Notes: generated from the sequence alone by a model not told the origin. Counted from the first letter of the stretch, positions 1 to 64,000 are shown. The stretch: 64,000 nt of DNA from Chitinophagaceae bacterium (GCA_947474435.1 CANJII010000012.1:1-64000); one strand, 5' to 3'. Program-made: numbers and translations.

Positions 1-2058
1 ATCTATAACAGCGGTGTTTTGTTTGCTTAAATGATTTTCAATTAACTCCTGGTAGCGGCGCAGTTTTGCAGCATGATACCCTCCTGCTGATTTATGGTAG
101 TACGAAGTTCGCGAATCGTTAAAAGTATTGGAAGCAGTATTGAACACTCTGTAATCAAGGGACTGGTCTTGTAAAATCTGCTGATCGGTTTGTGTTGGCT
201 GAAAGTAATTTTCATAATCACTCTTTGATACAAAATTGTCGTCGTTCAGGTATCGTTTTCCAACAGGAAACAAATCAATAAATACTAAGATTATAATTAT
301 AATTAATAGCGTGCCTTTTTTAATGGTTACAGTGAATCCTGGAAATTTGAAGAAAATTATTCCACTAACAAATAACACTAAGACGAATAATATTTCTATC
401 ATAATATTACCATAAAACATGATTAAACAGCTAACAATAAAAACTGAAATAGCAATTATAAATTTTGATTTAATACCCTTAACATAAGCGCAAATTGTAC
501 CCCATGCTAATAAAATAAAACTAAGAGAGCGAACGGCATCCATTTGTAAAAAAGAAGCGCGGTCTATCATTAATGATTTTACTAACCAATCGGGGTATCG
601 TGTATCGCCTGCAGCTTTGAAATCAAAGAACATGGAACCAAGTATAACACATACGAGGACGCCCCCGGTGATATAAAGTGCGAGAAATATTTTTTTTATC
701 ATTAAATCGGTTTCCATCTTGCGGCGCATTATGGTGTCGAGTGTAACAAACGCAAGTATTGGAATGCATACCTGAGGAATAATCATACACATTTCTACTA
801 CACGAAATTTATTGTAACCCGGCACATAGTAAAAAAACAAATCGGAAAACCACTCAAGATTATGCCCCCACGCTAGTAATGTTCCAAGGCAACTGATTGA
901 AAACAGCCACCATTTCAGTCGATCGTTAACAAGCAACATTCCTAATACAAAAAGAAACATCACTATTGCACCAAGATACACCGTACTTGATGTAAAAGGT
1001 TTATCTCCCCAGTACAAAGGCATTTGTTTTAAATAATCAGCAAGTTGTTGTCCGCTTGCACCTTGTGCCTGTAAAGCTTTGCCGGTTGCTGAGTTTTCGC
1101 TCAGTTCTTCATTTGAAGAGCCGCCCATAAAACCCGGAATTAACATAGTGAATGATTCCATTTTCCCGTAACTCCATTGCAAAGCATAATCTTTATCTAA
1201 CCCTCCGGCTGATTGAGTGTTACTGCTCAGTTCAGATTTTCCACGAATAGTTTCAGCTGCATATTCTTCAGTAGTCCAAAGCAAAGAAAGGTTCGATGCT
1301 ACTCCTAAAACAGCGGCAATAAGTAAAACACCACATGCGGTTATAAAATGTTTCCAGTCTTTTTTAAGAACGGTAAAAACAAATTCTGTTAGTCCTAAAG
1401 CAATTAAAATGAAAAATAAATAATAGGCGATTTGAATGTGATTAGACTTTACTTCAAGAGAAACAGCAAGTGCGGTAAGAGCTCCGCCTAATAAATAATT
1501 CCGTTTTCTGAATACCATTAATACTCCGGCAATCACTAAAGGCATGTAACCAATTGCTCCAATTTTAGAATTATGACCAGCTTCAATTAAACCAAGATTA
1601 TAACTCGATAATCCGAATGCAATGGCACCGGCAATACTTATCCATGGAGATATTCCCATAGTAAGTAACAGAATAAAAAAGGAAACCATGGCAATAAATA
1701 ATAATTGAGATGGATGCGGAAATCCTAACGACAAAACAGAATTGATGTATCGAACACAGTTGCCGTAATACAATGTTGCAATCTGGTAGCCCGGCATTCC
1801 GCCGAACATGGAGTTGGTCCAGAGTGCCTCCTTATTATTAGCTGCCCGAAAATCATTCAACTCTTTTGCAGCGCCTTTTCCCTGCATAATATCGCCTTGC
1901 TGAATTGCCTTTCCATCAATCAGCATGGGACTGAAATATAAAAAAGTGATTATAGCGAAAACAAGTACTCCCGTTACAATGGGCAGCCAGTTGATTTTTG
2001 CATTGGTTGTTTCTGCTTTTGCAGTGGTAGGTGATGGATTGTGATTTTTCATTTGCAT
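1..2058 (-). CDS. YfhO-like large polytopic membrane protein (partial; C-terminus runs off window start)
   Basis: Manual minus-strand reading from ATG at 2058: MQMKNHNPSPTTAKAETTNAKINWLPIVTGVLVFAIITFLYFSPML..., many TM segments, ending in ...RVFNTASNTFNDSRTSYYHKSAGGYHAAKLRRYQELIENHLSKQN typical of Bacteroidota YfhO-like proteins. Open to position 1, so absent from the ORF track. Confidence 0.88.
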   Translation of the reverse strand, partial: MQMKNHNPSPTTAKAETTNAKINWLPIVTGVLVFAIITFLYFSPMLIDGKAIQQGDIMQGKGAAKELNDFRAANNKEALWTNSMFGGMPGYQIATLYYGNCVRYINSVLSLGFPHPSQLLFIAMVSFFILLLTMGISPWISIAGAIAFGLSSYNLGLIEAGHNSKIGAIGYMPLVIAGVLMVFRKRNYLLGGALTALAVSLEVKSNHIQIAYYLFFILIALGLTEFVFTVLKKDWKHFITACGVLLIAAVLGVASNLSLLWTTEEYAAETIRGKSELSSNTQSAGGLDKDYALQWSYGKMESFTMLIPGFMGGSSNEELSENSATGKALQAQGASGQQLADYLKQMPLYWGDKPFTSSTVYLGAIVMFLFVLGMLLVNDRLKWWLFSISCLGTLLAWGHNLEWFSDLFFYYVPGYNKFRVVEMCMIIPQVCIPILAFVTLDTIMRRKMETDLMIKKIFLALYITGGVLVCVILGSMFFDFKAAGDTRYPDWLVKSLMIDRASFLQMDAVRSLSFILLAWGTICAYVKGIKSKFIIAISVFIVSCLIMFYGNIMIEILFVLVLFVSGIIFFKFPGFTVTIKKGTLLIIIIILVFIDLFPVGKRYLNDDNFVSKSDYENYFQPTQTDQQILQDQSLDYRVFNTASNTFNDSRTSYYHKSAGGYHAAKLRRYQELIENHLSKQNTAVID

Positions 2059-2120
2059 GGAATAAAAACTCCGCGTGCAAAATAGATAGATGAAATGAAT
2101 CACACAATTGTATTTGTATG

Positions 2121-2149
2121 TTGGTATTTGTTCAGAATGAATATTTTTG
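2121..2149 (+). promoter_or_regulatory. Bacteroidota-type promoter, TTG-N18-TATTTTTG
   Basis: TTG 2121-2123, 18 nt, TATTTTTG 2142-2149 (TAnnTTTG); 22 nt before ATG 2172. Confidence 0.6.
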
Positions 2150-2171
2150 TTTCACCAATCCAAAACCAAAA

Positions 2172-3128
2172 ATGAATTCAAGCGACACGGTACTCGTAAT
2201 AGGTGCATGCGGACAAATAGGTTCTGAACTCACACTCGCACTTCGTCAGATTTATAAAAATGTAATTGCAACAGATTTAAAAGAACCAGAAGGCGAATTA
2301 AAAGAAAGCGGTCAATTTGAACGGCTCGATGTGCTGAACAGAAATCAATTAGCAGAGTTGATTCAGAAAAATAATGTTACACAGGTGTATCACCTCGCTG
2401 CAATTCTTTCAGCAACCGGAGAAAAAAATCCTGAACTTGCATGGAGAGTGAATATGAAGGGACTCCGGAATGTGTTGGATGTTGCTTCTGAAGTTGGAAT
2501 TAAAAAATTATTCTGGCCAAGCACGATTGCAGTTTTTGGTCCGACCACTCCAATGAAAAATACACCGCAGTGGACAGTGATGGAACCGAATACGATTTAC
2601 GGAATCAGTAAACAAGCGGGGGAACGGTGGTGTGATTATTACTGGCAGAAAAAAAATCTAGATGTGCGCAGTGTTCGCTATCCGGGTTTAATCAGTTACA
2701 AAACTCCGGGCGGCGGTGGCACAACTGATTATGCGATTGATATTTATTTCGAAGCGAAGAAGAAAGGAAAGTACACCAGTTTTCTGGCGGCGGAAACCCG
2801 TTTGCCGATGATGTACATGCCAGATGCCATTCGTGGAACCATTGAATTGATGGAGGCACCAATTGAAAAAATAAAAGTGCGCAGCTCGTATAATATTTCT
2901 TCCATGAGTTTTAATCCGAGGGAAGTGGCTGAGAGTATTATAAAAGTGATTCCAGGTTTTGAAATTTCTTATGTGCCTGATTTTCGTCAGAAGATTGCCG
3001 AGAGCTGGCCTGAAAGTATTGATGACTCAGTAGCCAGAAAAGACTGGGGATGGAAACACAATTTCGATTTGGATGCAATGACCAAGGATATGCTCGAGCA
3101 TGTGCCGAGTGGAGTTGCGGTTCATTAG
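2172..3128 (+). CDS. NAD-dependent epimerase/dehydratase, short-chain L-threonine 3-dehydrogenase type
   Basis: GxxGQIGSEL Rossmann motif, YHLAAILSATGEKNPELAW, WPSTIAVFGPTTP, YGISKQAGE (YxxxK), SYKTPGGGTTDYA. Start chosen at ATG 2172 because a promoter-like element (2121-2149) overlaps the longer ORF start at 2118. Confidence 0.88.
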   Translation: MNSSDTVLVIGACGQIGSELTLALRQIYKNVIATDLKEPEGELKESGQFERLDVLNRNQLAELIQKNNVTQVYHLAAILSATGEKNPELAWRVNMKGLRNVLDVASEVGIKKLFWPSTIAVFGPTTPMKNTPQWTVMEPNTIYGISKQAGERWCDYYWQKKNLDVRSVRYPGLISYKTPGGGGTTDYAIDIYFEAKKKGKYTSFLAAETRLPMMYMPDAIRGTIELMEAPIEKIKVRSSYNISSMSFNPREVAESIIKVIPGFEISYVPDFRQKIAESWPESIDDSVARKDWGWKHNFDLDAMTKDMLEHVPSGVAVH

Positions 3129-3209
3129 TGGTATCATTCAGATGTTCATTAACATTTATGAATTTACAATGTAGTTCACTAGTTGTTTCAATAAACCTTA
3201 ACAAAAAAT

Positions 3210-4067
3210 ATGGAAGAAAATATTACACCTGAAAATGATAACAATATTTTAACTTCTGAAAAAAAATTGACTGAAGTAATTGAAACTAATTCTTCAAATG
3301 ATCAGGAAACTATTATTCAAAATCAAGAAACTGAAAACATGGAAGTACATCATCATCCCGACCTTCATCATAAACCTAAAAAATGGAAAGAATATATTCT
3401 TGAGTTCTTAATGATTTTTCTGGCTGTAACAATGGGATTTATTGCTGAAAACATAAGAGAACACATAACAGAACAAAAGAATGCAAAAATACTTGCACAG
3501 TCATTGCTTGATGATATAAGAAAAGATACTTCGTCTCTTCATTCACTCATTGCTTTCAGTAAAATAAAATTAAGCGCTGCCGATAGCATTCTTTCGATCG
3601 TTCATACTCCGCGCATTATCTGGAATGCCAAAAGTTTTTATACATATATATCTCCAATGGTCACTTCACTTCCTTTCAAATCAACTGATGGTACTTATTT
3701 GCAAATGAAAACTTCAGGCACATTGCGCTACTTCAAACAATCGCTTGTAAATATTATTAATGCCTATGGTGTGCAATTAAAGAAAACAGAATACAGAGAT
3801 GAGGTAGATGATAAAGGAACATGGCTTCTTGGCAATTTGCTTTTCGATTTTATTAATCTGGAAGTCATTACTGATATCCGGTTAAACAAGCCAGTGACAC
3901 ATGATATGTTCATCAGAATTGATAACGGAGAGTCAACAGATAAATTTATTAATCTGATAGCATTGAATAAAGGGTTCCGTTTCCGTACATTTCAGGAATA
4001 CAAAGAGCAGTTGAAAATTGCAGACCAATTAATTGAATTATTAAAAAAAGAATATAGCTTGGATTAG
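3210..4067 (+). CDS. Conserved hypothetical membrane-anchored protein (DUF6090-like)
   Basis: ORF with one TM segment (EYILEFLMIFLAVTMGFIAENIREHI) followed by a helical soluble domain. Confidence 0.75.
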   Translation: MEENITPENDNNILTSEKKLTEVIETNSSNDQETIIQNQETENMEVHHHPDLHHKPKKWKEYILEFLMIFLAVTMGFIAENIREHITEQKNAKILAQSLLDDIRKDTSSLHSLIAFSKIKLSAADSILSIVHTPRIIWNAKSFYTYISPMVTSLPFKSTDGTYLQMKTSGTLRYFKQSLVNIINAYGVQLKKTEYRDEVDDKGTWLLGNLLFDFINLEVITDIRLNKPVTHDMFIRIDNGESTDKFINLIALNKGFRFRTFQEYKEQLKIADQLIELLKKEYSLD

Positions 4068-4119
4068 TTAAATGAAAATCTCGTGTTTGTTATTCAGTTG
4101 ATGAACAACCAAAAAATAT

Positions 4120-4257
4120 TTACTTCTCCGGAGCATTCAAAACAAATCCAACGCCAAAAACATTTTCAATAGTTGACTTGGAATACTCTTTCAGGTATTT
4201 TCTGTTCTTATCATACAAATATCTTTTAATGTAATACGATAAATTTTCCAAACTGAA
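4120..4257 (-). pseudogene. Remnant of an OmpR-family response regulator C-terminus
   Basis: Minus translation ...IKRYLYDKNRKYLKEYSKSTIENVFGVGFVLNAPEK* matches ...ITKIRKYLKEDSDLTIENVFGVGFIFNVPGK* of the intact regulator at 5178-5879. No receiver domain is present. Confidence 0.75.
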
Positions 4258-5137
4258 GATTTTTAACAGCTGATTTAGCATTGCTCAACTGGATAAAATA
4301 AATTCCATTTGGAAAATTCCTGACATCAATTTGTCTTTCGTTTATGTTCTTTTGAACTTCATTCCCAAAACTCATTTCTTCTCCCAAGACATTAAAGATA
4401 TCTATCAAAGAAGAGCTGGTAGCAGAAATCGTTAAAGTATTAGTTGCTGTACTTGGAAAGAAAGATACAACATTGCTTCCTGATATATTATTAATTCCCT
4501 GAGTCGGATAATCTTGAATACATCTAACCGAAAATCCATTTGTCTTGTCGAAGTTGTAATGCCTGAAGACTTCGTTTGACATGTTATTCATACACCAGTT
4601 TTGCGCATCGGAGCCATCAATTTCTGAAGAAGTCCAGAATTGAGCATATCCACCTATCAATTCAGACCAATTACAATTATAAATATCGCCACCTGGCAAG
4701 GCAGCGAATCCACTTGAATTTGTGCCGGTATTTGGGCTGTTCCAATGTACTGTTCCACTTTCTTTTAATTTATATCCTGCTATTGAAGTTCCTCCCAAAT
4801 AGTTAATCAGATTGCCCCATTCATAATCGCTTGGCACATGCCAGTCAACAGGACAAGCACCTTGTGCTGTTTCGCTATGAGCATTATTCATGGCTGCATC
4901 CCAAAGCATCATCATACCATAAATATCTTTTAGACTATCGTTACTGTCGTAATAACAATCATATGGAATAGGAGTGCCATCAGAATAATGAGTTGATTTT
5001 AAATTTTGTTTGAGCCATACTTGTGAGCCTATATGAATTGTATCATAAACATTGCCATCATAATCTGTTACTGTTGCCTGTGAAAATGAACTAAGAGAGA
5101 AAGTTAGCAACATCAATGACAAGAACATTATTCTCAT
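4226..5137 (-). CDS. FISUMP-domain secreted protein with T9SS-type C-terminal region
   Basis: Signal peptide MRIMFLSLMLLTFSLSSFSQ, VTDYDGNVYDTIHIGSQVWLKQNLKSTHYSDGTPIP, C-terminal sorting-like region. The ORF-track start at 5227 overlaps the regulator gene; ATG at 5137 is preferred. Confidence 0.85.
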   Translation of the reverse strand: MRIMFLSLMLLTFSLSSFSQATVTDYDGNVYDTIHIGSQVWLKQNLKSTHYSDGTPIPYDCYYDSNDSLKDIYGMMMLWDAAMNNAHSETAQGACPVDWHVPSDYEWGNLINYLGGTSIAGYKLKESGTVHWNSPNTGTNSSGFAALPGGDIYNCNWSELIGGYAQFWTSSEIDGSDAQNWCMNNMSNEVFRHYNFDKTNGFSVRCIQDYPTQGINNISGSNVVSFFPSTATNTLTISATSSSLIDIFNVLGEEMSFGNEVQKNINERQIDVRNFPNGIYFIQLSNAKSAVKNLQFGKFIVLH

Positions 5138-5177
5138 AAACAGAATTTTTCTCAAACCTAAAGAATATATCCAAAAA

Positions 5178-5879
5178 TTATTTCCCAGGCACATTAAAAA
5201 TAAATCCAACTCCAAAAACATTTTCAATCGTTAAATCAGAATCTTCTTTCAAGTACTTGCGAATCTTTGTGATGAACACATCCAAACTTCTTCCAATAAA
5301 ATAATCGTTCTCACCCCAGAGTTCTTTCAGCATTTCTTCTCGTTTAATAATTGTATTCCGGTGGTGAGATAAGTAGTTTAAAATATCGCTTTCTCTTTCA
5401 GTGATTCGTTTTGTTTTAGAGGCTATTGTTAATGATTGTTTATGATAATCAAAAACATATTTCCCAATAGCAACGATTTCAATTTTGGTTTCTGTTTTAT
5501 TCTCGGGAATGCGTCGAATTACTGCCTTAATTTTCCATAGTAATTCTTCTTCATCAAACGGTTTGGTGATATAATCATCGGCACCTAAATCATATCCTTT
5601 GAGTTTATCTTCCCGTAAACTTTTTGCTGTGATAAAAATGACAGGAATTTTTTTGTCTTTCTTCTTTATCTCTTTTGCAAGAGAGAAACCATCCATCTTC
5701 GGCAACATCACATCGAGTAAACACAAGTCATATTCATTACTTTGAAATGCTTTCAATGCCACCTCTCCATCTTTGCAAAGTTTTAACGCAAATCCTTCGC
5801 CCTCTAAATAATCAACTAACAGCATACCCAAATTGAGATCATCTTCTGCCAATAATATTTTCAGCTTTTGTTCAGGCAT
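5178..5879 (-). CDS. Two-component response regulator, OmpR family (receiver + winged helix)
   Basis: KILLAEDDLNLG, YDLCLLDVMLPKMDG, PVIFITAKS, GADDYITKPF; wHTH ...RSLDVFITKIRKYLKED. Confidence 0.95.
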   Translation of the reverse strand: MPEQKLKILLAEDDLNLGMLLVDYLEGEGFALKLCKDGEVALKAFQSNEYDLCLLDVMLPKMDGFSLAKEIKKKDKKIPVIFITAKSLREDKLKGYDLGADDYITKPFDEEELLWKIKAVIRRIPENKTETKIEIVAIGKYVFDYHKQSLTIASKTKRITERESDILNYLSHHRNTIIKREEMLKELWGENDYFIGRSLDVFITKIRKYLKEDSDLTIENVFGVGFIFNVPGK

Positions 5880-7146
5880 TTTGAAGTGTTACTGTAAATA
5901 TTGTTCCGTTATTTTTTTCGCTTCGCACTTCAATTGTGCCGCTGTGTAACTCAATAATTTTTTTGATGTAAGCCAAACCAAGACCAAATCCTTTCACATC
6001 ATGCACATCACCGGTTGGCACTCTGAAAAATTTATCGAACACTTTCTTTTGATATTCTTTTTCAATTCCAATTCCTTTATCACTAATAACAAGAATTAAA
6101 TTTTCACCGGCATTGAAAGTTTGAATAGTTATCTCCGGCTTGTTCTTCGAATATTTTATTGAATTATCAATCAGGTTGCACAATGCGTTTGTAAGATGCG
6201 ACTTATCTCCGATCACCAAAAATCGTTTGGCTTCAAGTTTCAATTTTAAGTCGCCGTGTTTGCTTTCTATCTGAATGCTGATACATTTCACTACGCCATG
6301 AATCAATTGATGAAAGTCCAGTTCTGTTTTTTGCAATGGAATTTCTCCGCGTTCAAGTGCGGTCATGCTTAACACCTGTTCCACCTGTAATCGCAATTTT
6401 TCATTTTCTTCCAATATGATTCCGGAGTAATGTTTGATTTTTTCGGTTTCATGTATGCTTGAATCCTTAATCATCATCTTTCCAGCTAATGCAATATTTG
6501 TCAGCGGAGTTTTAAATTCATGCGTCATGTTATTTAAAAAATCTGTCGTGTGCTCAGCTATTTTTTTCTCTTTCATCAATGAAAGAATTGTTCGCCAGAA
6601 AAGCACAAGTACAATCAATATCAGCAATACAGAAGTGATGAACTGTGTTCCCATCTCTGCGATTATGAATTGATTTTTATCCGGGAAAATTACTTTCAAC
6701 TCCAATCCATTTTCGTTGGCAATGGCCGTTAAACTTTTCTGATAACTGCCAAGATGATTTGATGGAATTTGTTTAGCAAAATTGATTTCATTCGTAGCTA
6801 TAACAGTTGATGGCTTTATAATCTTGAATGAATAATTGAGATGCAGATTGTAATAATTCATGTAATACTTAAGCAATGAATCTATTTTATGTACTTCACT
6901 TGTTTCCAGTATGGCTGCTATTTCCGCGCTACTGTCCAACGCTAAACTTTCACCCATTTGACGGCATGCCTTTTCATCTGACGAAATAACTTCGGCAGTT
7001 TTAGTTAAAACCATATTCGCCTTCTCATTAAAAAACTCCTCCTTGATTTTTGCAGTTTGCAAAATCCAATTCACCTGAATGATGAGCACGACAATTAATG
7101 CAATGGAAGAAGCAGATATGAATAAATAAGTCCGGTTGAGTTTCAT
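5872..7146 (-). CDS. Sensor histidine kinase
   Basis: TM segments, H-box MTHEFKTPLTNI, N-box NLIDNSIKYS, G-boxes SDKGIGIE and GFGLGLAYIKKIIELHSG; overlaps the regulator gene by 8 nt. Confidence 0.95.
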   Translation of the reverse strand: MKLNRTYLFISASSIALIVVLIIQVNWILQTAKIKEEFFNEKANMVLTKTAEVISSDEKACRQMGESLALDSSAEIAAILETSEVHKIDSLLKYYMNYYNLHLNYSFKIIKPSTVIATNEINFAKQIPSNHLGSYQKSLTAIANENGLELKVIFPDKNQFIIAEMGTQFITSVLLILIVLVLFWRTILSLMKEKKIAEHTTDFLNNMTHEFKTPLTNIALAGKMMIKDSSIHETEKIKHYSGIILEENEKLRLQVEQVLSMTALERGEIPLQKTELDFHQLIHGVVKCISIQIESKHGDLKLKLEAKRFLVIGDKSHLTNALCNLIDNSIKYSKNKPEITIQTFNAGENLILVISDKGIGIEKEYQKKVFDKFFRVPTGDVHDVKGFGLGLAYIKKIIELHSGTIEVRSEKNNGTIFTVTLQNA

Positions 7147-7284
7147 TTATGAATTCCAAAAGTAGCCATTCAATTTATTATGGAATTTTCTTTAACAAGT
7201 CATTAACAACTCAATAACTTCTCAATAACAAAATCTGTTTTGGTGCGCCTCTACATTTGTTGCATCAAACAAAAATCAAATCTC

Positions 7285-7773
7285 ATGACAAAAAAATTAT
7301 TCGTACTACTCATCACAATTTTTTCGCTCAACAATGTCGAAAAATCATTTGCACAAACAATGAATGTTGATTCAGTTATTCAACAATATTGCAAAACACA
7401 CAAATTAGTTCCGAATAAAACCGCATCCGGAGTTTATTATGTGATTAAGAATAAAGGGGCTGGCATACCATTAACTGATAGTGCGGTAGTTAATTTGAAT
7501 TACAGTTTAAATCTGGTTGATGGAAATATTATTGACAGCAACAAGAAGAAAAAATATGGTCATAAAAATCCTTTCGAATTTAAAGTCGGAAAATTAATTC
7601 CGAAAATGGGTGGAGTAATTCCGGGTTTTAATGATGGCGCCAAATTATTGAATGTCGGTGGCAGCGCAATTTTCATTATTCCACCTACGCTTGGTTATGG
7701 AGATTTAGATTTGAAAGTTGTACCACCAAACTCAGTTCTGATTTTTGATGTGCAGATACTTGGAATAAATTAG
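7285..7773 (+). CDS. FKBP-type peptidyl-prolyl cis-trans isomerase, secreted
   Basis: Signal peptide MTKKLFVLLITIFSLN; VIPGFNDGAKLLNVGGSAIFIIPPTLGYGD...PPNSVLIFDVQIL. Confidence 0.92.
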   Translation: MTKKLFVLLITIFSLNNVEKSFAQTMNVDSVIQQYCKTHKLVPNKTASGVYYVIKNKGAGIPLTDSAVVNLNYSLNLVDGNIIDSNKKKKYGHKNPFEFKVGKLIPKMGGVIPGFNDGAKLLNVGGSAIFIIPPTLGYGDLDLKVVPPNSVLIFDVQILGIN

Positions 7774-7824
7774 TATTACATCCTCTAAAAATAAATGCTG
7801 TAACACTATCACAAATTAATCTTC

Positions 7825-8340
7825 ATGAACAAAAATTTAATTCTAACGGCAGCACTGATTTTTTTTCTAAGCTTCAATTTACAAGCGCAAACCTGGAATA
7901 TTTTTTCGCAGAACTGGTTCAACATTACTGACACACACTACAAAGGTTATTGGGAAAACGGACAAATAATTACCGAATGGGATTGCCCCGATGATTTGCA
8001 TTTTCCTCCAGTAGAAATAAAATTGTGGAACAAAGTGCCCGTCTTAAATGGTCGGCTACCGACATATGAAGAAACGCAAAACGGAACAGCGATTCATCAT
8101 TATGGAGGAAATGGAAATACAGATGTAAAACCTTACACCAAAATTATTGTTCCAAAACTGGCTTACATCAAAAGTCCGAATGCAGGAATTAATGAATTGG
8201 TTATTGTGATTCAAATAGTTCAAACTTCTACAGACATTATTGTCGGTTACAGATATGTGACAGGCGGATGCGGCGGTTCATTGCTTTGCAATTTTCATTT
8301 TTTATCTGATGATGAAATAAAAAAAGTAACAGGCAATTAA
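7825..8340 (+). CDS. Hypothetical secreted protein
   Basis: Signal peptide MNKNLILTAALIFFLSFNLQAQ; no family recognised. Confidence 0.7.
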   Translation: MNKNLILTAALIFFLSFNLQAQTWNIFSQNWFNITDTHYKGYWENGQIITEWDCPDDLHFPPVEIKLWNKVPVLNGRLPTYEETQNGTAIHHYGGNGNTDVKPYTKIIVPKLAYIKSPNAGINELVIVIQIVQTSTDIIVGYRYVTGGCGGSLLCNFHFLSDDEIKKVTGN

Positions 8341-8362
8341 TTTTTAATCCAAATTAAAAATA

Positions 8363-9457
8363 ATGAAACACATCACTCACATTCTTCTGTTCTGCATTTT
8401 GGTTTCTTCATGCAACGGCCAAAACCCAACTGTAACAGTAAATAAAACCAACACACCACTCAATTCCGGATTATTAAAAATTTCGAAACCTGAAGAAGGT
8501 TGGCAGGATGCTTCAATTGGCACCAGTATAAAAGATAAAAACGGAAACCTTTGGTTCGGCTCGAACGGGCAAGGTGTTTATCGCTACGATGGAAAAACAT
8601 TCACTCACTTCACTGAGAAAGATGGACTCTTCGACAATATTGTGTATTCCATTTTAGAAGATAAAAGCGGCAACATCTGGATTGGAACTAAAACAGGTCT
8701 GAGTAAATATGATCCTTCGAATTCGCTCAGTACAGGCTCCAAAACTTTTACGCATGTTCCAATTATTGTAACAATTAATCTCGCTTACAATCAAAAACAT
8801 TCGCAGAATAATAATCCGCTATATAAAAATGGCGTGTGGTGCATGCTGCAGGATAAAGACGGAATCATCTGGTTCGGTACTGATGATGGAGTGTTTTGTT
8901 ACGACAGAAATGGATTCATAAATTTTATTGACAGAACAAATATTATCAATGACGACAGTTTGAATATGAAAGCAATCGTTTCTATGATTCAGGATTCGAA
9001 GGGCAACATCTGGTTCGCTTCTAATTTAGGTGAAGGGCTTATTCGGTTTGACGGGAAAATTTTAAAAAGAATGACAACGAAAAATTTTCCGTGGACCGCA
9101 AGTATTGAAGAAGGTAAAAACGGAAACATATTATTCTCAAGTATGGGAAAAGGCATTTGTCGATTTGACAGGCAAACAATAACTACAAATATTTTCAAAG
9201 AGAAAGACACTCATGGGTTGCTTTATTATATATGGAAAGACAAAGCCGGTAACATTTGGTTTTGTGATGGCTACAATAACAAACCAATACTTTACTACAA
9301 TGGAAATGTTATAATAAATTTTACAGAGAAAAATAAACTGACAGATAATAACCTGGCACCTGTGATTGAAGATAATGATGGCAACATTTGGTTCGCTTCA
9401 GCAAGCATGGGGCTGTATAAATACGACAAGAAAAATTTTATCCGCTATTCGGAATAG
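8363..9457 (+). CDS. Two-component-regulator-propeller repeat lipoprotein
   Basis: Lipobox-like ILVSSC; repeated DKNGNLWFGSNGQGVYRYDG / DKSGNIWIGTKTGLSKYD / DNDGNIWFASASMGLYKYD blades. Confidence 0.88.
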   Translation: MKHITHILLFCILVSSCNGQNPTVTVNKTNTPLNSGLLKISKPEEGWQDASIGTSIKDKNGNLWFGSNGQGVYRYDGKTFTHFTEKDGLFDNIVYSILEDKSGNIWIGTKTGLSKYDPSNSLSTGSKTFTHVPIIVTINLAYNQKHSQNNNPLYKNGVWCMLQDKDGIIWFGTDDGVFCYDRNGFINFIDRTNIINDDSLNMKAIVSMIQDSKGNIWFASNLGEGLIRFDGKILKRMTTKNFPWTASIEEGKNGNILFSSMGKGICRFDRQTITTNIFKEKDTHGLLYYIWKDKAGNIWFCDGYNNKPILYYNGNVIINFTEKNKLTDNNLAPVIEDNDGNIWFASASMGLYKYDKKNFIRYSE

Positions 9458-9476
9458 AAACGAATAATAAATTCGC

Positions 9477-9495
9477 ATTCACAATTGACCATTCA
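9477..9495. repeat. Short dispersed repeat copy (rc TGAATGGTCAATTGTGAAT)
   Basis: Resembles the tandem (ATGGTCA)n...GGTGAAT element at about 40591-40637. Confidence 0.4.
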
Positions 9496-9500
9496 TAACC

Positions 9501-10133
9501 ATGCCGCTCATTTTTAATTTACAGAAAGAAGATTACGAATTAGCCGCGTGGAAGATTGACGAAGACCATTCTTTTTTTGAATCGCGGTTGAAGTTGAGTG
9601 AAGAAGAAAAAAATTTCCTTCAACACATAAAAGCACCGAATAAAAGATTGCAATGGCTCGCATCGCGCCACCTGATTCGTGTGTTACTGAAAACAGATTT
9701 ATTTATTGACAGCAATTACAAGCAGCGCGGAAAACCGGAATTACTCAGTCACAAAAAAGAAATTTCTATTTCGCATACAGAAGATGTTTGCGCTGTAATC
9801 CTGAGTGAAAACAAAAAAGTTGGAGTAGATATTGAACCCGAATACCGCGATGTAACAGTTATCGCACACAAGTATATTTCAGCAGCAGAAAAACAGAATC
9901 GCATTTTCACCAACGATCAAAATCTTTTTATCTGGTGCGCGAAGGAAGCACTTTTTAAATTATATGCGAAAGGTGAAGTATCGTTTCAGAATGATTTGTT
10001 CGTGAAATTACACGAATTAAAAACGGAGGGAACTGTTCAAACAGAAATCAGCAAACCGGATATGAACTGCACTGTTACACTTCAATATAATTATCTGAAA
10101 GAAGGATACATTATGTGCTGGTGTGTTTATTGA
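9501..10133 (+). CDS. 4'-phosphopantetheinyl transferase family protein
   Basis: RLQWLASRHLIRVLL, ISISHTEDVCAVIL, VGVDIEP, FIWCAKEALFKLY. Confidence 0.9.
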   Translation: MPLIFNLQKEDYELAAWKIDEDHSFFESRLKLSEEEKNFLQHIKAPNKRLQWLASRHLIRVLLKTDLFIDSNYKQRGKPELLSHKKEISISHTEDVCAVILSENKKVGVDIEPEYRDVTVIAHKYISAAEKQNRIFTNDQNLFIWCAKEALFKLYAKGEVSFQNDLFVKLHELKTEGTVQTEISKPDMNCTVTLQYNYLKEGYIMCWCVY

Positions 10134-10191
10134 TATTTGGCTGAATATCTTTTAAATATAAAATCAAAAGTTTCCATTTATAAAATAAAAT

Positions 10192-10221
10192 AGGGCGATG
10201 AAAAATAAATTTCACCGCCCT
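10192..10221 (-). terminator. Probable bidirectional intrinsic terminator between the PPTase gene and the tRNA unit
   Basis: agggcgatgaaa / tttcaccgccct 12-bp arms (one A-C on plus, G-U on minus) with T-runs on both sides. Confidence 0.75.
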
Positions 10222-10228
10222 TTTTATG

Positions 10229-10302
10229 TCGGGGTACCTGGACTCGAACCAGGGACCCCCTGCTCCCAAAGCAGGTACGCTAGCCAACTGCGCTACACCC
10301 CG
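10229..10302 (-). tRNA. tRNA-Pro (anticodon TGG)
   Basis: Reverse complement CGGGGTGTAGCGCAGTTGGCTAGCGTACCTGCTTTGGGAGCAGGGGGTCCCTGGTTCGAGTCCAGGTACCCCG folds as a cloverleaf; CCA not encoded. Confidence 0.97.
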
Positions 10303-10356
10303 AACTTATTTTTATTGATAACAAATGAACTATTCAACTATTTAACAAAACCGGTG

Positions 10357-10447
10357 CGGAGAGGGAGGGATTCGAACCCTCGATACAAGTTTAAGCTCGT
10401 ATAACGGTTTAGCAAACCGGCCCTTTCGGCCACTCAGGCACCTCTCC
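10357..10447 (-). tRNA. tRNA-Ser (anticodon GCT)
   Basis: Reverse complement GGAGAGGTGCCTGAGTGGCCGAAAGGGCCGGTTTGCTAAACCGTTATACGAGCTTAAACTTGTATCGAGGGTTCGAATCCCTCCCTCTCC with a long variable arm. Confidence 0.97.
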
Positions 10448-10458
10448 TGTTATGTGGG

Positions 10459-10488
10459 CAAATGTATAAAATACTTTGAACCCTCAAA
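10459..10488 (-). promoter_or_regulatory. Promoter of tRNA-Ser/tRNA-Pro unit, TTTG-N18-TACATTTG
   Basis: Minus strand TTTGAGGGTTCAAAGTATTTTATACATTTG directly upstream of tRNA-Ser. Confidence 0.75.
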
Positions 10489-10504
10489 GAGAAGTTGAAA
10501 ATAA

Positions 10505-11938
10505 TCAGGTAATACTTAGCTGAATTTTCTTTTCTATCTCCTGAACTGACTCTTTAAACTCCTTGTCTGTATCCATCATGTCTTTCACTGCCTGACAACT
10601 ATGAATAACGGTACTGTGGTCACGACCACCGAAATGACGACCGATAACTTTTAAAGAATTTTTTGTGTAGCTCTTCGCTAAGTACATACTTAACTGACGG
10701 GCCTGAACAATTGCACGCTTGCGTGTTTTCTCTTTTAATTTTTCAGGCTGAACACTGAAGAATTCGCAAACCGCCTTTTGTATGAACTCAATGGAAACTT
10801 CGCGCGAAATTGTTTTTACAAAATTCTTGATAATTTTTTTCGCTAAGTCCAAATCAATTTCTTTTCTGTTTAAAGATGATTGTGCTAACAATGAAACCAA
10901 TGCACCTTCTAAATCACGAACACTGGTGCTTATATTATAGGCAACAAATTCAACTACATCACGAGGCAATTCAATTCCATCGGCATACATTTTCTTTTCA
11001 AGAATTGCAATGCGGGTTTCAAAATCCGGAACTTGAATATCAGCACTCAATCCCCAACGGAAACGACTCAATAATCTTTCTTCCATTCCTTCTAAATCAC
11101 GAGGTGCACGATCAGAAGTAAGAATTAATTGTTTACCGCTTTGGTGAAGGTGATTAAAAATGTGAAAGAAAATATCCTGCGTGCGATCTTTGTTTGCGAA
11201 AAACTGAATATCATCAGCGATCAACACATCAATCAATTGATAGAAGTGAATGAAATCATTCACACTGTTATTTTTCAAGGCATCAATAAACTGATTGGTA
11301 AATTTTTCTGCCGGAACAAACAACACAGTTTTATTCGGATATAAATTTTTAATCTGATTTCCGATGGCCTGTGCTAAGTGAGTTTTCCCTAACCCGACAC
11401 CACCATATATAACGAGTGGATTGAAAGAAGTAGCACCGGGCTTTTGTGCAACAGCATAACCGGCACTGCGCGCTAAACGATTACTGTCGCCTTCAACATA
11501 AGTATCGAAAGTGTATGCAGCATTTAATTGCGAATCAATATTCACTTTGCGTAAACCCGGAATGATGAAAGGATTTTTTATTTGATGACCCATCACCATT
11601 GACGCTGGCATCTCTTGAGTCTTCACTGCATTGGTTGTTGCAGTTGGAATGTTCACTGTAAATGGTCCATTCTTTTGAGAAGAGTTATCTACCACAACCT
11701 GATATTCCAAACGGGCATCGTTTGATAGTTCACGCTTCAGTGCTTTGCGCAAAATGCTTACATAATGTTCTTCAAGCCATTCGTAAAAAAATTGACTCGG
11801 AACCTGAATGGTTAAAACATCGCCTTGAAGTTTAACCGCCTTAATTGGTTCAAACCAAGTTTTAAAACTTTGCGGGTTTACATTATCTTGTATGATTTTC
11901 AGGCACTCATTCCAAACGGATTCTGCAGATTTCAACAT
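10505..11938 (-). CDS. dnaA: Chromosomal replication initiator DnaA
   Basis: NPLVIYGGVGLGKTHLAQAIGN (Walker A), LIADDIQFF (Walker B), C-terminal GGRDHSTVIHSCQAV. Confidence 0.99.
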   Translation of the reverse strand: MLKSAESVWNECLKIIQDNVNPQSFKTWFEPIKAVKLQGDVLTIQVPSQFFYEWLEEHYVSILRKALKRELSNDARLEYQVVVDNSSQKNGPFTVNIPTATTNAVKTQEMPASMVMGHQIKNPFIIPGLRKVNIDSQLNAAYTFDTYVEGDSNRLARSAGYAVAQKPGATSFNPLVIYGGVGLGKTHLAQAIGNQIKNLYPNKTVLFVPAEKFTNQFIDALKNNSVNDFIHFYQLIDVLIADDIQFFANKDRTQDIFFHIFNHLHQSGKQLILTSDRAPRDLEGMEERLLSRFRWGLSADIQVPDFETRIAILEKKMYADGIELPRDVVEFVAYNISTSVRDLEGALVSLLAQSSLNRKEIDLDLAKKIIKNFVKTISREVSIEFIQKAVCEFFSVQPEKLKEKTRKRAIVQARQLSMYLAKSYTKNSLKVIGRHFGGRDHSTVIHSCQAVKDMMDTDKEFKESVQEIEKKIQLSIT

Positions 11939-12007
11939 AGTGACTGTATAGTGTTTTTAACTTTTATGATTTAATTCGACGATGAATGTATGTATGTGCG
12001 CACAAAA

Positions 12008-12050
12008 CTGCAAGAAAATATTTTTAAAAAATATTTTTTTTAACTTGCAG
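12008..12050. repeat. 43-bp AT-rich inverted repeat between dnaA and the metallophosphatase gene
   Basis: ctgcaag-aaaatattttt...aaaatatttt...-cttgcag with perfect 7-bp outer arms and complementary A/T inner arms; spans the stop codon at 12040. Confidence 0.7.
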
Positions 12051-12969
12051 AATTGGAAATAATTACTTGTTGTGAAATTGCCTGTTTATCAATGCTGTTT
12101 TTTTTAAAATAGAAATCTAATTTTCCTAAAACCAATCCTGCCCATCCAACTTGATTAACGAGTACTTGCTTGTTATCAATGTTCTTGTAACTTATCGGCG
12201 AATCAAAAAAAGTATGGGTGTGCCCACCTATAATTAAATCTATGTTTTTAGTAGATTGCGCAAAAACCTCATCACTGATTTTTTTATCGTTGTACTTTGC
12301 TCCTAAATGAGATAAACAAATTACCATGTTGCAATGGTAGTCATTCTTCAACTGTGACGCAATATTATTTGCAATGGAAACCGGTTCCAGGTATTTTGTT
12401 TCACCAAATAATTTATCAGGCACCAATCCTTTCAATTCTATTCCGATTCCAAACACACCGATTTTTAATTTTCCTTTTTTAAAAATTTTATACGGAATAG
12501 TTTTCCCCTGCATTGCCGTATTGGTGAAATCATAATTCGCAACAATCATTGGAAAAGTTGCATTCGGTAATTGACTGGCGAGACCTTCCACACCATTATC
12601 AAAATCGTGGTTACCGATTGCACTTGCATCATACTGCATCTGGCTCATCAGTTTCATTTCCAATTCACCATGAAAATAATTGAAGTACGGTGTGCCCTGA
12701 AAAATATCTCCGGCATCTAACAACAAAACATTGTCGGCTGCATTGCGCAATTTATTTATGAGTGATGCTCTTGCTGCTGCACCGCCAAGTCCCTGAAATT
12801 TTCCGCCGTCCATTGGGAATGGGTCAATGCGAGAATGCCAATCGTTGGTATGAAGTATGGTGAGCTTTTGAGTATCGTTGTCTGCAAATGCTTCGAGTGG
12901 AAAAGAATTTGCACCAAGCAATAAAGCACCGGCACTTAATTGTTTTAAAAATTTTCTGCGTTCATTCAT
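12040..12969 (-). CDS. 5'-nucleotidase/UshA-type metallophosphatase domain protein with Tat-like signal
   Basis: [67 protein letters not shown]. Confidence 0.93.
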   Translation of the reverse strand: MNERRKFLKQLSAGALLLGANSFPLEAFADNDTQKLTILHTNDWHSRIDPFPMDGGKFQGLGGAAARASLINKLRNAADNVLLLDAGDIFQGTPYFNYFHGELEMKLMSQMQYDASAIGNHDFDNGVEGLASQLPNATFPMIVANYDFTNTAMQGKTIPYKIFKKGKLKIGVFGIGIELKGLVPDKLFGETKYLEPVSIANNIASQLKNDYHCNMVICLSHLGAKYNDKKISDEVFAQSTKNIDLIIGGHTHTFFDSPISYKNIDNKQVLVNQVGWAGLVLGKLDFYFKKNSIDKQAISQQVIISNSAS

Positions 12970-13714
12970 TTACAACTCTGTGTTCCAATTTTTCATAAAT
13001 AGTTTTTCCTTCTGCTGTTAAAGATAGAATGTAACTGATTAAAAGATTCCGAAACAAAATCGGACTCATCATTTTTTTTTCGAAATTCAGAAATGCGCAA
13101 TCATCACCACCATTGGCAATGTAATCGCTGCACACAAAATGATAAGTAGCGAGGGTATCTAATTTTTTTCCATTGATGTAAATCTGTTCGGCCGTTCCTT
13201 TATAAATCATGTACTGCATTCCAGCAACGGGCCAACCACCTTTCGCTGCGGCTTTATTTATTAGTTGCCGCACAATTTTTCCATTCACCTCCATTAATGC
13301 AATTGCATTATCGAATGGCATGAGTTCAAATATTTTTCCCATCGTGATTTCTCCTGTGGGTAATGATGGAATTCTGATTCCTCCGTTGTTTACTATACTG
13401 AAATCAATTTCTGCATTCAATTCTTTTCGCGACTGTAACAGTAATGCATCAGCAACAAAATTTCCGAGTGTGCCTTCCGGTTGTTGCTTTGTTAATTCCG
13501 AATCTGATTTTCCGATTACAACCTGCATTGTTTTATTCAGACTGTCGCGAAAGGGAATCAGAAATTTCCACATAGCAGAATCAATTGGATAATCTGCTTT
13601 CATGCTGAACTTGTTTGCCGAATAATCAGCAACCTGGTAGGGTTTGCAAGAAGAAATTATAAGTGATAAACTAAAAAGTATAAATCCGGAGAATAGAAAT
13701 TTCATTTTTTTCAA
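12962..13714 (-). CDS. 5'-nucleotidase C-terminal domain lipoprotein
   Basis: Lipobox [58 protein letters not shown]. Confidence 0.93.
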
Positions 13715-15282
13715 CCCTTGAATTCTCCAAACACATTCCTTAAAGCATCGGCAATCTCGCCGAGTGTTGCATAATTTTCTACGGCTTCAATAACTATTGG
13801 CATTAGGTTCTCCTCTCCTTTAGCTTTTGTTTCGAGTGCTGCCAGAATGGAATTCACTTTAGCATTATCTCTTCGCGACCGCAATGATTTTAATTTTTCA
13901 GATTGATGCGTGCGAATTGATTCGTCAACACGAAAAATATTTTCAGGTGGTTTTTCATCTGCTAAAAATTTATTCAAGCCTACAATAATTTTTTCGCCGC
14001 TTTCAATTTTCCGTTGGTACTTATACGATGAGCGTGCAATTTCTTCTTGCATGTATCCTTGTTCAATCGCTGCAACTGAACCGCCCATTGCATCAATGCG
14101 ATGGATATAATCCCAAGCTTTTTTTTCTACTTCATCAGTCAGCGCTTCAATAAAATAAGAACCACCAAGCGGGTCAACTGTTTCGCTTACTCCACTTTCG
14201 TGTGCAATAATCTGTTGTGTCTTCAATGCTATGCCCGCAGCTTGTTCGGTTGGTAAAGAAAGTGCTTCATCAAAACCATTGGTGTGCAATGATTGTGTTC
14301 CGCCAAGAACAGCAGAGAGCGCCTGTAGTGTTACACGGGTGATATTATTCATTGGCTGTTGCGCGGTCAATGTACTTCCACCTGTTTGCGTGTGAAAGCG
14401 ACACATCATAGCTCGTTCATCTATTGCGCCCATCTCCTTTGTTATCTGTGCCCACATTCTTCTTGCTGCGCGAAACTTCGCCACCTCTTCAAATAAATTA
14501 TTATGCGCGTTGAAGAAAAAAGAAATCCGTTTTGCAAAAACATTTATATCAAGTCCTTTATCAATCGCTGCTTTTAAATATGCTTTTCCATTGGCGAGTG
14601 TGAATGCTAATTCCTGAACAGCATCGCTACCGGCTTCGCGAATGTGATAACCACTTACTGAAATAGTATTCCACGCCGGAACTTCACGACTGCAATAATC
14701 AAAAATATCAGTAATCAATCGCATGGAAGGTTTCGGTGGATAGATGTAAGTGCCACGCGCCGCATACTCTTTTAAAATATCGTTTTGCACCGTGCCCGAT
14801 AATTTTTTTACATCGGCTCCCTGCTTTTTTGCCAATGCTATATATAATGCCAGCAGAATAAATGCGGTTGCATTAATGGTCATTGAAGTAGAAATTTTAT
14901 CGAGCGGAATTCCTTTGAAAAGAATTTCCATGTCTTCGAGCGAATCAATGGCAACTCCAACTTTTCCAACTTCACCTTCTGACATCGCGTGGTCACTGTC
15001 GTATCCAATCTGAGTTGGTAAATCAAATGCAACTGACAATCCGCTTGTGCCCTGACTTAGTAAATAATGATAGCGCTTGTTCGATTCTTCGGCAGTGGAA
15101 AATCCTGCGTACTGCCGCATGGTCCACAACTTATCACGATACATGGTAGGATGAACTCCGCGTGTGAATGGAAATTCTCCCGGTAATTCTTCATTATGAG
15201 CTGAAGAATTTCTATACAGTGGATTTATTTCAATACCACTATCAGTTTCAAATTTTTTTTCAGGAGTTTTTTCTTTCGACAT
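13711..15282 (-). CDS. Methylmalonyl-CoA mutase family protein, catalytic (barrel) subunit without B12-binding domain
   Basis: [66 protein letters not shown]; ends at 523 aa before any DxHxxG cobalamin domain. Confidence 0.95.
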
Positions 15283-15385
15283 AAATTATTTAAAAATTAG
15301 AGCCACAGATTCACAGATTAAATTTTGCTTACTTCAAAATAATTTGAAACAGATTTTCACGAAATTTTTTTGTTGACTTCAATCT

Positions 15386-15402
15386 CCTCCCCTTTGGGGA
15401 GG
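15386..15402. repeat. GC-rich hairpin CCTCCCC-TTT-GGGGAGG
   Basis: Perfect 7-bp palindromic arms within ctcctcccctttggggaggtcggttggg, in AT-rich intergenic DNA. Confidence 0.6.
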
Positions 15403-15414
15403 TCGGTTGGGACT

Positions 15415-15945
15415 TTAATAAATCTTCTTCACTTCATTCTTCAAAGTATCCAATGCCTTTTGTGTGGGCATTGATTGTTCATTATTAATGAAGTATTCTA
15501 AAATCCGGCGACTCAAATCTTTTCCCGAAGCACTCTCCGGTAAATCAACCGCACAACGATTTACGATACTTACAATTTCTTCTTTCACCTGTACTATCTG
15601 ATTCCATGTTGGTGCGCTCACATAAATCTGTTGCGCAAGGTTGTGTTCAAACTCCAGGCGAATATTGCTGATTAGTGATAGTTGCATATCGCGGGCATTC
15701 ATTCCGGGTTTTACTACCCGATGTATTAAACTGTTTGGCGAAATCCGTTCAAGAAAAAGTGCTAACCGTTCGTAAGCCTGCAAACGAATCGGAAGTGCCG
15801 CTTTAAAATTATCAATGCGAACTTCTAATTGTTTTTTCTCAAGGTCTGCCTGCAAAAAAGATTTCAGAACAAAGTAGGCAGTAAGAAATGTAATAAGTGA
15901 TGGGATTGTAAATTTTAAAATTTCAAGAAAAACTGTCCAGGCCAT
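15415..15945 (-). CDS. Hypothetical membrane-anchored protein
   Basis: N-terminal TM segment (ILKFTIPSLITFLTAYFVLKSF) then a helical domain. Confidence 0.75.
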   Translation of the reverse strand: MAWTVFLEILKFTIPSLITFLTAYFVLKSFLQADLEKKQLEVRIDNFKAALPIRLQAYERLALFLERISPNSLIHRVVKPGMNARDMQLSLISNIRLEFEHNLAQQIYVSAPTWNQIVQVKEEIVSIVNRCAVDLPESASGKDLSRRILEYFINNEQSMPTQKALDTLKNEVKKIY

Positions 15946-16129
15946 TTGTGTTTTTTTTATTGTGGCGAAAGTAGATGAAAGTGAAATGAAAAGTGAAAAA
16001 CTTAAAATGAAAAAAAATAATCCATTGGAAATTCTTCACATAAAACTTTTAATTATCAATCGCAACAAATTTTGTTTGAAAATGTAAGAGGTATGAAACT
16101 TCCCAAAAAACACCAAAAACAGGGAAAAA

Positions 16130-16621
16130 ATGAGAACCCTCTACACATCAATTGTTCTTCTATTAATAACAAATTTCATAGCAAATGCTCAAAGTATTTC
16201 GCCCCAGGTTTTTGGTTCAGCAGGAAATTATTATGCCGTTGGTGGAAACTCGTTATCCTTTACAATTGGTGAAAGTCTGACTACAACTCTTACTAATTCC
16301 AGCTACAAAATCACACAAGGGTTTCAACAACCATCATACATGGCAACAGCCATTACTGAGGTTGAAAATCCGGTTTATGATTTAACTATTTATCCGAATC
16401 CAACGAGTAATGTGATTACTATTTTAAATAATGGAAATATTTTTTCGAACAACACAAAATTATTTCTGATTGATGTGCTCGGTCGAAAATTAATTGAACA
16501 ACAACTGAACAGCGAACAAACAATAATTGATCTCCAACAAATCGTTGCGGGCACTTATTTTATTGTGATTGACGAAAACGGTTTCGATTCATTCACCCAC
16601 AAAATAACCAAAGTCCAATAA
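16130..16621 (+). CDS. T9SS type A sorting domain-containing secreted protein
   Basis: Signal peptide MRTLYTSIVLLLITNFIANAQ; C-terminal YPNPTSNVITI...VLGRKL...GTYFIVI. Confidence 0.85.
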   Translation: MRTLYTSIVLLLITNFIANAQSISPQVFGSAGNYYAVGGNSLSFTIGESLTTTLTNSSYKITQGFQQPSYMATAITEVENPVYDLTIYPNPTSNVITILNNGNIFSNNTKLFLIDVLGRKLIEQQLNSEQTIIDLQQIVAGTYFIVIDENGFDSFTHKITKVQ

Positions 16622-16639
16622 CTATAAACAAAACAAAAC

Positions 16640-19600
16640 ATGAAAACGCTCATTGCCAATATCGAATCCATTCTTCTTCGCAAGATTGGATTATTTGCAA
16701 TAACACTTTTAGTGAGTTTGCAATTTGCATTTGCGCAAGTGCCTCAACGATTCAACTATCAGGGAGTTGCTCGAGATGCTTCAGGAAATGTATTATCATC
16801 TCATATTATTTCATTGCGTGTTTCAATATTGAATGGTGGCGCAACCGGAACTTCAGTTTATCAGGAAACACATAATGTGGTGACTAATCAATTTGGATTG
16901 TTCAGCTTGCAAATTGGTGGCGGAACTATTTTATCAGGAACATTTGCTGGAGTACCGTGGACATTGGGAAATCAATGGGTAAAAGTGGAGATGGATGCAA
17001 ACGGCGGTAGCAGTTATGTGGATATGGGAACTACTCAATTATTAAGCGTACCCTATGCAATGGTTGCCGGAAAAATTGGTGGCAACATGAATTTAGATGA
17101 CATGGGTGATGTGGATGTTTCAACCGCAGCATCAGGTCAGGTTTTAAAATATAACGGAACAACATGGATACCGGGAAACGATAACACGGGTGCAGGCGGA
17201 GGTGGAACTTATTATTCTGGAACAGGAATTTCTATTTCCGGAACAAATGTGATTAATAACACCGGTGATATAAATGCAACAGATGATATTACAAACACCA
17301 CAACCGCAAATGGAGATTTATCTGGCACTTATCCTAATCCTGTGGTAGATGGAATTCAAAACAAACCAATATCTTCAACTGCCCCGACTCTTGGACAGGT
17401 ATTAAAATTTGATGGAACACAATGGAAACCTGATGTAGATAATACAGGTTCAGGCGGAACAACTTACACAGCAGGCACAGGAATTAATATAGCCGGAACA
17501 GTAATCAGTACTTCATCAATGTTAGGTGATGTTACAGGAAGTAGTACTGCAAATACGCTTTCAAAAATCCAGGGTAAACCGGTTTCAGCTTTATCACCAA
17601 CCTTGGGACAGGTTTTAAAATACGATGGAACTCAATGGATGCCGGGCACTGATATTCAGGCTGCAGGTGGGGCAACTTATTCTGCCGGAACAGGAATCAC
17701 AATCAATGGTTCAAATGTTATAAGCATTTCAAATTTGGGTGGTGATGTAACCGGAACATCAACTTCAAATTCAATCAGTAATTTACAAGGAAAACCTGTT
17801 GTAGCAAGTTCGCCTTCGAGTGGTGAAGTATTAAAATACAACGGAACTCAATGGGTTCCATCAACAGACAATGTTGGAAGCGGAACAACTTACACTGCCG
17901 GAACCGGTATCACCATCAATGGTTCAAATGCGATTTCAGTGAATGCACTTTCAGGAGATGTAACCGGAAATCCGAATGCAACTGTTGTTGGGAAACTGCA
18001 AACAGTAAGCATTTCAAACACAATTCCTACAACGGGTCAGGTTTTAAAATTCAACGGTACATCATGGGCTCCAGGTGCGGATAATAATAGTGGTGGTGGC
18101 GGAACTTATACTGCCGGAACCGGAATAGATATTACAGGAACAGTGGTAAGCACTCAACCGATGGGAGGTGATGTTACAGGAACTTTAACTGCAAATACAG
18201 TTTCAAAAATTCAGAACTATTCAGTTTCAAACACAGCTCCAACAAGTGGCTATGTTTTAAAATGGAACGGAACTTCGTGGGCACCTGCTCCTGATGCAAC
18301 AACCGGCGGAGGCTCAAATCTCTGGATTCAAACAGGAAGTAATATTTACAATTTTAACGGTGGAAATGTTGGAATCGGAACTACCACACCTGCTTCATTA
18401 TTAGATGTTGAATCATCAACAGCAACAAATGTTATTGCACAATTTCAAAATAACAATGCTGCTAACACAAGTAACACGGTTAATATTCTGAATAATGGAA
18501 ATGGTTACAATTTAAATGTAAATAAGACCGGACAAGGTGAAGCAGTTTACATAACAAAAAACAATGCAGGTTCAGGTACCACCGCAATGGTTGTAACCAA
18601 CAACGGCATTGGAAACACTATGGATGCATTTGCAACAGGAACCGGTTTTGCCGGAAATTTTAATGGCGGAACAAGTTCATCAGGAGGGTTAGTAGCAACA
18701 ACAACGGGCGTTCAATATGCAGGATTATTTGATGGCGGTTCGGTTGGGAATGGTATTAAAGCAATTGTGAGCGGAGGTGGATATGCCGGATATTTTGCTG
18801 GAAGAACTAAAATTGATTACAACTCGAACTCATCAAGCAGTCCACATTTAGCCATTTATGAACAAACAGTTGGCGATTGGGCGCGCATTAATTTTTATAG
18901 TGGCGGATCAAGTTTCTTCAGTACTGCAGGATTAGTTGGTGCCGGTTCTTCTTCTTCAAAGTACACTTTAAGTTTCAGTACAGTTGGAGATATTTTCACT
19001 GCTACCGGTGATGGTAATTTAGGTATAGGAACAAGCACACCAACCTATCGTTTGCATGTATATGGCGATGCTGCTTATACAGGAAGCATGGCACGATATG
19101 AAAATAATAATTCAACGAACAACAATACCATGATTGATATCTTCACATTATCAAGTTCAGTATTGTTGAATGGAACAAAATCCGGTATTGGTTACGGAGC
19201 AAATATTCAAAAGACAGGAACACTTTCAAGCTCAGCAGCTGTCTTTGGCGGAAATGCAGGTACAAACGGAGAAGGTCTTCGCGGAAGTGCGTTTGGTAAT
19301 GGTGGATACGGAGTATATGGAAATGCTGCGGGTAGTGGAGCAAATTCTTATTACGGAGTGTATGGCTACGGATCAGGAAGTGCCGGTGCCGATTATGGAA
19401 TTTATGGTGTTCAAGGTTCAGGTGCAAATGACTGGGCTGGTTACTTCAGCGGCAATGTTGGATACACCGGAATGTTATTGAGCACATCAGATAATAAGCT
19501 TAAACAAAATGTACAGAATTTCAGCGGTGCACTGCAGCAGGTAATGCAATTGCAACCAAAAACTTATGAGTACAAACACGACGGCGATTATGCTCACATG

Positions 19601-19861
19601 AATTTGCCGCAGGGCGAACAGGTTGGTTTGATTGCACAGGATTTAGAAAAAATTATTCCTTCATTAGTTCAGCCTGCTACATTTTCTTATGTAGTAAAAG
19701 ATGATACAAGAGATGGCGAAGAAGGAGCTGTTACCACCACTCAAATAGATTACAAAGGAGTAAACTACATTGGTTTAATACCGGTATTGATTGGTGCCAT
19801 ACAAGACCAACAAAAAGAAATTGAAGAACTTAAATCACAGATATCCCAATTGAGCAAGTAG
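16640..19861 (+). CDS. Large secreted repeat protein with C-terminal peptidase S74-like (tail-fibre chaperone) domain
   Basis: PQRFNYQGVARDASGNVL N-terminal domain, internal about 72-aa repeats, C-terminal SDNKLKQNVQNFSGALQQVMQLQPKTYEYKHDG...GLIAQDLEKIIPSLV. Confidence 0.92.
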   Translation: MKTLIANIESILLRKIGLFAITLLVSLQFAFAQVPQRFNYQGVARDASGNVLSSHIISLRVSILNGGATGTSVYQETHNVVTNQFGLFSLQIGGGTILSGTFAGVPWTLGNQWVKVEMDANGGSSYVDMGTTQLLSVPYAMVAGKIGGNMNLDDMGDVDVSTAASGQVLKYNGTTWIPGNDNTGAGGGGTYYSGTGISISGTNVINNTGDINATDDITNTTTANGDLSGTYPNPVVDGIQNKPISSTAPTLGQVLKFDGTQWKPDVDNTGSGGTTYTAGTGINIAGTVISTSSMLGDVTGSSTANTLSKIQGKPVSALSPTLGQVLKYDGTQWMPGTDIQAAGGATYSAGTGITINGSNVISISNLGGDVTGTSTSNSISNLQGKPVVASSPSSGEVLKYNGTQWVPSTDNVGSGTTYTAGTGITINGSNAISVNALSGDVTGNPNATVVGKLQTVSISNTIPTTGQVLKFNGTSWAPGADNNSGGGGTYTAGTGIDITGTVVSTQPMGGDVTGTLTANTVSKIQNYSVSNTAPTSGYVLKWNGTSWAPAPDATTGGGSNLWIQTGSNIYNFNGGNVGIGTTTPASLLDVESSTATNVIAQFQNNNAANTSNTVNILNNGNGYNLNVNKTGQGEAVYITKNNAGSGTTAMVVTNNGIGNTMDAFATGTGFAGNFNGGTSSSGGLVATTTGVQYAGLFDGGSVGNGIKAIVSGGGYAGYFAGRTKIDYNSNSSSSPHLAIYEQTVGDWARINFYSGGSSFFSTAGLVGAGSSSSKYTLSFSTVGDIFTATGDGNLGIGTSTPTYRLHVYGDAAYTGSMARYENNNSTNNNTMIDIFTLSSSVLLNGTKSGIGYGANIQKTGTLSSSAAVFGGNAGTNGEGLRGSAFGNGGYGVYGNAAGSGANSYYGVYGYGSGSAGADYGIYGVQGSGANDWAGYFSGNVGYTGMLLSTSDNKLKQNVQNFSGALQQVMQLQPKTYEYKHDGDYAHMNLPQGEQVGLIAQDLEKIIPSLVQPATFSYVVKDDTRDGEEGAVTTTQIDYKGVNYIGLIPVLIGAIQDQQKEIEELKSQISQLSK
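17130..18300 (+). repeat. In-frame tandem repeats, unit about 212-216 nt, encoding GQVLK(Y/F)(N/D)GTxW...
   Basis: Six copies of a gttttaaaatayraYggaacwcaatgg-like motif near 17132, 17392, 17607, 17822, 18035 and 18247. Confidence 0.85.
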
Positions 19862-19895
19862 ACTTTTAGACATTGTTTTAGTTTTTGGTTTGGGG

Positions 19896-19925
19896 AAAAC
19901 CACTGCAATTTTTTGCGGTGGTTTT
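19896..19925 (+). terminator. Intrinsic terminator after the S74-like gene
   Basis: aaaaccactgcaa-tttt-ttgcggtggtttt (13-bp stem, one G-U) followed by cttttt. Confidence 0.88.
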
Positions 19926-20078
19926 CTTTTTGTGGAAACTCAATGTTAATGAATGAAAATATTGAACAATCGAACATAGGAATTTTGAATTCAGAAGTTT
20001 TATTAATTCAGAAAATGAAATTCAAATGACTTAATTTTTTGTGGTTCAGTTAATACCCATCGGCACATGAACATTTTT

Positions 20079-21890
20079 CTACTTAATAACCGCAAACTGT
20101 TTCCGTTGCAAATTGTCTTCACTAACAATAAAATAAGTGCCTGCATTTAATAAATGAAGAGAAACTTTCAGCAAATTTTGCAAGTCTTTGTTTTCAATTT
20201 GTAATAGAACTCTTCCTGTTATATCTGTTATCAGATAATTTTTATTACTGCTTCCTGATTGAATAGATAATTCATCAATTGCCGGATTAGGATACATAGT
20301 GAAAATGATTTGCTCTTCAACATCATTCACCCCAGCGCAAATCTGCACAAAAACATTAACGGCTTGTGAAATTAAAGTATCATTTCCTACAATAGCTAGA
20401 ACAAGGTAAGAACCTGTTGAGTCGATAGTAACGATGGTGTCATTCAAGCCCGCAAAATCAGTCCCATCTTTTTTCCAATGATAGGTGTAACAGTTATTCG
20501 GCTGATTCACAAATAAAGAAGTTTGGGTACCGACACATAATGTATCAGAACCAGCATTACTAATTGTAACAACTTCGGTGCTTAGTTTTAATTTTATTAG
20601 AGCTATTTCTCCCAAGCCAGTAATACAATTAACCACTATCTCATTGTCGTTTTCAAAATAGGCATTCTTGAAGTGTATTCCATTTGGAGGTTCAAACATA
20701 GAGGTATACCCCAATCCATTTAGCGCTAAATCATAGGTAGCTGTTGAATCGAAGCGATAAATATTTGCCCATAAAGCCCCTGGATTTACTCCTCCCATGC
20801 TCCATATCCGCCCCTGGCTATCGCGATGAAGAATACGACCTTCATCATTTCCCGGATTGGAATCTTCCATTAAATCAAATACTCCATTTATTGCAAAGGT
20901 ACTGTCAGCATCTCCGTTAGGTTTTATGCGCACAACACGGTTGCTTTGATTTCCGTTCTGAACAAATCCCTGAGCATAAATATTATTCTGTGGGTCAGCA
21001 AAATACCTATTTACATTATACGCAGTGACAGGTATTACATTCATACCATTTATTCCGTAGGTTGCATCGGGCTCCCCCATTGAATCTATCTTAACGGTTA
21101 CTATTTGTTCAATAAATTGGCCTGCTAAGTTTGGGTTAATGGTGTATAAAAAGCGAATGGAGCCATTCGCGTCAATAACACCCGCTGAATGACCACCAAT
21201 GCTGGCTACCATTGAGTTGAAACCAGGATAAGTTATAGCAGGATGGAATGTATTATCAAGAGATCCATTTAAATTATATCTTCTTGCAACTGGAATGGAG
21301 GCACCGCCATTTATATTCGATAGTTCAGTTCCGAATGCAATAACCTTTCCATCGGGCTGAATAACTATATGTGAATATGTAGAATTAGAAACAGGATTAC
21401 TGCTTATCAACTCCACTACTCTGCCTATAGAATTAAAAGTAGAATCAGGTGTGCCATCAGCATTGAACCTTGCTATATACGCTCTGCCACTGCTCCCCGC
21501 ATTTCCCGGCGCTTCAGTACCGACCACATAAATTTTATCATTGACCATGGCCGCACATGAAACTGAGTTCCGTTGGTCAAAAGTATGTTGCACAACTCCG
21601 TTGGTACCAAACGAGCTGTCTACTGTGCCGTCATTATTAAATTTTGTGAGCAAAATTAAATTGGCTAGCAGCCCCTGGTCAAAAACATCTCCTGCTTCAA
21701 TGTAACTTCCATCCGATAGTTTAAATATTTCAATTTGTTCTAAGGAGGATGGAATACCAGCAATAACAGAAATGCCACAGGTTTCACCAAAACTTCTGTC
21801 AATCACATAGTGTTGCTGTGCAAATAGGTCAGATGGTAAAAAAAGAACTGTTGTTAAGACAATAATTTTAAGCGTAAATATTTTTTTCAT
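20079..21890 (-). CDS. Delta-60-repeat secreted protein with T9SS sorting domain
   Basis: Repeated IARFNADGTPDSTFNSIGRV / LTKFNNDGTVDSSFGTNGVV units; C-terminal YPNPAIDELSIQ...GRVLLQ...GTYFIV. Confidence 0.9.
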   Translation of the reverse strand: MKKIFTLKIIVLTTVLFLPSDLFAQQHYVIDRSFGETCGISVIAGIPSSLEQIEIFKLSDGSYIEAGDVFDQGLLANLILLTKFNNDGTVDSSFGTNGVVQHTFDQRNSVSCAAMVNDKIYVVGTEAPGNAGSSGRAYIARFNADGTPDSTFNSIGRVVELISSNPVSNSTYSHIVIQPDGKVIAFGTELSNINGGASIPVARRYNLNGSLDNTFHPAITYPGFNSMVASIGGHSAGVIDANGSIRFLYTINPNLAGQFIEQIVTVKIDSMGEPDATYGINGMNVIPVTAYNVNRYFADPQNNIYAQGFVQNGNQSNRVVRIKPNGDADSTFAINGVFDLMEDSNPGNDEGRILHRDSQGRIWSMGGVNPGALWANIYRFDSTATYDLALNGLGYTSMFEPPNGIHFKNAYFENDNEIVVNCITGLGEIALIKLKLSTEVVTISNAGSDTLCVGTQTSLFVNQPNNCYTYHWKKDGTDFAGLNDTIVTIDSTGSYLVLAIVGNDTLISQAVNVFVQICAGVNDVEEQIIFTMYPNPAIDELSIQSGSSNKNYLITDITGRVLLQIENKDLQNLLKVSLHLLNAGTYFIVSEDNLQRKQFAVIK

Positions 21891-21933
21891 TTTGTTTGGG
21901 GGTTTAACTGTTTTAATTTTTTAGTTGATTTCT

Positions 21934-23499
21934 TTATTCAGAGAACGATATTGTGTTCACCATACTCATAATATCTTCCACATACACGCGGTCGTTACTC
22001 AGGCGCGGTACTTTGTGTTGCCCGCCAAGCTTTCCTTTTTTCTTTAGCCAGTTATAAAAAGAATTTTGTGGTAAGCTGTGTACTGTCGGTTCTTTTAATG
22101 CAATGTCTTTATACCGCTTTGCATCGTAATCAGAATTCAGTGAGCGGAGGTTGCTGTCTAAGTGCTCGGTAAATAATTTTATATCGGCAGGTTCTTTTTC
22201 AAATTCAATCAACCACTCGTGACAGCCACGGTTATCATAAGTCAGATACACAGGTGCAACAGTATAATCACTCACCACTGCTCCGGTTAATTGACATGCA
22301 TGTGCAATTGCATTGTCAGTATTATCAGCAATCACTTCTTCACCAAACGCATTGATAAATTGTTTTACTCTGCCGGTAACTTTTATTCTGAAAGGTTTTA
22401 TGGAAGTAAACTTTATGGTATCGCCAACCATGTATCGCCACAAACCCGAGTTGGTTGAAATCACAAGCGCATAATTTTCATCGGTCTTCACTTCATCAAT
22501 TAATATTGTTTTCGGAAATTCTTTTCCCAATTCACTCATCGGAATAAATTCATAAAAAATTCCATTGTTCAGGTGCAACACTAAATCTTCATCGCGCTTG
22601 CCAAACTGAAAAGCAAAAAATCCTTCCGATGCATTGTACGATTCATAAAAATTCATTCCATCACCTTTAATAAGTGATTTGAATTGTTCGCGATACGGAG
22701 TAAAACTTACACCGCCATGAATGTATAATTCAAGATTAGGCCACACATCGCGCAGATTATTTTTTCCGGTTAATTCGAACAATCGCTTAATCAAAATCAT
22801 GGTCCAGGTCGGAACTCCTGCAATATTGGTTACATCTTCTTTTAAAGTTGATTGCGCGAGGGCTTCAATCTTTTGTTCCCATTCATCCATCAAGGCAATA
22901 GATAATTGTGGCGTGCGATGCAGGTGCGCTATGAACGACATGTTCTGCAACAACACCGCACTCAAATCTCCATAACTCGAAAACGAATTCAGGTTATTTA
23001 TCTGAAGACTTCCGCCAATAATTAAACCTTTGCCGCTGAAAATTTTTGTGTCTTCATTCAGCATGCAATACGCGCTTAACAAATCGAGTCCACCTTTGTA
23101 GTGGCATTCTTCCATTGCTTCCTGACTAACCGGAATGAATTTACTTTTATCTGAAGTTGTGCCCGATGATTTTGCGAACCAACGAATTTCAGAAGGCCAG
23201 AGAATATTCTGTTCGCCCTTCATCATCCGCGCAATCCATGGTTTCAGTGAATCATAATCCTGAATCGGAATACGATTTCGGAAATCATCGAAGTTGTAAA
23301 TGCTGTCGTACTTATAATTTTTGCCCCACTCGGTTGCTGCCGCTTCCTGTATCAGATTTTGAAAAACAAGTTCCTGCGATTCAAACGGATGCTCCATAAA
23401 ATAATGAACATTATCGAACCGCTGTCGGATAAACCAGGTGACTATGGGACTTAAGTAGTACAAGTTGCGTTCGTTTGGTTTGCCAATATAGAAATACAA
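21934..23499 (-). CDS. GH3 auxin-responsive promoter family protein (acyl-acid amido synthetase fold)
   Basis: ESQELVFQNLIQEAAATEWGKNY, IRWFAKSSGTTSDKSKFIPVS, FYESYNASEGFFAFQ, LVISTNSGLWRYMVGDTIKF. Exact start uncertain. Confidence 0.92.
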   Translation of the reverse strand: MYFYIGKPNERNLYYLSPIVTWFIRQRFDNVHYFMEHPFESQELVFQNLIQEAAATEWGKNYKYDSIYNFDDFRNRIPIQDYDSLKPWIARMMKGEQNILWPSEIRWFAKSSGTTSDKSKFIPVSQEAMEECHYKGGLDLLSAYCMLNEDTKIFSGKGLIIGGSLQINNLNSFSSYGDLSAVLLQNMSFIAHLHRTPQLSIALMDEWEQKIEALAQSTLKEDVTNIAGVPTWTMILIKRLFELTGKNNLRDVWPNLELYIHGGVSFTPYREQFKSLIKGDGMNFYESYNASEGFFAFQFGKRDEDLVLHLNNGIFYEFIPMSELGKEFPKTILIDEVKTDENYALVISTNSGLWRYMVGDTIKFTSIKPFRIKVTGRVKQFINAFGEEVIADNTDNAIAHACQLTGAVVSDYTVAPVYLTYDNRGCHEWLIEFEKEPADIKLFTEHLDSNLRSLNSDYDAKRYKDIALKEPTVHSLPQNSFYNWLKKKGKLGGQHKVPRLSNDRVYVEDIMSMVNTISFSE

Positions 23500-23561
23500 A
23501 CCAATAAATAGTATGTCACCATAATTTTATTTCAGGAAACCAAACCCGAAGTACTAAAGTG

Positions 23562-24173
23562 TTATTTGATTTTGCTTAAACCTTCCAATGCAGAAGCATC
23601 ACTTGGCGATAACAATAAAACTTTGTTGAATAAAACTTTTGCCTCTGCAGTTTTTGAAAGTTGAAGATTGCACCAAGCGAACATGATGAGTCCATCATAA
23701 TCAAATGGATAAAGGTTTACTACTTTTTCAAAATAATTGTAAGCGGATTTATAATCTTTATTGGTGTAAGAGATATAACCCATGCGATAATTCACTTTTG
23801 AATTCTGCGGGTCAATTTTTAAAATGTCGTTATATACTTCAACCATTTTATTCATGTTTCCTTTTGCATTGAGCGGAAGAACATAGCCCAATTTCGCTTC
23901 AATTGAATACGGCATAAGCGCTATTGCTTTTGAATAATAATTTTCTGACTCGGTGTATTGTTGCGCTTCGTAACTCAAATAACCCAACCTCAGATTTTGC
24001 TCATAACTTTTTTCGTCATAAAATCCTTTCAATATCGAAATGGCTTCAGAATATTTTCCGGCATACTCCAATGTGTAACTCTTGGTGAATGCATCCTGCA
24101 ATGTTTGCGCTTTCGAAATTTCTGAGTTGATTAATATTAATGCAATGAGTGAAATTGAAATTAGTTTTTTCAT
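23562..24173 (-). CDS. Secreted tetratricopeptide-repeat protein
   Basis: Signal peptide MKKLISISLIALILINSEISKAQ; TPR-like YTESENYYSKAIALMPYSIEAKLGY and following units. Confidence 0.85.
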   Translation of the reverse strand: MKKLISISLIALILINSEISKAQTLQDAFTKSYTLEYAGKYSEAISILKGFYDEKSYEQNLRLGYLSYEAQQYTESENYYSKAIALMPYSIEAKLGYVLPLNAKGNMNKMVEVYNDILKIDPQNSKVNYRMGYISYTNKDYKSAYNYFEKVVNLYPFDYDGLIMFAWCNLQLSKTAEAKVLFNKVLLLSPSDASALEGLSKIK

Positions 24174-24185
24174 GATTTATAAATT

Positions 24186-25409
24186 TTAGAAATTGATTTT
24201 AAAAGAAGCAGAAAAAAAGTTGTAACGATATTTTATTGAGCCGTCATGCACAGAGGTAAACGGATTAATTACCGGATAAATTTTGGAATCTCTTCCGTAC
24301 ATAAAGTCCAATGTAATTTTATGGGGAAGAAAAATGGAACATCCGGCAATCCATCTGCTTTTTAATAGCGCTGAATTATCATTCAGCACAAAACCGTTTT
24401 CATTGTTCTGATTGTATAAAGAATCACCATTAAAGTAAGAAGCATTGAATTGTAAAAATGAAAATGGTTTGTATGAACCTGAAAGTGAAAATCCACTTTG
24501 ATAGTATGAATTCTGCTGATTCATTCCCAGGTACTCTGCTCCGAATGAAATTTTGCTATTACACAATGGATAAAATTTTATTCCACCGGTAAACTGCAAT
24601 TGATTCACCTTGTAAAAATCAGAAGCAGAACCTGAAATATTAAAATCAAAAAACGGTATTGATTTTTTCAGATTCAAAGAAAATAAATAGTAAGAATTCT
24701 TATCCGGATTTATTTGCAGATTGGTGAAAAATGTTTTTTGAGATATGAATCCGACGGAAGGTTGAACGATAAAATGTTTTATCAATGGAATATTCGCTTC
24801 GAGAAAATAATGACTCTGATAAAATTTATAGAGAGTTGTATTCAACGATGTGCCTGAATAATGATGGTACAAAGAAATGCCGCGACCAATCCGATGGTTT
24901 AATCCAACACCGAAAATGTATTTTGAAAACAACGGATAGTTTTGAATTCCTTCCTGAGAATAGCTTGCGCTGTCCGGATTGTTCATCGCAAATGATGCAT
25001 CCAGTTGATTGATGAATGCTAATTTTTCTGTCTCTGTTTTTATTTTCAATGAATCAGAAAAGGTTTTTGAAAAGCTATAAGCTTCATCATAATTTTCATT
25101 CAATTTCATTGTATTGAAAAGTGATTCTTTCAACTCATCATCAAACTGATTGTATTGATGTGCTTTTTCAAAATGCTGCTGCGCCTTTCTGTATTTTTTC
25201 AGATTATAAAACGCAGCTCCCGTTCTGTAATACAGATAATAAAATTCTTTTTTTTCTTTCACTGCTTGCTTTCCTGTTGCAATTAATTTTTTCCAATCCC
25301 GATTTTCCAATTGAACTAAAGTGAGCGAATCAAAGTGATGAATTGATTTTTGAGCAAACCCATTCACACTCATAAATAGAAGAACGAAAAATATCAATCG
25401 ATTAAACAT
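24186..25409 (-). CDS. TPR domain plus C-terminal outer-membrane beta-barrel protein
   Basis: Signal peptide MFNRLIFFVLLFMSVNGFAQ; TPRs; alternating beta-strand C-terminal half ending in ...FFSASFKINF with terminal Phe. Confidence 0.8.
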   Translation of the reverse strand: MFNRLIFFVLLFMSVNGFAQKSIHHFDSLTLVQLENRDWKKLIATGKQAVKEKKEFYYLYYRTGAAFYNLKKYRKAQQHFEKAHQYNQFDDELKESLFNTMKLNENYDEAYSFSKTFSDSLKIKTETEKLAFINQLDASFAMNNPDSASYSQEGIQNYPLFSKYIFGVGLNHRIGRGISLYHHYSGTSLNTTLYKFYQSHYFLEANIPLIKHFIVQPSVGFISQKTFFTNLQINPDKNSYYLFSLNLKKSIPFFDFNISGSASDFYKVNQLQFTGGIKFYPLCNSKISFGAEYLGMNQQNSYYQSGFSLSGSYKPFSFLQFNASYFNGDSLYNQNNENGFVLNDNSALLKSRWIAGCSIFLPHKITLDFMYGRDSKIYPVINPFTSVHDGSIKYRYNFFSASFKINF

Positions 25410-27607
25410 GTGGCCAGAACCTTTGTGTTTCCGTTTTCGATGGTGAAGTATTGGATGCTTCCGTTATTTATTACAATTTCAGAATTTATCACTTTCAAGT
25501 TTTTCTTACTGAATCCGATGGAAGCTTGTGTTTCTATCTTTATGAATTTCGGAAAATTGAAATCATCAATAACACTGAACACAGCATTGTAATCAGCTTT
25601 TACAAAACGAATAAACGGTGCTGCAAAATCCTGCAGATACAATGCCATCCCGGAAAACAAGCTATTCAATGGCAATTCATCATTAATATTCATTTGATGA
25701 TAATAGCCGAGCAAAATTTTATGTGCTGAAATAAAGAATTGATAGAGCAATGATTTTTTATGGCCATAAAATTCAGTGAAATAAAAAACTGTGAAGTTGT
25801 TAATGAAGTAAGCCGATGAATTGGTTTCAGCACAATACAAGTATTTATAGTTGTAGGAATCAACTTTCACTTCCCAAGAAATAATTTCTTTTTTCTCCTT
25901 CGCTTCTTCCTTTGTAATGACTTCGAATTTTAAATTTTGCCCGGGTTCAAAATTGAATGCACTCAATAAAATTTGTGTTCGTTGAATATTTGAAACATCA
26001 GATTGCTCTCTCGGATAATCGAACGAATGAAATTCATAATCAAATCCATTCTTACGGGTTACATAATAACTAATCGGATATTGCAAAGTTTTTGAACCGA
26101 CAAAAGGAGTTGACTGTAATTGAAAATGAATGTGCGGTTCAGGTGAACGACCACTGTTACCACAAGCAGCAATGATTTCGCCTGCATTTACATAATCACC
26201 AACCTTCACTTTAAAACTTCCTTGTTTCATATGACTGAGTTTGGAATACAAACCCTCTGCATGACGAATGATTATGGTGTTGCCCCAGTTCTGTTGAAGA
26301 TTTACATCTCCGATATTATTGTCTTCAATATCATCAATAATATGGGTTACATAACCTGCTGCCGGTGCATTTACCGGAATGTTGTAGCAAAAGAAATCGG
26401 ATAATTTTTCGCCGGGTAAACGAAAAGATTTTTTCATTTCATCCACCACCACAAAATCCAATGCATACTTCCAGTCATCGCGGTGAGTAATTTTTCCATC
26501 GTTGCCCTGCGAAACATACCACTCTCCATAAAACGGTAATGCAATTTGTATGTAAGTATTGTTTTTGTAACGCTCACTTTGATATAGATAGCGATACAGA
26601 TTTTTCTCAGGAGAAAACAATTGAACCGGAACCAATTTCAATCCCTTTGATTCAAATCTGTATTTCAATGTGAGCAATGTGAGCAGAATGATTATTGTGG
26701 AAGGAAATGAATACATGGGCAATTGCAGTAAACCCAATAAGTATCCCATTCCGGTTTGAATGACTGCAATGACTGCTGTTAATAAAATTGCCAACACATA
26801 AGATTTCGCAGATGGAATTAAATAAAATCCTCCAATGGAAATGGCAGCAAGAATATAATTGAATCCGATGTAGGTGTATGAAAGCTGTTCAACATTTCCA
26901 TGCAAAAAATAAAACGCATAATACCCGCTGATAAATCCTATGATGGAAAGTGAAAAGGCAATGCGCGAATAAATCAACAACCCAACAGCAATCAATATTC
27001 CTGCAATCACATTGTATTGAAAATAAATTGCACCAAGTGATTTGAAATAAATATCAATGATACCGGGTAACCTGATTTCCTGCATCCACTCGTACGCTTT
27101 CACCATTTGAATTCCTCCAATAGAAAACAAATCGTTGTAAACAAACAACCATCGTTCGCTCAATTGAATTTCGCCCATCCCTCGTACTGCCAGTAACAAC
27201 AACCACACAGTTAAGATGAATGGAATACCAAGGACTGGCAATTCATACTTCGCAAAAAATATTCCGACTGCATTGGTGATTAAAACTGATGTGATTGAAA
27301 AAATGAAAAGCAATAAAAAAAAGATGAATGAGAATTGAAAAAACAATCCCATCACCAAACCAACCATCAAACTATTGAAACTGTAAAATCCGGAATGAAT
27401 ACTTGTGCGGTTTAAACCCAGCCAATGCGAAAAGAATATACTGATAATAACTGCAATGAATCCTGCAATGCCAGAATGAACATTTGCAAATGATGCAACC
27501 AAAATCAGGTAAGCAAATATCCGGTTATCAGAAAAAAACATCTGCGAATAGCTATGAATAAAGCTATCGGACCAGAAGCGGATATTTTTTTTCAGTGAAA
27601 TGTCCAT
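25394..27607 (-). CDS. Urea-transporter-like membrane domain fused to an M23 (LytM) peptidase-like domain
   Basis: UT-like half-repeats GFYSFNSLMVGLVMG and GFNYILAAISIGGFYLIPS; M23-like KYALDFVVVDE...NTIIIRHAEGLYSKLSHM...GNSGRSPEPHIHFQL. Confidence 0.82.
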   Translation of the reverse strand: MDISLKKNIRFWSDSFIHSYSQMFFSDNRIFAYLILVASFANVHSGIAGFIAVIISIFFSHWLGLNRTSIHSGFYSFNSLMVGLVMGLFFQFSFIFFLLLFIFSITSVLITNAVGIFFAKYELPVLGIPFILTVWLLLLAVRGMGEIQLSERWLFVYNDLFSIGGIQMVKAYEWMQEIRLPGIIDIYFKSLGAIYFQYNVIAGILIAVGLLIYSRIAFSLSIIGFISGYYAFYFLHGNVEQLSYTYIGFNYILAAISIGGFYLIPSAKSYVLAILLTAVIAVIQTGMGYLLGLLQLPMYSFPSTIIILLTLLTLKYRFESKGLKLVPVQLFSPEKNLYRYLYQSERYKNNTYIQIALPFYGEWYVSQGNDGKITHRDDWKYALDFVVVDEMKKSFRLPGEKLSDFFCYNIPVNAPAAGYVTHIIDDIEDNNIGDVNLQQNWGNTIIIRHAEGLYSKLSHMKQGSFKVKVGDYVNAGEIIAACGNSGRSPEPHIHFQLQSTPFVGSKTLQYPISYYVTRKNGFDYEFHSFDYPREQSDVSNIQRTQILLSAFNFEPGQNLKFEVITKEEAKEKKEIISWEVKVDSYNYKYLYCAETNSSAYFINNFTVFYFTEFYGHKKSLLYQFFISAHKILLGYYHQMNINDELPLNSLFSGMALYLQDFAAPFIRFVKADYNAVFSVIDDFNFPKFIKIETQASIGFSKKNLKVINSEIVINNGSIQYFTIENGNTKVLATCLID

Positions 27608-28966
27608 TTACAATTTAAAGGATTTCAGATAATCGGGTTTCACTTCGCATGCTTCAAGGTATTCAAGATTTTCGCGCTTACGAATCAGATGAACTTTGTT
27701 TTTCATATCAATCATTACTACTGCTGGTCGTAATGCAATGAACTGCATCCACTGAGTCATGTTGTAAGCTCCAACTGTATGCACCACCACATGGTCGTTT
27801 CTTTTTAACGGCGGCAATGTAATGTGTTCGCGAATCACATCAATGTTCATGCATAGCGGGCCATACAAAACAGAGTCTTCAGTATAATTTCCGAAATCCT
27901 GTGCTGGAGAAATTTTATGGTCGTACCAGAATGAAGTGAACATCACATTCACACCAAAGTCCAAAATTGTTGCGCGCCGTCCATCACTCAATCTCTTGTT
28001 TGAAATCACACTGCCCAATAAATATCCGGCATCATCAATCAAGGCGCGACCGGTTTCCAAAACCAACAAAGGCAATTCATCAGTTCCAAATCCTGCATTG
28101 AGAATAGCAGTTGAAATTGCTTCAGCAAACTGGTCGAAATTCGGATTGGTATCAACACCTTGCAAGAAAGAACCCTTCAAAGTATTCTTCGATGCGAAGC
28201 CACCACCCATATCAAGATACAAAATATTCTTCTTGTACTTCTTTTTTATTCCAAGTGCCAAATCACTCAACTTCGATGCAGCAACACCATATGCACTCGG
28301 CGATAACATGAATGTTCCGATGTGCGAATGCAACCCAACCAAATCCAATTTATCCGCGAGAATAATTTTATTAATTGCATCCCAAGCCTGACCGTTTTCA
28401 TAATTAAAACCAAAACGGTCCCACATCGGGTAAACACCTGTATCCATGTTCACACGAATAGCAACTTTCGGTCGTTTGTTCATTTCAACTGCGAGTTCAT
28501 TCAGGTGATACAACTCATCCAGATGATCAATGTGAATGGGAGATTCATTATTTATTGCAGCTCGCAAATCATCTTCTGATTTATCGGGGCCATTAAAAAT
28601 TATTTTACTTCCAGGCACTCCATTGTTTAGTGCTTTGTGATACTCAAAACCTGAAACCACTTCAGCCCACGAACCTTCCTGGTGAAAAACATTGCAAACC
28701 GCATTGATGTAATTTGTTTTGTAGCTCCACGCAAACTGCACTTTCGGGTAACGGGTTTTAAAAGCACGGTTAGCTTCCTTGTAAGTGTTGCGAATTGTTT
28801 TTTCACTTATCACAAACAAAGGAGAACCGAATTCCTTTATCAGGCTCTTCACACTCACTTCATCAATGTGTGTGTGTGGTGTATATTCGGTTTTCATTCC
28901 GAACTTGTTCATCAACCCGGTGTTCAATCGTTGAATCAGCGGTCTTTCATATTGTAGTTTCTTCAT
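27608..28966 (-). CDS. Fold-type III PLP-dependent decarboxylase (LysA/ODC-like)
   Basis: FAWSYKTNY (PLP lysine), HSHIGTF, YLDMGGGFASKN, LETGRALIDDAG, YGPLCMNIDVI. Confidence 0.9.
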   Translation of the reverse strand: MKKLQYERPLIQRLNTGLMNKFGMKTEYTPHTHIDEVSVKSLIKEFGSPLFVISEKTIRNTYKEANRAFKTRYPKVQFAWSYKTNYINAVCNVFHQEGSWAEVVSGFEYHKALNNGVPGSKIIFNGPDKSEDDLRAAINNESPIHIDHLDELYHLNELAVEMNKRPKVAIRVNMDTGVYPMWDRFGFNYENGQAWDAINKIILADKLDLVGLHSHIGTFMLSPSAYGVAASKLSDLALGIKKKYKKNILYLDMGGGFASKNTLKGSFLQGVDTNPNFDQFAEAISTAILNAGFGTDELPLLVLETGRALIDDAGYLLGSVISNKRLSDGRRATILDFGVNVMFTSFWYDHKISPAQDFGNYTEDSVLYGPLCMNIDVIREHITLPPLKRNDHVVVHTVGAYNMTQWMQFIALRPAVVMIDMKNKVHLIRKRENLEYLEACEVKPDYLKSFKL

Positions 28967-28979
28967 TAAAATATTTTTT

Positions 28980-30029
28980 TTAAAGTTCTCCTAAAGTTGA
29001 AATGGTTTCAAATTCTTTTAAGTCGCAAATCATATCGTAGCTGTATCGGATAAACATTTTTCCGGTTTCGTACTTTGTAAATGGTTTTACTTTTTCTCCC
29101 AATGCCAATTTCAATAGTGCTTCGGGATGATTTTGTCCGGCACCTACCGCGAGATAAACCCATGCAGGAAAGCGTGGATTGATTTCTATCAGATAAATTT
29201 CTCCTTCGTTCGTACGAATCATTTCCAACTCGCAAGGTCCTTTCCACTTGCTGTTCTTCATCAGCTTTCGCGTTAAGTCCATCAGGTCGCCATCTTCGAG
29301 GGTAATGCCAGCCCATGCTTTTCCTTTATCGGTAATAAACTGTTTGCGCATCGGCACAGCGCCAATCGTGTTTCCTCTTCCATCACCTACCGCAGTTACA
29401 TTCACTTCAGTTCCATAAGTAAACTCTTGAATGATAATCGGCAATCCCCACTTCGAAGAAATTTTATGAAAGTAAGAAGTTGCCTGGTCTGCATTATACG
29501 CAACTGATGCATCATAAAATTTTCCTTTCACTACCAATGGATAAGTGAACTCCTGATATAAATTTTTTATTTCTGCAACACTGTGAATGGTTTTGCTTTT
29601 TGGAATATTGATGTCATATTTTTTTCCGAATTCGGGAAGATTATATTTCTGACGCTCTTCAAATTGTTCCAATGTTGGAAGGAAGGATCGGATGCCCAAT
29701 TCCATTTCTAAAGTATCTGCCAGTTTAATAAAGTTAAATAACTCGGCATCGAAGTTCGGAATGATTACATCTATTTTTTCAATGGAATTAATGTAACGCA
29801 AGCGCTCCATCAAACTATTTTGTCCTGCCGATGGCAATGGAATCTGATAAGTTTTCGCAATCAGCTCATGCATATATATGCCGGGTTCCAGTGCATCATA
29901 ACTTAATCCAATGATTCTCACATCATATTCCTTGCTATCGAGCAAACCGCGAACAACGGGAATTCCGGGGCCGGGACTGTCAACATTATTCAGCCCTGTA
30001 ACTGCTACATTAACTTTCTTTCTTTTCAT
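28980..30029 (-). CDS. ATP-grasp enzyme (CarB/PylC-like)
   Basis: N-terminal NVAVTGLNNVDSPGPGIPVVRGLL, YPLVVKGKFYDAS, IIQEFTYGTEVNVTAV, GPCELEMIRTNEGEIYLIEINPRFPAWV. Confidence 0.92.
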   Translation of the reverse strand: MKRKKVNVAVTGLNNVDSPGPGIPVVRGLLDSKEYDVRIIGLSYDALEPGIYMHELIAKTYQIPLPSAGQNSLMERLRYINSIEKIDVIIPNFDAELFNFIKLADTLEMELGIRSFLPTLEQFEERQKYNLPEFGKKYDINIPKSKTIHSVAEIKNLYQEFTYPLVVKGKFYDASVAYNADQATSYFHKISSKWGLPIIIQEFTYGTEVNVTAVGDGRGNTIGAVPMRKQFITDKGKAWAGITLEDGDLMDLTRKLMKNSKWKGPCELEMIRTNEGEIYLIEINPRFPAWVYLAVGAGQNHPEALLKLALGEKVKPFTKYETGKMFIRYSYDMICDLKEFETISTLGEL

Positions 30030-30270
30030 CTGATTCAGTCACCTTGAATTGTTCTAGCATTTTTGCGAAATCATAAAAATCTTTTTCGATCGTATCCTTA
30101 TCAACCGAATATGTTTCGAGTAAATGTTTTTTAATTACCTCATGGCTTTTATTTTCCTGCAGTAATTTCATAATCTCCAAACCAATGGGATTGACCGAAA
30201 ACGAATCACCGCTTGCGGGGTTAAACACAAAGCCCGTATCACTCAGGGCTATATTCTTTTTTATTTTCAT
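30010..30270 (-). CDS. PqqD-like small protein (RRE-fold candidate)
   Basis: 86 aa: NIALSDTGFVFNPASGDSFSVNPIGLEIMKLLQENKSHEVIKKHLLETYSVDKDTIEKDFYDFAKMLEQF; overlaps the ATP-grasp gene by 20 nt. Confidence 0.82.
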   Translation of the reverse strand: MKIKKNIALSDTGFVFNPASGDSFSVNPIGLEIMKLLQENKSHEVIKKHLLETYSVDKDTIEKDFYDFAKMLEQFKVTESDEKKES

Positions 30271-30338
30271 TATCCGATTTTTTTGCGTGAACGAAAACTA
30301 TTGACGCAGCAAATAACCTAAAGGTTTAAAACGGTGCT

Positions 30339-30371
30339 GTTATAAAATTCAAACAATTAGTTATAAAATTC
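30339..30371. repeat. Two perfect 12-bp direct repeats GTTATAAAATTC, 21 bp apart
   Basis: 30339-30350 and 30360-30371, in the divergent region between the pqqD-like operon and mscL. Confidence 0.75.
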
Positions 30372-30524
30372 GGAAACTTATATTTTGTTCAACGGCACTC
30401 GCGTTGGATGAATTTTTTTTATAACTTTTTCACTAAGCAAAAGAATGATACACTGTAATATCTTTAATTGTATTTCTTAATTTTGTAAAAAGCATTTTTA
30501 ATTTTACAATTCTAAAAAAAAACT

Positions 30525-30923
30525 ATGGGAATGATGAAAGAATTTAAGGAGTTCGCAATGCGCGGAAACCTTGTTGATGTTGCAGTAGCTTTTGTAATGG
30601 GCGCTGCCTTCGGAAAAATAGTGACCGCCTTTGTTGATGGTATTGTAATGCCTGTAGTAGGATTACTTGCCAGTGGTCAGGATTTTAGCACTATGCGATT
30701 TGTGTTGAAGGAAGCAACTGAAGATAAACCTGAAGTGGCCATTATGTATGGTGTTTTTTTTACAGTGATTCTCGATTTTGTTATTGTAGCATTTGCAGTT
30801 TTCATGGTTATTAAACTTATTAACCGAATGAAGAAAAAAGAAGAAGCTGCACCTGCACCACCCGCTGGTCCAACCAATGAAGAAAAATTGTTGATGGAAA
30901 TCAGAGATGCACTGAAAAAATAA
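30525..30923 (+). CDS. mscL: Large-conductance mechanosensitive channel MscL
   Basis: MMKEFKEFAMRGNLVDVAVAFVMGAAFGKIVTAFVDGIVMPVVGLL. Confidence 0.98.
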   Translation: MGMMKEFKEFAMRGNLVDVAVAFVMGAAFGKIVTAFVDGIVMPVVGLLASGQDFSTMRFVLKEATEDKPEVAIMYGVFFTVILDFVIVAFAVFMVIKLINRMKKKEEAAPAPPAGPTNEEKLLMEIRDALKK

Positions 30924-31020
30924 TTTTCGATTTGCATTTATTACACGGGTTGGTTTTAAAAAAACAAAATTGTTGATTTTCAAATCAAAATAAAATTTAC
31001 CCTAATCAAATTTTCTTTTC

Positions 31021-32934
31021 ATGGTTGATGAAGTTGAAACAAACTCTGAAAAATTTTCATTGACTTCGAAACAATATAAAACAGCAACCACTTTTATTTG
31101 TGCGTTGCTGTTTTTCATTTTACCATTAGCAAGTTTACAGGTTGGCATTCCGGGCGACGAACCCATTGATGCGCAGTATGGAATTGAATCGTTGAATTTT
31201 TATAAAAGTTTTGGTAACGACACATCCTTTGTAAATCTCACTGCTTTAAACCAACAAACTTTTCCATATCAAAAATATTATGGTGCACTGTTCGAGACTG
31301 TAAGTGTATCCATTTCGCAATTGTTCGGCACACCGGTATATAAAACAAGGCATATTTTAGTTGCCCTCTTCGCTGCTGTAATAATTTTATTTACCGCTTT
31401 GTTTACTGCTGAAATTGCAGGATGGATGGCGGCATTTATTGCAGTGCTGCTGCTTGCATCGTCGCCAACTTTTATCGGCAACAGTTATTTTAATTCCAAA
31501 GACATTCCGATGGCCATGGGATTTATAATTGCATTTTATTTTTTTATAAAACTACTGAAACAGTTGCCCCGTTATTCAACAAAAACCATCCTCGGTTGCA
31601 TTGCTGGAATAGCGCTCACCATTGGTATTCGCATAGGTGGATTACTTCTGGTTGGATACCTGATTGTATTTCTGCTTTATTTTATTTCCGATAATGATTC
31701 ATTGCGAAAGCAATTATTTTCTTCAGTCAAATCTGTATTCAGCCTTACCGCAATTGTTCTGCTTATATGTTTTTCAGGTGTGTTAATCGGTTGCCTTTTT
31801 TATCCGAATTTTTTTCTTCATGGGTTCAGTCACATCACCGAAGCTATGAATGTTGCAAAATATTTTCCCGTGAAAATTGTTATGCTCTTTGGGGGCAATC
31901 TGATCTATGCTCACGAAATAACATGGAGCTACTTACCTGTGTGCATGGGAATAACTTTTCCCGTTACTGGCATTGCCGGATTATTTATTTTTTATGTTCA
32001 GCTTTATTTGCGTCGCAAAATTTTTTCATGGCAGGATTTTATTCTTGTTTATACCGTGCTTTTTTTATTGGTGTATGTAGTTGCAACTCACCAATTGATG
32101 TACAACAGCTGGCGTCATGTACTTTTTATTTATCCGATAATAATTTCAACTTCTGCCATTGCTTATATGCGTTTATACTCAGCACTGAATAAAATTTATT
32201 TCAAGGCAGCACTTGTCATACTCTTTTCTGTTATGACAATTAAAACTTTTGGATGGATGATAATCAATCATCCGTATGAATACATTTACTTCAACGAAAT
32301 ACAAGGTGGCGTTAAAGGTGCTTATGGTAATTACGATACCGACTACCAACAACTTGCAGCAACCGAATCATTTGAGTGGTTGTTAAACTCCAATGATTTT
32401 AAAAACGATACTGCAAAAAACAAAACTCTTTTAACCAACAACATTGCACTCATTTGTGCTGACCAATACTTGCCTGATTCAATGGAAATTCTGGAATCAA
32501 GTTATGTGCGGCTGAATTATCGACCCATGAATTATGCAATCATGTCTTCCATCTTTTTAGATAAACAGGTAATGAAACATTTCTATCCTCCAAAAGGAAC
32601 AATTCATGAAGTGAAAGTGGATGGTGTTCCGATATCGGTGGTGGTGAAAAGAGAAAATGATTATTTAGAAAAAGGAAAATACTTTTTCGATCACGCTCAA
32701 CTCGATTCAGCGTTTGTTTATTTATTGCGAGCCTTTCATTACGATGCTGATGATTTCAGAACATGGCCAGTATTGGGGCATTGCTATTTTCTGAAAGGAT
32801 ATCCAAATCTCGCACATGAAATGATAAGCCGTTATGTTCAATACTTTCCGGAAGATGAGATGGCTTTGAATGAATTGGATTTGGTTGAATCCTATATTGA
32901 CAGTTTAAACAGAGTTGAAGTAAAGGTGAAATAA
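31021..32934 (+). CDS. Polytopic glycosyltransferase-like (GT39/ArnT-type) membrane protein with C-terminal TPR-like tail
   Basis: Many TM segments; PGDEPIDAQYGIE near the N-terminus; SPTFIGNSYFNSKDIPMAMGF. Confidence 0.78.
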   Translation: MVDEVETNSEKFSLTSKQYKTATTFICALLFFILPLASLQVGIPGDEPIDAQYGIESLNFYKSFGNDTSFVNLTALNQQTFPYQKYYGALFETVSVSISQLFGTPVYKTRHILVALFAAVIILFTALFTAEIAGWMAAFIAVLLLASSPTFIGNSYFNSKDIPMAMGFIIAFYFFIKLLKQLPRYSTKTILGCIAGIALTIGIRIGGLLLVGYLIVFLLYFISDNDSLRKQLFSSVKSVFSLTAIVLLICFSGVLIGCLFYPNFFLHGFSHITEAMNVAKYFPVKIVMLFGGNLIYAHEITWSYLPVCMGITFPVTGIAGLFIFYVQLYLRRKIFSWQDFILVYTVLFLLVYVVATHQLMYNSWRHVLFIYPIIISTSAIAYMRLYSALNKIYFKAALVILFSVMTIKTFGWMIINHPYEYIYFNEIQGGVKGAYGNYDTDYQQLAATESFEWLLNSNDFKNDTAKNKTLLTNNIALICADQYLPDSMEILESSYVRLNYRPMNYAIMSSIFLDKQVMKHFYPPKGTIHEVKVDGVPISVVVKRENDYLEKGKYFFDHAQLDSAFVYLLRAFHYDADDFRTWPVLGHCYFLKGYPNLAHEMISRYVQYFPEDEMALNELDLVESYIDSLNRVEVKVK

Positions 32935-32970
32935 AATTAATATTTAACTGAAAGAAAATTTTTATACCGA

Positions 32971-33759
32971 TCAGATAACTGAAACCATTTTCAGCTTCTC
33001 CTCAATAAACTTAAAAGTAGTAAGAATCTCTGTTCGGTCTTTTAATACAACAACAGTGTGTTCAAAGTGAGCGGAGGGCTTAAAATCCTGCGTATAAATT
33101 GTCCATCCATCTGATGCTTCTGATACATTTTTCTTGCCCATATTAATCATGGGTTCAATGGCAATTACTAATCCTGGTAAAAGTTTTGGGCCGGTTCCTC
33201 TCCTCCCGAAGTTGGGAACTTCAGGATCTTCGTGCAGTTTTTTTCCAACACCGTGACCTACTAATTCGCGCACCACACCATATCCATTTTTCTCTGCGTG
33301 ATCTTGAACTGCAAAAGAAATATCTCCTATTCGGTTTCCGTATTTTGCTTTCTCTACTCCAAGCACCAAACATTCCTGAGTAATTCGTAATAAATTTTTT
33401 ACTTCATCACTTATTTCTCCAACTGCAAAGGTGTACGCGCTGTCGCCAACAAAACCATTCAGCACTGTTCCGCAATCCACTGAAACCACATCTCCGTCCT
33501 TTAATATTTTATTGTTTGATGGAATACCATGTACCACTTCTTCATTTACTGATATGCATAGCGAAGCGGGAAAATTCCGATACCCCTTGAATGCAGGAGT
33601 TGCCCCGTGATCGCGAATAAATGTTTCGGCAATTTCATCTAAACGCTGTGTAGAAATTCCTGGCTGAACATAACTTCCAACTTCTGCCAATGTTTTTGAA
33701 ACCAAGATACAACTCTCCCGAATCAGACTAACCTCTTCATCGGTTTTGTAGTAAATCAT
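32971..33759 (-). CDS. map: Methionine aminopeptidase, type I
   Basis: ASLCISVNEEVVHGIPSNNKILKDGDVVSVDCGTVLNGFVGDSAYTF, LVGHGVGKKLHEDPEVPNFG, AIEPMINMG. Confidence 0.97.
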   Translation of the reverse strand: MIYYKTDEEVSLIRESCILVSKTLAEVGSYVQPGISTQRLDEIAETFIRDHGATPAFKGYRNFPASLCISVNEEVVHGIPSNNKILKDGDVVSVDCGTVLNGFVGDSAYTFAVGEISDEVKNLLRITQECLVLGVEKAKYGNRIGDISFAVQDHAEKNGYGVVRELVGHGVGKKLHEDPEVPNFGRRGTGPKLLPGLVIAIEPMINMGKKNVSEASDGWTIYTQDFKPSAHFEHTVVVLKDRTEILTTFKFIEEKLKMVSVI

Positions 33760-33773
33760 ATTCTTACAATAAT

Positions 33774-35108
33774 TTAATATGCAGATGCCGCAGAGGTCCG
33801 ACCCTTTATTCTACCTGATTTCATCAAGCCATCATAATGGCGCATAAGCAGGTGACTTTCTATTTGTTGCAAGGTGTCGAGGACAACACCAACCATAATC
33901 AACAATGAAGTACCGCCGAAGAAATTACCAAACTCACCAATCATTCCAAACATGGCTGCGAATGCGGGTAATATTGCTACCAATGCGAGAAATATAGAAC
34001 CAGGCAATGTAATCCGACTCATGATTCCATCAATAAAATCAGCAGTTTTCTTTCCTGGTTTTATACCGGGAATGAACCCGCCATTTCGCTTCATATCATC
34101 AGCCATCTGCACAGGATTAACAATTAATGCAGTATAGAAATAAGTGAAGACGATAATGAGCACACTGAAAATTACATTGTACCAAAAACTGGTGTGATCA
34201 GTAAATACCCCTGCCCCCTGGCTTGCAGCAGAATCAGGAAAAAACTGAGAAATAGTTGCGGGTATAAACATTAAAGCCTGAGCAAATATGATAGGCATTA
34301 CACCGGCAGCATTAACTTTTAAAGGAATATACTGACGAACACCACCGTATTGTTTATTGCCTACAATTCTCTTGGCATACTGAACAGGAATTTTTCTTGT
34401 TCCCTGAACTAATAAAATCACCAACATGATTACAGCAATTAATGCTGCAACTTCTCCAATGAAAGCAACTAAACCTCCATTGCCTCCTGCACTCATCCGT
34501 GAAGTAAATTCAGCGGCTAATGCAAATGGTAAGCGAGCTAAAATTCCAACCATGATTAAAAGTGAAATACCATTTCCTATTCCTTTATCAGTAATTTTTT
34601 CACCCAACCACATCACGAAAATTGTACCTGCGGTTAATACTACTAAAGTAGAGAACCAGAATAATCCTTCGCTAACAAGAATTTGGGCTCCTAAACTTTT
34701 TATGTAAACTACATATGCTGATGCCTGCAAAGCTGTAACAACAACAGTAAGCAAACGGGTATATTGATTAACTGTACGACGACCGCTTTCGTCCTTCTGT
34801 AATTTCTGAACAGCAGGAACAGCCATTCCCAACAGCTGCATAACGATGGATGCAGAAATGTAAGGCATAATTCCCAATGCAAAAATGGAAGCGCGAGTGA
34901 ATGCACCTCCGGCAAAAATGTTTACCAATCCAAAGATTCCTTTGCCTCCCTGATCTTCTAACTGATGCAATTGTGAGCCATCAATACCAGGTAAAACAAT
35001 GTAAGAACCTACACGGTAAATGGCTACTAAACCTAAAGTCATGAGAATACGAAACCTAAGGTCTTCTATTCTCCAGATATTTTTAATTGTTTGAATGAAA
35101 TGATTCAT
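33774..35108 (-). CDS. secY: Protein translocase subunit SecY
   Basis: IWRIEDLRFRILMTLGLVAIYRVGSYIVLPGID, ALGIMPYISASIVMQLL, ANPVQ-type VNPVQMADDMKRNGGFIPGIKPG. Confidence 0.98.
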   Translation of the reverse strand: MNHFIQTIKNIWRIEDLRFRILMTLGLVAIYRVGSYIVLPGIDGSQLHQLEDQGGKGIFGLVNIFAGGAFTRASIFALGIMPYISASIVMQLLGMAVPAVQKLQKDESGRRTVNQYTRLLTVVVTALQASAYVVYIKSLGAQILVSEGLFWFSTLVVLTAGTIFVMWLGEKITDKGIGNGISLLIMVGILARLPFALAAEFTSRMSAGGNGGLVAFIGEVAALIAVIMLVILLVQGTRKIPVQYAKRIVGNKQYGGVRQYIPLKVNAAGVMPIIFAQALMFIPATISQFFPDSAASQGAGVFTDHTSFWYNVIFSVLIIVFTYFYTALIVNPVQMADDMKRNGGFIPGIKPGKKTADFIDGIMSRITLPGSIFLALVAILPAFAAMFGMIGEFGNFFGGTSLLIMVGVVLDTLQQIESHLLMRHYDGLMKSGRIKGRTSAASAY

Positions 35109-35134
35109 ATTTATTCAGCTTTCTGAAAGGGCAA

Positions 35135-35164
35135 CAAATGTAATTTTAATTTAAGTATCTGCAA
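35135..35164 (-). promoter_or_regulatory. Promoter upstream of secY, TTG-N19-TACATTTG
   Basis: Minus strand TTGCAGATACTTAAATTAAAATTACATTTG, -7 element 27 nt before the secY ATG. Confidence 0.72.
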
Positions 35165-35192
35165 GGAAGATGAAATACTTCTTTACACAAAA

Positions 35193-35225
35193 ATGCCCCG
35201 ATACAATTTCGTTTGATCGAGGCAT
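35193..35225 (-). terminator. Intrinsic terminator/attenuator between rplO and secY
   Basis: Minus strand ATGCCTCGAT...ATCGGGGCAT (one G-U) followed by TTTTTGTG. Confidence 0.75.
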
Positions 35226-35243
35226 CAATTTCATTATGAGTTA

Positions 35244-35699
35244 TTATTTCTTTTCCAGCAAGGTTAGTGTTCCGCCAGCACTTTCAATTGCAGCTTTGGC
35301 TTTTGCACTTGCTGCATTGGCAGTGATATTCAATTTAGCAGTTAACTCGCCGCGACCTAATATTTTAATCGGCTCATTGCGTTGAACATATCCTATCTCT
35401 TTCAACACCGCAAAATTCACTTCTTTTAAATTATGCTTGGTTACTAAATTCTGTAAAGCATCTAAATTAAATTCAGCGAACTCAACACGGAACGGGTTAG
35501 TGAAACCGTACTTAGGAACGCGACGCTGCAAAGGCATTTGACCACCTTCAAAACCTCTTTTATTTTTATGACCTGAGCGAGAGCCGGCACCATTCATACC
35601 TCTAGTTGAAGTACCACCGTGTCCGCTACCTTGTCCGCGACCAATACGCTTTCGATTTTTTGTTGCGCCTTCTGCAGGTTTTAATGTATGTAAATTCAT
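35244..35699 (-). CDS. rplO: 50S ribosomal protein L15
   Basis: MNLHTLKPAEGATKNRKRIGRGQGSGHGGTSTRGMNGAGSRSG. Confidence 0.98.
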   Translation of the reverse strand: MNLHTLKPAEGATKNRKRIGRGQGSGHGGTSTRGMNGAGSRSGHKNKRGFEGGQMPLQRRVPKYGFTNPFRVEFAEFNLDALQNLVTKHNLKEVNFAVLKEIGYVQRNEPIKILGRGELTAKLNITANAASAKAKAAIESAGGTLTLLEKK

Positions 35700-35724
35700 T
35701 TTTGCGAGAATTAAACTTTAATAA

Positions 35725-35910
35725 TTATCCAGTTACTTCTTCAGTAGTCACTAAGTGACTTACTTTACCAATCATTCCAAGAATCTGATGCGTTCCTTCT
35801 TTAATAACAGGCACATGTAGTCTTTTTATTCCAAGAGCTTTGATTGTTCTCTTCTGACGATCAGTGCGGTCAATTGCACTTTTAACCTGTGTAATTTTAA
35901 TTTTTGCCAT
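35725..35910 (-). CDS. rpmD: 50S ribosomal protein L30
   Basis: KIKITQVKSAIDRTDRQKRTIKALGIKRLHVPV. Confidence 0.96.
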   Translation of the reverse strand: MAKIKITQVKSAIDRTDRQKRTIKALGIKRLHVPVIKEGTHQILGMIGKVSHLVTTEEVTG

Positions 35911-35994
35911 TTTCTATTTCTTTAAAATTCTTTTTTCAATAACTTCAGAAATTGATTATCAAATTTCCAAATCATCAAATTATCAAATCGTTTT

Positions 35995-36513
35995 TTATCC
36001 GTTAAATACTTTTTTCAAAGTGATGCCACGAGTCATTGCAACTGAAACAGGATCACGCAAATCAGTTAATGCTTTTATGGTTGCCTTAACAACATTGTGC
36101 GGGTTTGATGAACCCAATGATTTTGCCAACACATCCGTAACACCTGCACTCTCCAACACTGCACGCATTGCTCCGCCTGCAATTACACCGGTACCATGAG
36201 AAGCCGGTTTTACCCAAACTTTAGATGCTCCGTATTTTGAAATCTGTTCGTGAGGAATAGTGCCTTTCAGAATAGGAACTTTAACGAGGTTCTTTTTTGC
36301 ATCGTCAATTCCTTTAGTGATTGCTTCCTGTACTTCACGCGCTTTACCCAAACCGTGACCTACAATTCCGTTTGAATCTCCAACTACTACGAGCGCAGAG
36401 AAACTGAATGTACGACCACCCTTTGTTGTTTTAGTAACACGGTTAATGCTTACTACCTTTTCTTTTAAATCGAGTTCGCTTGCTTTAACCCGTTGTATTG
36501 TTGCTTGAGACAT
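35995..36513 (-). CDS. rpsE: 30S ribosomal protein S5
   Basis: [45 protein letters not shown]. Confidence 0.98.
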
Positions 36514-36542
36514 TTTTATTTATGCTATAATGTTGTTCAAAT

Positions 36543-36890
36543 CTAAAATTGTAATCCACCTTCTCTTGCGCCTTCAGCTATTGCCTGAATGCGACCATGA
36601 TAAAGAAAACCACCACGATCAAAAACTGCGGTTGTAATTCCTTTGTCGGCAGCCATTTTCGCTAAAGCAACACCAACCTGCTTTGATTTTTCAATCTTGG
36701 TTCCTTTTAAATCTTTCAAGTCGCGTGATGAAGCGGCTAACAAAGTATGACCTGCTTCGTCGTTAATTAATTGTGCATAGATTTCGCTGTTGCTGCGATA
36801 CACACTGATGCGCGGACGCTCGGCAGTACCTGAAATTTTCTTGCGAATTCTCTTGTGAATTTTAAAGCGGCTTATTGATTTTGCTGACAT
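36543..36890 (-). CDS. rplR: 50S ribosomal protein L18
   Basis: [34 protein letters not shown]...[29 protein letters not shown]-track start at 37043 intrudes into rplF, so ATG at 36890 is preferred. Confidence 0.97.
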
Positions 36891-36918
36891 CTTATTTATT
36901 GTTCTTTTCTTAAAAAAT

Positions 36919-37479
36919 TTATTTAGCGCTCGCAGCAGACTTACCTGCTTTGCGACGAAGAATTTCAGTAGTGTACTTGATACCTTTTCCTTTGTAAGGC
37001 TCAGGGCGACGAACTTCGCGAATCTTTGCAGCCATTTGTCCAAGTAATTGTTTGTCGGCTGAATCCATTGTTATCATCGGGTTCTGTCCTTTCAATTGTT
37101 CTGCAGAAATTTTAATTTCTTTCGGAACCATGAATAAAACCGGGTGAGAGAAACCCACACTCAATTCCAACATCTGACCGGTTACTGTTGCACGAAATCC
37201 CACACCCACCAATTCCAGTTTCTTCTGATATCCTGTAGCAACACCATTCACCATGTTATTTAACAATGCACGATACAAACCATGCATGGCTTTGTGACGC
37301 TTCTGTTCAGTGGGGCGACTGAGAATAATGTTTTCTCCTTCAACCTTCACTGTAATATCCACATCAACCTTTTGCTTTAATTCGCCTTTAGGTCCTTTCA
37401 CAGTTACCATGTTGTTTTCAGCAACATTTACTGTAACACCTTTCAGTAAGGCAACGGGCATTTTTCCAATCCGTGACAT
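36919..37479 (-). CDS. rplF: 50S ribosomal protein L6
   Basis: [19 protein letters not shown]...[10 protein letters not shown]...[26 protein letters not shown]. Confidence 0.98.
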
Positions 37480-37503
37480 ATTCTATGCTTTCTCTTTACT
37501 CGA

Positions 37504-37905
37504 TTAATTAACTTTAAATAAAATTTCACCACCAACTTTCTGAGCACGGGCTTCTTTCTCGGTCATTACTCCCTTTGGTGTGCTAACCACTACTATTCCC
37601 AAACCATTTAAGGTGCGTGGCAACATATCGCTTGATGAATACTTACGCAATCCCGGACGGCTTACTCTCCATATTTTGCGGATAGCAGGAAGGCGCGTTT
37701 CAGGATTGTATTTTAATGCAATCATAATTGTGCCTTGCGGACCCTTTGCATCATCGAATTTATACTTGAGAATGTATCCTTTTTCGTAAAGAATTTCAGT
37801 AATCCTCTTCTTTAAATTCGAAGCCGGAATTTCTACAATTCGGTGGTTCGCATGCTGCGCATTACGCACGCGTGTGAGGTAGTCGGCTATCGGATCTGTT
37901 ACCAT
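37504..37905 (-). CDS. rpsH: 30S ribosomal protein S8
   Basis: MVTDPIADYLTRVRNAQHANHRIVEIPASNLKKRI...LNGLGIVVVSTPKGVMTEKEAR. Confidence 0.98.
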   Translation of the reverse strand: MVTDPIADYLTRVRNAQHANHRIVEIPASNLKKRITEILYEKGYILKYKFDDAKGPQGTIMIALKYNPETRLPAIRKIWRVSRPGLRKYSSSDMLPRTLNGLGIVVVSTPKGVMTEKEARAQKVGGEILFKVN

Positions 37906-37936
37906 AAATAGGAAATCGTTATTTTTTTTGGGATGG

Positions 37937-37966
37937 CAAAGGTAAACATCTGATTCACTTTACCAA
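37937..37966 (-). promoter_or_regulatory. Promoter upstream of rpsH, TTG-N19-TACCTTTG
   Basis: Minus strand TTGGTAAAGTGAATCAGATGTTTACCTTTG, -7 element 32 nt before the rpsH ATG. Confidence 0.75.
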
Positions 37967-38311
37967 GTGGCTGATAAATATTGTTAGATAAAGCAATTGC
38001 TCCCTTAAAATTAGCAATAAAAAAATGTCCATTTCATTGAGTCAATTTTATTTTTCCATTCATTATTTCCTGAATAGACAATTGATTTATATAAAAAATT
38101 CAATCGATTGTAAAATAATACTTCATTGGTTGTTTTAGTATCGATAATTTTTAATATGCTAACCATCTGAATTCGAATTAGTAAATATTATCTGGTTTTA
38201 TCAATAAAAATTATTGTTTTTTATCCAATAAGAAGCATTTCAGAACTTTTGTTATACCGTAACCTCAATAAACTTTCGTAAGAGATATATTATGGAAATT
38301 AAAAATACTGC

Positions 38312-39502
38312 CTATTCAAAATTGATTCTATAAAGTTTTCCTGCTTTGGTTGGACCAAGGGCTGTTTGTCCGCAAACATATAATTCACCTGCTTCGTCTT
38401 CACCAAAACTATTGAGGTAGAATTCTCCTTTCGGGCTAATCACACTTAATTGTCTGCGTTCCCAGGTAGTGGAACCTGCAGGTTGTAAGAGCATAAAGAA
38501 AGGCCCGGTCCAATCGCCGAAAATATACTTGCCTTGCATATCGGCATACTTAGTACCTCGATAAACATAACCACCAATCACACATTTACCTATGGAATGA
38601 TTGTATTCATCAATGGGCATTTCTAAACCTGTCATAACACAATTTTCAGTTGGATTAAAACAATGTTTGCCTTCCATTGTTTTCCATCCATAATTTTTTC
38701 CTTTTTCAATGATGTCAATTTCTTCATATTCATTCTGACCAACATCTGCACAAAATAGATGGCCGGTTTTTCTGTCGAACGAAAAGCGCCACGGATTGCG
38801 CAAACCATAGCACCATATTTCATCGCTGCCACCTTTGTTTACGAAAGGATTATCAGCAGGGATTACATATCCACTTGCAGCATTTACATCTATCCGCAAA
38901 ATTTTTCCAAGCAAAGTGTTTGTGTTTTGCCCGTTGCCAATAGTGCCGTGTTTATCTCCTGCACCACCACCATCTCCGGTACCAATGTATAGGTATCCAT
39001 CCTTTCCGAAAGCCAATTGTCCACCATTGTGATTTGATTCAGGTTCGTTAATTTTCAGAATAATTTTTTCTGTTGTGCTTGCCACATCGGGATTTGATGA
39101 AACTGAGTATTCGGCAACCACGCTGGTGTTGTCCATTCCTTTTAATGTGGCAGGTGCAGAATAATAGATGAAGAATTTTCCATTTGTTTTGTATTGCGGA
39201 TGAAAAGCCAGACCGAGCAACCCTTTTTCGGAATAAATGGCAAATAATTTATCGAGTTTGGCTGTTACATCAATAAATGGCACAGGTAAGAGAGAACCAT
39301 TCTTTATTATTCGAACAGTTCCGCTTTGTTCGATCACGAACAAACGATTGCTTCCATCGTTTGCATTCACCGCACCAATAGGGGCTTCAAGTTCAGAACA
39401 TATTTCAACCAAAGAAATACTATAGGCAATTGGCTTTTCTTTTTTCACTTCTGAACCGGCGCATGCAAGAAAAAGTAATATGGAGAGCGAAATTATTTTC
39501 AT
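38312..39502 (-). CDS. PQQ-dependent sugar dehydrogenase-like (glucose/sorbosone dehydrogenase) lipoprotein
   Basis: LFLACAGS lipobox; RLFVIEQSGTVRIIKNG, GLLGLAFHPQY, NHNGGQLAFGKDGYLYIGTGDGG, GLRNPWRFSFDRKTG. Confidence 0.92.
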   Translation of the reverse strand: MKIISLSILLFLACAGSEVKKEKPIAYSISLVEICSELEAPIGAVNANDGSNRLFVIEQSGTVRIIKNGSLLPVPFIDVTAKLDKLFAIYSEKGLLGLAFHPQYKTNGKFFIYYSAPATLKGMDNTSVVAEYSVSSNPDVASTTEKIILKINEPESNHNGGQLAFGKDGYLYIGTGDGGGAGDKHGTIGNGQNTNTLLGKILRIDVNAASGYVIPADNPFVNKGGSDEIWCYGLRNPWRFSFDRKTGHLFCADVGQNEYEEIDIIEKGKNYGWKTMEGKHCFNPTENCVMTGLEMPIDEYNHSIGKCVIGGYVYRGTKYADMQGKYIFGDWTGPFFMLLQPAGSTTWERRQLSVISPKGEFYLNSFGEDEAGELYVCGQTALGPTKAGKLYRINFE

Positions 39503-39603
39503 AATGAGTGAATTAAGGAATGAATCAAAGTTAAATAAAGGAAGAATTACGATACTCTTTGTGATTAATTATTTTAGCCGGCTCAAAATAAAAATTATCA
39601 CTC

Positions 39604-40575
39604 ATGAAAGGTCCAGTCTCACAATTTATCACACATCACTACAGGCATTTTAATTCCGCAGCATTGATTGATGCAGCAAAAGGATACGAAGCACATTTAA
39701 CTGCAGGTGGAAAAATGATGGTGACACTTGCCGGAGCCATGAGCACCGCCGAATTAGGAATTTCGTTTGCCGAAATGATTCGTCAGGGAAAGGTTGATAT
39801 TATTTCGTGCACAGGTGCAAATCTGGAAGAAGACATAATGAATCTCGTAGCACACTCACATTACAAGCGTGTGCCGAATTATCGCGAGTTAACTCCGCAA
39901 GATGAATGGGATTTATTGGAGAATCATTACAATCGTGTAACTGATACTTGTATTCCGGAAGAAGAAGCTTTTCGCCGGTTGCAAAAACACATTCATAAAG
40001 TATGGAAAGATGCAGAGACAAATGGCGAACGATATTTTCCGCACGAGTACATGTACAAAATTTTGCTGAGTGGTGAGTTGGAGCAGTATTACGAAATTGA
40101 TCCGAAGGATTCATGGATGCTTGCAGCTGCACAAAAAAATATCCCCATCATTGTACCCGGTTGGGAAGATTCTACCATGGGAAATATTTTTGCTTCGTAT
40201 TGTATAAAGGGCGAACTGAAACCTTTCACCATGAAATCAGGAATTGAATACATGGTATGGCTAACCGAGTGGTATAGAAATAATTCATCGGGCAAGGGTG
40301 TAGGATTTTTTCAAATAGGTGGAGGTATTGCAGGTGATTTCCCGATTTGTGTTGTGCCGATGATGTATCAGGATTTAGAGTGGCACGATGTTCCGTTCTG
40401 GAGTTATTTCTGCCAGATCAGTGATTCAACAACTTCGTACGGTTCTTATAGTGGTGCAGTTCCTAATGAAAAAATAACCTGGGGAAAACTCGATATCAAT
40501 ACACCGAAGTTTATTGTGGAGAGCGATGCTACCATAGTTGCTCCGCTGATATTTGCTTATATACTTGGGTGGTGA
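39604..40575 (+). CDS. Deoxyhypusine synthase-like family protein
   Basis: MVTLAGAMSTAELG, DIISCTGANLEED, GVGFFQIGGGIAGDFPIC, ITWGKLDINTPKFIVESDATIVAPLIFAYIL. Confidence 0.9.
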   Translation: MKGPVSQFITHHYRHFNSAALIDAAKGYEAHLTAGGKMMVTLAGAMSTAELGISFAEMIRQGKVDIISCTGANLEEDIMNLVAHSHYKRVPNYRELTPQDEWDLLENHYNRVTDTCIPEEEAFRRLQKHIHKVWKDAETNGERYFPHEYMYKILLSGELEQYYEIDPKDSWMLAAAQKNIPIIVPGWEDSTMGNIFASYCIKGELKPFTMKSGIEYMVWLTEWYRNNSSGKGVGFFQIGGGIAGDFPICVVPMMYQDLEWHDVPFWSYFCQISDSTTSYGSYSGAVPNEKITWGKLDINTPKFIVESDATIVAPLIFAYILGW

Positions 40576-40590
40576 GGGTGGTGAGGATGG

Positions 40591-40637
40591 TGAATGGTCA
40601 ATGGTCAATGGTCAATGGTCAATGGTGAATAGTCAAT
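40591..40637. repeat. 7-bp tandem repeat (ATGGTCA)n followed by ATGGTGAATAGTCAATG
   Basis: tgaatggtcaatggtcaatggtcaatggtcaatggtgaatagtcaatg read directly. Confidence 0.9.
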
Positions 40638-40815
40638 GTTCAAGCTTATAAGATTGTATGAAATAAGTTTGAACACTACTGACTTTCAAGTCTGACACCG
40701 TGGATTATCCATTCGCAGGTTTCACTTGGTGTAAACCACATTAGAAGAAATATTAGCCAATACTGATTTGATAAATTTTTCAATTGGTAAAAAGTCTGCT
40801 GTTACATTTGAATCC

Positions 40816-42498
40816 ATGAAAATCGTTTTCAGAAACACTATACTCTTCCTCCTATTTACTACCAGTTCATCAATTACATTTTCACAAAATTTAAAATTTT
40901 CGTTTGCTGATTCGCTTCGCGGCAGTCTTCGACCACAGCGCACCTGTTACGATGTTTATTACTATGATTTATTTGTTCGGGTAAATGTTTTGAAAAAAAG
41001 TATTGATGGTTACAACAATATCTATTTTCATACAATCGAAAAATTCACTGAACTGCAAATTGATTTATTCAATAACTTAAGCATTACAAAAATTTTATTT
41101 CGTGGTGAAGAATTAAAATACAAACGGGTAGCCGATGCGGTATTTATCACTTTTCCAATAGAACAACAAGTGGGCGATACCGGAAAATTATTTATCGCTT
41201 ACAAGGGAATTCCAATCAGCGCCAAAAATGCGCCATGGGATGGTGGCTTTGTTTGGAAGAAAGATGCCAACGGAAAAGATTGGGTTGGTGTGGCATGCGA
41301 AGGAACCGGAGCAAGTTTATGGTGGCCCAACAAAGATTACCTCGGCGATGAACCCGACAGCATGAAAATTACTTTCAATTCACCTTCAGGATTAACCTGT
41401 GTCAGCAATGGAAGATTGATCAATCATTTTGATATTCCCGACCACACAACCAATTGGATATGGAAAGTGAGTTATCCCATCAACAATTATAATGTCACTC
41501 TTAATTTAGCTGATTATGCATTAGTGACTGATACTTTCGTTCGAAGCAATAATTCGAAGCTGAGCTTAGATTATTATGTATTGAAAGAAAATGAATGGAA
41601 AGCAAAACAACATTTTCAGCAAGTGAAAACCATGATGGCTTGTTATGAAAAAGTATTTGGCGAATATCCGTTCAGCCGCGATGGATATAAATTAGTGGAA
41701 AGTTTTTATTGGGGAATGGAACACCAGACCGCAGTTGCGTATGGTAATCAATATGTAAATAATAAGTGGGGATTTGATTTTATAATCATTCACGAAACGG
41801 CGCATGAATGGTGGGGCAATAATGTAAGTTGTCAGGATTTAGCCGATATGTGGATTCACGAATCGTTTGCCACTTATGCTGAAGCGTTGTATGAAGAATG
41901 TACAAGAGGTTATGATACTTCAGTTGCCTACCTCATGAATCAGAAATGGAACATTGAAGACAAGCAGCCCATTGTTGGACCATATGGCGTAAACTATGAA
42001 CATGGCGATAACGATCAGTATAATAAAGGCGCTTGGATGATTCACACATTCAGAAACATGTTGTCCAATGATGATTTATTTTTTTCAATACTGAAAGGAA
42101 TTCAAACACAATTTGGTTTAAAGTGTATCACTTCAGATCAATTGGTTCAATATATTAATGAGCAAAGCAACTGTGATTATACTTGGTTCTTCCATCAGTA
42201 TTTAAACTACTCAACGGCTCCGGTTTTTACATATAGTTTAAAACAGAAGGGGAAAAATTCAGAGTTGTATTACAAATGGAAATCAGATGTACAGGAGTTC
42301 CGGGTACCAATTAAAGTGGTTGCATCTGTTACCGGAGAATATGCTGCGAGAAAAGAATCATACCTGAAAATAATTCCGGATACTGCATGGCAAAAAACAG
42401 TAATCAAGAATTTAAAAGTAAAAGATTTTGCAGTTGATCAAACAAGTGTTTATTGCAAAACAGAATTCATTAAAAAATTAAAGGGAATTAAATTATAA
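40816..42498 (+). CDS. M1-family aminopeptidase, secreted
   Basis: Signal-like MKIVFRNTILFLLFTTSSSITFSQ; GMEHQTAV, HETAHEWWGNNVSCQDLADMWIHESFATYAEALYEE (HExxH-18x-E). Confidence 0.95.
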   Translation: MKIVFRNTILFLLFTTSSSITFSQNLKFSFADSLRGSLRPQRTCYDVYYYDLFVRVNVLKKSIDGYNNIYFHTIEKFTELQIDLFNNLSITKILFRGEELKYKRVADAVFITFPIEQQVGDTGKLFIAYKGIPISAKNAPWDGGFVWKKDANGKDWVGVACEGTGASLWWPNKDYLGDEPDSMKITFNSPSGLTCVSNGRLINHFDIPDHTTNWIWKVSYPINNYNVTLNLADYALVTDTFVRSNNSKLSLDYYVLKENEWKAKQHFQQVKTMMACYEKVFGEYPFSRDGYKLVESFYWGMEHQTAVAYGNQYVNNKWGFDFIIIHETAHEWWGNNVSCQDLADMWIHESFATYAEALYEECTRGYDTSVAYLMNQKWNIEDKQPIVGPYGVNYEHGDNDQYNKGAWMIHTFRNMLSNDDLFFSILKGIQTQFGLKCITSDQLVQYINEQSNCDYTWFFHQYLNYSTAPVFTYSLKQKGKNSELYYKWKSDVQEFRVPIKVVASVTGEYAARKESYLKIIPDTAWQKTVIKNLKVKDFAVDQTSVYCKTEFIKKLKGIKL

Positions 42499-42514
42499 AC
42501 TTAAATTCAGAATT

Positions 42515-43201
42515 TTGAGATTCATCAGGCCGCGAAACCGTATTTATATTCCCATTCTTATTGCAACCAATTTTCTTCCGCTCTATTTTTATGCAACCGG
42601 AGGTTGGACGGTATTCATGTTTTTTTATCTGTACTGGTTAGAAACAGGAATTCTTTCATTTTATACTTCACTGAAAATAATATCAGCAACAGGTTATATT
42701 GAAAATGAAGTAGCACCTTCAATGTTTAAGAAGGTAGTGACCGGAATAAAATTTTTCATTGCACGCTTTTTATTACTATGCTTTTACCTTTTGTTTTTAG
42801 TTGTGTTTATTGGTTTCATGGGTGAAGATAAAGATGCCATGCTCAAATCAATATTGGCGGTTGTGTTTCGCGACCAGAACTTCAACATTGCTATTACTGG
42901 TTTTATACTCAGTCATGGATTTGATTTTTTGTTCAATTATCTTTTAACCAATCAGAATAAAACAACCAGAGCCGATGCATACACTTTATTTTTCGATGCA
43001 CGGATAATTGTTATTCATGTATCAATTGTTCTGAGTGCTTTTGCTATTACCTGGTCGCCCGAAAATCAAATTGCAGGACATTCAGTTGGTTCATACTTAG
43101 CCCTTACAATTTTTATTGTGATAAAAACGATGGTTGATGTTTTTCATATGGTATCACAAAACAATAAGCCATTGGATATACACATTCACAATAAATATTA
43201 A
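42515..43201 (+). CDS. Hypothetical multi-pass membrane protein (DUF6498-like)
   Basis: YIPILIATNFLPLYFYATGGWTVFMFFYLYWLETGILSFYTSLKI and further TM segments; start appears to be TTG. Confidence 0.72.
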   Translation: MRFIRPRNRIYIPILIATNFLPLYFYATGGWTVFMFFYLYWLETGILSFYTSLKIISATGYIENEVAPSMFKKVVTGIKFFIARFLLLCFYLLFLVVFIGFMGEDKDAMLKSILAVVFRDQNFNIAITGFILSHGFDFLFNYLLTNQNKTTRADAYTLFFDARIIVIHVSIVLSAFAITWSPENQIAGHSVGSYLALTIFIVIKTMVDVFHMVSQNNKPLDIHIHNKY

Positions 43202-43241
43202 TTAGTCAACAGAAAATTCTTACTCTTGATTTTAAAACTTC

Positions 43242-43281
43242 AATCATAAATCAAAAACATTCTCAAATCATAAATCAAAAA
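43242..43281. repeat. 16-bp perfect direct repeat AATCATAAATCAAAAA in the fabD leader
   Basis: 43242-43257 and 43266-43281. Confidence 0.8.
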
Positions 43282-43289
43282 TCAAATTC

Positions 43290-44168
43290 ATGAGAGCCTA
43301 CTTATTTCCCGGTCAGGGAGCGCAATTTGTCGGAATGGGAAAAGACCTGTACGATAATAATTCGTTAGCAAAAGAATATTTTGAAAAAGCCAATGACATT
43401 CTCGGCTTCCGCATTACAGATTTAATGTTCAATGGAACCGATGAAGATTTGAAACAAACAAAAGTTACACAGCCCGCAATTTTTTTACATTCAGTAATTA
43501 AAGCTTTTACTCTTGGTGAAAGTTTTAAACCCGATATGGTTGCGGGGCATTCGCTTGGCGAATTCTCAGCACTAGTTGCAAACAAAGCTTTAACCTATGA
43601 AGATGGTTTGCAATTGGTTTCAAGACGAGCACTTGCTATGCAAAAAGCCTGTGAATTAAATCCATCAACAATGGCTGCGGTTCTTGGCTTAGATGATGCG
43701 AAGGTGGAAGAAATTTGTTCTTCGATTACCGAACACATTGTTGTTGCTGCCAATTACAATTGCCCCGGTCAATTGGTAATAAGCGGAAGTATTGAAGGAA
43801 TAAATGTGGCGTGCGAAAAATTAAAAGCTGCAGGAGCAAAGCGCGCGCTTGTTTTGCAGGTAGGTGGAGCATTTCATTCGGCTTTAATGGAACCAGCAAA
43901 AAAAGAACTGGAAGAAGCAATTAATGCCACGCACTTTTCGAACCCCATTTGTCCGGTTTATCAAAATGTAAATGCAAAAGCTGTTTCAGATGCAACAGAA
44001 ATTAAAATAAATCTTATTGCACAACTCACTTCCCCGGTTCGATGGACTCAAATTGTTCAAAACATGATTGCTGATGGTGTTACCGAATTCTTTGAATGTG
44101 GTCCCGGAAATGTATTACAGGGATTAGTGAAAAAAATTAATCGTGAAGCAATTACACAATCTGTTTAA
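43290..44168 (+). CDS. fabD: Malonyl-CoA:ACP transacylase
   Basis: YLFPGQGAQFVGMGKDL, VAGHSLGEFSALVANKAL, GGAFHSALMEPA, FFECGPGNVLQGLVKKI. Confidence 0.97.
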   Translation: MRAYLFPGQGAQFVGMGKDLYDNNSLAKEYFEKANDILGFRITDLMFNGTDEDLKQTKVTQPAIFLHSVIKAFTLGESFKPDMVAGHSLGEFSALVANKALTYEDGLQLVSRRALAMQKACELNPSTMAAVLGLDDAKVEEICSSITEHIVVAANYNCPGQLVISGSIEGINVACEKLKAAGAKRALVLQVGGAFHSALMEPAKKELEEAINATHFSNPICPVYQNVNAKAVSDATEIKINLIAQLTSPVRWTQIVQNMIADGVTEFFECGPGNVLQGLVKKINREAITQSV

Positions 44169-44206
44169 GTACAATTTTTTCAAGGAACTATTTATCTATC
44201 TGAAAG

Positions 44207-44905
44207 ATGACTGAACAGGAGAATTTAACCACAGTAAATATTAATCCTGTTTTGGAAGAAAGCTGGAAGCAAGCAATGAAGGAAGAGTTTATAAAACCTT
44301 ACTTCATTGAAATGAAAAAATTTCTTTTAATAGAAAAAGCAACCGGAGAAATTATTTATCCTGCTGGCTCACAAATATTCAATGCATTTAACCTCACTCC
44401 GTTCAACATGGTTAAAGTGGTGATACTTGGTCAGGATCCATATCATGGCGAAGGTCAGGCGCATGGCTTGTGTTTTTCAGTACCTGATGGAGTGAAGCCA
44501 CCACCTTCATTACAAAATATTTTTAAAGAAATTAATTCTGATTTAGGAAACGAAATTCCTGAATCAGGAAATTTAGAACGATGGGCAAAACAAGGCGTGT
44601 TGTTGTTAAATGCACTCTTAACAGTTCGGGCCAATCAACCTGCCTCTCATCATAAAAAAGGTTGGGAACAGTTTACCGATAAGGTGATTGAAACCATTTC
44701 GAAAGAAAAATCAGGAGTTGTTTTTTTGCTGTGGGGTCGATATGCACAGGATAAGGAATTGCTGATTGATCATTCAAAACATTTTATTCTGAAAGCTGCA
44801 CATCCATCACCGTTCTCAGCTTACAACGGTTTTTTTGGCTGCAAACATTTTTCTAAAACAAATGAAATATTGAAGCAACAAGGAAAGAAAGAAATTGTTT
44901 GGTAG
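44207..44905 (+). CDS. ung: Uracil-DNA glycosylase
   Basis: VVILGQDPYHGEGQAHGLCFSV, LLNALLTVRANQPASHHKKGWEQFTD, AAHPSPFSAYNGFFGCKHFS. Confidence 0.98.
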   Translation: MTEQENLTTVNINPVLEESWKQAMKEEFIKPYFIEMKKFLLIEKATGEIIYPAGSQIFNAFNLTPFNMVKVVILGQDPYHGEGQAHGLCFSVPDGVKPPPSLQNIFKEINSDLGNEIPESGNLERWAKQGVLLLNALLTVRANQPASHHKKGWEQFTDKVIETISKEKSGVVFLLWGRYAQDKELLIDHSKHFILKAAHPSPFSAYNGFFGCKHFSKTNEILKQQGKKEIVW

Positions 44906-44978
44906 AGAAAGTGAATAGTGAAAAATGAAAGTCACTCCCCATTAACTACAAATTTATTCAACCAGCTAAGAATAATAA

Positions 44979-47630
44979 TTACTGCGAAAGGATATCAATC
45001 CGATAGGCAATCAACTCATTTCCGTTTTGAACAGTTAAAAATATTGCTTCGTTGTTTCCATATAAATCTGTCAAAGCTGAAAATGAATTTCCTTTTTTAG
45101 GGAACCCATTTAATAATTTCCCTTCAGAATTTATTAGATACAATTGCTGATTCATTTCATCAGCTGCAAGCACTAAATTTTCGTTGGCGTATTCCCACTT
45201 CAATAATTTCAACTTTGTTGGATTACCATTTTCGAAATTATAAGTAAACAGTTGAGCCGTGTCAATTCCTATGCGCATTAATTTTTGATTGAATAATAAA
45301 TTCAATTCTACTCCTGTATCTCTACCCATATTCATCATAGCAAATTGTGATTCTTCTGTCACGAGGTTATATAGTTTCGATTTTCCATCCAATCTCAATT
45401 CATAAATTTTGCCTGTGCTGTCAATTGCAACCAATTGATTTTGTTTGCCAATCATCAATGGAGTTGAAATGCTGAGTGCGGTTTTGTATTCTTTACTTGA
45501 TTTTCTTCCGTTCCGATCGAACAATAATAATTTTCCATGTTCATCAACTACGGTTAAAAATTCATTCTTGCCTGCTTTAAAAAACTGTAATTGATTTTTA
45601 ATTGATCCATTTCCTGCATTCGGATTCCATCCCCCAAGAGGTTTTCCGCTTTTCTCGAAACCATAAATGCAGCCATTGCTGCACGAAACAAAATATTTGA
45701 ATTGCTGTCGTCCATCAAAATCAATCAAACTCAATGCAGATGTTGCAGCCGAAGCTAATCGAACAGGAAAATTATTTATGTCTTTTCCGTTGATGTCAAA
45801 CAAATAAATTCCACCGCTTGTGTTTAAAACATATTGCTGTTCGCCATTACTGTATAAATCCAGCTGATAAACTGTTCCCATAATTGGCGAATCCATTTTC
45901 CGTTTCCAAACCACATCGCCGCCTTTGTTAATGCAGTACAATTGATAAAATGCATCCTGAATAAGAATAATTTTATTACCATCAGCATCGTGCACTACAT
46001 ATGGGTTTGACATGGCAACTGTATCCAATGAAGTTTTCCATGCATATCCTTCTGCTGGTTTTTTCATTTCAGAAAATGAAATCAATCCATTTGTTTCAAA
46101 ATAATTTTCCTTTAGCGTAAAAGGAAGTATGACTGAATTACATTTTCTGATTAATTCAAAATAAGGTTTAAAATTTTGTTTAAAATCATCGGAAGAAAGT
46201 GACAACACAAAATCTTTTAACCGGGCAGGATTGAACCAGAAAGAGTATTGTGAATTCATGAAAGAAGATTGCTGAAACTGTTCATTGGTTAAAACATTTT
46301 TATCATTCAGTTTATCAATATACATTTTCAATTGTCCGAGGGAGTTTCCCATGATAACCGAATTGTTATAGATACAACAATATGGATTGGTTACCGAGAT
46401 TAGCGCATTTGGAAAATATGTTTTAAAAGCATCGCCAACTTTTAAGTGAAATACTGAAACAGATTTATACTTCATAAACACTGCGCTGTCGCCGCCTGAT
46501 TTTATGGTAGCATATTGACCGAGAGTTTCGGTGGCATGTTTTGCATCCACTCCGTTAAAAACCAAAAATGATTGCGGAGAAAAATTATTATTAACCGGTT
46601 CAGTTAACACAAAATCAATTTCATTTCCAATCCATGTTTTAATATATCGGCGGTAATCAGGATCGGTTTGCAGTGACGCATTAATTTTATCGAACGCAGA
46701 ATTTGTACCCAACGATGCACTCATCACCATTGCTGCAACATCAGGAATTACATTTCCTGTTTCATTTTTTAACAATGTTGTTGCATCAAATTGTTGCAAC
46801 CAGTTTGTTTTATCATTCGCCATTGAAAATCCATGAACAGCAATTTCATTTTCAGCAAATTTCAAATCAAAAACCGACCAACCGGCAAAAGTTGAGAATG
46901 AAGTTTGATAATCCTGTGATTCAGCGATTGCATATCCGCTAAAAAAATCAGCGAGGTTGTGGTAATTTATATATACCGATAATTCAAATTCATCTGGCAC
47001 CTGCTGCATTAAATCTGCAAATGATTTATCTTCCATCAAACTGTTTCGCCCAAGCATCTGAGCCATTGCATCTTCGGTAAGCGAAGCGGTGGCGCTGATG
47101 ATGCATACTTTGTTCAGGAAAGCGATGTTTAGTTTTTTACTACGCTGAAAGCTTACTTCATAAATTTTTTCACCCTTGAAATTCCGTTCATCAGTACTTA
47201 AATTCAATATGGCTAACTGTTTTTGAAAATCAGGCTCACCATAGTTACTGAAATCAAGTAACAGAACCATGTCAAAATTGTTGTTGCCAATAAAATGATA
47301 CGAAGCAATGAATGTGTTTTGGTAAAATGATTTTTGCCAGTCATTGTTTTTCTCGCACAAAGGTTTTAGTATTTCACTGTATTCATTCAGCTTTTGCAAC
47401 AATGGAAGTTGTGCAAAATCAGCTGTATAATTTTTCTTACTGATTTCGTCAGCTATTTTTTTCAGATTCTGAACTTCAATAAAAAACGCAGCATCTCTGG
47501 GAATGGCACGCTTCAATAAATTATTGCGACCTGCCGGCTGGTAATGATTAAAAAATTTTATTGAACCAACCACAACGGCTATCAGCAATGCAATAACAGC
47601 AGCCCATTTTATCATTCTTTTGTTTATCAT
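44979..47630 (-). CDS. Hypothetical protein: N-terminal TM anchor, DUF3352-like region, C-terminal propeller-like repeats
   Basis: MIKWAAVIALLIAVVVGSIKFF; IPRDAAFFIEVQNLKKI; C-terminal GGIYLFDINGKD / GCIYGFEKSGKPLGG / GKLLLFDRNGRK units. Confidence 0.75.
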   Translation of the reverse strand: MINKRMIKWAAVIALLIAVVVGSIKFFNHYQPAGRNNLLKRAIPRDAAFFIEVQNLKKIADEISKKNYTADFAQLPLLQKLNEYSEILKPLCEKNNDWQKSFYQNTFIASYHFIGNNNFDMVLLLDFSNYGEPDFQKQLAILNLSTDERNFKGEKIYEVSFQRSKKLNIAFLNKVCIISATASLTEDAMAQMLGRNSLMEDKSFADLMQQVPDEFELSVYINYHNLADFFSGYAIAESQDYQTSFSTFAGWSVFDLKFAENEIAVHGFSMANDKTNWLQQFDATTLLKNETGNVIPDVAAMVMSASLGTNSAFDKINASLQTDPDYRRYIKTWIGNEIDFVLTEPVNNNFSPQSFLVFNGVDAKHATETLGQYATIKSGGDSAVFMKYKSVSVFHLKVGDAFKTYFPNALISVTNPYCCIYNNSVIMGNSLGQLKMYIDKLNDKNVLTNEQFQQSSFMNSQYSFWFNPARLKDFVLSLSSDDFKQNFKPYFELIRKCNSVILPFTLKENYFETNGLISFSEMKKPAEGYAWKTSLDTVAMSNPYVVHDADGNKIILIQDAFYQLYCINKGGDVVWKRKMDSPIMGTVYQLDLYSNGEQQYVLNTSGGIYLFDINGKDINNFPVRLASAATSALSLIDFDGRQQFKYFVSCSNGCIYGFEKSGKPLGGWNPNAGNGSIKNQLQFFKAGKNEFLTVVDEHGKLLLFDRNGRKSSKEYKTALSISTPLMIGKQNQLVAIDSTGKIYELRLDGKSKLYNLVTEESQFAMMNMGRDTGVELNLLFNQKLMRIGIDTAQLFTYNFENGNPTKLKLLKWEYANENLVLAADEMNQQLYLINSEGKLLNGFPKKGNSFSALTDLYGNNEAIFLTVQNGNELIAYRIDILSQ

Positions 47631-47690
47631 ACTTTCGGCGAAACTAATTCGAACAACATTTCACTCTGAAATCATAATCAACAACCACAC

Positions 47691-48083
47691 ATGCAACGAA
47701 CATTTTTCTCTACTGCAAGTATTCTCGGAGCCATTGCTGTAATGCTTGGTGCTTTTGGTGCACATATTCTGAAAGAAAAATTATCACCGGAATTATTATC
47801 GACTTTTGAAACAGGAGTTCGTTATCAGTTTTATCATGTCATTGCATTATTCATTGCAGGAATAGTAATGAAGGAATCAAAAAATAAATTTCTTCAATAT
47901 GCAGGCATCAGTTTTATAATTGGAATATTATTTTTTTCGGGTTCGTTATACTTAATCAGCACGCATGAAATTATTGGCTTAACAAATTATAAATGGCTGG
48001 GGCCGGTTACTCCCATTGGCGGTTTGTTTTTAATAGCAGGTTGGATATGTATGTTTTCAGCAGTACTAAAAAAAACTGAATGA
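47691..48083 (+). CDS. DUF423 (YgdD-like) membrane protein
   Basis: AIAVMLGAFGAHILKEKLSPELLSTFETGVRYQFYHVIALFIAG. Confidence 0.93.
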   Translation: MQRTFFSTASILGAIAVMLGAFGAHILKEKLSPELLSTFETGVRYQFYHVIALFIAGIVMKESKNKFLQYAGISFIIGILFFSGSLYLISTHEIIGLTNYKWLGPVTPIGGLFLIAGWICMFSAVLKKTE

Positions 48084-48097
48084 AATTATAAATTCAA

Positions 48098-48916
48098 TTA
48101 CTTAAAAGGCGAATCCGCTTCTTTTGCAATGGTATTGTAAGCCATTTTATCTAACCAGGCTGGAAAAAACTTTCCAAGCAATACCGATATTTTCCCCTGT
48201 GCGGTGAGTATGATTGTTCGTTTACGATTCTTTACCCCTTTCACAATATGTTGCGCAACTTCTTCGGCACTCATTAACTTTTTTTCATCTAACGGAGTAT
48301 CGCCTTGCACTTGCCCTTTTTGATTCAATGCAGTTTTACGGATATTAGATTCGGTGTATCCCGGACAACAAATCAATACATGCAAACCTGTTTTCAAATT
48401 CTCACTTCGCAAGGCTCCAAGAAAACCATGCATTGCAAATTTTGATGCTGAATAACCTGTTCTACCCGGTAATCCCAAGTATCCTGCAACAGATGAAATT
48501 CCAACTACACTACCCTTGCTTTTAAGAATTTCAGGTAGCGCATACTTTGTGCAATAAACGGTTCCCCAGAAATTAGTATCCATCAATTGTTTTATCACTT
48601 TCAAATCCAACATATTAAAAAGTGCGCGCATTGAAATTCCGGCGTTATTAATCAGCACATCAATTTTTCCGAAACTTGAAATTGTTTCTGTCATAATTCT
48701 TTTACAATCATTCTCAATACTTACATCTGATACAACCTGTAAAACATCAGCATTCGCAATTAATTTTATTTCATTCGCAGCAAGCGCAAGTGCTTGTGCA
48801 TTTCTGCCTGTGATAACAACCTTGCATCCTTCCTTCGCAAATTCAACAGCACACGCTTTACCGATGCCGGACGAAGCGCCGGTAATAATTACCACTTTGT
48901 TTTTTAATTCACTCAT
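48098..48916 (-). CDS. SDR-family oxidoreductase
   Basis: VVIITGASSGIGKACA, DVLINNAGISM, GISSVAGYLGLPGRTGYSASKFAM. Confidence 0.95.
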   Translation of the reverse strand: MSELKNKVVIITGASSGIGKACAVEFAKEGCKVVITGRNAQALALAANEIKLIANADVLQVVSDVSIENDCKRIMTETISSFGKIDVLINNAGISMRALFNMLDLKVIKQLMDTNFWGTVYCTKYALPEILKSKGSVVGISSVAGYLGLPGRTGYSASKFAMHGFLGALRSENLKTGLHVLICCPGYTESNIRKTALNQKGQVQGDTPLDEKKLMSAEEVAQHIVKGVKNRKRTIILTAQGKISVLLGKFFPAWLDKMAYNTIAKEADSPFK

Positions 48917-49023
48917 GCCACGAATGTAGTTTGAGGTTTGAAATTTTAATAAGTAACCGTTGTAATTTTTAATTCATTCAATCTTTCAATTTACTTTGCA
49001 TTCCTAAATCACTTTAATAAAAA

Positions 49024-49542
49024 ATGGTTTCTGATTTAAAAAATCTATCGGCGTACAACCCTGATGAAATTCCGTCAGCAAAGGGATATCGTTTTGCTAT
49101 TGTTTGTTCTGACTGGAATAACGAAATAACAAATCCGCTTTCTGTTGGTTGTATAAAAACATTAGAAAAACATGGAGCAAAGAGTTCAAATATTAAAGTG
49201 TTTCATGTGCCCGGAAGTTTTGAATTGACTTTTGCCTGCAATGAATTAGTGAAGTCAAAAAATTTTGACGCCATAATTGCTGTCGGTTGCATTATTGAAG
49301 GAGAAACCCGGCACTTTGAATTTATTGCTTCAGCAGTTGCAAATGGAATTACACAATTAAATGCGCTTCGATCGGTGCCTGTAATTTTCGGTGTGCTGAC
49401 TCCTGCAAACCAACAACAGGCAATTGAACGAGCCGGCGGAAAGTTTGGTAATAAGGGTATTGAAGCAGCCATTACTGCAATAAAAATGATTGCATTGAAA
49501 GGCAGTATTCGGAAAAAGAAATTTAAGATTTTAGAAAATTGA
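49024..49542 (+). CDS. ribH: 6,7-dimethyl-8-ribityllumazine synthase
   Basis: IVCSDWNNEIT, VPGSFELTFACNELV, AVGCIIEGETRHFEFIASAVANGI, VPVIFGVLTPANQQQAIERAGG. Confidence 0.97.
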   Translation: MVSDLKNLSAYNPDEIPSAKGYRFAIVCSDWNNEITNPLSVGCIKTLEKHGAKSSNIKVFHVPGSFELTFACNELVKSKNFDAIIAVGCIIEGETRHFEFIASAVANGITQLNALRSVPVIFGVLTPANQQQAIERAGGKFGNKGIEAAITAIKMIALKGSIRKKKFKILEN

Positions 49543-49545
49543 ATA

Positions 49546-50382
49546 ATGAAACTTTACACAATAGATACCGGATTTTTTAAGCTAGATGGGGGAGCCATGT
49601 TTGGCGTAGTTCCTAAAACCATCTGGAACAAACTCAATCCTGCAGATGCAAATAATTTATGCGATTGGGCCATGCGGTGCTTGCTGGTTGAAGAAGGAAA
49701 CAGGCTGGTGCTTATTGATTGCGGACTTGGAAATAAACAAAGTGAAAAATTTTTCAGTTACTACGAGCCTTTCGGCGATGATTCATTGGAAAAATCACTT
49801 CGCAAAAATGGTTTCCGACCTGAAGATATTACAGATGTGTTTCTCACTCATTTGCATTTTGATCATTGCGGTGGTGCTGTAAAAACTGATACAGATGGAA
49901 AATATATTCCTGCATTTTCAAATGCAAATTACTGGAGTCATCCAAAACACTGGGAGTGGGCAGTGCACCCAAATTCAAGGGAGAAAGCAAGTTTTCTGAA
50001 AGAAAATATTTTACCGATTAAAGAAAGCGGCCAGTTAAAAATGCTTGGCGATGGTGAAGAAATTTTTCCTGGGTTTTCAAACATCACTGTTTATGGTCAT
50101 ACTGAAGCTATGATGCTTCCGAAAATTTCTTATAAAAACAAAACCATTATTTATTGTGCCGACTTACTGCCATCAGCAGGTCACTTGCCAATTTCTTATG
50201 TGATGGCGTATGATGTGCGGCCATTGGTTACCTTAATTGAGAAAGAAAAATTTATGGAGGAAGCCATAGCCAATGATTGGTTATTATTTTTCGAACACGA
50301 TAAAAGCATTGAAGCCTGTTCGCTCATTCAAACAGAAAGAGGTGTGAGAATGAAGGAGGAAATAAGAATGAATGAGTTTTGA
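49546..50382 (+). CDS. MBL-fold metallo-hydrolase
   Basis: VFLTHLHFDHCGGAV (HxHxDH), VYGHTEAMM, IIYCADLLPS. Confidence 0.92.
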   Translation: MKLYTIDTGFFKLDGGAMFGVVPKTIWNKLNPADANNLCDWAMRCLLVEEGNRLVLIDCGLGNKQSEKFFSYYEPFGDDSLEKSLRKNGFRPEDITDVFLTHLHFDHCGGAVKTDTDGKYIPAFSNANYWSHPKHWEWAVHPNSREKASFLKENILPIKESGQLKMLGDGEEIFPGFSNITVYGHTEAMMLPKISYKNKTIIYCADLLPSAGHLPISYVMAYDVRPLVTLIEKEKFMEEAIANDWLLFFEHDKSIEACSLIQTERGVRMKEEIRMNEF

Positions 50383-50522
50383 ATCTGATTCATTAAATTT
50401 TTTCTGCTAAAGATTTTATTTGTTGGAAATATAATTTTCGCCGGAACATTTATTAATTATTTACAGTTGATGTAAAAAATTTTGGGGTTGAATTCTGTTA
50501 CTTAAAAATAATTTCATAAAAA

Positions 50523-51482
50523 ATGAAACGCAGAGAATTTATAAAAGGATCGGCAATCATAGGAGCTACCGCATCTGTTCCTTTTTTGTTAAGAGGTGAA
50601 TCCGGACTATTTGAAACCAAAACCGGACGAAAAGTTTACCGTATTTTAAATGCAAATAAAACAATGGTTGGCACACTACCCGTGCTCAGAGCTTTTGCCG
50701 GCGATCACAATGATTATGTTTCCCCCTATGTTTTCTTCGATGAGTTTGGTCCGGTTAAAGTGAATCCGAATGATAAACCGTTGCGTGTTGATGCTCATCC
50801 GCATGCAGGAATTATTCCGACCACTTATTTTCTGGAAGGTGCAGGCCATCACAAAGACAGTTTGAATTATGATTTTCAAATTGGCAAGGGCGATTTTATG
50901 ATGTTCAGTTCCGGAAGAGGTGCCATTCATATGGAAGAAACCGGACAAAAATTATTTGATGCCGGTGGATTGTATCATGGTTTTCAAATATGGCTCAACA
51001 TGCCTGCGAAATTCAAATTCACCGATCCAAGCACAGCGGTGCATCGAGGAAATAAAATCGGCAACATTGAAACCGAAAAATATTCAGCTAAAATTGTTTT
51101 GGGTGAATTGTTCAATGCGAAATCTTCTGTTGAAGTGATATCTCCCACTTTTTATTTTCATATAAAAATGAAAGCAGATTGCAAATTGGAAATTCCGGTG
51201 AATGCAACACACAATGCTTTTGTTTACATAATTGATGGAAATTTAGAAACCGAAGGCAGAACAGCAGTTAAACCAAATCAGGTAGTGTTATACGAGCGTG
51301 GCGATAGTTTAATAAATCTGTACAGCAAGGATGGAGCAGAATTATTATTGCTCGGCGGACAGCCACTCAACGAGCCGGTTTATGCTTATGGCCCTTTTGT
51401 TATGAACAGCGAAGAAGAAATTAAAAAGTGTTACAGCGATTATCAATCCGGAAAAATGGGAAATCCGGATTTGGTGAATTGA
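50523..51482 (+). CDS. Pirin-like protein with twin-arginine-type N-terminus
   Basis: MKRREFIKGSAIIGATASVPFLL; DEFGPVKVNPNDKPLRVDAHPHAGIIPTTYFLEGAGHHKDS, GFQIWLNMP. Confidence 0.92.
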   Translation: MKRREFIKGSAIIGATASVPFLLRGESGLFETKTGRKVYRILNANKTMVGTLPVLRAFAGDHNDYVSPYVFFDEFGPVKVNPNDKPLRVDAHPHAGIIPTTYFLEGAGHHKDSLNYDFQIGKGDFMMFSSGRGAIHMEETGQKLFDAGGLYHGFQIWLNMPAKFKFTDPSTAVHRGNKIGNIETEKYSAKIVLGELFNAKSSVEVISPTFYFHIKMKADCKLEIPVNATHNAFVYIIDGNLETEGRTAVKPNQVVLYERGDSLINLYSKDGAELLLLGGQPLNEPVYAYGPFVMNSEEEIKKCYSDYQSGKMGNPDLVN

Positions 51483-51498
51483 TTTCTTTTATTCAATT

Positions 51499-52728
51499 CT
51501 AAAAACTCGCAGTAAACAACAAATTCAAATCGGTATATTTTATTTTGAAGTGCTGACTCAAATGATAATTGGTAAGTGCGCCTTTATAAATATAGACTCC
51601 GTGTCGGGTGTTCTCATTCATGTAAAGCAGTTTTTCGAAGCCACCGAAATTTGCAGCTTCGAGTAAAGCAGGAGTCAACACATTGCTGATAGCGATGGAT
51701 GCAGTGCGCGGAACACGACTCGCGATGTTGGGCACACAGTAATGAATGACATCGTACTTTTTAAAAAATGGTTTATCGTGACTCGTAACTTCCGATGTTT
51801 CAAAACAACCTCCCTGGTCAATGCTCACATCAATAATTACTGAACCGGCTTTCATATTTGAAACCATGTCTTCTGTTACTAATACCGGAGTAGAACCCGA
51901 CTTGCTGTGAATAGCGCCGATAGCCACATCAGCATGTTTCAATGCGCTTGCTAAAGTGTGTTCGTGAAAAATAGAAGTGTAAACACGATGACCAATATTG
52001 TTTTGCAGTTGCTTGAGTTTGTAAATGCTGTTGTCGAAAATTTTTACTTCGGCTCCTAAACCAAGCGCAGTGCGCGCTGCATATTCACCAACTGTTCCTG
52101 CTCCTAAAATCACTACCGATGCAGGTGGAACTCCTGTAATACCTCCAAGCAAAACTCCTTTTCCATCTTTTCTGTTTCCTAAATATTCAGCAGCAATAAG
52201 CACCGAAGTGTTTCCTGCAATCTCACTCATTGAACGAACAATCGGAAACATGTGTGAGGCATCCTTTATGTATTCAAATGCAATGGCAGTTACTTTTTTA
52301 TTCATCAATTGATGAATAATATCCTGACTTAAAGTCGGTAAGTGAATAGGAGAAATGATAGTTTGATTCATGCTCATCATTAATATTTCCTCCGAAGATG
52401 GAGGACCCGATTTTAAAATGATGTGCGCTTTCTTATAAACTTCTTCATTTGTTATGGCAATCTCAGCACCTGCTTCAGAATAATCGGTATCGTAAATGTG
52501 TGCGTTGTCGCCCGCCTTCGATTGAATAATCACCTGGTGACCATTGTTTACCAGCACTGCAACCGATTCGGGTGTGAGCGGCACTCGGTTCTCCTGAAAC
52601 AAAGTTTCTTTCGGTACACCAATACTTAAACTTCCACCTTTGCGGCGCACTTCTACCATCAGTTCCTGCGGCTGCATGCTCATTTGTGCCACTGCCTGTG
52701 CTCCCTTTATTTTTTTCTCGTCAGCCAT
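51499..52728 (-). CDS. Alanine dehydrogenase
   Basis: IGVPKETLFQENRVPLTPESV, VILGAGTVGEYAARTALGLGAEVKIFD, PNIASRVPRTASIAISN. Confidence 0.92.
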   Translation of the reverse strand: MADEKKIKGAQAVAQMSMQPQELMVEVRRKGGSLSIGVPKETLFQENRVPLTPESVAVLVNNGHQVIIQSKAGDNAHIYDTDYSEAGAEIAITNEEVYKKAHIILKSGPPSSEEILMMSMNQTIISPIHLPTLSQDIIHQLMNKKVTAIAFEYIKDASHMFPIVRSMSEIAGNTSVLIAAEYLGNRKDGKGVLLGGITGVPPASVVILGAGTVGEYAARTALGLGAEVKIFDNSIYKLKQLQNNIGHRVYTSIFHEHTLASALKHADVAIGAIHSKSGSTPVLVTEDMVSNMKAGSVIIDVSIDQGGCFETSEVTSHDKPFFKKYDVIHYCVPNIASRVPRTASIAISNVLTPALLEAANFGGFEKLLYMNENTRHGVYIYKGALTNYHLSQHFKIKYTDLNLLFTASF

Positions 52729-52932
52729 TGCTCAATCAGTTTTTATAGTTCTTGAATTTTCGTCATCACTTAATTCCAATCTCAGATTAACAGTTGATGA
52801 AGGTAAAAAAATAAAGTTTGATGCGATTTAAAATTTATGGGCAGTTTTTTTTCTTGAACTTCAGGCAATTTTTTTAATAGTTAAACAGAAGTAAGCCATT
52901 ATTAGTCCTTAGATGAATAAGATAAAGCGGTT

Positions 52933-53856
52933 TTATTTTCTTCCACTCAATAAATAAAGTGCAGCCATACGAATTGCAACTCCATTCTCCACCTGATCTA
53001 AAATTATAGAATGAGCACTGTCAGCCACATCACTGGTAATTTCCACGCCGCGATTAATGGGGCCCGGATGCATGATCACAATTTCTTTTTTCAGTGAGTC
53101 GAGCAATGGTTTGTTGATACCGAAGTACAATGCGTATTCACGCAATGATGGAAAATATTTTATATCCTGTCGTTCCAATTGTATCCGCAACACATTGGCC
53201 ACATCGCACCATTCCAAAGCCTTCTTTAAATTGTATTCCACTTTTACTCCGAGTGATTCGATGTAGGTTGGCATTAAAGTAGGCGGCCCCACTAACATAA
53301 CTTCAGCACCTAATTTTTTCAGGCAATAAATATTTGATAGAGCAACACGGCTATGACGAATATCGCCAATGATGCAAATTTTTTTTCCTTTTATGCTTCC
53401 CAATTTTTCTCTGATAGAATAAGCATCGAGCAATGCCTGCGTTGGATGTTCGTGCGTTCCATCACCCGCATTTATAATACTTGCATCAATGTGGCGCGAT
53501 AAAAAAACAGGCGCACCGGGAGCAGGATGGCGCATCACCACCATATCTACCTTCATGGCCAAAATATTATTGACCGTATCAATCAGTGTTTCTCCCTTAC
53601 TGACTGATGATGAACTCGCGCTGAAGTTTACAATGTCAGCACTCAGCCTTTTCTCGGCCAGTTCAAAAGAGATACGGGTTCGAGTACTGTTCTCAAAAAA
53701 CAAATTCACGACAGTGGTATCGCGTAGTGTTGGAACTTTTTTGATTGGGCGATTAATAACTTCTTTGAAACTATCAGTGGTTTTAAAAATGAGTTCAATG
53801 TCGTCAACGGTTAAATACTTTATTCCAAGTAAATGTTTAACGCTGAGTGCACTCAT
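52933..53856 (-). CDS. pyrB: Aspartate carbamoyltransferase catalytic subunit
   Basis: LFFENSTRTRISFELAEKRL, GDGTHEHPTQALLDAYSI, MHPGPINRGVEI. Confidence 0.98.
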   Translation of the reverse strand: MSALSVKHLLGIKYLTVDDIELIFKTTDSFKEVINRPIKKVPTLRDTTVVNLFFENSTRTRISFELAEKRLSADIVNFSASSSSVSKGETLIDTVNNILAMKVDMVVMRHPAPGAPVFLSRHIDASIINAGDGTHEHPTQALLDAYSIREKLGSIKGKKICIIGDIRHSRVALSNIYCLKKLGAEVMLVGPPTLMPTYIESLGVKVEYNLKKALEWCDVANVLRIQLERQDIKYFPSLREYALYFGINKPLLDSLKKEIVIMHPGPINRGVEITSDVADSAHSIILDQVENGVAIRMAALYLLSGRK

Positions 53857-54401
53857 TCTTTTTCGGTTTTAGGTATGATCCAGATTTGGTCGTGTCCCTC
53901 CTTTTCTTTCCACTCCACTTTTACTTTTTCGCTGCTGATGCTGTCAATACTCTTCCCCACATAATCAGGTTGAATTGGTAAATGCCGTGTAAATCTGCGG
54001 TCAACCAATACCAGCAATTCAACTTTCTCCGCTCTGCCGAAATCAAGCAGCGCATCCATTGCTGCGCGAATGGTTCTTCCGGAATACAACACATCATCAA
54101 CCAGCACTACTTTTTTTCCTTCCACCATGAAATCAATTTCAGTTTGCTCGGGAGTGAGTTGTTTTTCTGATGAACGGAAATCATCTCTGTAAAAAGTAGG
54201 ATCAAGGGTTCCGAAAGTGATTTCCTTTTTCAGTAATTCGGAAAGCCGAACCTGAATTCTTTTGGCCAATACAATTCCACGCGGCTGAACGCCAATGATT
54301 ATGGAGTCAGAAAAATTACCGTGAACTTCAATTAACTGCCTGCATAATCTTTCAATAGTGAAAGAAAATTTTTCTGGAGTGAGAATAATGCGTGGCTGCA
54401 T
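53853..54401 (-). CDS. pyrR: Pyrimidine operon regulator / uracil phosphoribosyltransferase PyrR
   Basis: IIGVQPRGIVLAKRI, VVLVDDVLYSGRTIRAAMDAL, LLVLVDRRFTRHLPIQPDYVGK. Confidence 0.96.
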   Translation of the reverse strand: MQPRIILTPEKFSFTIERLCRQLIEVHGNFSDSIIIGVQPRGIVLAKRIQVRLSELLKKEITFGTLDPTFYRDDFRSSEKQLTPEQTEIDFMVEGKKVVLVDDVLYSGRTIRAAMDALLDFGRAEKVELLVLVDRRFTRHLPIQPDYVGKSIDSISSEKVKVEWKEKEGHDQIWIIPKTEKE

Positions 54402-54479
54402 TGGCGCAAATATAAAAGAAGTTGACAGTTGAAAAGAAATACAGAATAATAAAAATATTTGTCGGCCTACGAATTGAAA

Positions 54480-55463
54480 CTACCTCAGTAGTTCCTGCGC
54501 TTTTTCAATCTGTACTTCTTCACCCATCAGAATAAGTAGTTGACCAGTTTCAATTTTATAATTCGGTCCGGGATTTAAAATAAAATGAAGGTCGGCATTT
54601 TTTATCCCTAAAATAGAGGCGCCGGTTTTCTCCCATAGTTTTAATTCACTCAATACAAAATTTTTATCGCAGCGTATTTCTTTTATCACGAAATGCCCTT
54701 TCTCCTCCATCTGCATCCAGTCTAAAAATTCTTTTACATCCGGATTTAAAACAAGGTTAGCCATGTGAACTCCACCAAGTTTGTCGGGCATAATTACATT
54801 GTTGGCTCCGGCATGTTTTAGTTTTCGTACTGACGAATCATTGGTGGCTCTGCTGATGATTAATAAATTTTTATTCAACTCCTTGGCCGATAAAACCACG
54901 AACACATTGGCTGCATCATCAGGTAAAGTGGTGATTAATGCTTTCGCATTTTTTATTCCGGCTTCCAGTAAAACTTCTTCGCGAGTAGCATCTGAATGCA
55001 AATGAAAAGGAATATCCATTTCTGATTCTTCAAATTGCTCTGTATCTTTTTCAATCACTACAAACGGAACATGGTTACGCAAAAGCATTTGCGCAGCAGC
55101 TCTTCCATTGCGACCGAAGCCGCAAATGATTACATGATTTTTTAATTCTTCTATCTGCTTTTTCATTTTATAGAGTTGATAATCTTTTCTGAATTCACCA
55201 TCGAATAAATATCCCGACACTACCGATACCAAGTAGGCAATAACTGTAAAATTAGCTGCAATTAAAAAAATAGTAAAAATTCTGCCTGCATCACTTAAAG
55301 GTTTTACTTCCATGAAACCAATTGTGCTTACAGTAATAATGGTCATGTAAACAGATTCGAGCCAACTATAACTTTCAATAATTCTAAATCCGAATGAGCC
55401 GATTAAAATGACAATCATCATTCCAAGTAACGGACGATATAAATTTCTGAGTGGATTTTTCAA
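54480..55463 (-). CDS. Potassium channel with TrkA-N (RCK) domain
   Basis: Pore-like TIITVSTIGFMEVKPL; HVIICGFGRNGRAAAQML Rossmann; C-terminal TrkA-C-like region. Confidence 0.93.
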   Translation of the reverse strand: MKNPLRNLYRPLLGMMIVILIGSFGFRIIESYSWLESVYMTIITVSTIGFMEVKPLSDAGRIFTIFLIAANFTVIAYLVSVVSGYLFDGEFRKDYQLYKMKKQIEELKNHVIICGFGRNGRAAAQMLLRNHVPFVVIEKDTEQFEESEMDIPFHLHSDATREEVLLEAGIKNAKALITTLPDDAANVFVVLSAKELNKNLLIISRATNDSSVRKLKHAGANNVIMPDKLGGVHMANLVLNPDVKEFLDWMQMEEKGHFVIKEIRCDKNFVLSELKLWEKTGASILGIKNADLHFILNPGPNYKIETGQLLILMGEEVQIEKAQELLR

Positions 55464-55634
55464 TGGAACTATTTCGCCTGAAAAATAAAACTGTTATTCA
55501 ATATCTGATATGATTTTATTCTGTACTTTGTTTGTGAATGGTGAATTCTATCGTATTTGATTTATACGAAATGAATTCTATACTCCGAGTTAAAGCGTGT
55601 TCCTGATTACAATCAACCAGATGAAAGAAAAAAA

Positions 55635-56438
55635 TTAATGTTTATTTGTGTCATTCCCCTTTATATAATGGAAATAAAAATTATTTGGAGGTGTTTCTTT
55701 AAAAACTTCAACATAATTGCTTGATTCTTTCCCACACTTTTCAGGATATATAGTTTCCACAATTTCACTTCTAGGAAAATTAGCAATTTGGTCAACATAA
55801 AATTTATTTTCCAAATTGAAATTGATTCCTTTACTTGTATAAGATATTATATTATAAAAGGTGTATGGAGAATTAGTTTTATCAAATGATAAAGATTTAA
55901 TTTCTTTCTTACTAAATGGGTATTTTAATAAATCGCAGCTACTATAAAAATTATTTACTACATTATATTCAGTAATATTTTTTGATGTTTTTGATGGGAT
56001 AATCATCAAAGGACTTTCAGAATAGGAAGTTGCATAACTTGAAGTTGAAGTGCCACCAACTTTTAATGAACTATAATACCAATATGGATATGTATAAGAT
56101 ACCGATGAGCCTGAAGTTGATGTCTTTGTAATTGTTCTATTTTGAAAATAATCATATGCAATGCCATTTAAAACAAAAAATGATTTATCAATATTAATTA
56201 TTATTTCATTTTCTGATTTATTAAAAATGGTAAACCCAATATTTCCACCTTCACCCCATAAGTTATATACTATATTACAATTCTCATCTTCAAATGTTAT
56301 TTTATTATCCAATAATTTACCATTCTCAGGAACTGTTTTATAAACTTGATAATAGTTCTTAGTTGCTGCAGAGGCAATAAATAAAACCGCGAATATTATT
56401 ACTGTAAGTGCCGAATAAATGTTTTTAATTGAATTCAT
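55635..56438 (-). CDS. Hypothetical secreted/anchored protein
   Basis: N-terminal hydrophobic segment; no family recognised; AT-rich. Confidence 0.65.
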   Translation of the reverse strand: MNSIKNIYSALTVIIFAVLFIASAATKNYYQVYKTVPENGKLLDNKITFEDENCNIVYNLWGEGGNIGFTIFNKSENEIIINIDKSFFVLNGIAYDYFQNRTITKTSTSGSSVSYTYPYWYYSSLKVGGTSTSSYATSYSESPLMIIPSKTSKNITEYNVVNNFYSSCDLLKYPFSKKEIKSLSFDKTNSPYTFYNIISYTSKGINFNLENKFYVDQIANFPRSEIVETIYPEKCGKESSNYVEVFKETPPNNFYFHYIKGNDTNKH

Positions 56439-56859
56439 TTTTTTTAATTTTTGAAAGTGTGATTGAAAAATTGATTTTATTTTTAATTTTTAAAATTGAA
56501 ATTATGGCTGCTAAGAAATATGCTATCATATCATAGAAATCAAAAGTCCCTTGAATAAAATTATATGCTTGCATTATTTCTGACAAGAATGTCAATAAAA
56601 GAACAAAAAATATCCATACAATTAAATAGGATGAAATTTTTTTCTCCCAAATAATAATTATCGCAGATAAAAGCGCGTAAAGCCAAAGTCCATCTTGTAA
56701 ATTATATTTTATCCAATCAGGTGGACTCGATTTAAGAATTGGTTCTATATCAAAAAGAATAATTCCACGCCAAAAAACATAGATTATAATTCCAAAAAAT
56801 AAAGGAGAAACAATGTGAAATAAAAATTTTAAAAATTTAATGTGTTTCACTTTTTTCAT
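56425..56859 (-). CDS. VanZ-like small membrane protein
   Basis: FWRGIILFD...LQDGLWLYALLSAIIIIWE...FLSEIMQAYNFIQGTFDFYDMIAYFLAAIIS. Confidence 0.65.
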   Translation of the reverse strand: MKKVKHIKFLKFLFHIVSPLFFGIIIYVFWRGIILFDIEPILKSSPPDWIKYNLQDGLWLYALLSAIIIIWEKKISSYLIVWIFFVLLLTFLSEIMQAYNFIQGTFDFYDMIAYFLAAIISILKIKNKINFSITLSKIKKNEFN

Positions 56860-56888
56860 TCACAGTTATGCATTTAAAAACAGTTTTC

Positions 56889-57614
56889 TCACCACCCTTG
56901 AGCCAACACATCAGCAATGTGCATGACCTTGATATTGTAATTATTTTTTTTGATATAGCCGTCAATGTGCATTAAGCAACTGATATCAGTGCTCACAATA
57001 TATTCTGCTCCGGTTGCAATGGCATTTTCTACTTTCTGGTCAGCCATTGCGGTGCTGATGTCGGCGTACTTCACGGCGAAAGTTCCACCGAAGCCACAAC
57101 AGGTTTCGCAATCCTTCATCTCACGAATCTCCAAACCTTTTACATTCTCCAATAAAGTGCGTGGTGGAGTTTTGATTTTGCATTCACGCAAAGCACCACA
57201 CGCATCATGATAAGTAATTGAGTGATTGAACTCAGCTCCGATATTTTTTACTTTCAATATGTCAACTAAAAATTCAGTGAACTCAAAAGTGTTTTTCTGT
57301 AATTGTTTACAATCATTGTGCAAGGCACTGTTATCAAAAAGTTCGGAATAAAAATTACGAACGAACCCAACACAACTTCCGCTTGGCCCAACCACATAAT
57401 TGTAATCGGTAAAATCGTGAATGAACTTCTCTCCCACTGCACGAGCCTCGCTCCAGAATCCGGCATTGAAAGCAGGTTGTCCGCAACAGGTTTGATTCGG
57501 GTTGTAGTGTACTTCGCAATCCAGTTTCTCCAACACTTTAATCATGTTGAAAGCAGTTTGCGGAAACAACTGATCAACAAAACAAGGAATAAATAAATTG
57601 ACTTTGGTTGCCAT
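56889..57614 (-). CDS. Cysteine-rich (Fe-S)-binding protein, LutA/GlpC-like
   Basis: LFIPCFVDQLFPQTAFNMIKVLEKLDCEVHYNPNQTCCGQPAFN; CETCCGFGGTFAVKY (CCG motifs). Confidence 0.92.
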   Translation of the reverse strand: MATKVNLFIPCFVDQLFPQTAFNMIKVLEKLDCEVHYNPNQTCCGQPAFNAGFWSEARAVGEKFIHDFTDYNYVVGPSGSCVGFVRNFYSELFDNSALHNDCKQLQKNTFEFTEFLVDILKVKNIGAEFNHSITYHDACGALRECKIKTPPRTLLENVKGLEIREMKDCETCCGFGGTFAVKYADISTAMADQKVENAIATGAEYIVSTDISCLMHIDGYIKKNNYNIKVMHIADVLAQGW

Positions 57615-57648
57615 AAGCGCGCGCTAAATTAACAGCGATAAGTAAATG

Positions 57649-58983
57649 TTATGAATGAGTTTTCAATTCTTTTTTAACGCGGAACAATCCGAACAGCCCA
57701 ATCAGAAAAAAAACAGAGAATGCAAGCAATGAATTCAGCATGCTTCCGGTGATTTCGTAAATGAGTCCGTAGGTGATGGTGCCAATGACGATTGCTAATT
57801 TTTCTGACACATCATAGAATGAAAAGAACGATGCGTGGTCTTCGGTTTCAGGAAGCAATTTGGAATAAGTGGAGCGCGAAAGCGATTGAGTTCCGCCCAT
57901 TACCATTCCCACACAAAACGCAACGAGGTAAAAGAAATTTGATTTTGTTGATTCATCAGTAGCTAAATATTTGAACGCAACAAATGAGAGCATACAAATC
58001 CCCACCCATATAATTATTGCAATCCGCAATGCGTGAATGTTTCCATACCGTTTTGATAAACCTGAAAATAAATACGCTCCTGCAATGGCTACTAATTGAA
58101 TGATGAGTACTGTGAGAATTAATTGTGTGGTTTCCAAATGCAATTCATCAGTACCAAATAATGTGGCGATGTACATAACTGTCTGCAAAGCCATGCTGTA
58201 AAAGAAAAAAGCAAACAAGAAATAGCGCAATCGTTTTAGTTGCTGCAATTGATGCCACACTTTTTTCAATTCGTTGTATCCGCCCCAAATCGAATTAACA
58301 GCTCTTTCCCGTTTAATTAAATTCGTATTGTATCCTTTCTGGAAATTCCGTAATGCTGAAAAAGTTATTTGCGCGAACAATGCCCACCAGATTCCTACAG
58401 TAAGAAAAGTAAGTTGCGCAGGCAATGCTCCTTCTTCTAAACCAAATAAAGCTGGCTTCATAATCATTAGCAGATTTAGGATCAACAACAAAACACTTCC
58501 GATGTATCCGAGTGAAAATCCCAATGCACTTACTCTGTCTTGTCGGCTTGGTTCAACAATTTCCGGAAGAAACGCATTATAAAAAACAAGGCTGCCACAA
58601 AAACCAATGGCTGCTAATGAGAATGGAATTATTCCAAAATAAATATTACTGCCATCATAAAAATAAAGCGCCGCACAACTGAAGGCGCCGATGTAACAAA
58701 ACCACTGCATGAAAAATAATTTGTTGCGCTTGTAATCGGCAATGGACGATAACATGGGCGAAATAAACGCAATCACCAAAAAAGCAAACGACAATGAATA
58801 AGAATACAATGCCGAACGCATGTACACTCTGCCGAATGCATGCACTTCCATTGGCGTTACACTATCATAATAAATCGGGAACACTGCTGAGGTAATGACC
58901 AACGAGTAAACCGAGTTTGCCCAATCGTACATGGCCCAACTGCGAATTAATTTTTTATCGCCCCGCTGAAGTTGTTTTATCAT
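57649..58983 (-). CDS. MFS transporter, UMF1/Atg22-like
   Basis: SWAMYDWANSVYSLVITSAVFPIYY, GMVMGGTQSLSRSTYSKLLPE. Longer ORF-track start at 59025 is less likely. Confidence 0.92.
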   Translation of the reverse strand: MIKQLQRGDKKLIRSWAMYDWANSVYSLVITSAVFPIYYDSVTPMEVHAFGRVYMRSALYSYSLSFAFLVIAFISPMLSSIADYKRNKLFFMQWFCYIGAFSCAALYFYDGSNIYFGIIPFSLAAIGFCGSLVFYNAFLPEIVEPSRQDRVSALGFSLGYIGSVLLLILNLLMIMKPALFGLEEGALPAQLTFLTVGIWWALFAQITFSALRNFQKGYNTNLIKRERAVNSIWGGYNELKKVWHQLQQLKRLRYFLFAFFFYSMALQTVMYIATLFGTDELHLETTQLILTVLIIQLVAIAGAYLFSGLSKRYGNIHALRIAIIIWVGICMLSFVAFKYLATDESTKSNFFYLVAFCVGMVMGGTQSLSRSTYSKLLPETEDHASFFSFYDVSEKLAIVIGTITYGLIYEITGSMLNSLLAFSVFFLIGLFGLFRVKKELKTHS

Positions 58984-59112
58984 GAACTGTTTTTTGATTG
59001 ATGGCAAGGTAAAAACATTTGACAACCATCATTGTTCTGTTAACAATATGATTTCAACAAAACCATTTCTCATTGGCAGCACCATTAATTTTGACGCAGC
59101 AGAAATTGAAAC

Positions 59113-59319
59113 ATGTACATCATAAAAATAAAAGGCAAAGTGAAAATTCCGGACTATGTACAAATTCGCGACGATAAATTCACGCTGCTCGCTTACTTCC
59201 GCGCCGACCGACCGGAAAATGCTTTACTGAAATGTGGATTGGGTGAAAGTGAAGAAAAAATAAAAAAAATAATTGCTGAATTGCCTTACGGAAAAATTTT
59301 AAAACTTGAATTGGCATGA
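59113..59319 (+). CDS. Small conserved protein co-transcribed with ftsE-like gene
   Basis: 68 aa, MYIIKIKGKVKIPDYVQIRDDKFTLLAYFRADRPENALLKCGLGE; ATGA overlap with downstream gene. Confidence 0.7.
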   Translation: MYIIKIKGKVKIPDYVQIRDDKFTLLAYFRADRPENALLKCGLGESEEKIKKIIAELPYGKILKLELA

Positions 59320-60011
59320 GTACTCCGATAATTGAATTGAACAATGCAGTGATTTACCAGGACGAAGCGCTCGTGCTGAATGATGTGAATCTCACAATCA
59401 ACTCAAGTGAGTTTGTTTACTTAGTTGGAAAAACCGGAAGCGGAAAAAGTTCGTTACTGAAAGTATTGTATGGCGATTTGGATATTGCCGGTGGAAACGG
59501 AATGGTTTGCGGTTATGATTTACAAAAATTAGAAGCGAAGGAAATTCCGTTTCTCCGTCGCAAACTTGGAATTGTGTTTCAGGATTTTCAATTGCTGACC
59601 GACCGAAGTGTGAATGAAAATTTATTATTCGTTTTGCGTGCAACAGGCTGGACCGATAAAACAAAAATGCACGAGCGTGTAACTGAAGTATTGGGAATGG
59701 TTGGGCTGAGCACAAAAGATTTTAAAATGCCACACGAACTTTCAGGGGGAGAACAACAGCGTGTAGTTATTGCGCGTGCATTATTAAATCATCCCGAATT
59801 AATTCTTGCTGATGAACCAACCGGTAATCTGGATCATGCAACTTCTGATGACATCATTCAGTTGTTACAAAAAATTTGTCGCGAAGCAGGAACTGCTGTA
59901 TTGGTAGCTTCACACGATTTAATGGTGATTGGAAAATTTCCTTCGCGAACTATACTATGCGAAGGCGGGCGCATTATGGAGCAGGCGAATCAAGCAACTG
60001 TATCAGCTTAA
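59316..60011 (+). CDS. FtsE-like ABC transporter ATP-binding protein
   Basis: VGKTGSGKSSLLKVLYG (Walker A), LSGGEQQRVVIARALLNHPELILADEPTGNLD. Confidence 0.93.
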   Translation: MSTPIIELNNAVIYQDEALVLNDVNLTINSSEFVYLVGKTGSGKSSLLKVLYGDLDIAGGNGMVCGYDLQKLEAKEIPFLRRKLGIVFQDFQLLTDRSVNENLLFVLRATGWTDKTKMHERVTEVLGMVGLSTKDFKMPHELSGGEQQRVVIARALLNHPELILADEPTGNLDHATSDDIIQLLQKICREAGTAVLVASHDLMVIGKFPSRTILCEGGRIMEQANQATVSA

Positions 60012-61101
60012 GCGCGTTATTTCTATTGCTGAAATTTTCTTCCAGAATATTTATTCTCCTTTCTGCTTCTTCCTGAGTGAAATCATTTTCCATCAGTTGA
60101 TGAATTGTGTCAACCATTTCTTCTGATTTTTCCTTTACGATACACAAACCTTCCAAACCACTTTCTTCCACCATCGCTTTATTCACGAGTACATATCTTC
60201 CTCGAAACAATGCGTTGAGTAATTTCAGTTTGGTTCCGGTTTGCTGAAAAGTCGGCAATACATTTAACTGTGCATTCGCCAGCAATTCATTCAACTTAGC
60301 TTCAGCCGGATTTTCCACCAATTGAATGTGCGGATACGGAGCTATTAATTTTTTTATTGTTGGCGAAGGATTGGCTCCTGCAATGATGCATGGATAATTT
60401 ATTTTACTAAAAACTTTACCCACCAACCATGCAACTGCCTGAATGTTTTCGCTCACCGATAAATTTCCGTGATATAAAATAAAATCGCCTCGACCAACTT
60501 TACTGATACAAATTTCATTCGGATGAAATGCCGGCAGATAAGTGACTTGATTGTATTTTGCAGAAAGTGTTTTAAAATCGATGGAAGAAATCGGAAGAAT
60601 GTGTGTGGCTTTCTTCAAAATCTTCTCGTAAAATTTCAGCTTCACCGATTCAGTATAAAAATAAAAACGGCGCAACATATTCTGTTCTGATTGACCGAGT
60701 CCACGATAATAATCTGCTTCAACATTGTGCATGCGCACTAACTTATTTCGCTTCTCTAAAGTTGGAGCATCCAAGTGATAGCAGGTATGCAGGCCTTCAA
60801 ACAAAATTGGCGCATCCAGCTCTTCCAGATTTTTCAGTAACGATTTTGCTCGGCGTGTTTTTACAATATATGGCTTGAAACTGCTGAAATCACGAAAGCT
60901 GTGTTCGCGGTGATAATAATTTACACTTTCGCACAACAGGTTTAATTGCTCAGCCGGCTCACGACCATATTCATAACAATGTAAATGAATTTTTATTCCA
61001 GCTTCCTTCAGTGCTTTGATTTTATAATACACATCAATCACACCGCCATAATCGGGTGGATACGGAACATTGAAGGAGATAATGTGGAGCTGGTTGGTCA
61101 A
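59974..61101 (-). CDS. Glycosyltransferase family 1/4-like
   Basis: GVIDVYYKIKALKEAGIKIHLHCYEY, LYHGNLSVSENIQAVAWLVGKVF, NVLPTFQQTGTKLKLLNALFRGRYVLVN. Confidence 0.88.
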   Translation of the reverse strand: MTNQLHIISFNVPYPPDYGGVIDVYYKIKALKEAGIKIHLHCYEYGREPAEQLNLLCESVNYYHREHSFRDFSSFKPYIVKTRRAKSLLKNLEELDAPILFEGLHTCYHLDAPTLEKRNKLVRMHNVEADYYRGLGQSEQNMLRRFYFYTESVKLKFYEKILKKATHILPISSIDFKTLSAKYNQVTYLPAFHPNEICISKVGRGDFILYHGNLSVSENIQAVAWLVGKVFSKINYPCIIAGANPSPTIKKLIAPYPHIQLVENPAEAKLNELLANAQLNVLPTFQQTGTKLKLLNALFRGRYVLVNKAMVEESGLEGLCIVKEKSEEMVDTIHQLMENDFTQEEAERRINILEENFSNRNNALKLIQLLDSPAP

Positions 61102-62237
61102 TTAATTTCTTTAAACGCAGTTATCAATTTCTCTTTTTCTAAATCCCAATTCCATTGTTCACGCGCTTGCAAACAGTTTTGTTTTAAGCGGTTGTAAAGT
61201 TGTTCATTATTTAACAGACTATTTAATGATTCTGCAATTTTTTCTGAATTCAAATCATCAATCAAAACTGCAACTTCAAATTCCTTATTCAGCTTTTCAT
61301 ATTCAGGAAAATTCATGTTGAGCGATGGAATTCCTGCTTCGGTGTAATCGAAAAATTTATTAGCAAGGGAGTGGTAATAATTTTTGCTTCGTGCTTCCAG
61401 TAAATTTATTCCGATGTATGATTGTGAGGTTAATAATTTCAAAAGTATCGGTAAAATAAAACCTCTGAACTCAACTTTATTTTCCAGATTTAATTTTTGC
61501 ACAAGTAATCTTAATTCACTTGACAAATCACCTTCGCCTGCTAAAATCAATTTTGAGTCCACTGATTTCATAGCTTGAATTAATGTTTCTAATCCTCTGC
61601 CTTCATTTAGTGTTCCTTGGTATAAAATAGTTTTTGAAATGGATTCAACATTCGATTGGGATTGTGAGATGTCCGGCATGGATGGTTCAGGGAAATCTTC
61701 AGTCCATTCATCAGAAACCGGAAAATTTCTTACAACAAGAAATTCTTTTCCATAATTGGTTTTAAAATAATCTGCTAATCCATCTGAAACACAAATTCCT
61801 TTGGTGATTCTTTTCACTGCATATTTTTCAATTCGTTGCCAGAATTTCTGAATTGATTTTCTTCTTTCCACTTCAGGAGTTTCTGTAAATAGTTCGTGTG
61901 CATCATACACACACGGTTTTCCTTTCAGTTTAGAAATCCATATACAAGGCATGATTGAATCCAAATCAATTCCACATACAATATCAAAACGATGAAAGAG
62001 CAGGAAAAAAAATAATCGAAGATTGTATTCAATATAAAAGAGTTTTCCTTTTTCGAAAAACAATTTCATTCGATGTTGATGGAAAGATTTTTTAATTAAT
62101 GGTTTTGAATTTTTCTTTTCTCTTCCAACTAAAATTACTTCATATCCGCCTTGCTGCATCGAAGTACAAATACGAATCATCCGCTGATCGTAGTTCAAAT
62201 CGTTGGTAACAGTAAAAATGATTCGTTTCAGTTCCAC
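61098..62237 (-). CDS. Glycosyltransferase family 4-like
   Basis: RMIRICTSMQQGGYEVILVGRE, VYDAHELFTETPEVE, ILYQGTLNEGRGLETLIQAM. Confidence 0.9.
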   Translation of the reverse strand: MELKRIIFTVTNDLNYDQRMIRICTSMQQGGYEVILVGREKKNSKPLIKKSFHQHRMKLFFEKGKLFYIEYNLRLFFFLLFHRFDIVCGIDLDSIMPCIWISKLKGKPCVYDAHELFTETPEVERRKSIQKFWQRIEKYAVKRITKGICVSDGLADYFKTNYGKEFLVVRNFPVSDEWTEDFPEPSMPDISQSQSNVESISKTILYQGTLNEGRGLETLIQAMKSVDSKLILAGEGDLSSELRLLVQKLNLENKVEFRGFILPILLKLLTSQSYIGINLLEARSKNYYHSLANKFFDYTEAGIPSLNMNFPEYEKLNKEFEVAVLIDDLNSEKIAESLNSLLNNEQLYNRLKQNCLQAREQWNWDLEKEKLITAFKEIN

Positions 62238-64000
62238 TGCAATTGGTGGCTTTCGTTTTCAGTAATCATATTCTGGTCGATGAGCCAGCGCAAAGTATGC
62301 AACAATTTTTCTTCAGTAACTCCATGAACAGTCTGCACAAGTTGATTGTATTCCAGTTGATTTTTGGTTAACGAACTTTTCAGTTGTTCAATTATGTATT
62401 CAAATTCTATGTCGCTAACTTCTAATTTATTTCTACGCAAGCACACATCACAAATTCCGCAACGGCTGGTTTCTTCTTCATCAAAATAATTCAGCAAAGT
62501 TTCGTTCCGACAATGTGCATGGTCAGAAATGTAATACAACATCGCCTGCAATCGGTTGTGATAACTTTCCTTTCGCTGATTTAACAATTCAGTATTGAAT
62601 TGCAATTGCTCGCTCCGCATTCTTTCCTTCAGAAAAAACAATTGCGGATTTTCATTTCGCTCTTCGTACTGCAATAAATTATTCTGCTGAAACACACGAA
62701 GGTGCTTGATGATTTCAATGTAAGTTGTATTCAATGCCTTCGCCAGTTCTTCTTCACGCACCTGCGAAAAATAATCGAACACACCACCATACGAACGCAT
62801 GATTGCCTTAATCAATGCTTCGTGTTCGGGATGCATTACTTCATAACGATACAATGATTCCTTATCAACAGTCATCATAATTCTTGATGGCAGGTATACC
62901 GAATCGGAAAAAGATAAATATCCTTCCTGCTCTAAAATTTTTAATGATTGCAAAGTTCGAATGGCAATGAACTGATAGGTTTTCAAAAAAACATTCAAAT
63001 CAAAATTAAAACTTTCGCCCTGCCCTGCACCGTCAGCCAATTTGCAAAAATTTCCAATGGCATTGTAAATATTTTTAACTTCTTCCAAATCTGGAAATTG
63101 ATCAGCTTCTCTTTTATTCAACTCAGTTACATCGGCATTATTATAGAGAATTACCGCAAACGATTTTTTTTCATCACGACCTGCTCGTCCTGCCTCTTGA
63201 AAATAACTTTCTAAATTATCAGGCACATCCCAATGCACCACCAACCGCACATCAGGTTTATCTATTCCCATTCCGAATGCATTGGTGCAAACAATTACGC
63301 GCACTTTATTCTGAATCCAATCTTCTTGCTTTTGTGATCGTTCGCCATGAGATAGGCCAGCGTGATATTCAGTGGCACTGACATTATTCTGTTGAAGAAA
63401 CATTGCAACTTCCTTTGTTCTTCTTCGGTTTCGCACATACACAATTGCAGTTCCTTTTACTTTATCCAGCATCTTTAACAACCTGCCGAATTTATCTTCT
63501 TCAAATAAAACGGAGTACGATAAATTTTTTCGCTCGAAACTTCTGCGCACAACATGCTGCTGCTTGAATTGCAGTTTCTGCATGATGTCACTGCAAACAA
63601 TTTTTGTAGCAGAGGCAGTTAATGCGAGAACAGGAATATCATTTAACTCTTCTCGTACTTCGGCAATGCGCAGATATGGCGGACGAAAATCATAACCCCA
63701 TTGTGAAATGCAATGCGCTTCATCAACAGCCAGTAAATTAATTTTCATTTTAGGTAATCGAGCACGAAAAATATCTGTGGTTAATCGTTCGGGTGAGAGG
63801 TATAAAAATTTGTAATGCCCTTCCACACATTTCTCCAATGTCAAATCCACTTCGCGATAACTCATGCCGGAGTGAATGGCCACTGCGGAAATTTTTCGGG
63901 AGCGAAGATTATTCACCTGATCCTTCATCAATGCAATCAACGGAGAAATAACCAAGCACATTCCCTCCATGTACATTGCGGGAATCTGAAAACAAATTGA
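62228..64000 (-). CDS. recQ: ATP-dependent DNA helicase RecQ (partial; N-terminus beyond window end)
   Basis: ISPLIALMKDQVNNL, LLAVDEAHCISQWGYDFRPPYLRI, GMGIDKPDVRLVVHWDVPDNLESYFQEAGRAGRD; frame continues to 64000 as SICFQIPA-MYMEG. Confidence 0.96.
   Translation of the reverse strand, partial: SICFQIPAMYMEGMCLVISPLIALMKDQVNNLRSRKISAVAIHSGMSYREVDLTLEKCVEGHYKFLYLSPERLTTDIFRARLPKMKINLLAVDEAHCISQWGYDFRPPYLRIAEVREELNDIPVLALTASATKIVCSDIMQKLQFKQQHVVRRSFERKNLSYSVLFEEDKFGRLLKMLDKVKGTAIVYVRNRRRTKEVAMFLQQNNVSATEYHAGLSHGERSQKQEDWIQNKVRVIVCTNAFGMGIDKPDVRLVVHWDVPDNLESYFQEAGRAGRDEKKSFAVILYNNADVTELNKREADQFPDLEEVKNIYNAIGNFCKLADGAGQGESFNFDLNVFLKTYQFIAIRTLQSLKILEQEGYLSFSDSVYLPSRIMMTVDKESLYRYEVMHPEHEALIKAIMRSYGGVFDYFSQVREEELAKALNTTYIEIIKHLRVFQQNNLLQYEERNENPQLFFLKERMRSEQLQFNTELLNQRKESYHNRLQAMLYYISDHAHCRNETLLNYFDEEETSRCGICDVCLRRNKLEVSDIEFEYIIEQLKSSLTKNQLEYNQLVQTVHGVTEEKLLHTLRWLIDQNMITENESHQLQWN

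Follow-up and report, generated by a model that had tools for sequence, protein, structure and literature searches.

What might six adjacent genes accomplish together that encode a PqqD-like protein, an ATP-grasp ligase, a decarboxylase, a urea-transporter-fold channel fused to a peptidase, an outer-membrane barrel and an exported tetratricopeptide (TPR) protein? They lie on the minus strand of a 64,000-nucleotide stretch of Chitinophagaceae DNA, which is hereafter called the window. Our preferred answer, to which we give a probability of roughly 45%, is that they form an operon dedicated to making and exporting a specialised metabolite, a small molecule that probably contains an amide, and that a metal or envelope signal induces its expression.

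The original prediction had read this region as six tightly packed genes. Checking the window sequence confirmed all six open reading frames, with coordinates and overlaps exact, and Pfam supported the assignments as PqqD, ATP-grasp, decarboxylase, UT plus M23, and TPR. The first gene (30010..30270, minus strand, as are all that follow) encodes an 86-aa PqqD-like protein of the kind seen in lasso RREs (PF05402, 1.3e-9) and overlaps by 20 bp the gene for a 349-aa, CPSase-like ATP-grasp ligase (28980..30029; PF15632 and PF02655). After a 13-bp gap comes a 452-aa PLP decarboxylase of the alanine-racemase fold, or fold III (27608..28966; Orn_Arg_deC_N and Orn_DAP_Arg_deC), and abutting it the gene for a 737-aa fusion, UT-M23 (25394..27607; UT PF03253 at 3e-55, Peptidase_M23 at 1e-15). 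The latter overlaps by 16 bp the gene for an exported 407-aa protein modelled as a TPR domain plus barrel (24186..25409), which a 12-bp gap separates from that for an exported 203-aa TPR protein (23562..24173; Pfam TPR), whose N-terminal signal-like segment was read from its sequence. A GH3-family gene (21934-23499) adjoins the operon and scores 402 bits against the lyso-ornithine-lipid synthetase OlsH, below the cut-off of 620. We rejected it as a seventh member, as it is a neighbour only in the window and the relatives L021 and L022, not in other relatives.

Whether these genes are conserved together was the check proposed alongside the prediction. A query with the ATP-grasp protein against some 85,000 genomes returned 189 relatives, 80 of which were kept for neighbourhood comparison; 19 further genomes (42-63% identity), most of them farther removed and some from other classes of the phylum, were added. 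The locus set for profile searches numbered 99, of which 79 had enough contig for a four-gene block. PqqD, ATP-grasp, decarboxylase and UT-M23 are all present in 77 of these 79, and 86 of the 99 loci carry them in this order on one strand; the block persists in the 19 added genomes. Neighbourhood comparison placed the TPR-barrel and then the TPR gene usually downstream of the block; several distant loci have the TPR gene preceding a shorter barrel (~275 residues) that has no TPR domain. All six families are held by 74/99 loci, PqqD by 95/99 and the 203-aa TPR family by 77/99.

Co-occurrence tells the same story: among 396 genomes of the phylum, the ATP-grasp ortholog (E < 1e-60) and UT-M23 were found in the identical set of 34, the remaining M23 matches being M23-only proteins. 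Divergence of the ATP-grasp protein correlates with that of the decarboxylase (r=0.85) and of UT-M23 (r=0.81; Mantel p=0.001), with shared descent contributing. Synteny and co-occurrence thus rule out a chance neighbourhood, and the expected linkage is borne out: this is a real operon, conserved far beyond chance. About a tenth of the Bacteroidota species sampled have it, and among the 172 genera it is present in at least 27; one carrier is the environmental isolate Algoriphagus kandeliae (L071). Within the window's genus, three of six genomes carry it, and it is therefore readily gained or lost; PLSDB held no match that would indicate plasmid carriage.

Individual loci show further features. 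A contig filed as Candidatus Melainabacteria (L065) carries the operon with an ATP-grasp protein 63% identical, which may reflect a binning error or a transfer. At L023:6243-8576, a multicopper oxidase and a thioredoxin-like gene are inserted between decarboxylase and UT-M23. Two distant loci encode similar-looking small exported proteins 5′ of the operon (L119:8106-8564 and L121:10272-10766), and a secreted protein of ~280 aa whose C-terminus carries a sorting-like domain is found repeatedly just upstream of it, near the PqqD gene, in distant lineages of the phylum (L110, L111, L113, L115, L116 and L117).

Upstream regulators and an operator candidate

Three types of regulator are encoded upstream of the operon. 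In 25 loci, about a quarter of the relatives, an HMA-like domain is joined to an AraC-type HTH. Eight loci have instead an ECF sigma factor, an anti-sigma-like protein and a periplasmic sensor of the PF13801 (Metal_resist)/Spy type; eight more, from Bacteroidales, carry a related set, and the sensors of the two sets are alike (98.7% hhalign probability). A third group of loci has a two-component regulator. Neighbours seen at single loci include a ZIP transporter, a multicopper oxidase, DUF2202 proteins, and a TonB-type receptor with a histidine-rich secreted protein. This ensemble suggests that the operon is probably switched on by a metal or envelope signal. Points against are that Spy-type sensors also answer envelope stress and that the third group of loci is under two-component regulators. 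Direct metal sensing is doubtful because nearly every member has lost the first cysteine of the CxxC motif in its HMA-like domain, and we discarded sensing through this motif by the AraC regulator. The molecule made may be one that binds metal, as in a metallophore pathway, the pointers to metal being confined to regulators and scattered neighbours.

In the window, a candidate operator precedes the PqqD start codon by 68 bp: a 21-bp direct repeat, AATTTTATAAC-N10-AATTTTATAAC (30339..30370, minus strand). The consensus from the HMA/AraC loci, AATYTTAYAMM-N10-WAWYDTRTAAMM, is a direct repeat with a 21-bp period. Mismatches to it averaged 2.0 in 22 HMA/AraC loci as compared to 6.5 in shuffles, a partly circular comparison as the motif was drawn from those same 22 loci, leaving out those that have no linked regulator. 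Among the latter, of which the motif is independent, 8/49 have a site with at most three mismatches. The window's site matches exactly and is the sole zero-mismatch site in its genome, where looser operator-like sites are not commoner than in a reversed-pattern control. A second operator-like site with one mismatch (L123; C57:10190-10221) is found 141 bp before the gene for a coiled-coil membrane protein and may be due to chance.

Comparison with L021, 94.6% identical to the window in DNA across the operon, revealed a trace of the regulator itself. Homology between the two ends at what is left of an HMA-like/AraC regulator gene, 49 bp from its 3′ end (30376..30424, minus strand; aligned with L021 9606-9654), where L021 has the complete gene. 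The intact regulator of the window's genome sits on another contig (C15:49022-49615, L102); its protein is 98% identical to the L021 copy, and its gene adjoins one for an LptB-like ABC ATPase, while L021 keeps ATPase, regulator and operon together. The upstream remnant and the intact copy on C15 together indicate that the operon has relocated in the window's genome while retaining its operator candidate. Across the genus, the three operon carriers have the regulator at 97-100% identity, and the three operon-less genomes have none.

The decarboxylase, the ligase and the PqqD-like protein

A clue to the substrate comes from the decarboxylase. Its best solved relative is 7kh2, an N-citrylornithine decarboxylase (FigC/FslC; profile E 1e-86), followed by diaminopimelate (DAP) decarboxylases. 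Family scores were 219 bits for FslC, 215 for lysA, 117 for DokD, 34 for speA and 11 for nspC; the FslC value lies below its cut-off of 500, and the match to TIGR01048 (LysA) reaches 214 bits against a cut-off of 298. Residues K83, H215 and C372 are invariant. In DAP decarboxylase, an arginine of the specificity helix (R343) binds the DAP carboxylate (PMC7857480). The equivalent here is T344 (Thr in 36/37 family members, Ser in one), and the acid beside the catalytic cysteine is M373 in 37/37. A LysA duplicate was rejected on the absence of this arginine, the score below cut-off, and the genuine LysA encoded elsewhere in the genome (contig C26, 380 bits vs 298).

Compared with FigC, the equivalents of T327, Y331 and M355 are kept (T344 in 36/37, Y348 in 34/37, M373 in 37/37), yet the citrate-contacting H357 and R387 are replaced by I375 and Q405 (37/37 each), and T330 by W347, invariant in 37 sequences. 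As far as these alignments tell, the pocket fully matches neither LysA nor FigC/FslC. Because I375 and Q405 take the place of H357 and R387, the acyl partner would not be citrate. The simplest inference—and a sharp prediction—is that the substrate is a distally acylated amino acid whose acyl group is other than citrate.

Comparison by scores and residues suggests that the protein may belong to clade 2 of the alanine-racemase-fold decarboxylases. This polyamine-unrelated clade comprises DAP decarboxylase, FigC, SbnH, AcsE, MccE and BtrK; those of its enzymes that are neither DAP nor D-ornithine decarboxylases likely serve specialised metabolism, and action on carrier- or peptide-bound substrates is documented (PMC7857480).

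The ATP-grasp profile is nearest CPSase-type enzymes (large chain), and its metal/ATP residues K168, E269 and E282-x-N284-x-R286 are invariant in 37 sequences. The PqqD profile matches the lasso RRE TbiB1 at 2e-12 and also the lasso B1 protein TfuB1; the 86-aa protein had no ACP-family match. Its C-terminal tail is not conserved among relatives, and a LysW-type carrier role was rejected on this ground. The chemistry foreseen in the original prediction—amide ligation coupled to decarboxylation—fits these proteins, with a pocket that appears to favour a distally acylated amino acid.

The channel-peptidase fusion and the outer-membrane barrel

UT-M23 combines three parts: a urea-transporter-fold channel (aa 15-313), with TM-scores of 0.8-0.87 to urea transporters over aa ~15-315 (normalised on the target); an M23 metallopeptidase domain (aa ~355-500); and a new C-terminal beta domain (aa ~528-737; DNA 25394-26026, minus strand), for which there was no Pfam match and no convincing PDB match. 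The zinc and catalytic residues of the peptidase—H375, D384, H459, H492 and H494—are invariant (61/61). For the channel, we used what we take to be the filter residues of dvUT (Gln24, Phe27, Thr130, Glu187 and Thr334), a numbering that agrees with our alignment. Equivalents of the pore residues Gln24 and Phe27 are retained in 55/61 and 61/61 sequences, respectively; Glu187, the second filter acid, is mostly Ala in the 61 sequences, and most have Ser for Thr130 and Thr334, the window having Gly at the former. The reading that UT imports urea, the CPSase-like ATP-grasp enzyme uses it and the rest is regulatory would accommodate the fold, the kept Gln and Phe and the likeness to the CPSase large chain, but it is very improbable in view of the altered Glu and Thr positions, the lack of a linked urease in neighbour clusters, and a decarboxylase, PqqD and barrel that it leaves unexplained. 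Proteins of the UT-M23 type run the risk of being annotated as urea uptake.

On which side of the membrane does the peptidase act? Family-averaged Lys/Arg counts, summed over loops, are ~13 per protein on the presumed inside and ~2 outside. With nearly all positive charges on one side, the positive-inside rule predicts both termini, and hence M23, to be cytoplasmic, in agreement with the known topology of UT-B. The export of stand-alone M23 relatives, which carry signal peptides or lipoprotein signals, points the other way.

For the fifth protein, the barrel originally predicted has no Pfam barrel match, yet an AlphaFold2 model built on a 51-sequence alignment (mean pLDDT 93.6, pTM 0.87) shows TPR helices plus 14 long strands, and Foldseek matched OmpG- and FadL-type barrels.

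The chief alternative to our preferred route is chemistry on a peptide scaffold. PqqD would then act as an RRE presenting a peptide, the ATP-grasp enzyme would add an amino acid or form a lactam or amide, the decarboxylase would work on a scaffold-bound residue, and M23, facing the cytoplasm, would free the product at the channel mouth. The match to TbiB1, a leader-binding RRE, suits this, as do the predicted inward termini, the invariant peptidase residues and the precedent of clade-2 enzymes acting on carriers or peptides, such as BtrK, whose glutamate substrate is held by a carrier, and MccE, which works on microcin C (PMC7857480). What such a pathway lacks is a nearby precursor: in the 1 kb around the operon, conservation of small ORFs goes no further than close pairs, and inside it there is hardly any intergenic space, although a precursor gene may lie farther away. 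Nor is any standard RiPP enzyme (radical-SAM, lasso) linked in the neighbourhoods, and the unconserved tail argues against PqqD itself being a LysW-type carrier. We regard a RiPP-like scaffold as an unlikely, if serious, contender. Its boldest form—a new machine in which chemistry on a PqqD-held scaffold is followed by a cytoplasmic cut by the channel's own peptidase and export through a re-purposed urea-transporter pore—is likewise doubtful. If true, the peptidase-channel would be unlike any known exporter.

Envelope remodelling is rather improbable. The enzymes would produce an amine or dipeptide to be added to peptidoglycan or taken off it, and UT-M23 would be a membrane-anchored periplasmic endopeptidase with the TPR-barrel as a partner in the outer membrane. 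In favour are the usual action of M23 domains on peptidoglycan, the export of the stand-alone relatives, and the presence of Spy/Metal_resist and ECF regulators, a type characteristic of envelope stress. The charge distribution, however, places M23 in the cytoplasm, the decarboxylase has no DAP-binding residues, and the patchy presence (34/396 genomes) sits poorly with a general wall function. We rank peptidoglycan remodelling and urea use below both a specialised metabolite and a PqqD-bound peptide.

A proposed pathway and its place among known systems

For the specialised metabolite that we favour, we infer the chemical steps, the direction of transport and the role of metal as follows. The ATP-grasp enzyme would activate a carboxylate and attach it to an amino acid at the distal, side-chain group, while PqqD holds partner or substrate, and the decarboxylase would strip the alpha-carboxylate from the distally acylated product, as FigC, SbnH and BtrK do. 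The product would exit the cytoplasm via the channel of urea-transporter fold, to be trimmed or released there by the attached M23 domain, and the TPR protein and TPR-barrel would take it across the outer membrane. Against this reading, no TonB receptor or other classical exporter is consistently linked in the neighbourhoods of the loci. Transcription would be turned on by the HMA-like/AraC regulator binding the 21-bp repeat and, in other lineages, by the ECF sigma factor with its heavy-metal/Spy-type sensor. If true, the UT-M23 fusion represents a new coupling of processing to export, and the spread over genera suggests that the metabolite is possibly common in aquatic, soil and digester bacteria.

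The original prediction knew of no described pathway with this gene set, and searches of families and open-licence papers likewise found no description joining these genes, an absence that carries little weight. A defence system was set aside, PADLOC giving no match. LysA, FigC/FslC, a butirosin-type carrier pathway and RiPP systems are each mismatched in at least one of the features compared here.

Among the closest known systems are FigC/FslC with the NIS synthetase FigA/FslA (rhizoferrin), represented by the solved decarboxylase 7kh2 (PMC7857480). Common to both are the lost DAP/ornithine-binding residues and the logic of amide synthetase, decarboxylase and exporter, but the present operon has an ATP-grasp enzyme rather than an NIS synthetase, UT-M23 and a barrel rather than an MFS exporter, a PqqD protein, and I375 and Q405 in place of the citrate-binding H357 and R387. 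In butirosin biosynthesis, the alanine-racemase-fold decarboxylase BtrK takes as its substrate glutamate that an 87-aa carrier holds (PMC7857480). Structures 2j66 and 7ru7 match the operon's decarboxylase. BtrJ is an ATP-grasp ligase. Unlike BtrI-BtrJ-BtrK, however, the operon has a PqqD-like protein in place of the acyl carrier protein; it lacks aminoglycoside genes, and its membrane parts are unrelated. With PqqD/RRE-dependent RiPP systems, the likeness is the match to the lasso B1 proteins, whereas the conserved precursor and the linked radical-SAM or lasso enzymes are missing.

UT-M23 shares its fold and the pore Gln and Phe with the urea transporters dvUT and UT-A/UT-B, but is fused to a peptidase and a new beta domain and has partly changed filter residues. 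A TPR domain joined to an outer-membrane barrel is also found in the exopolysaccharide exporters PgaA, BcsC and AlgK/AlgE; the barrel here has only 14 strands, is nearest OmpG/FadL-type barrels, and has no linked polysaccharide synthase. In kind, the operon would join the known ligase-plus-decarboxylase operons of specialised metabolism; what may be new is the export principle in UT-M23.
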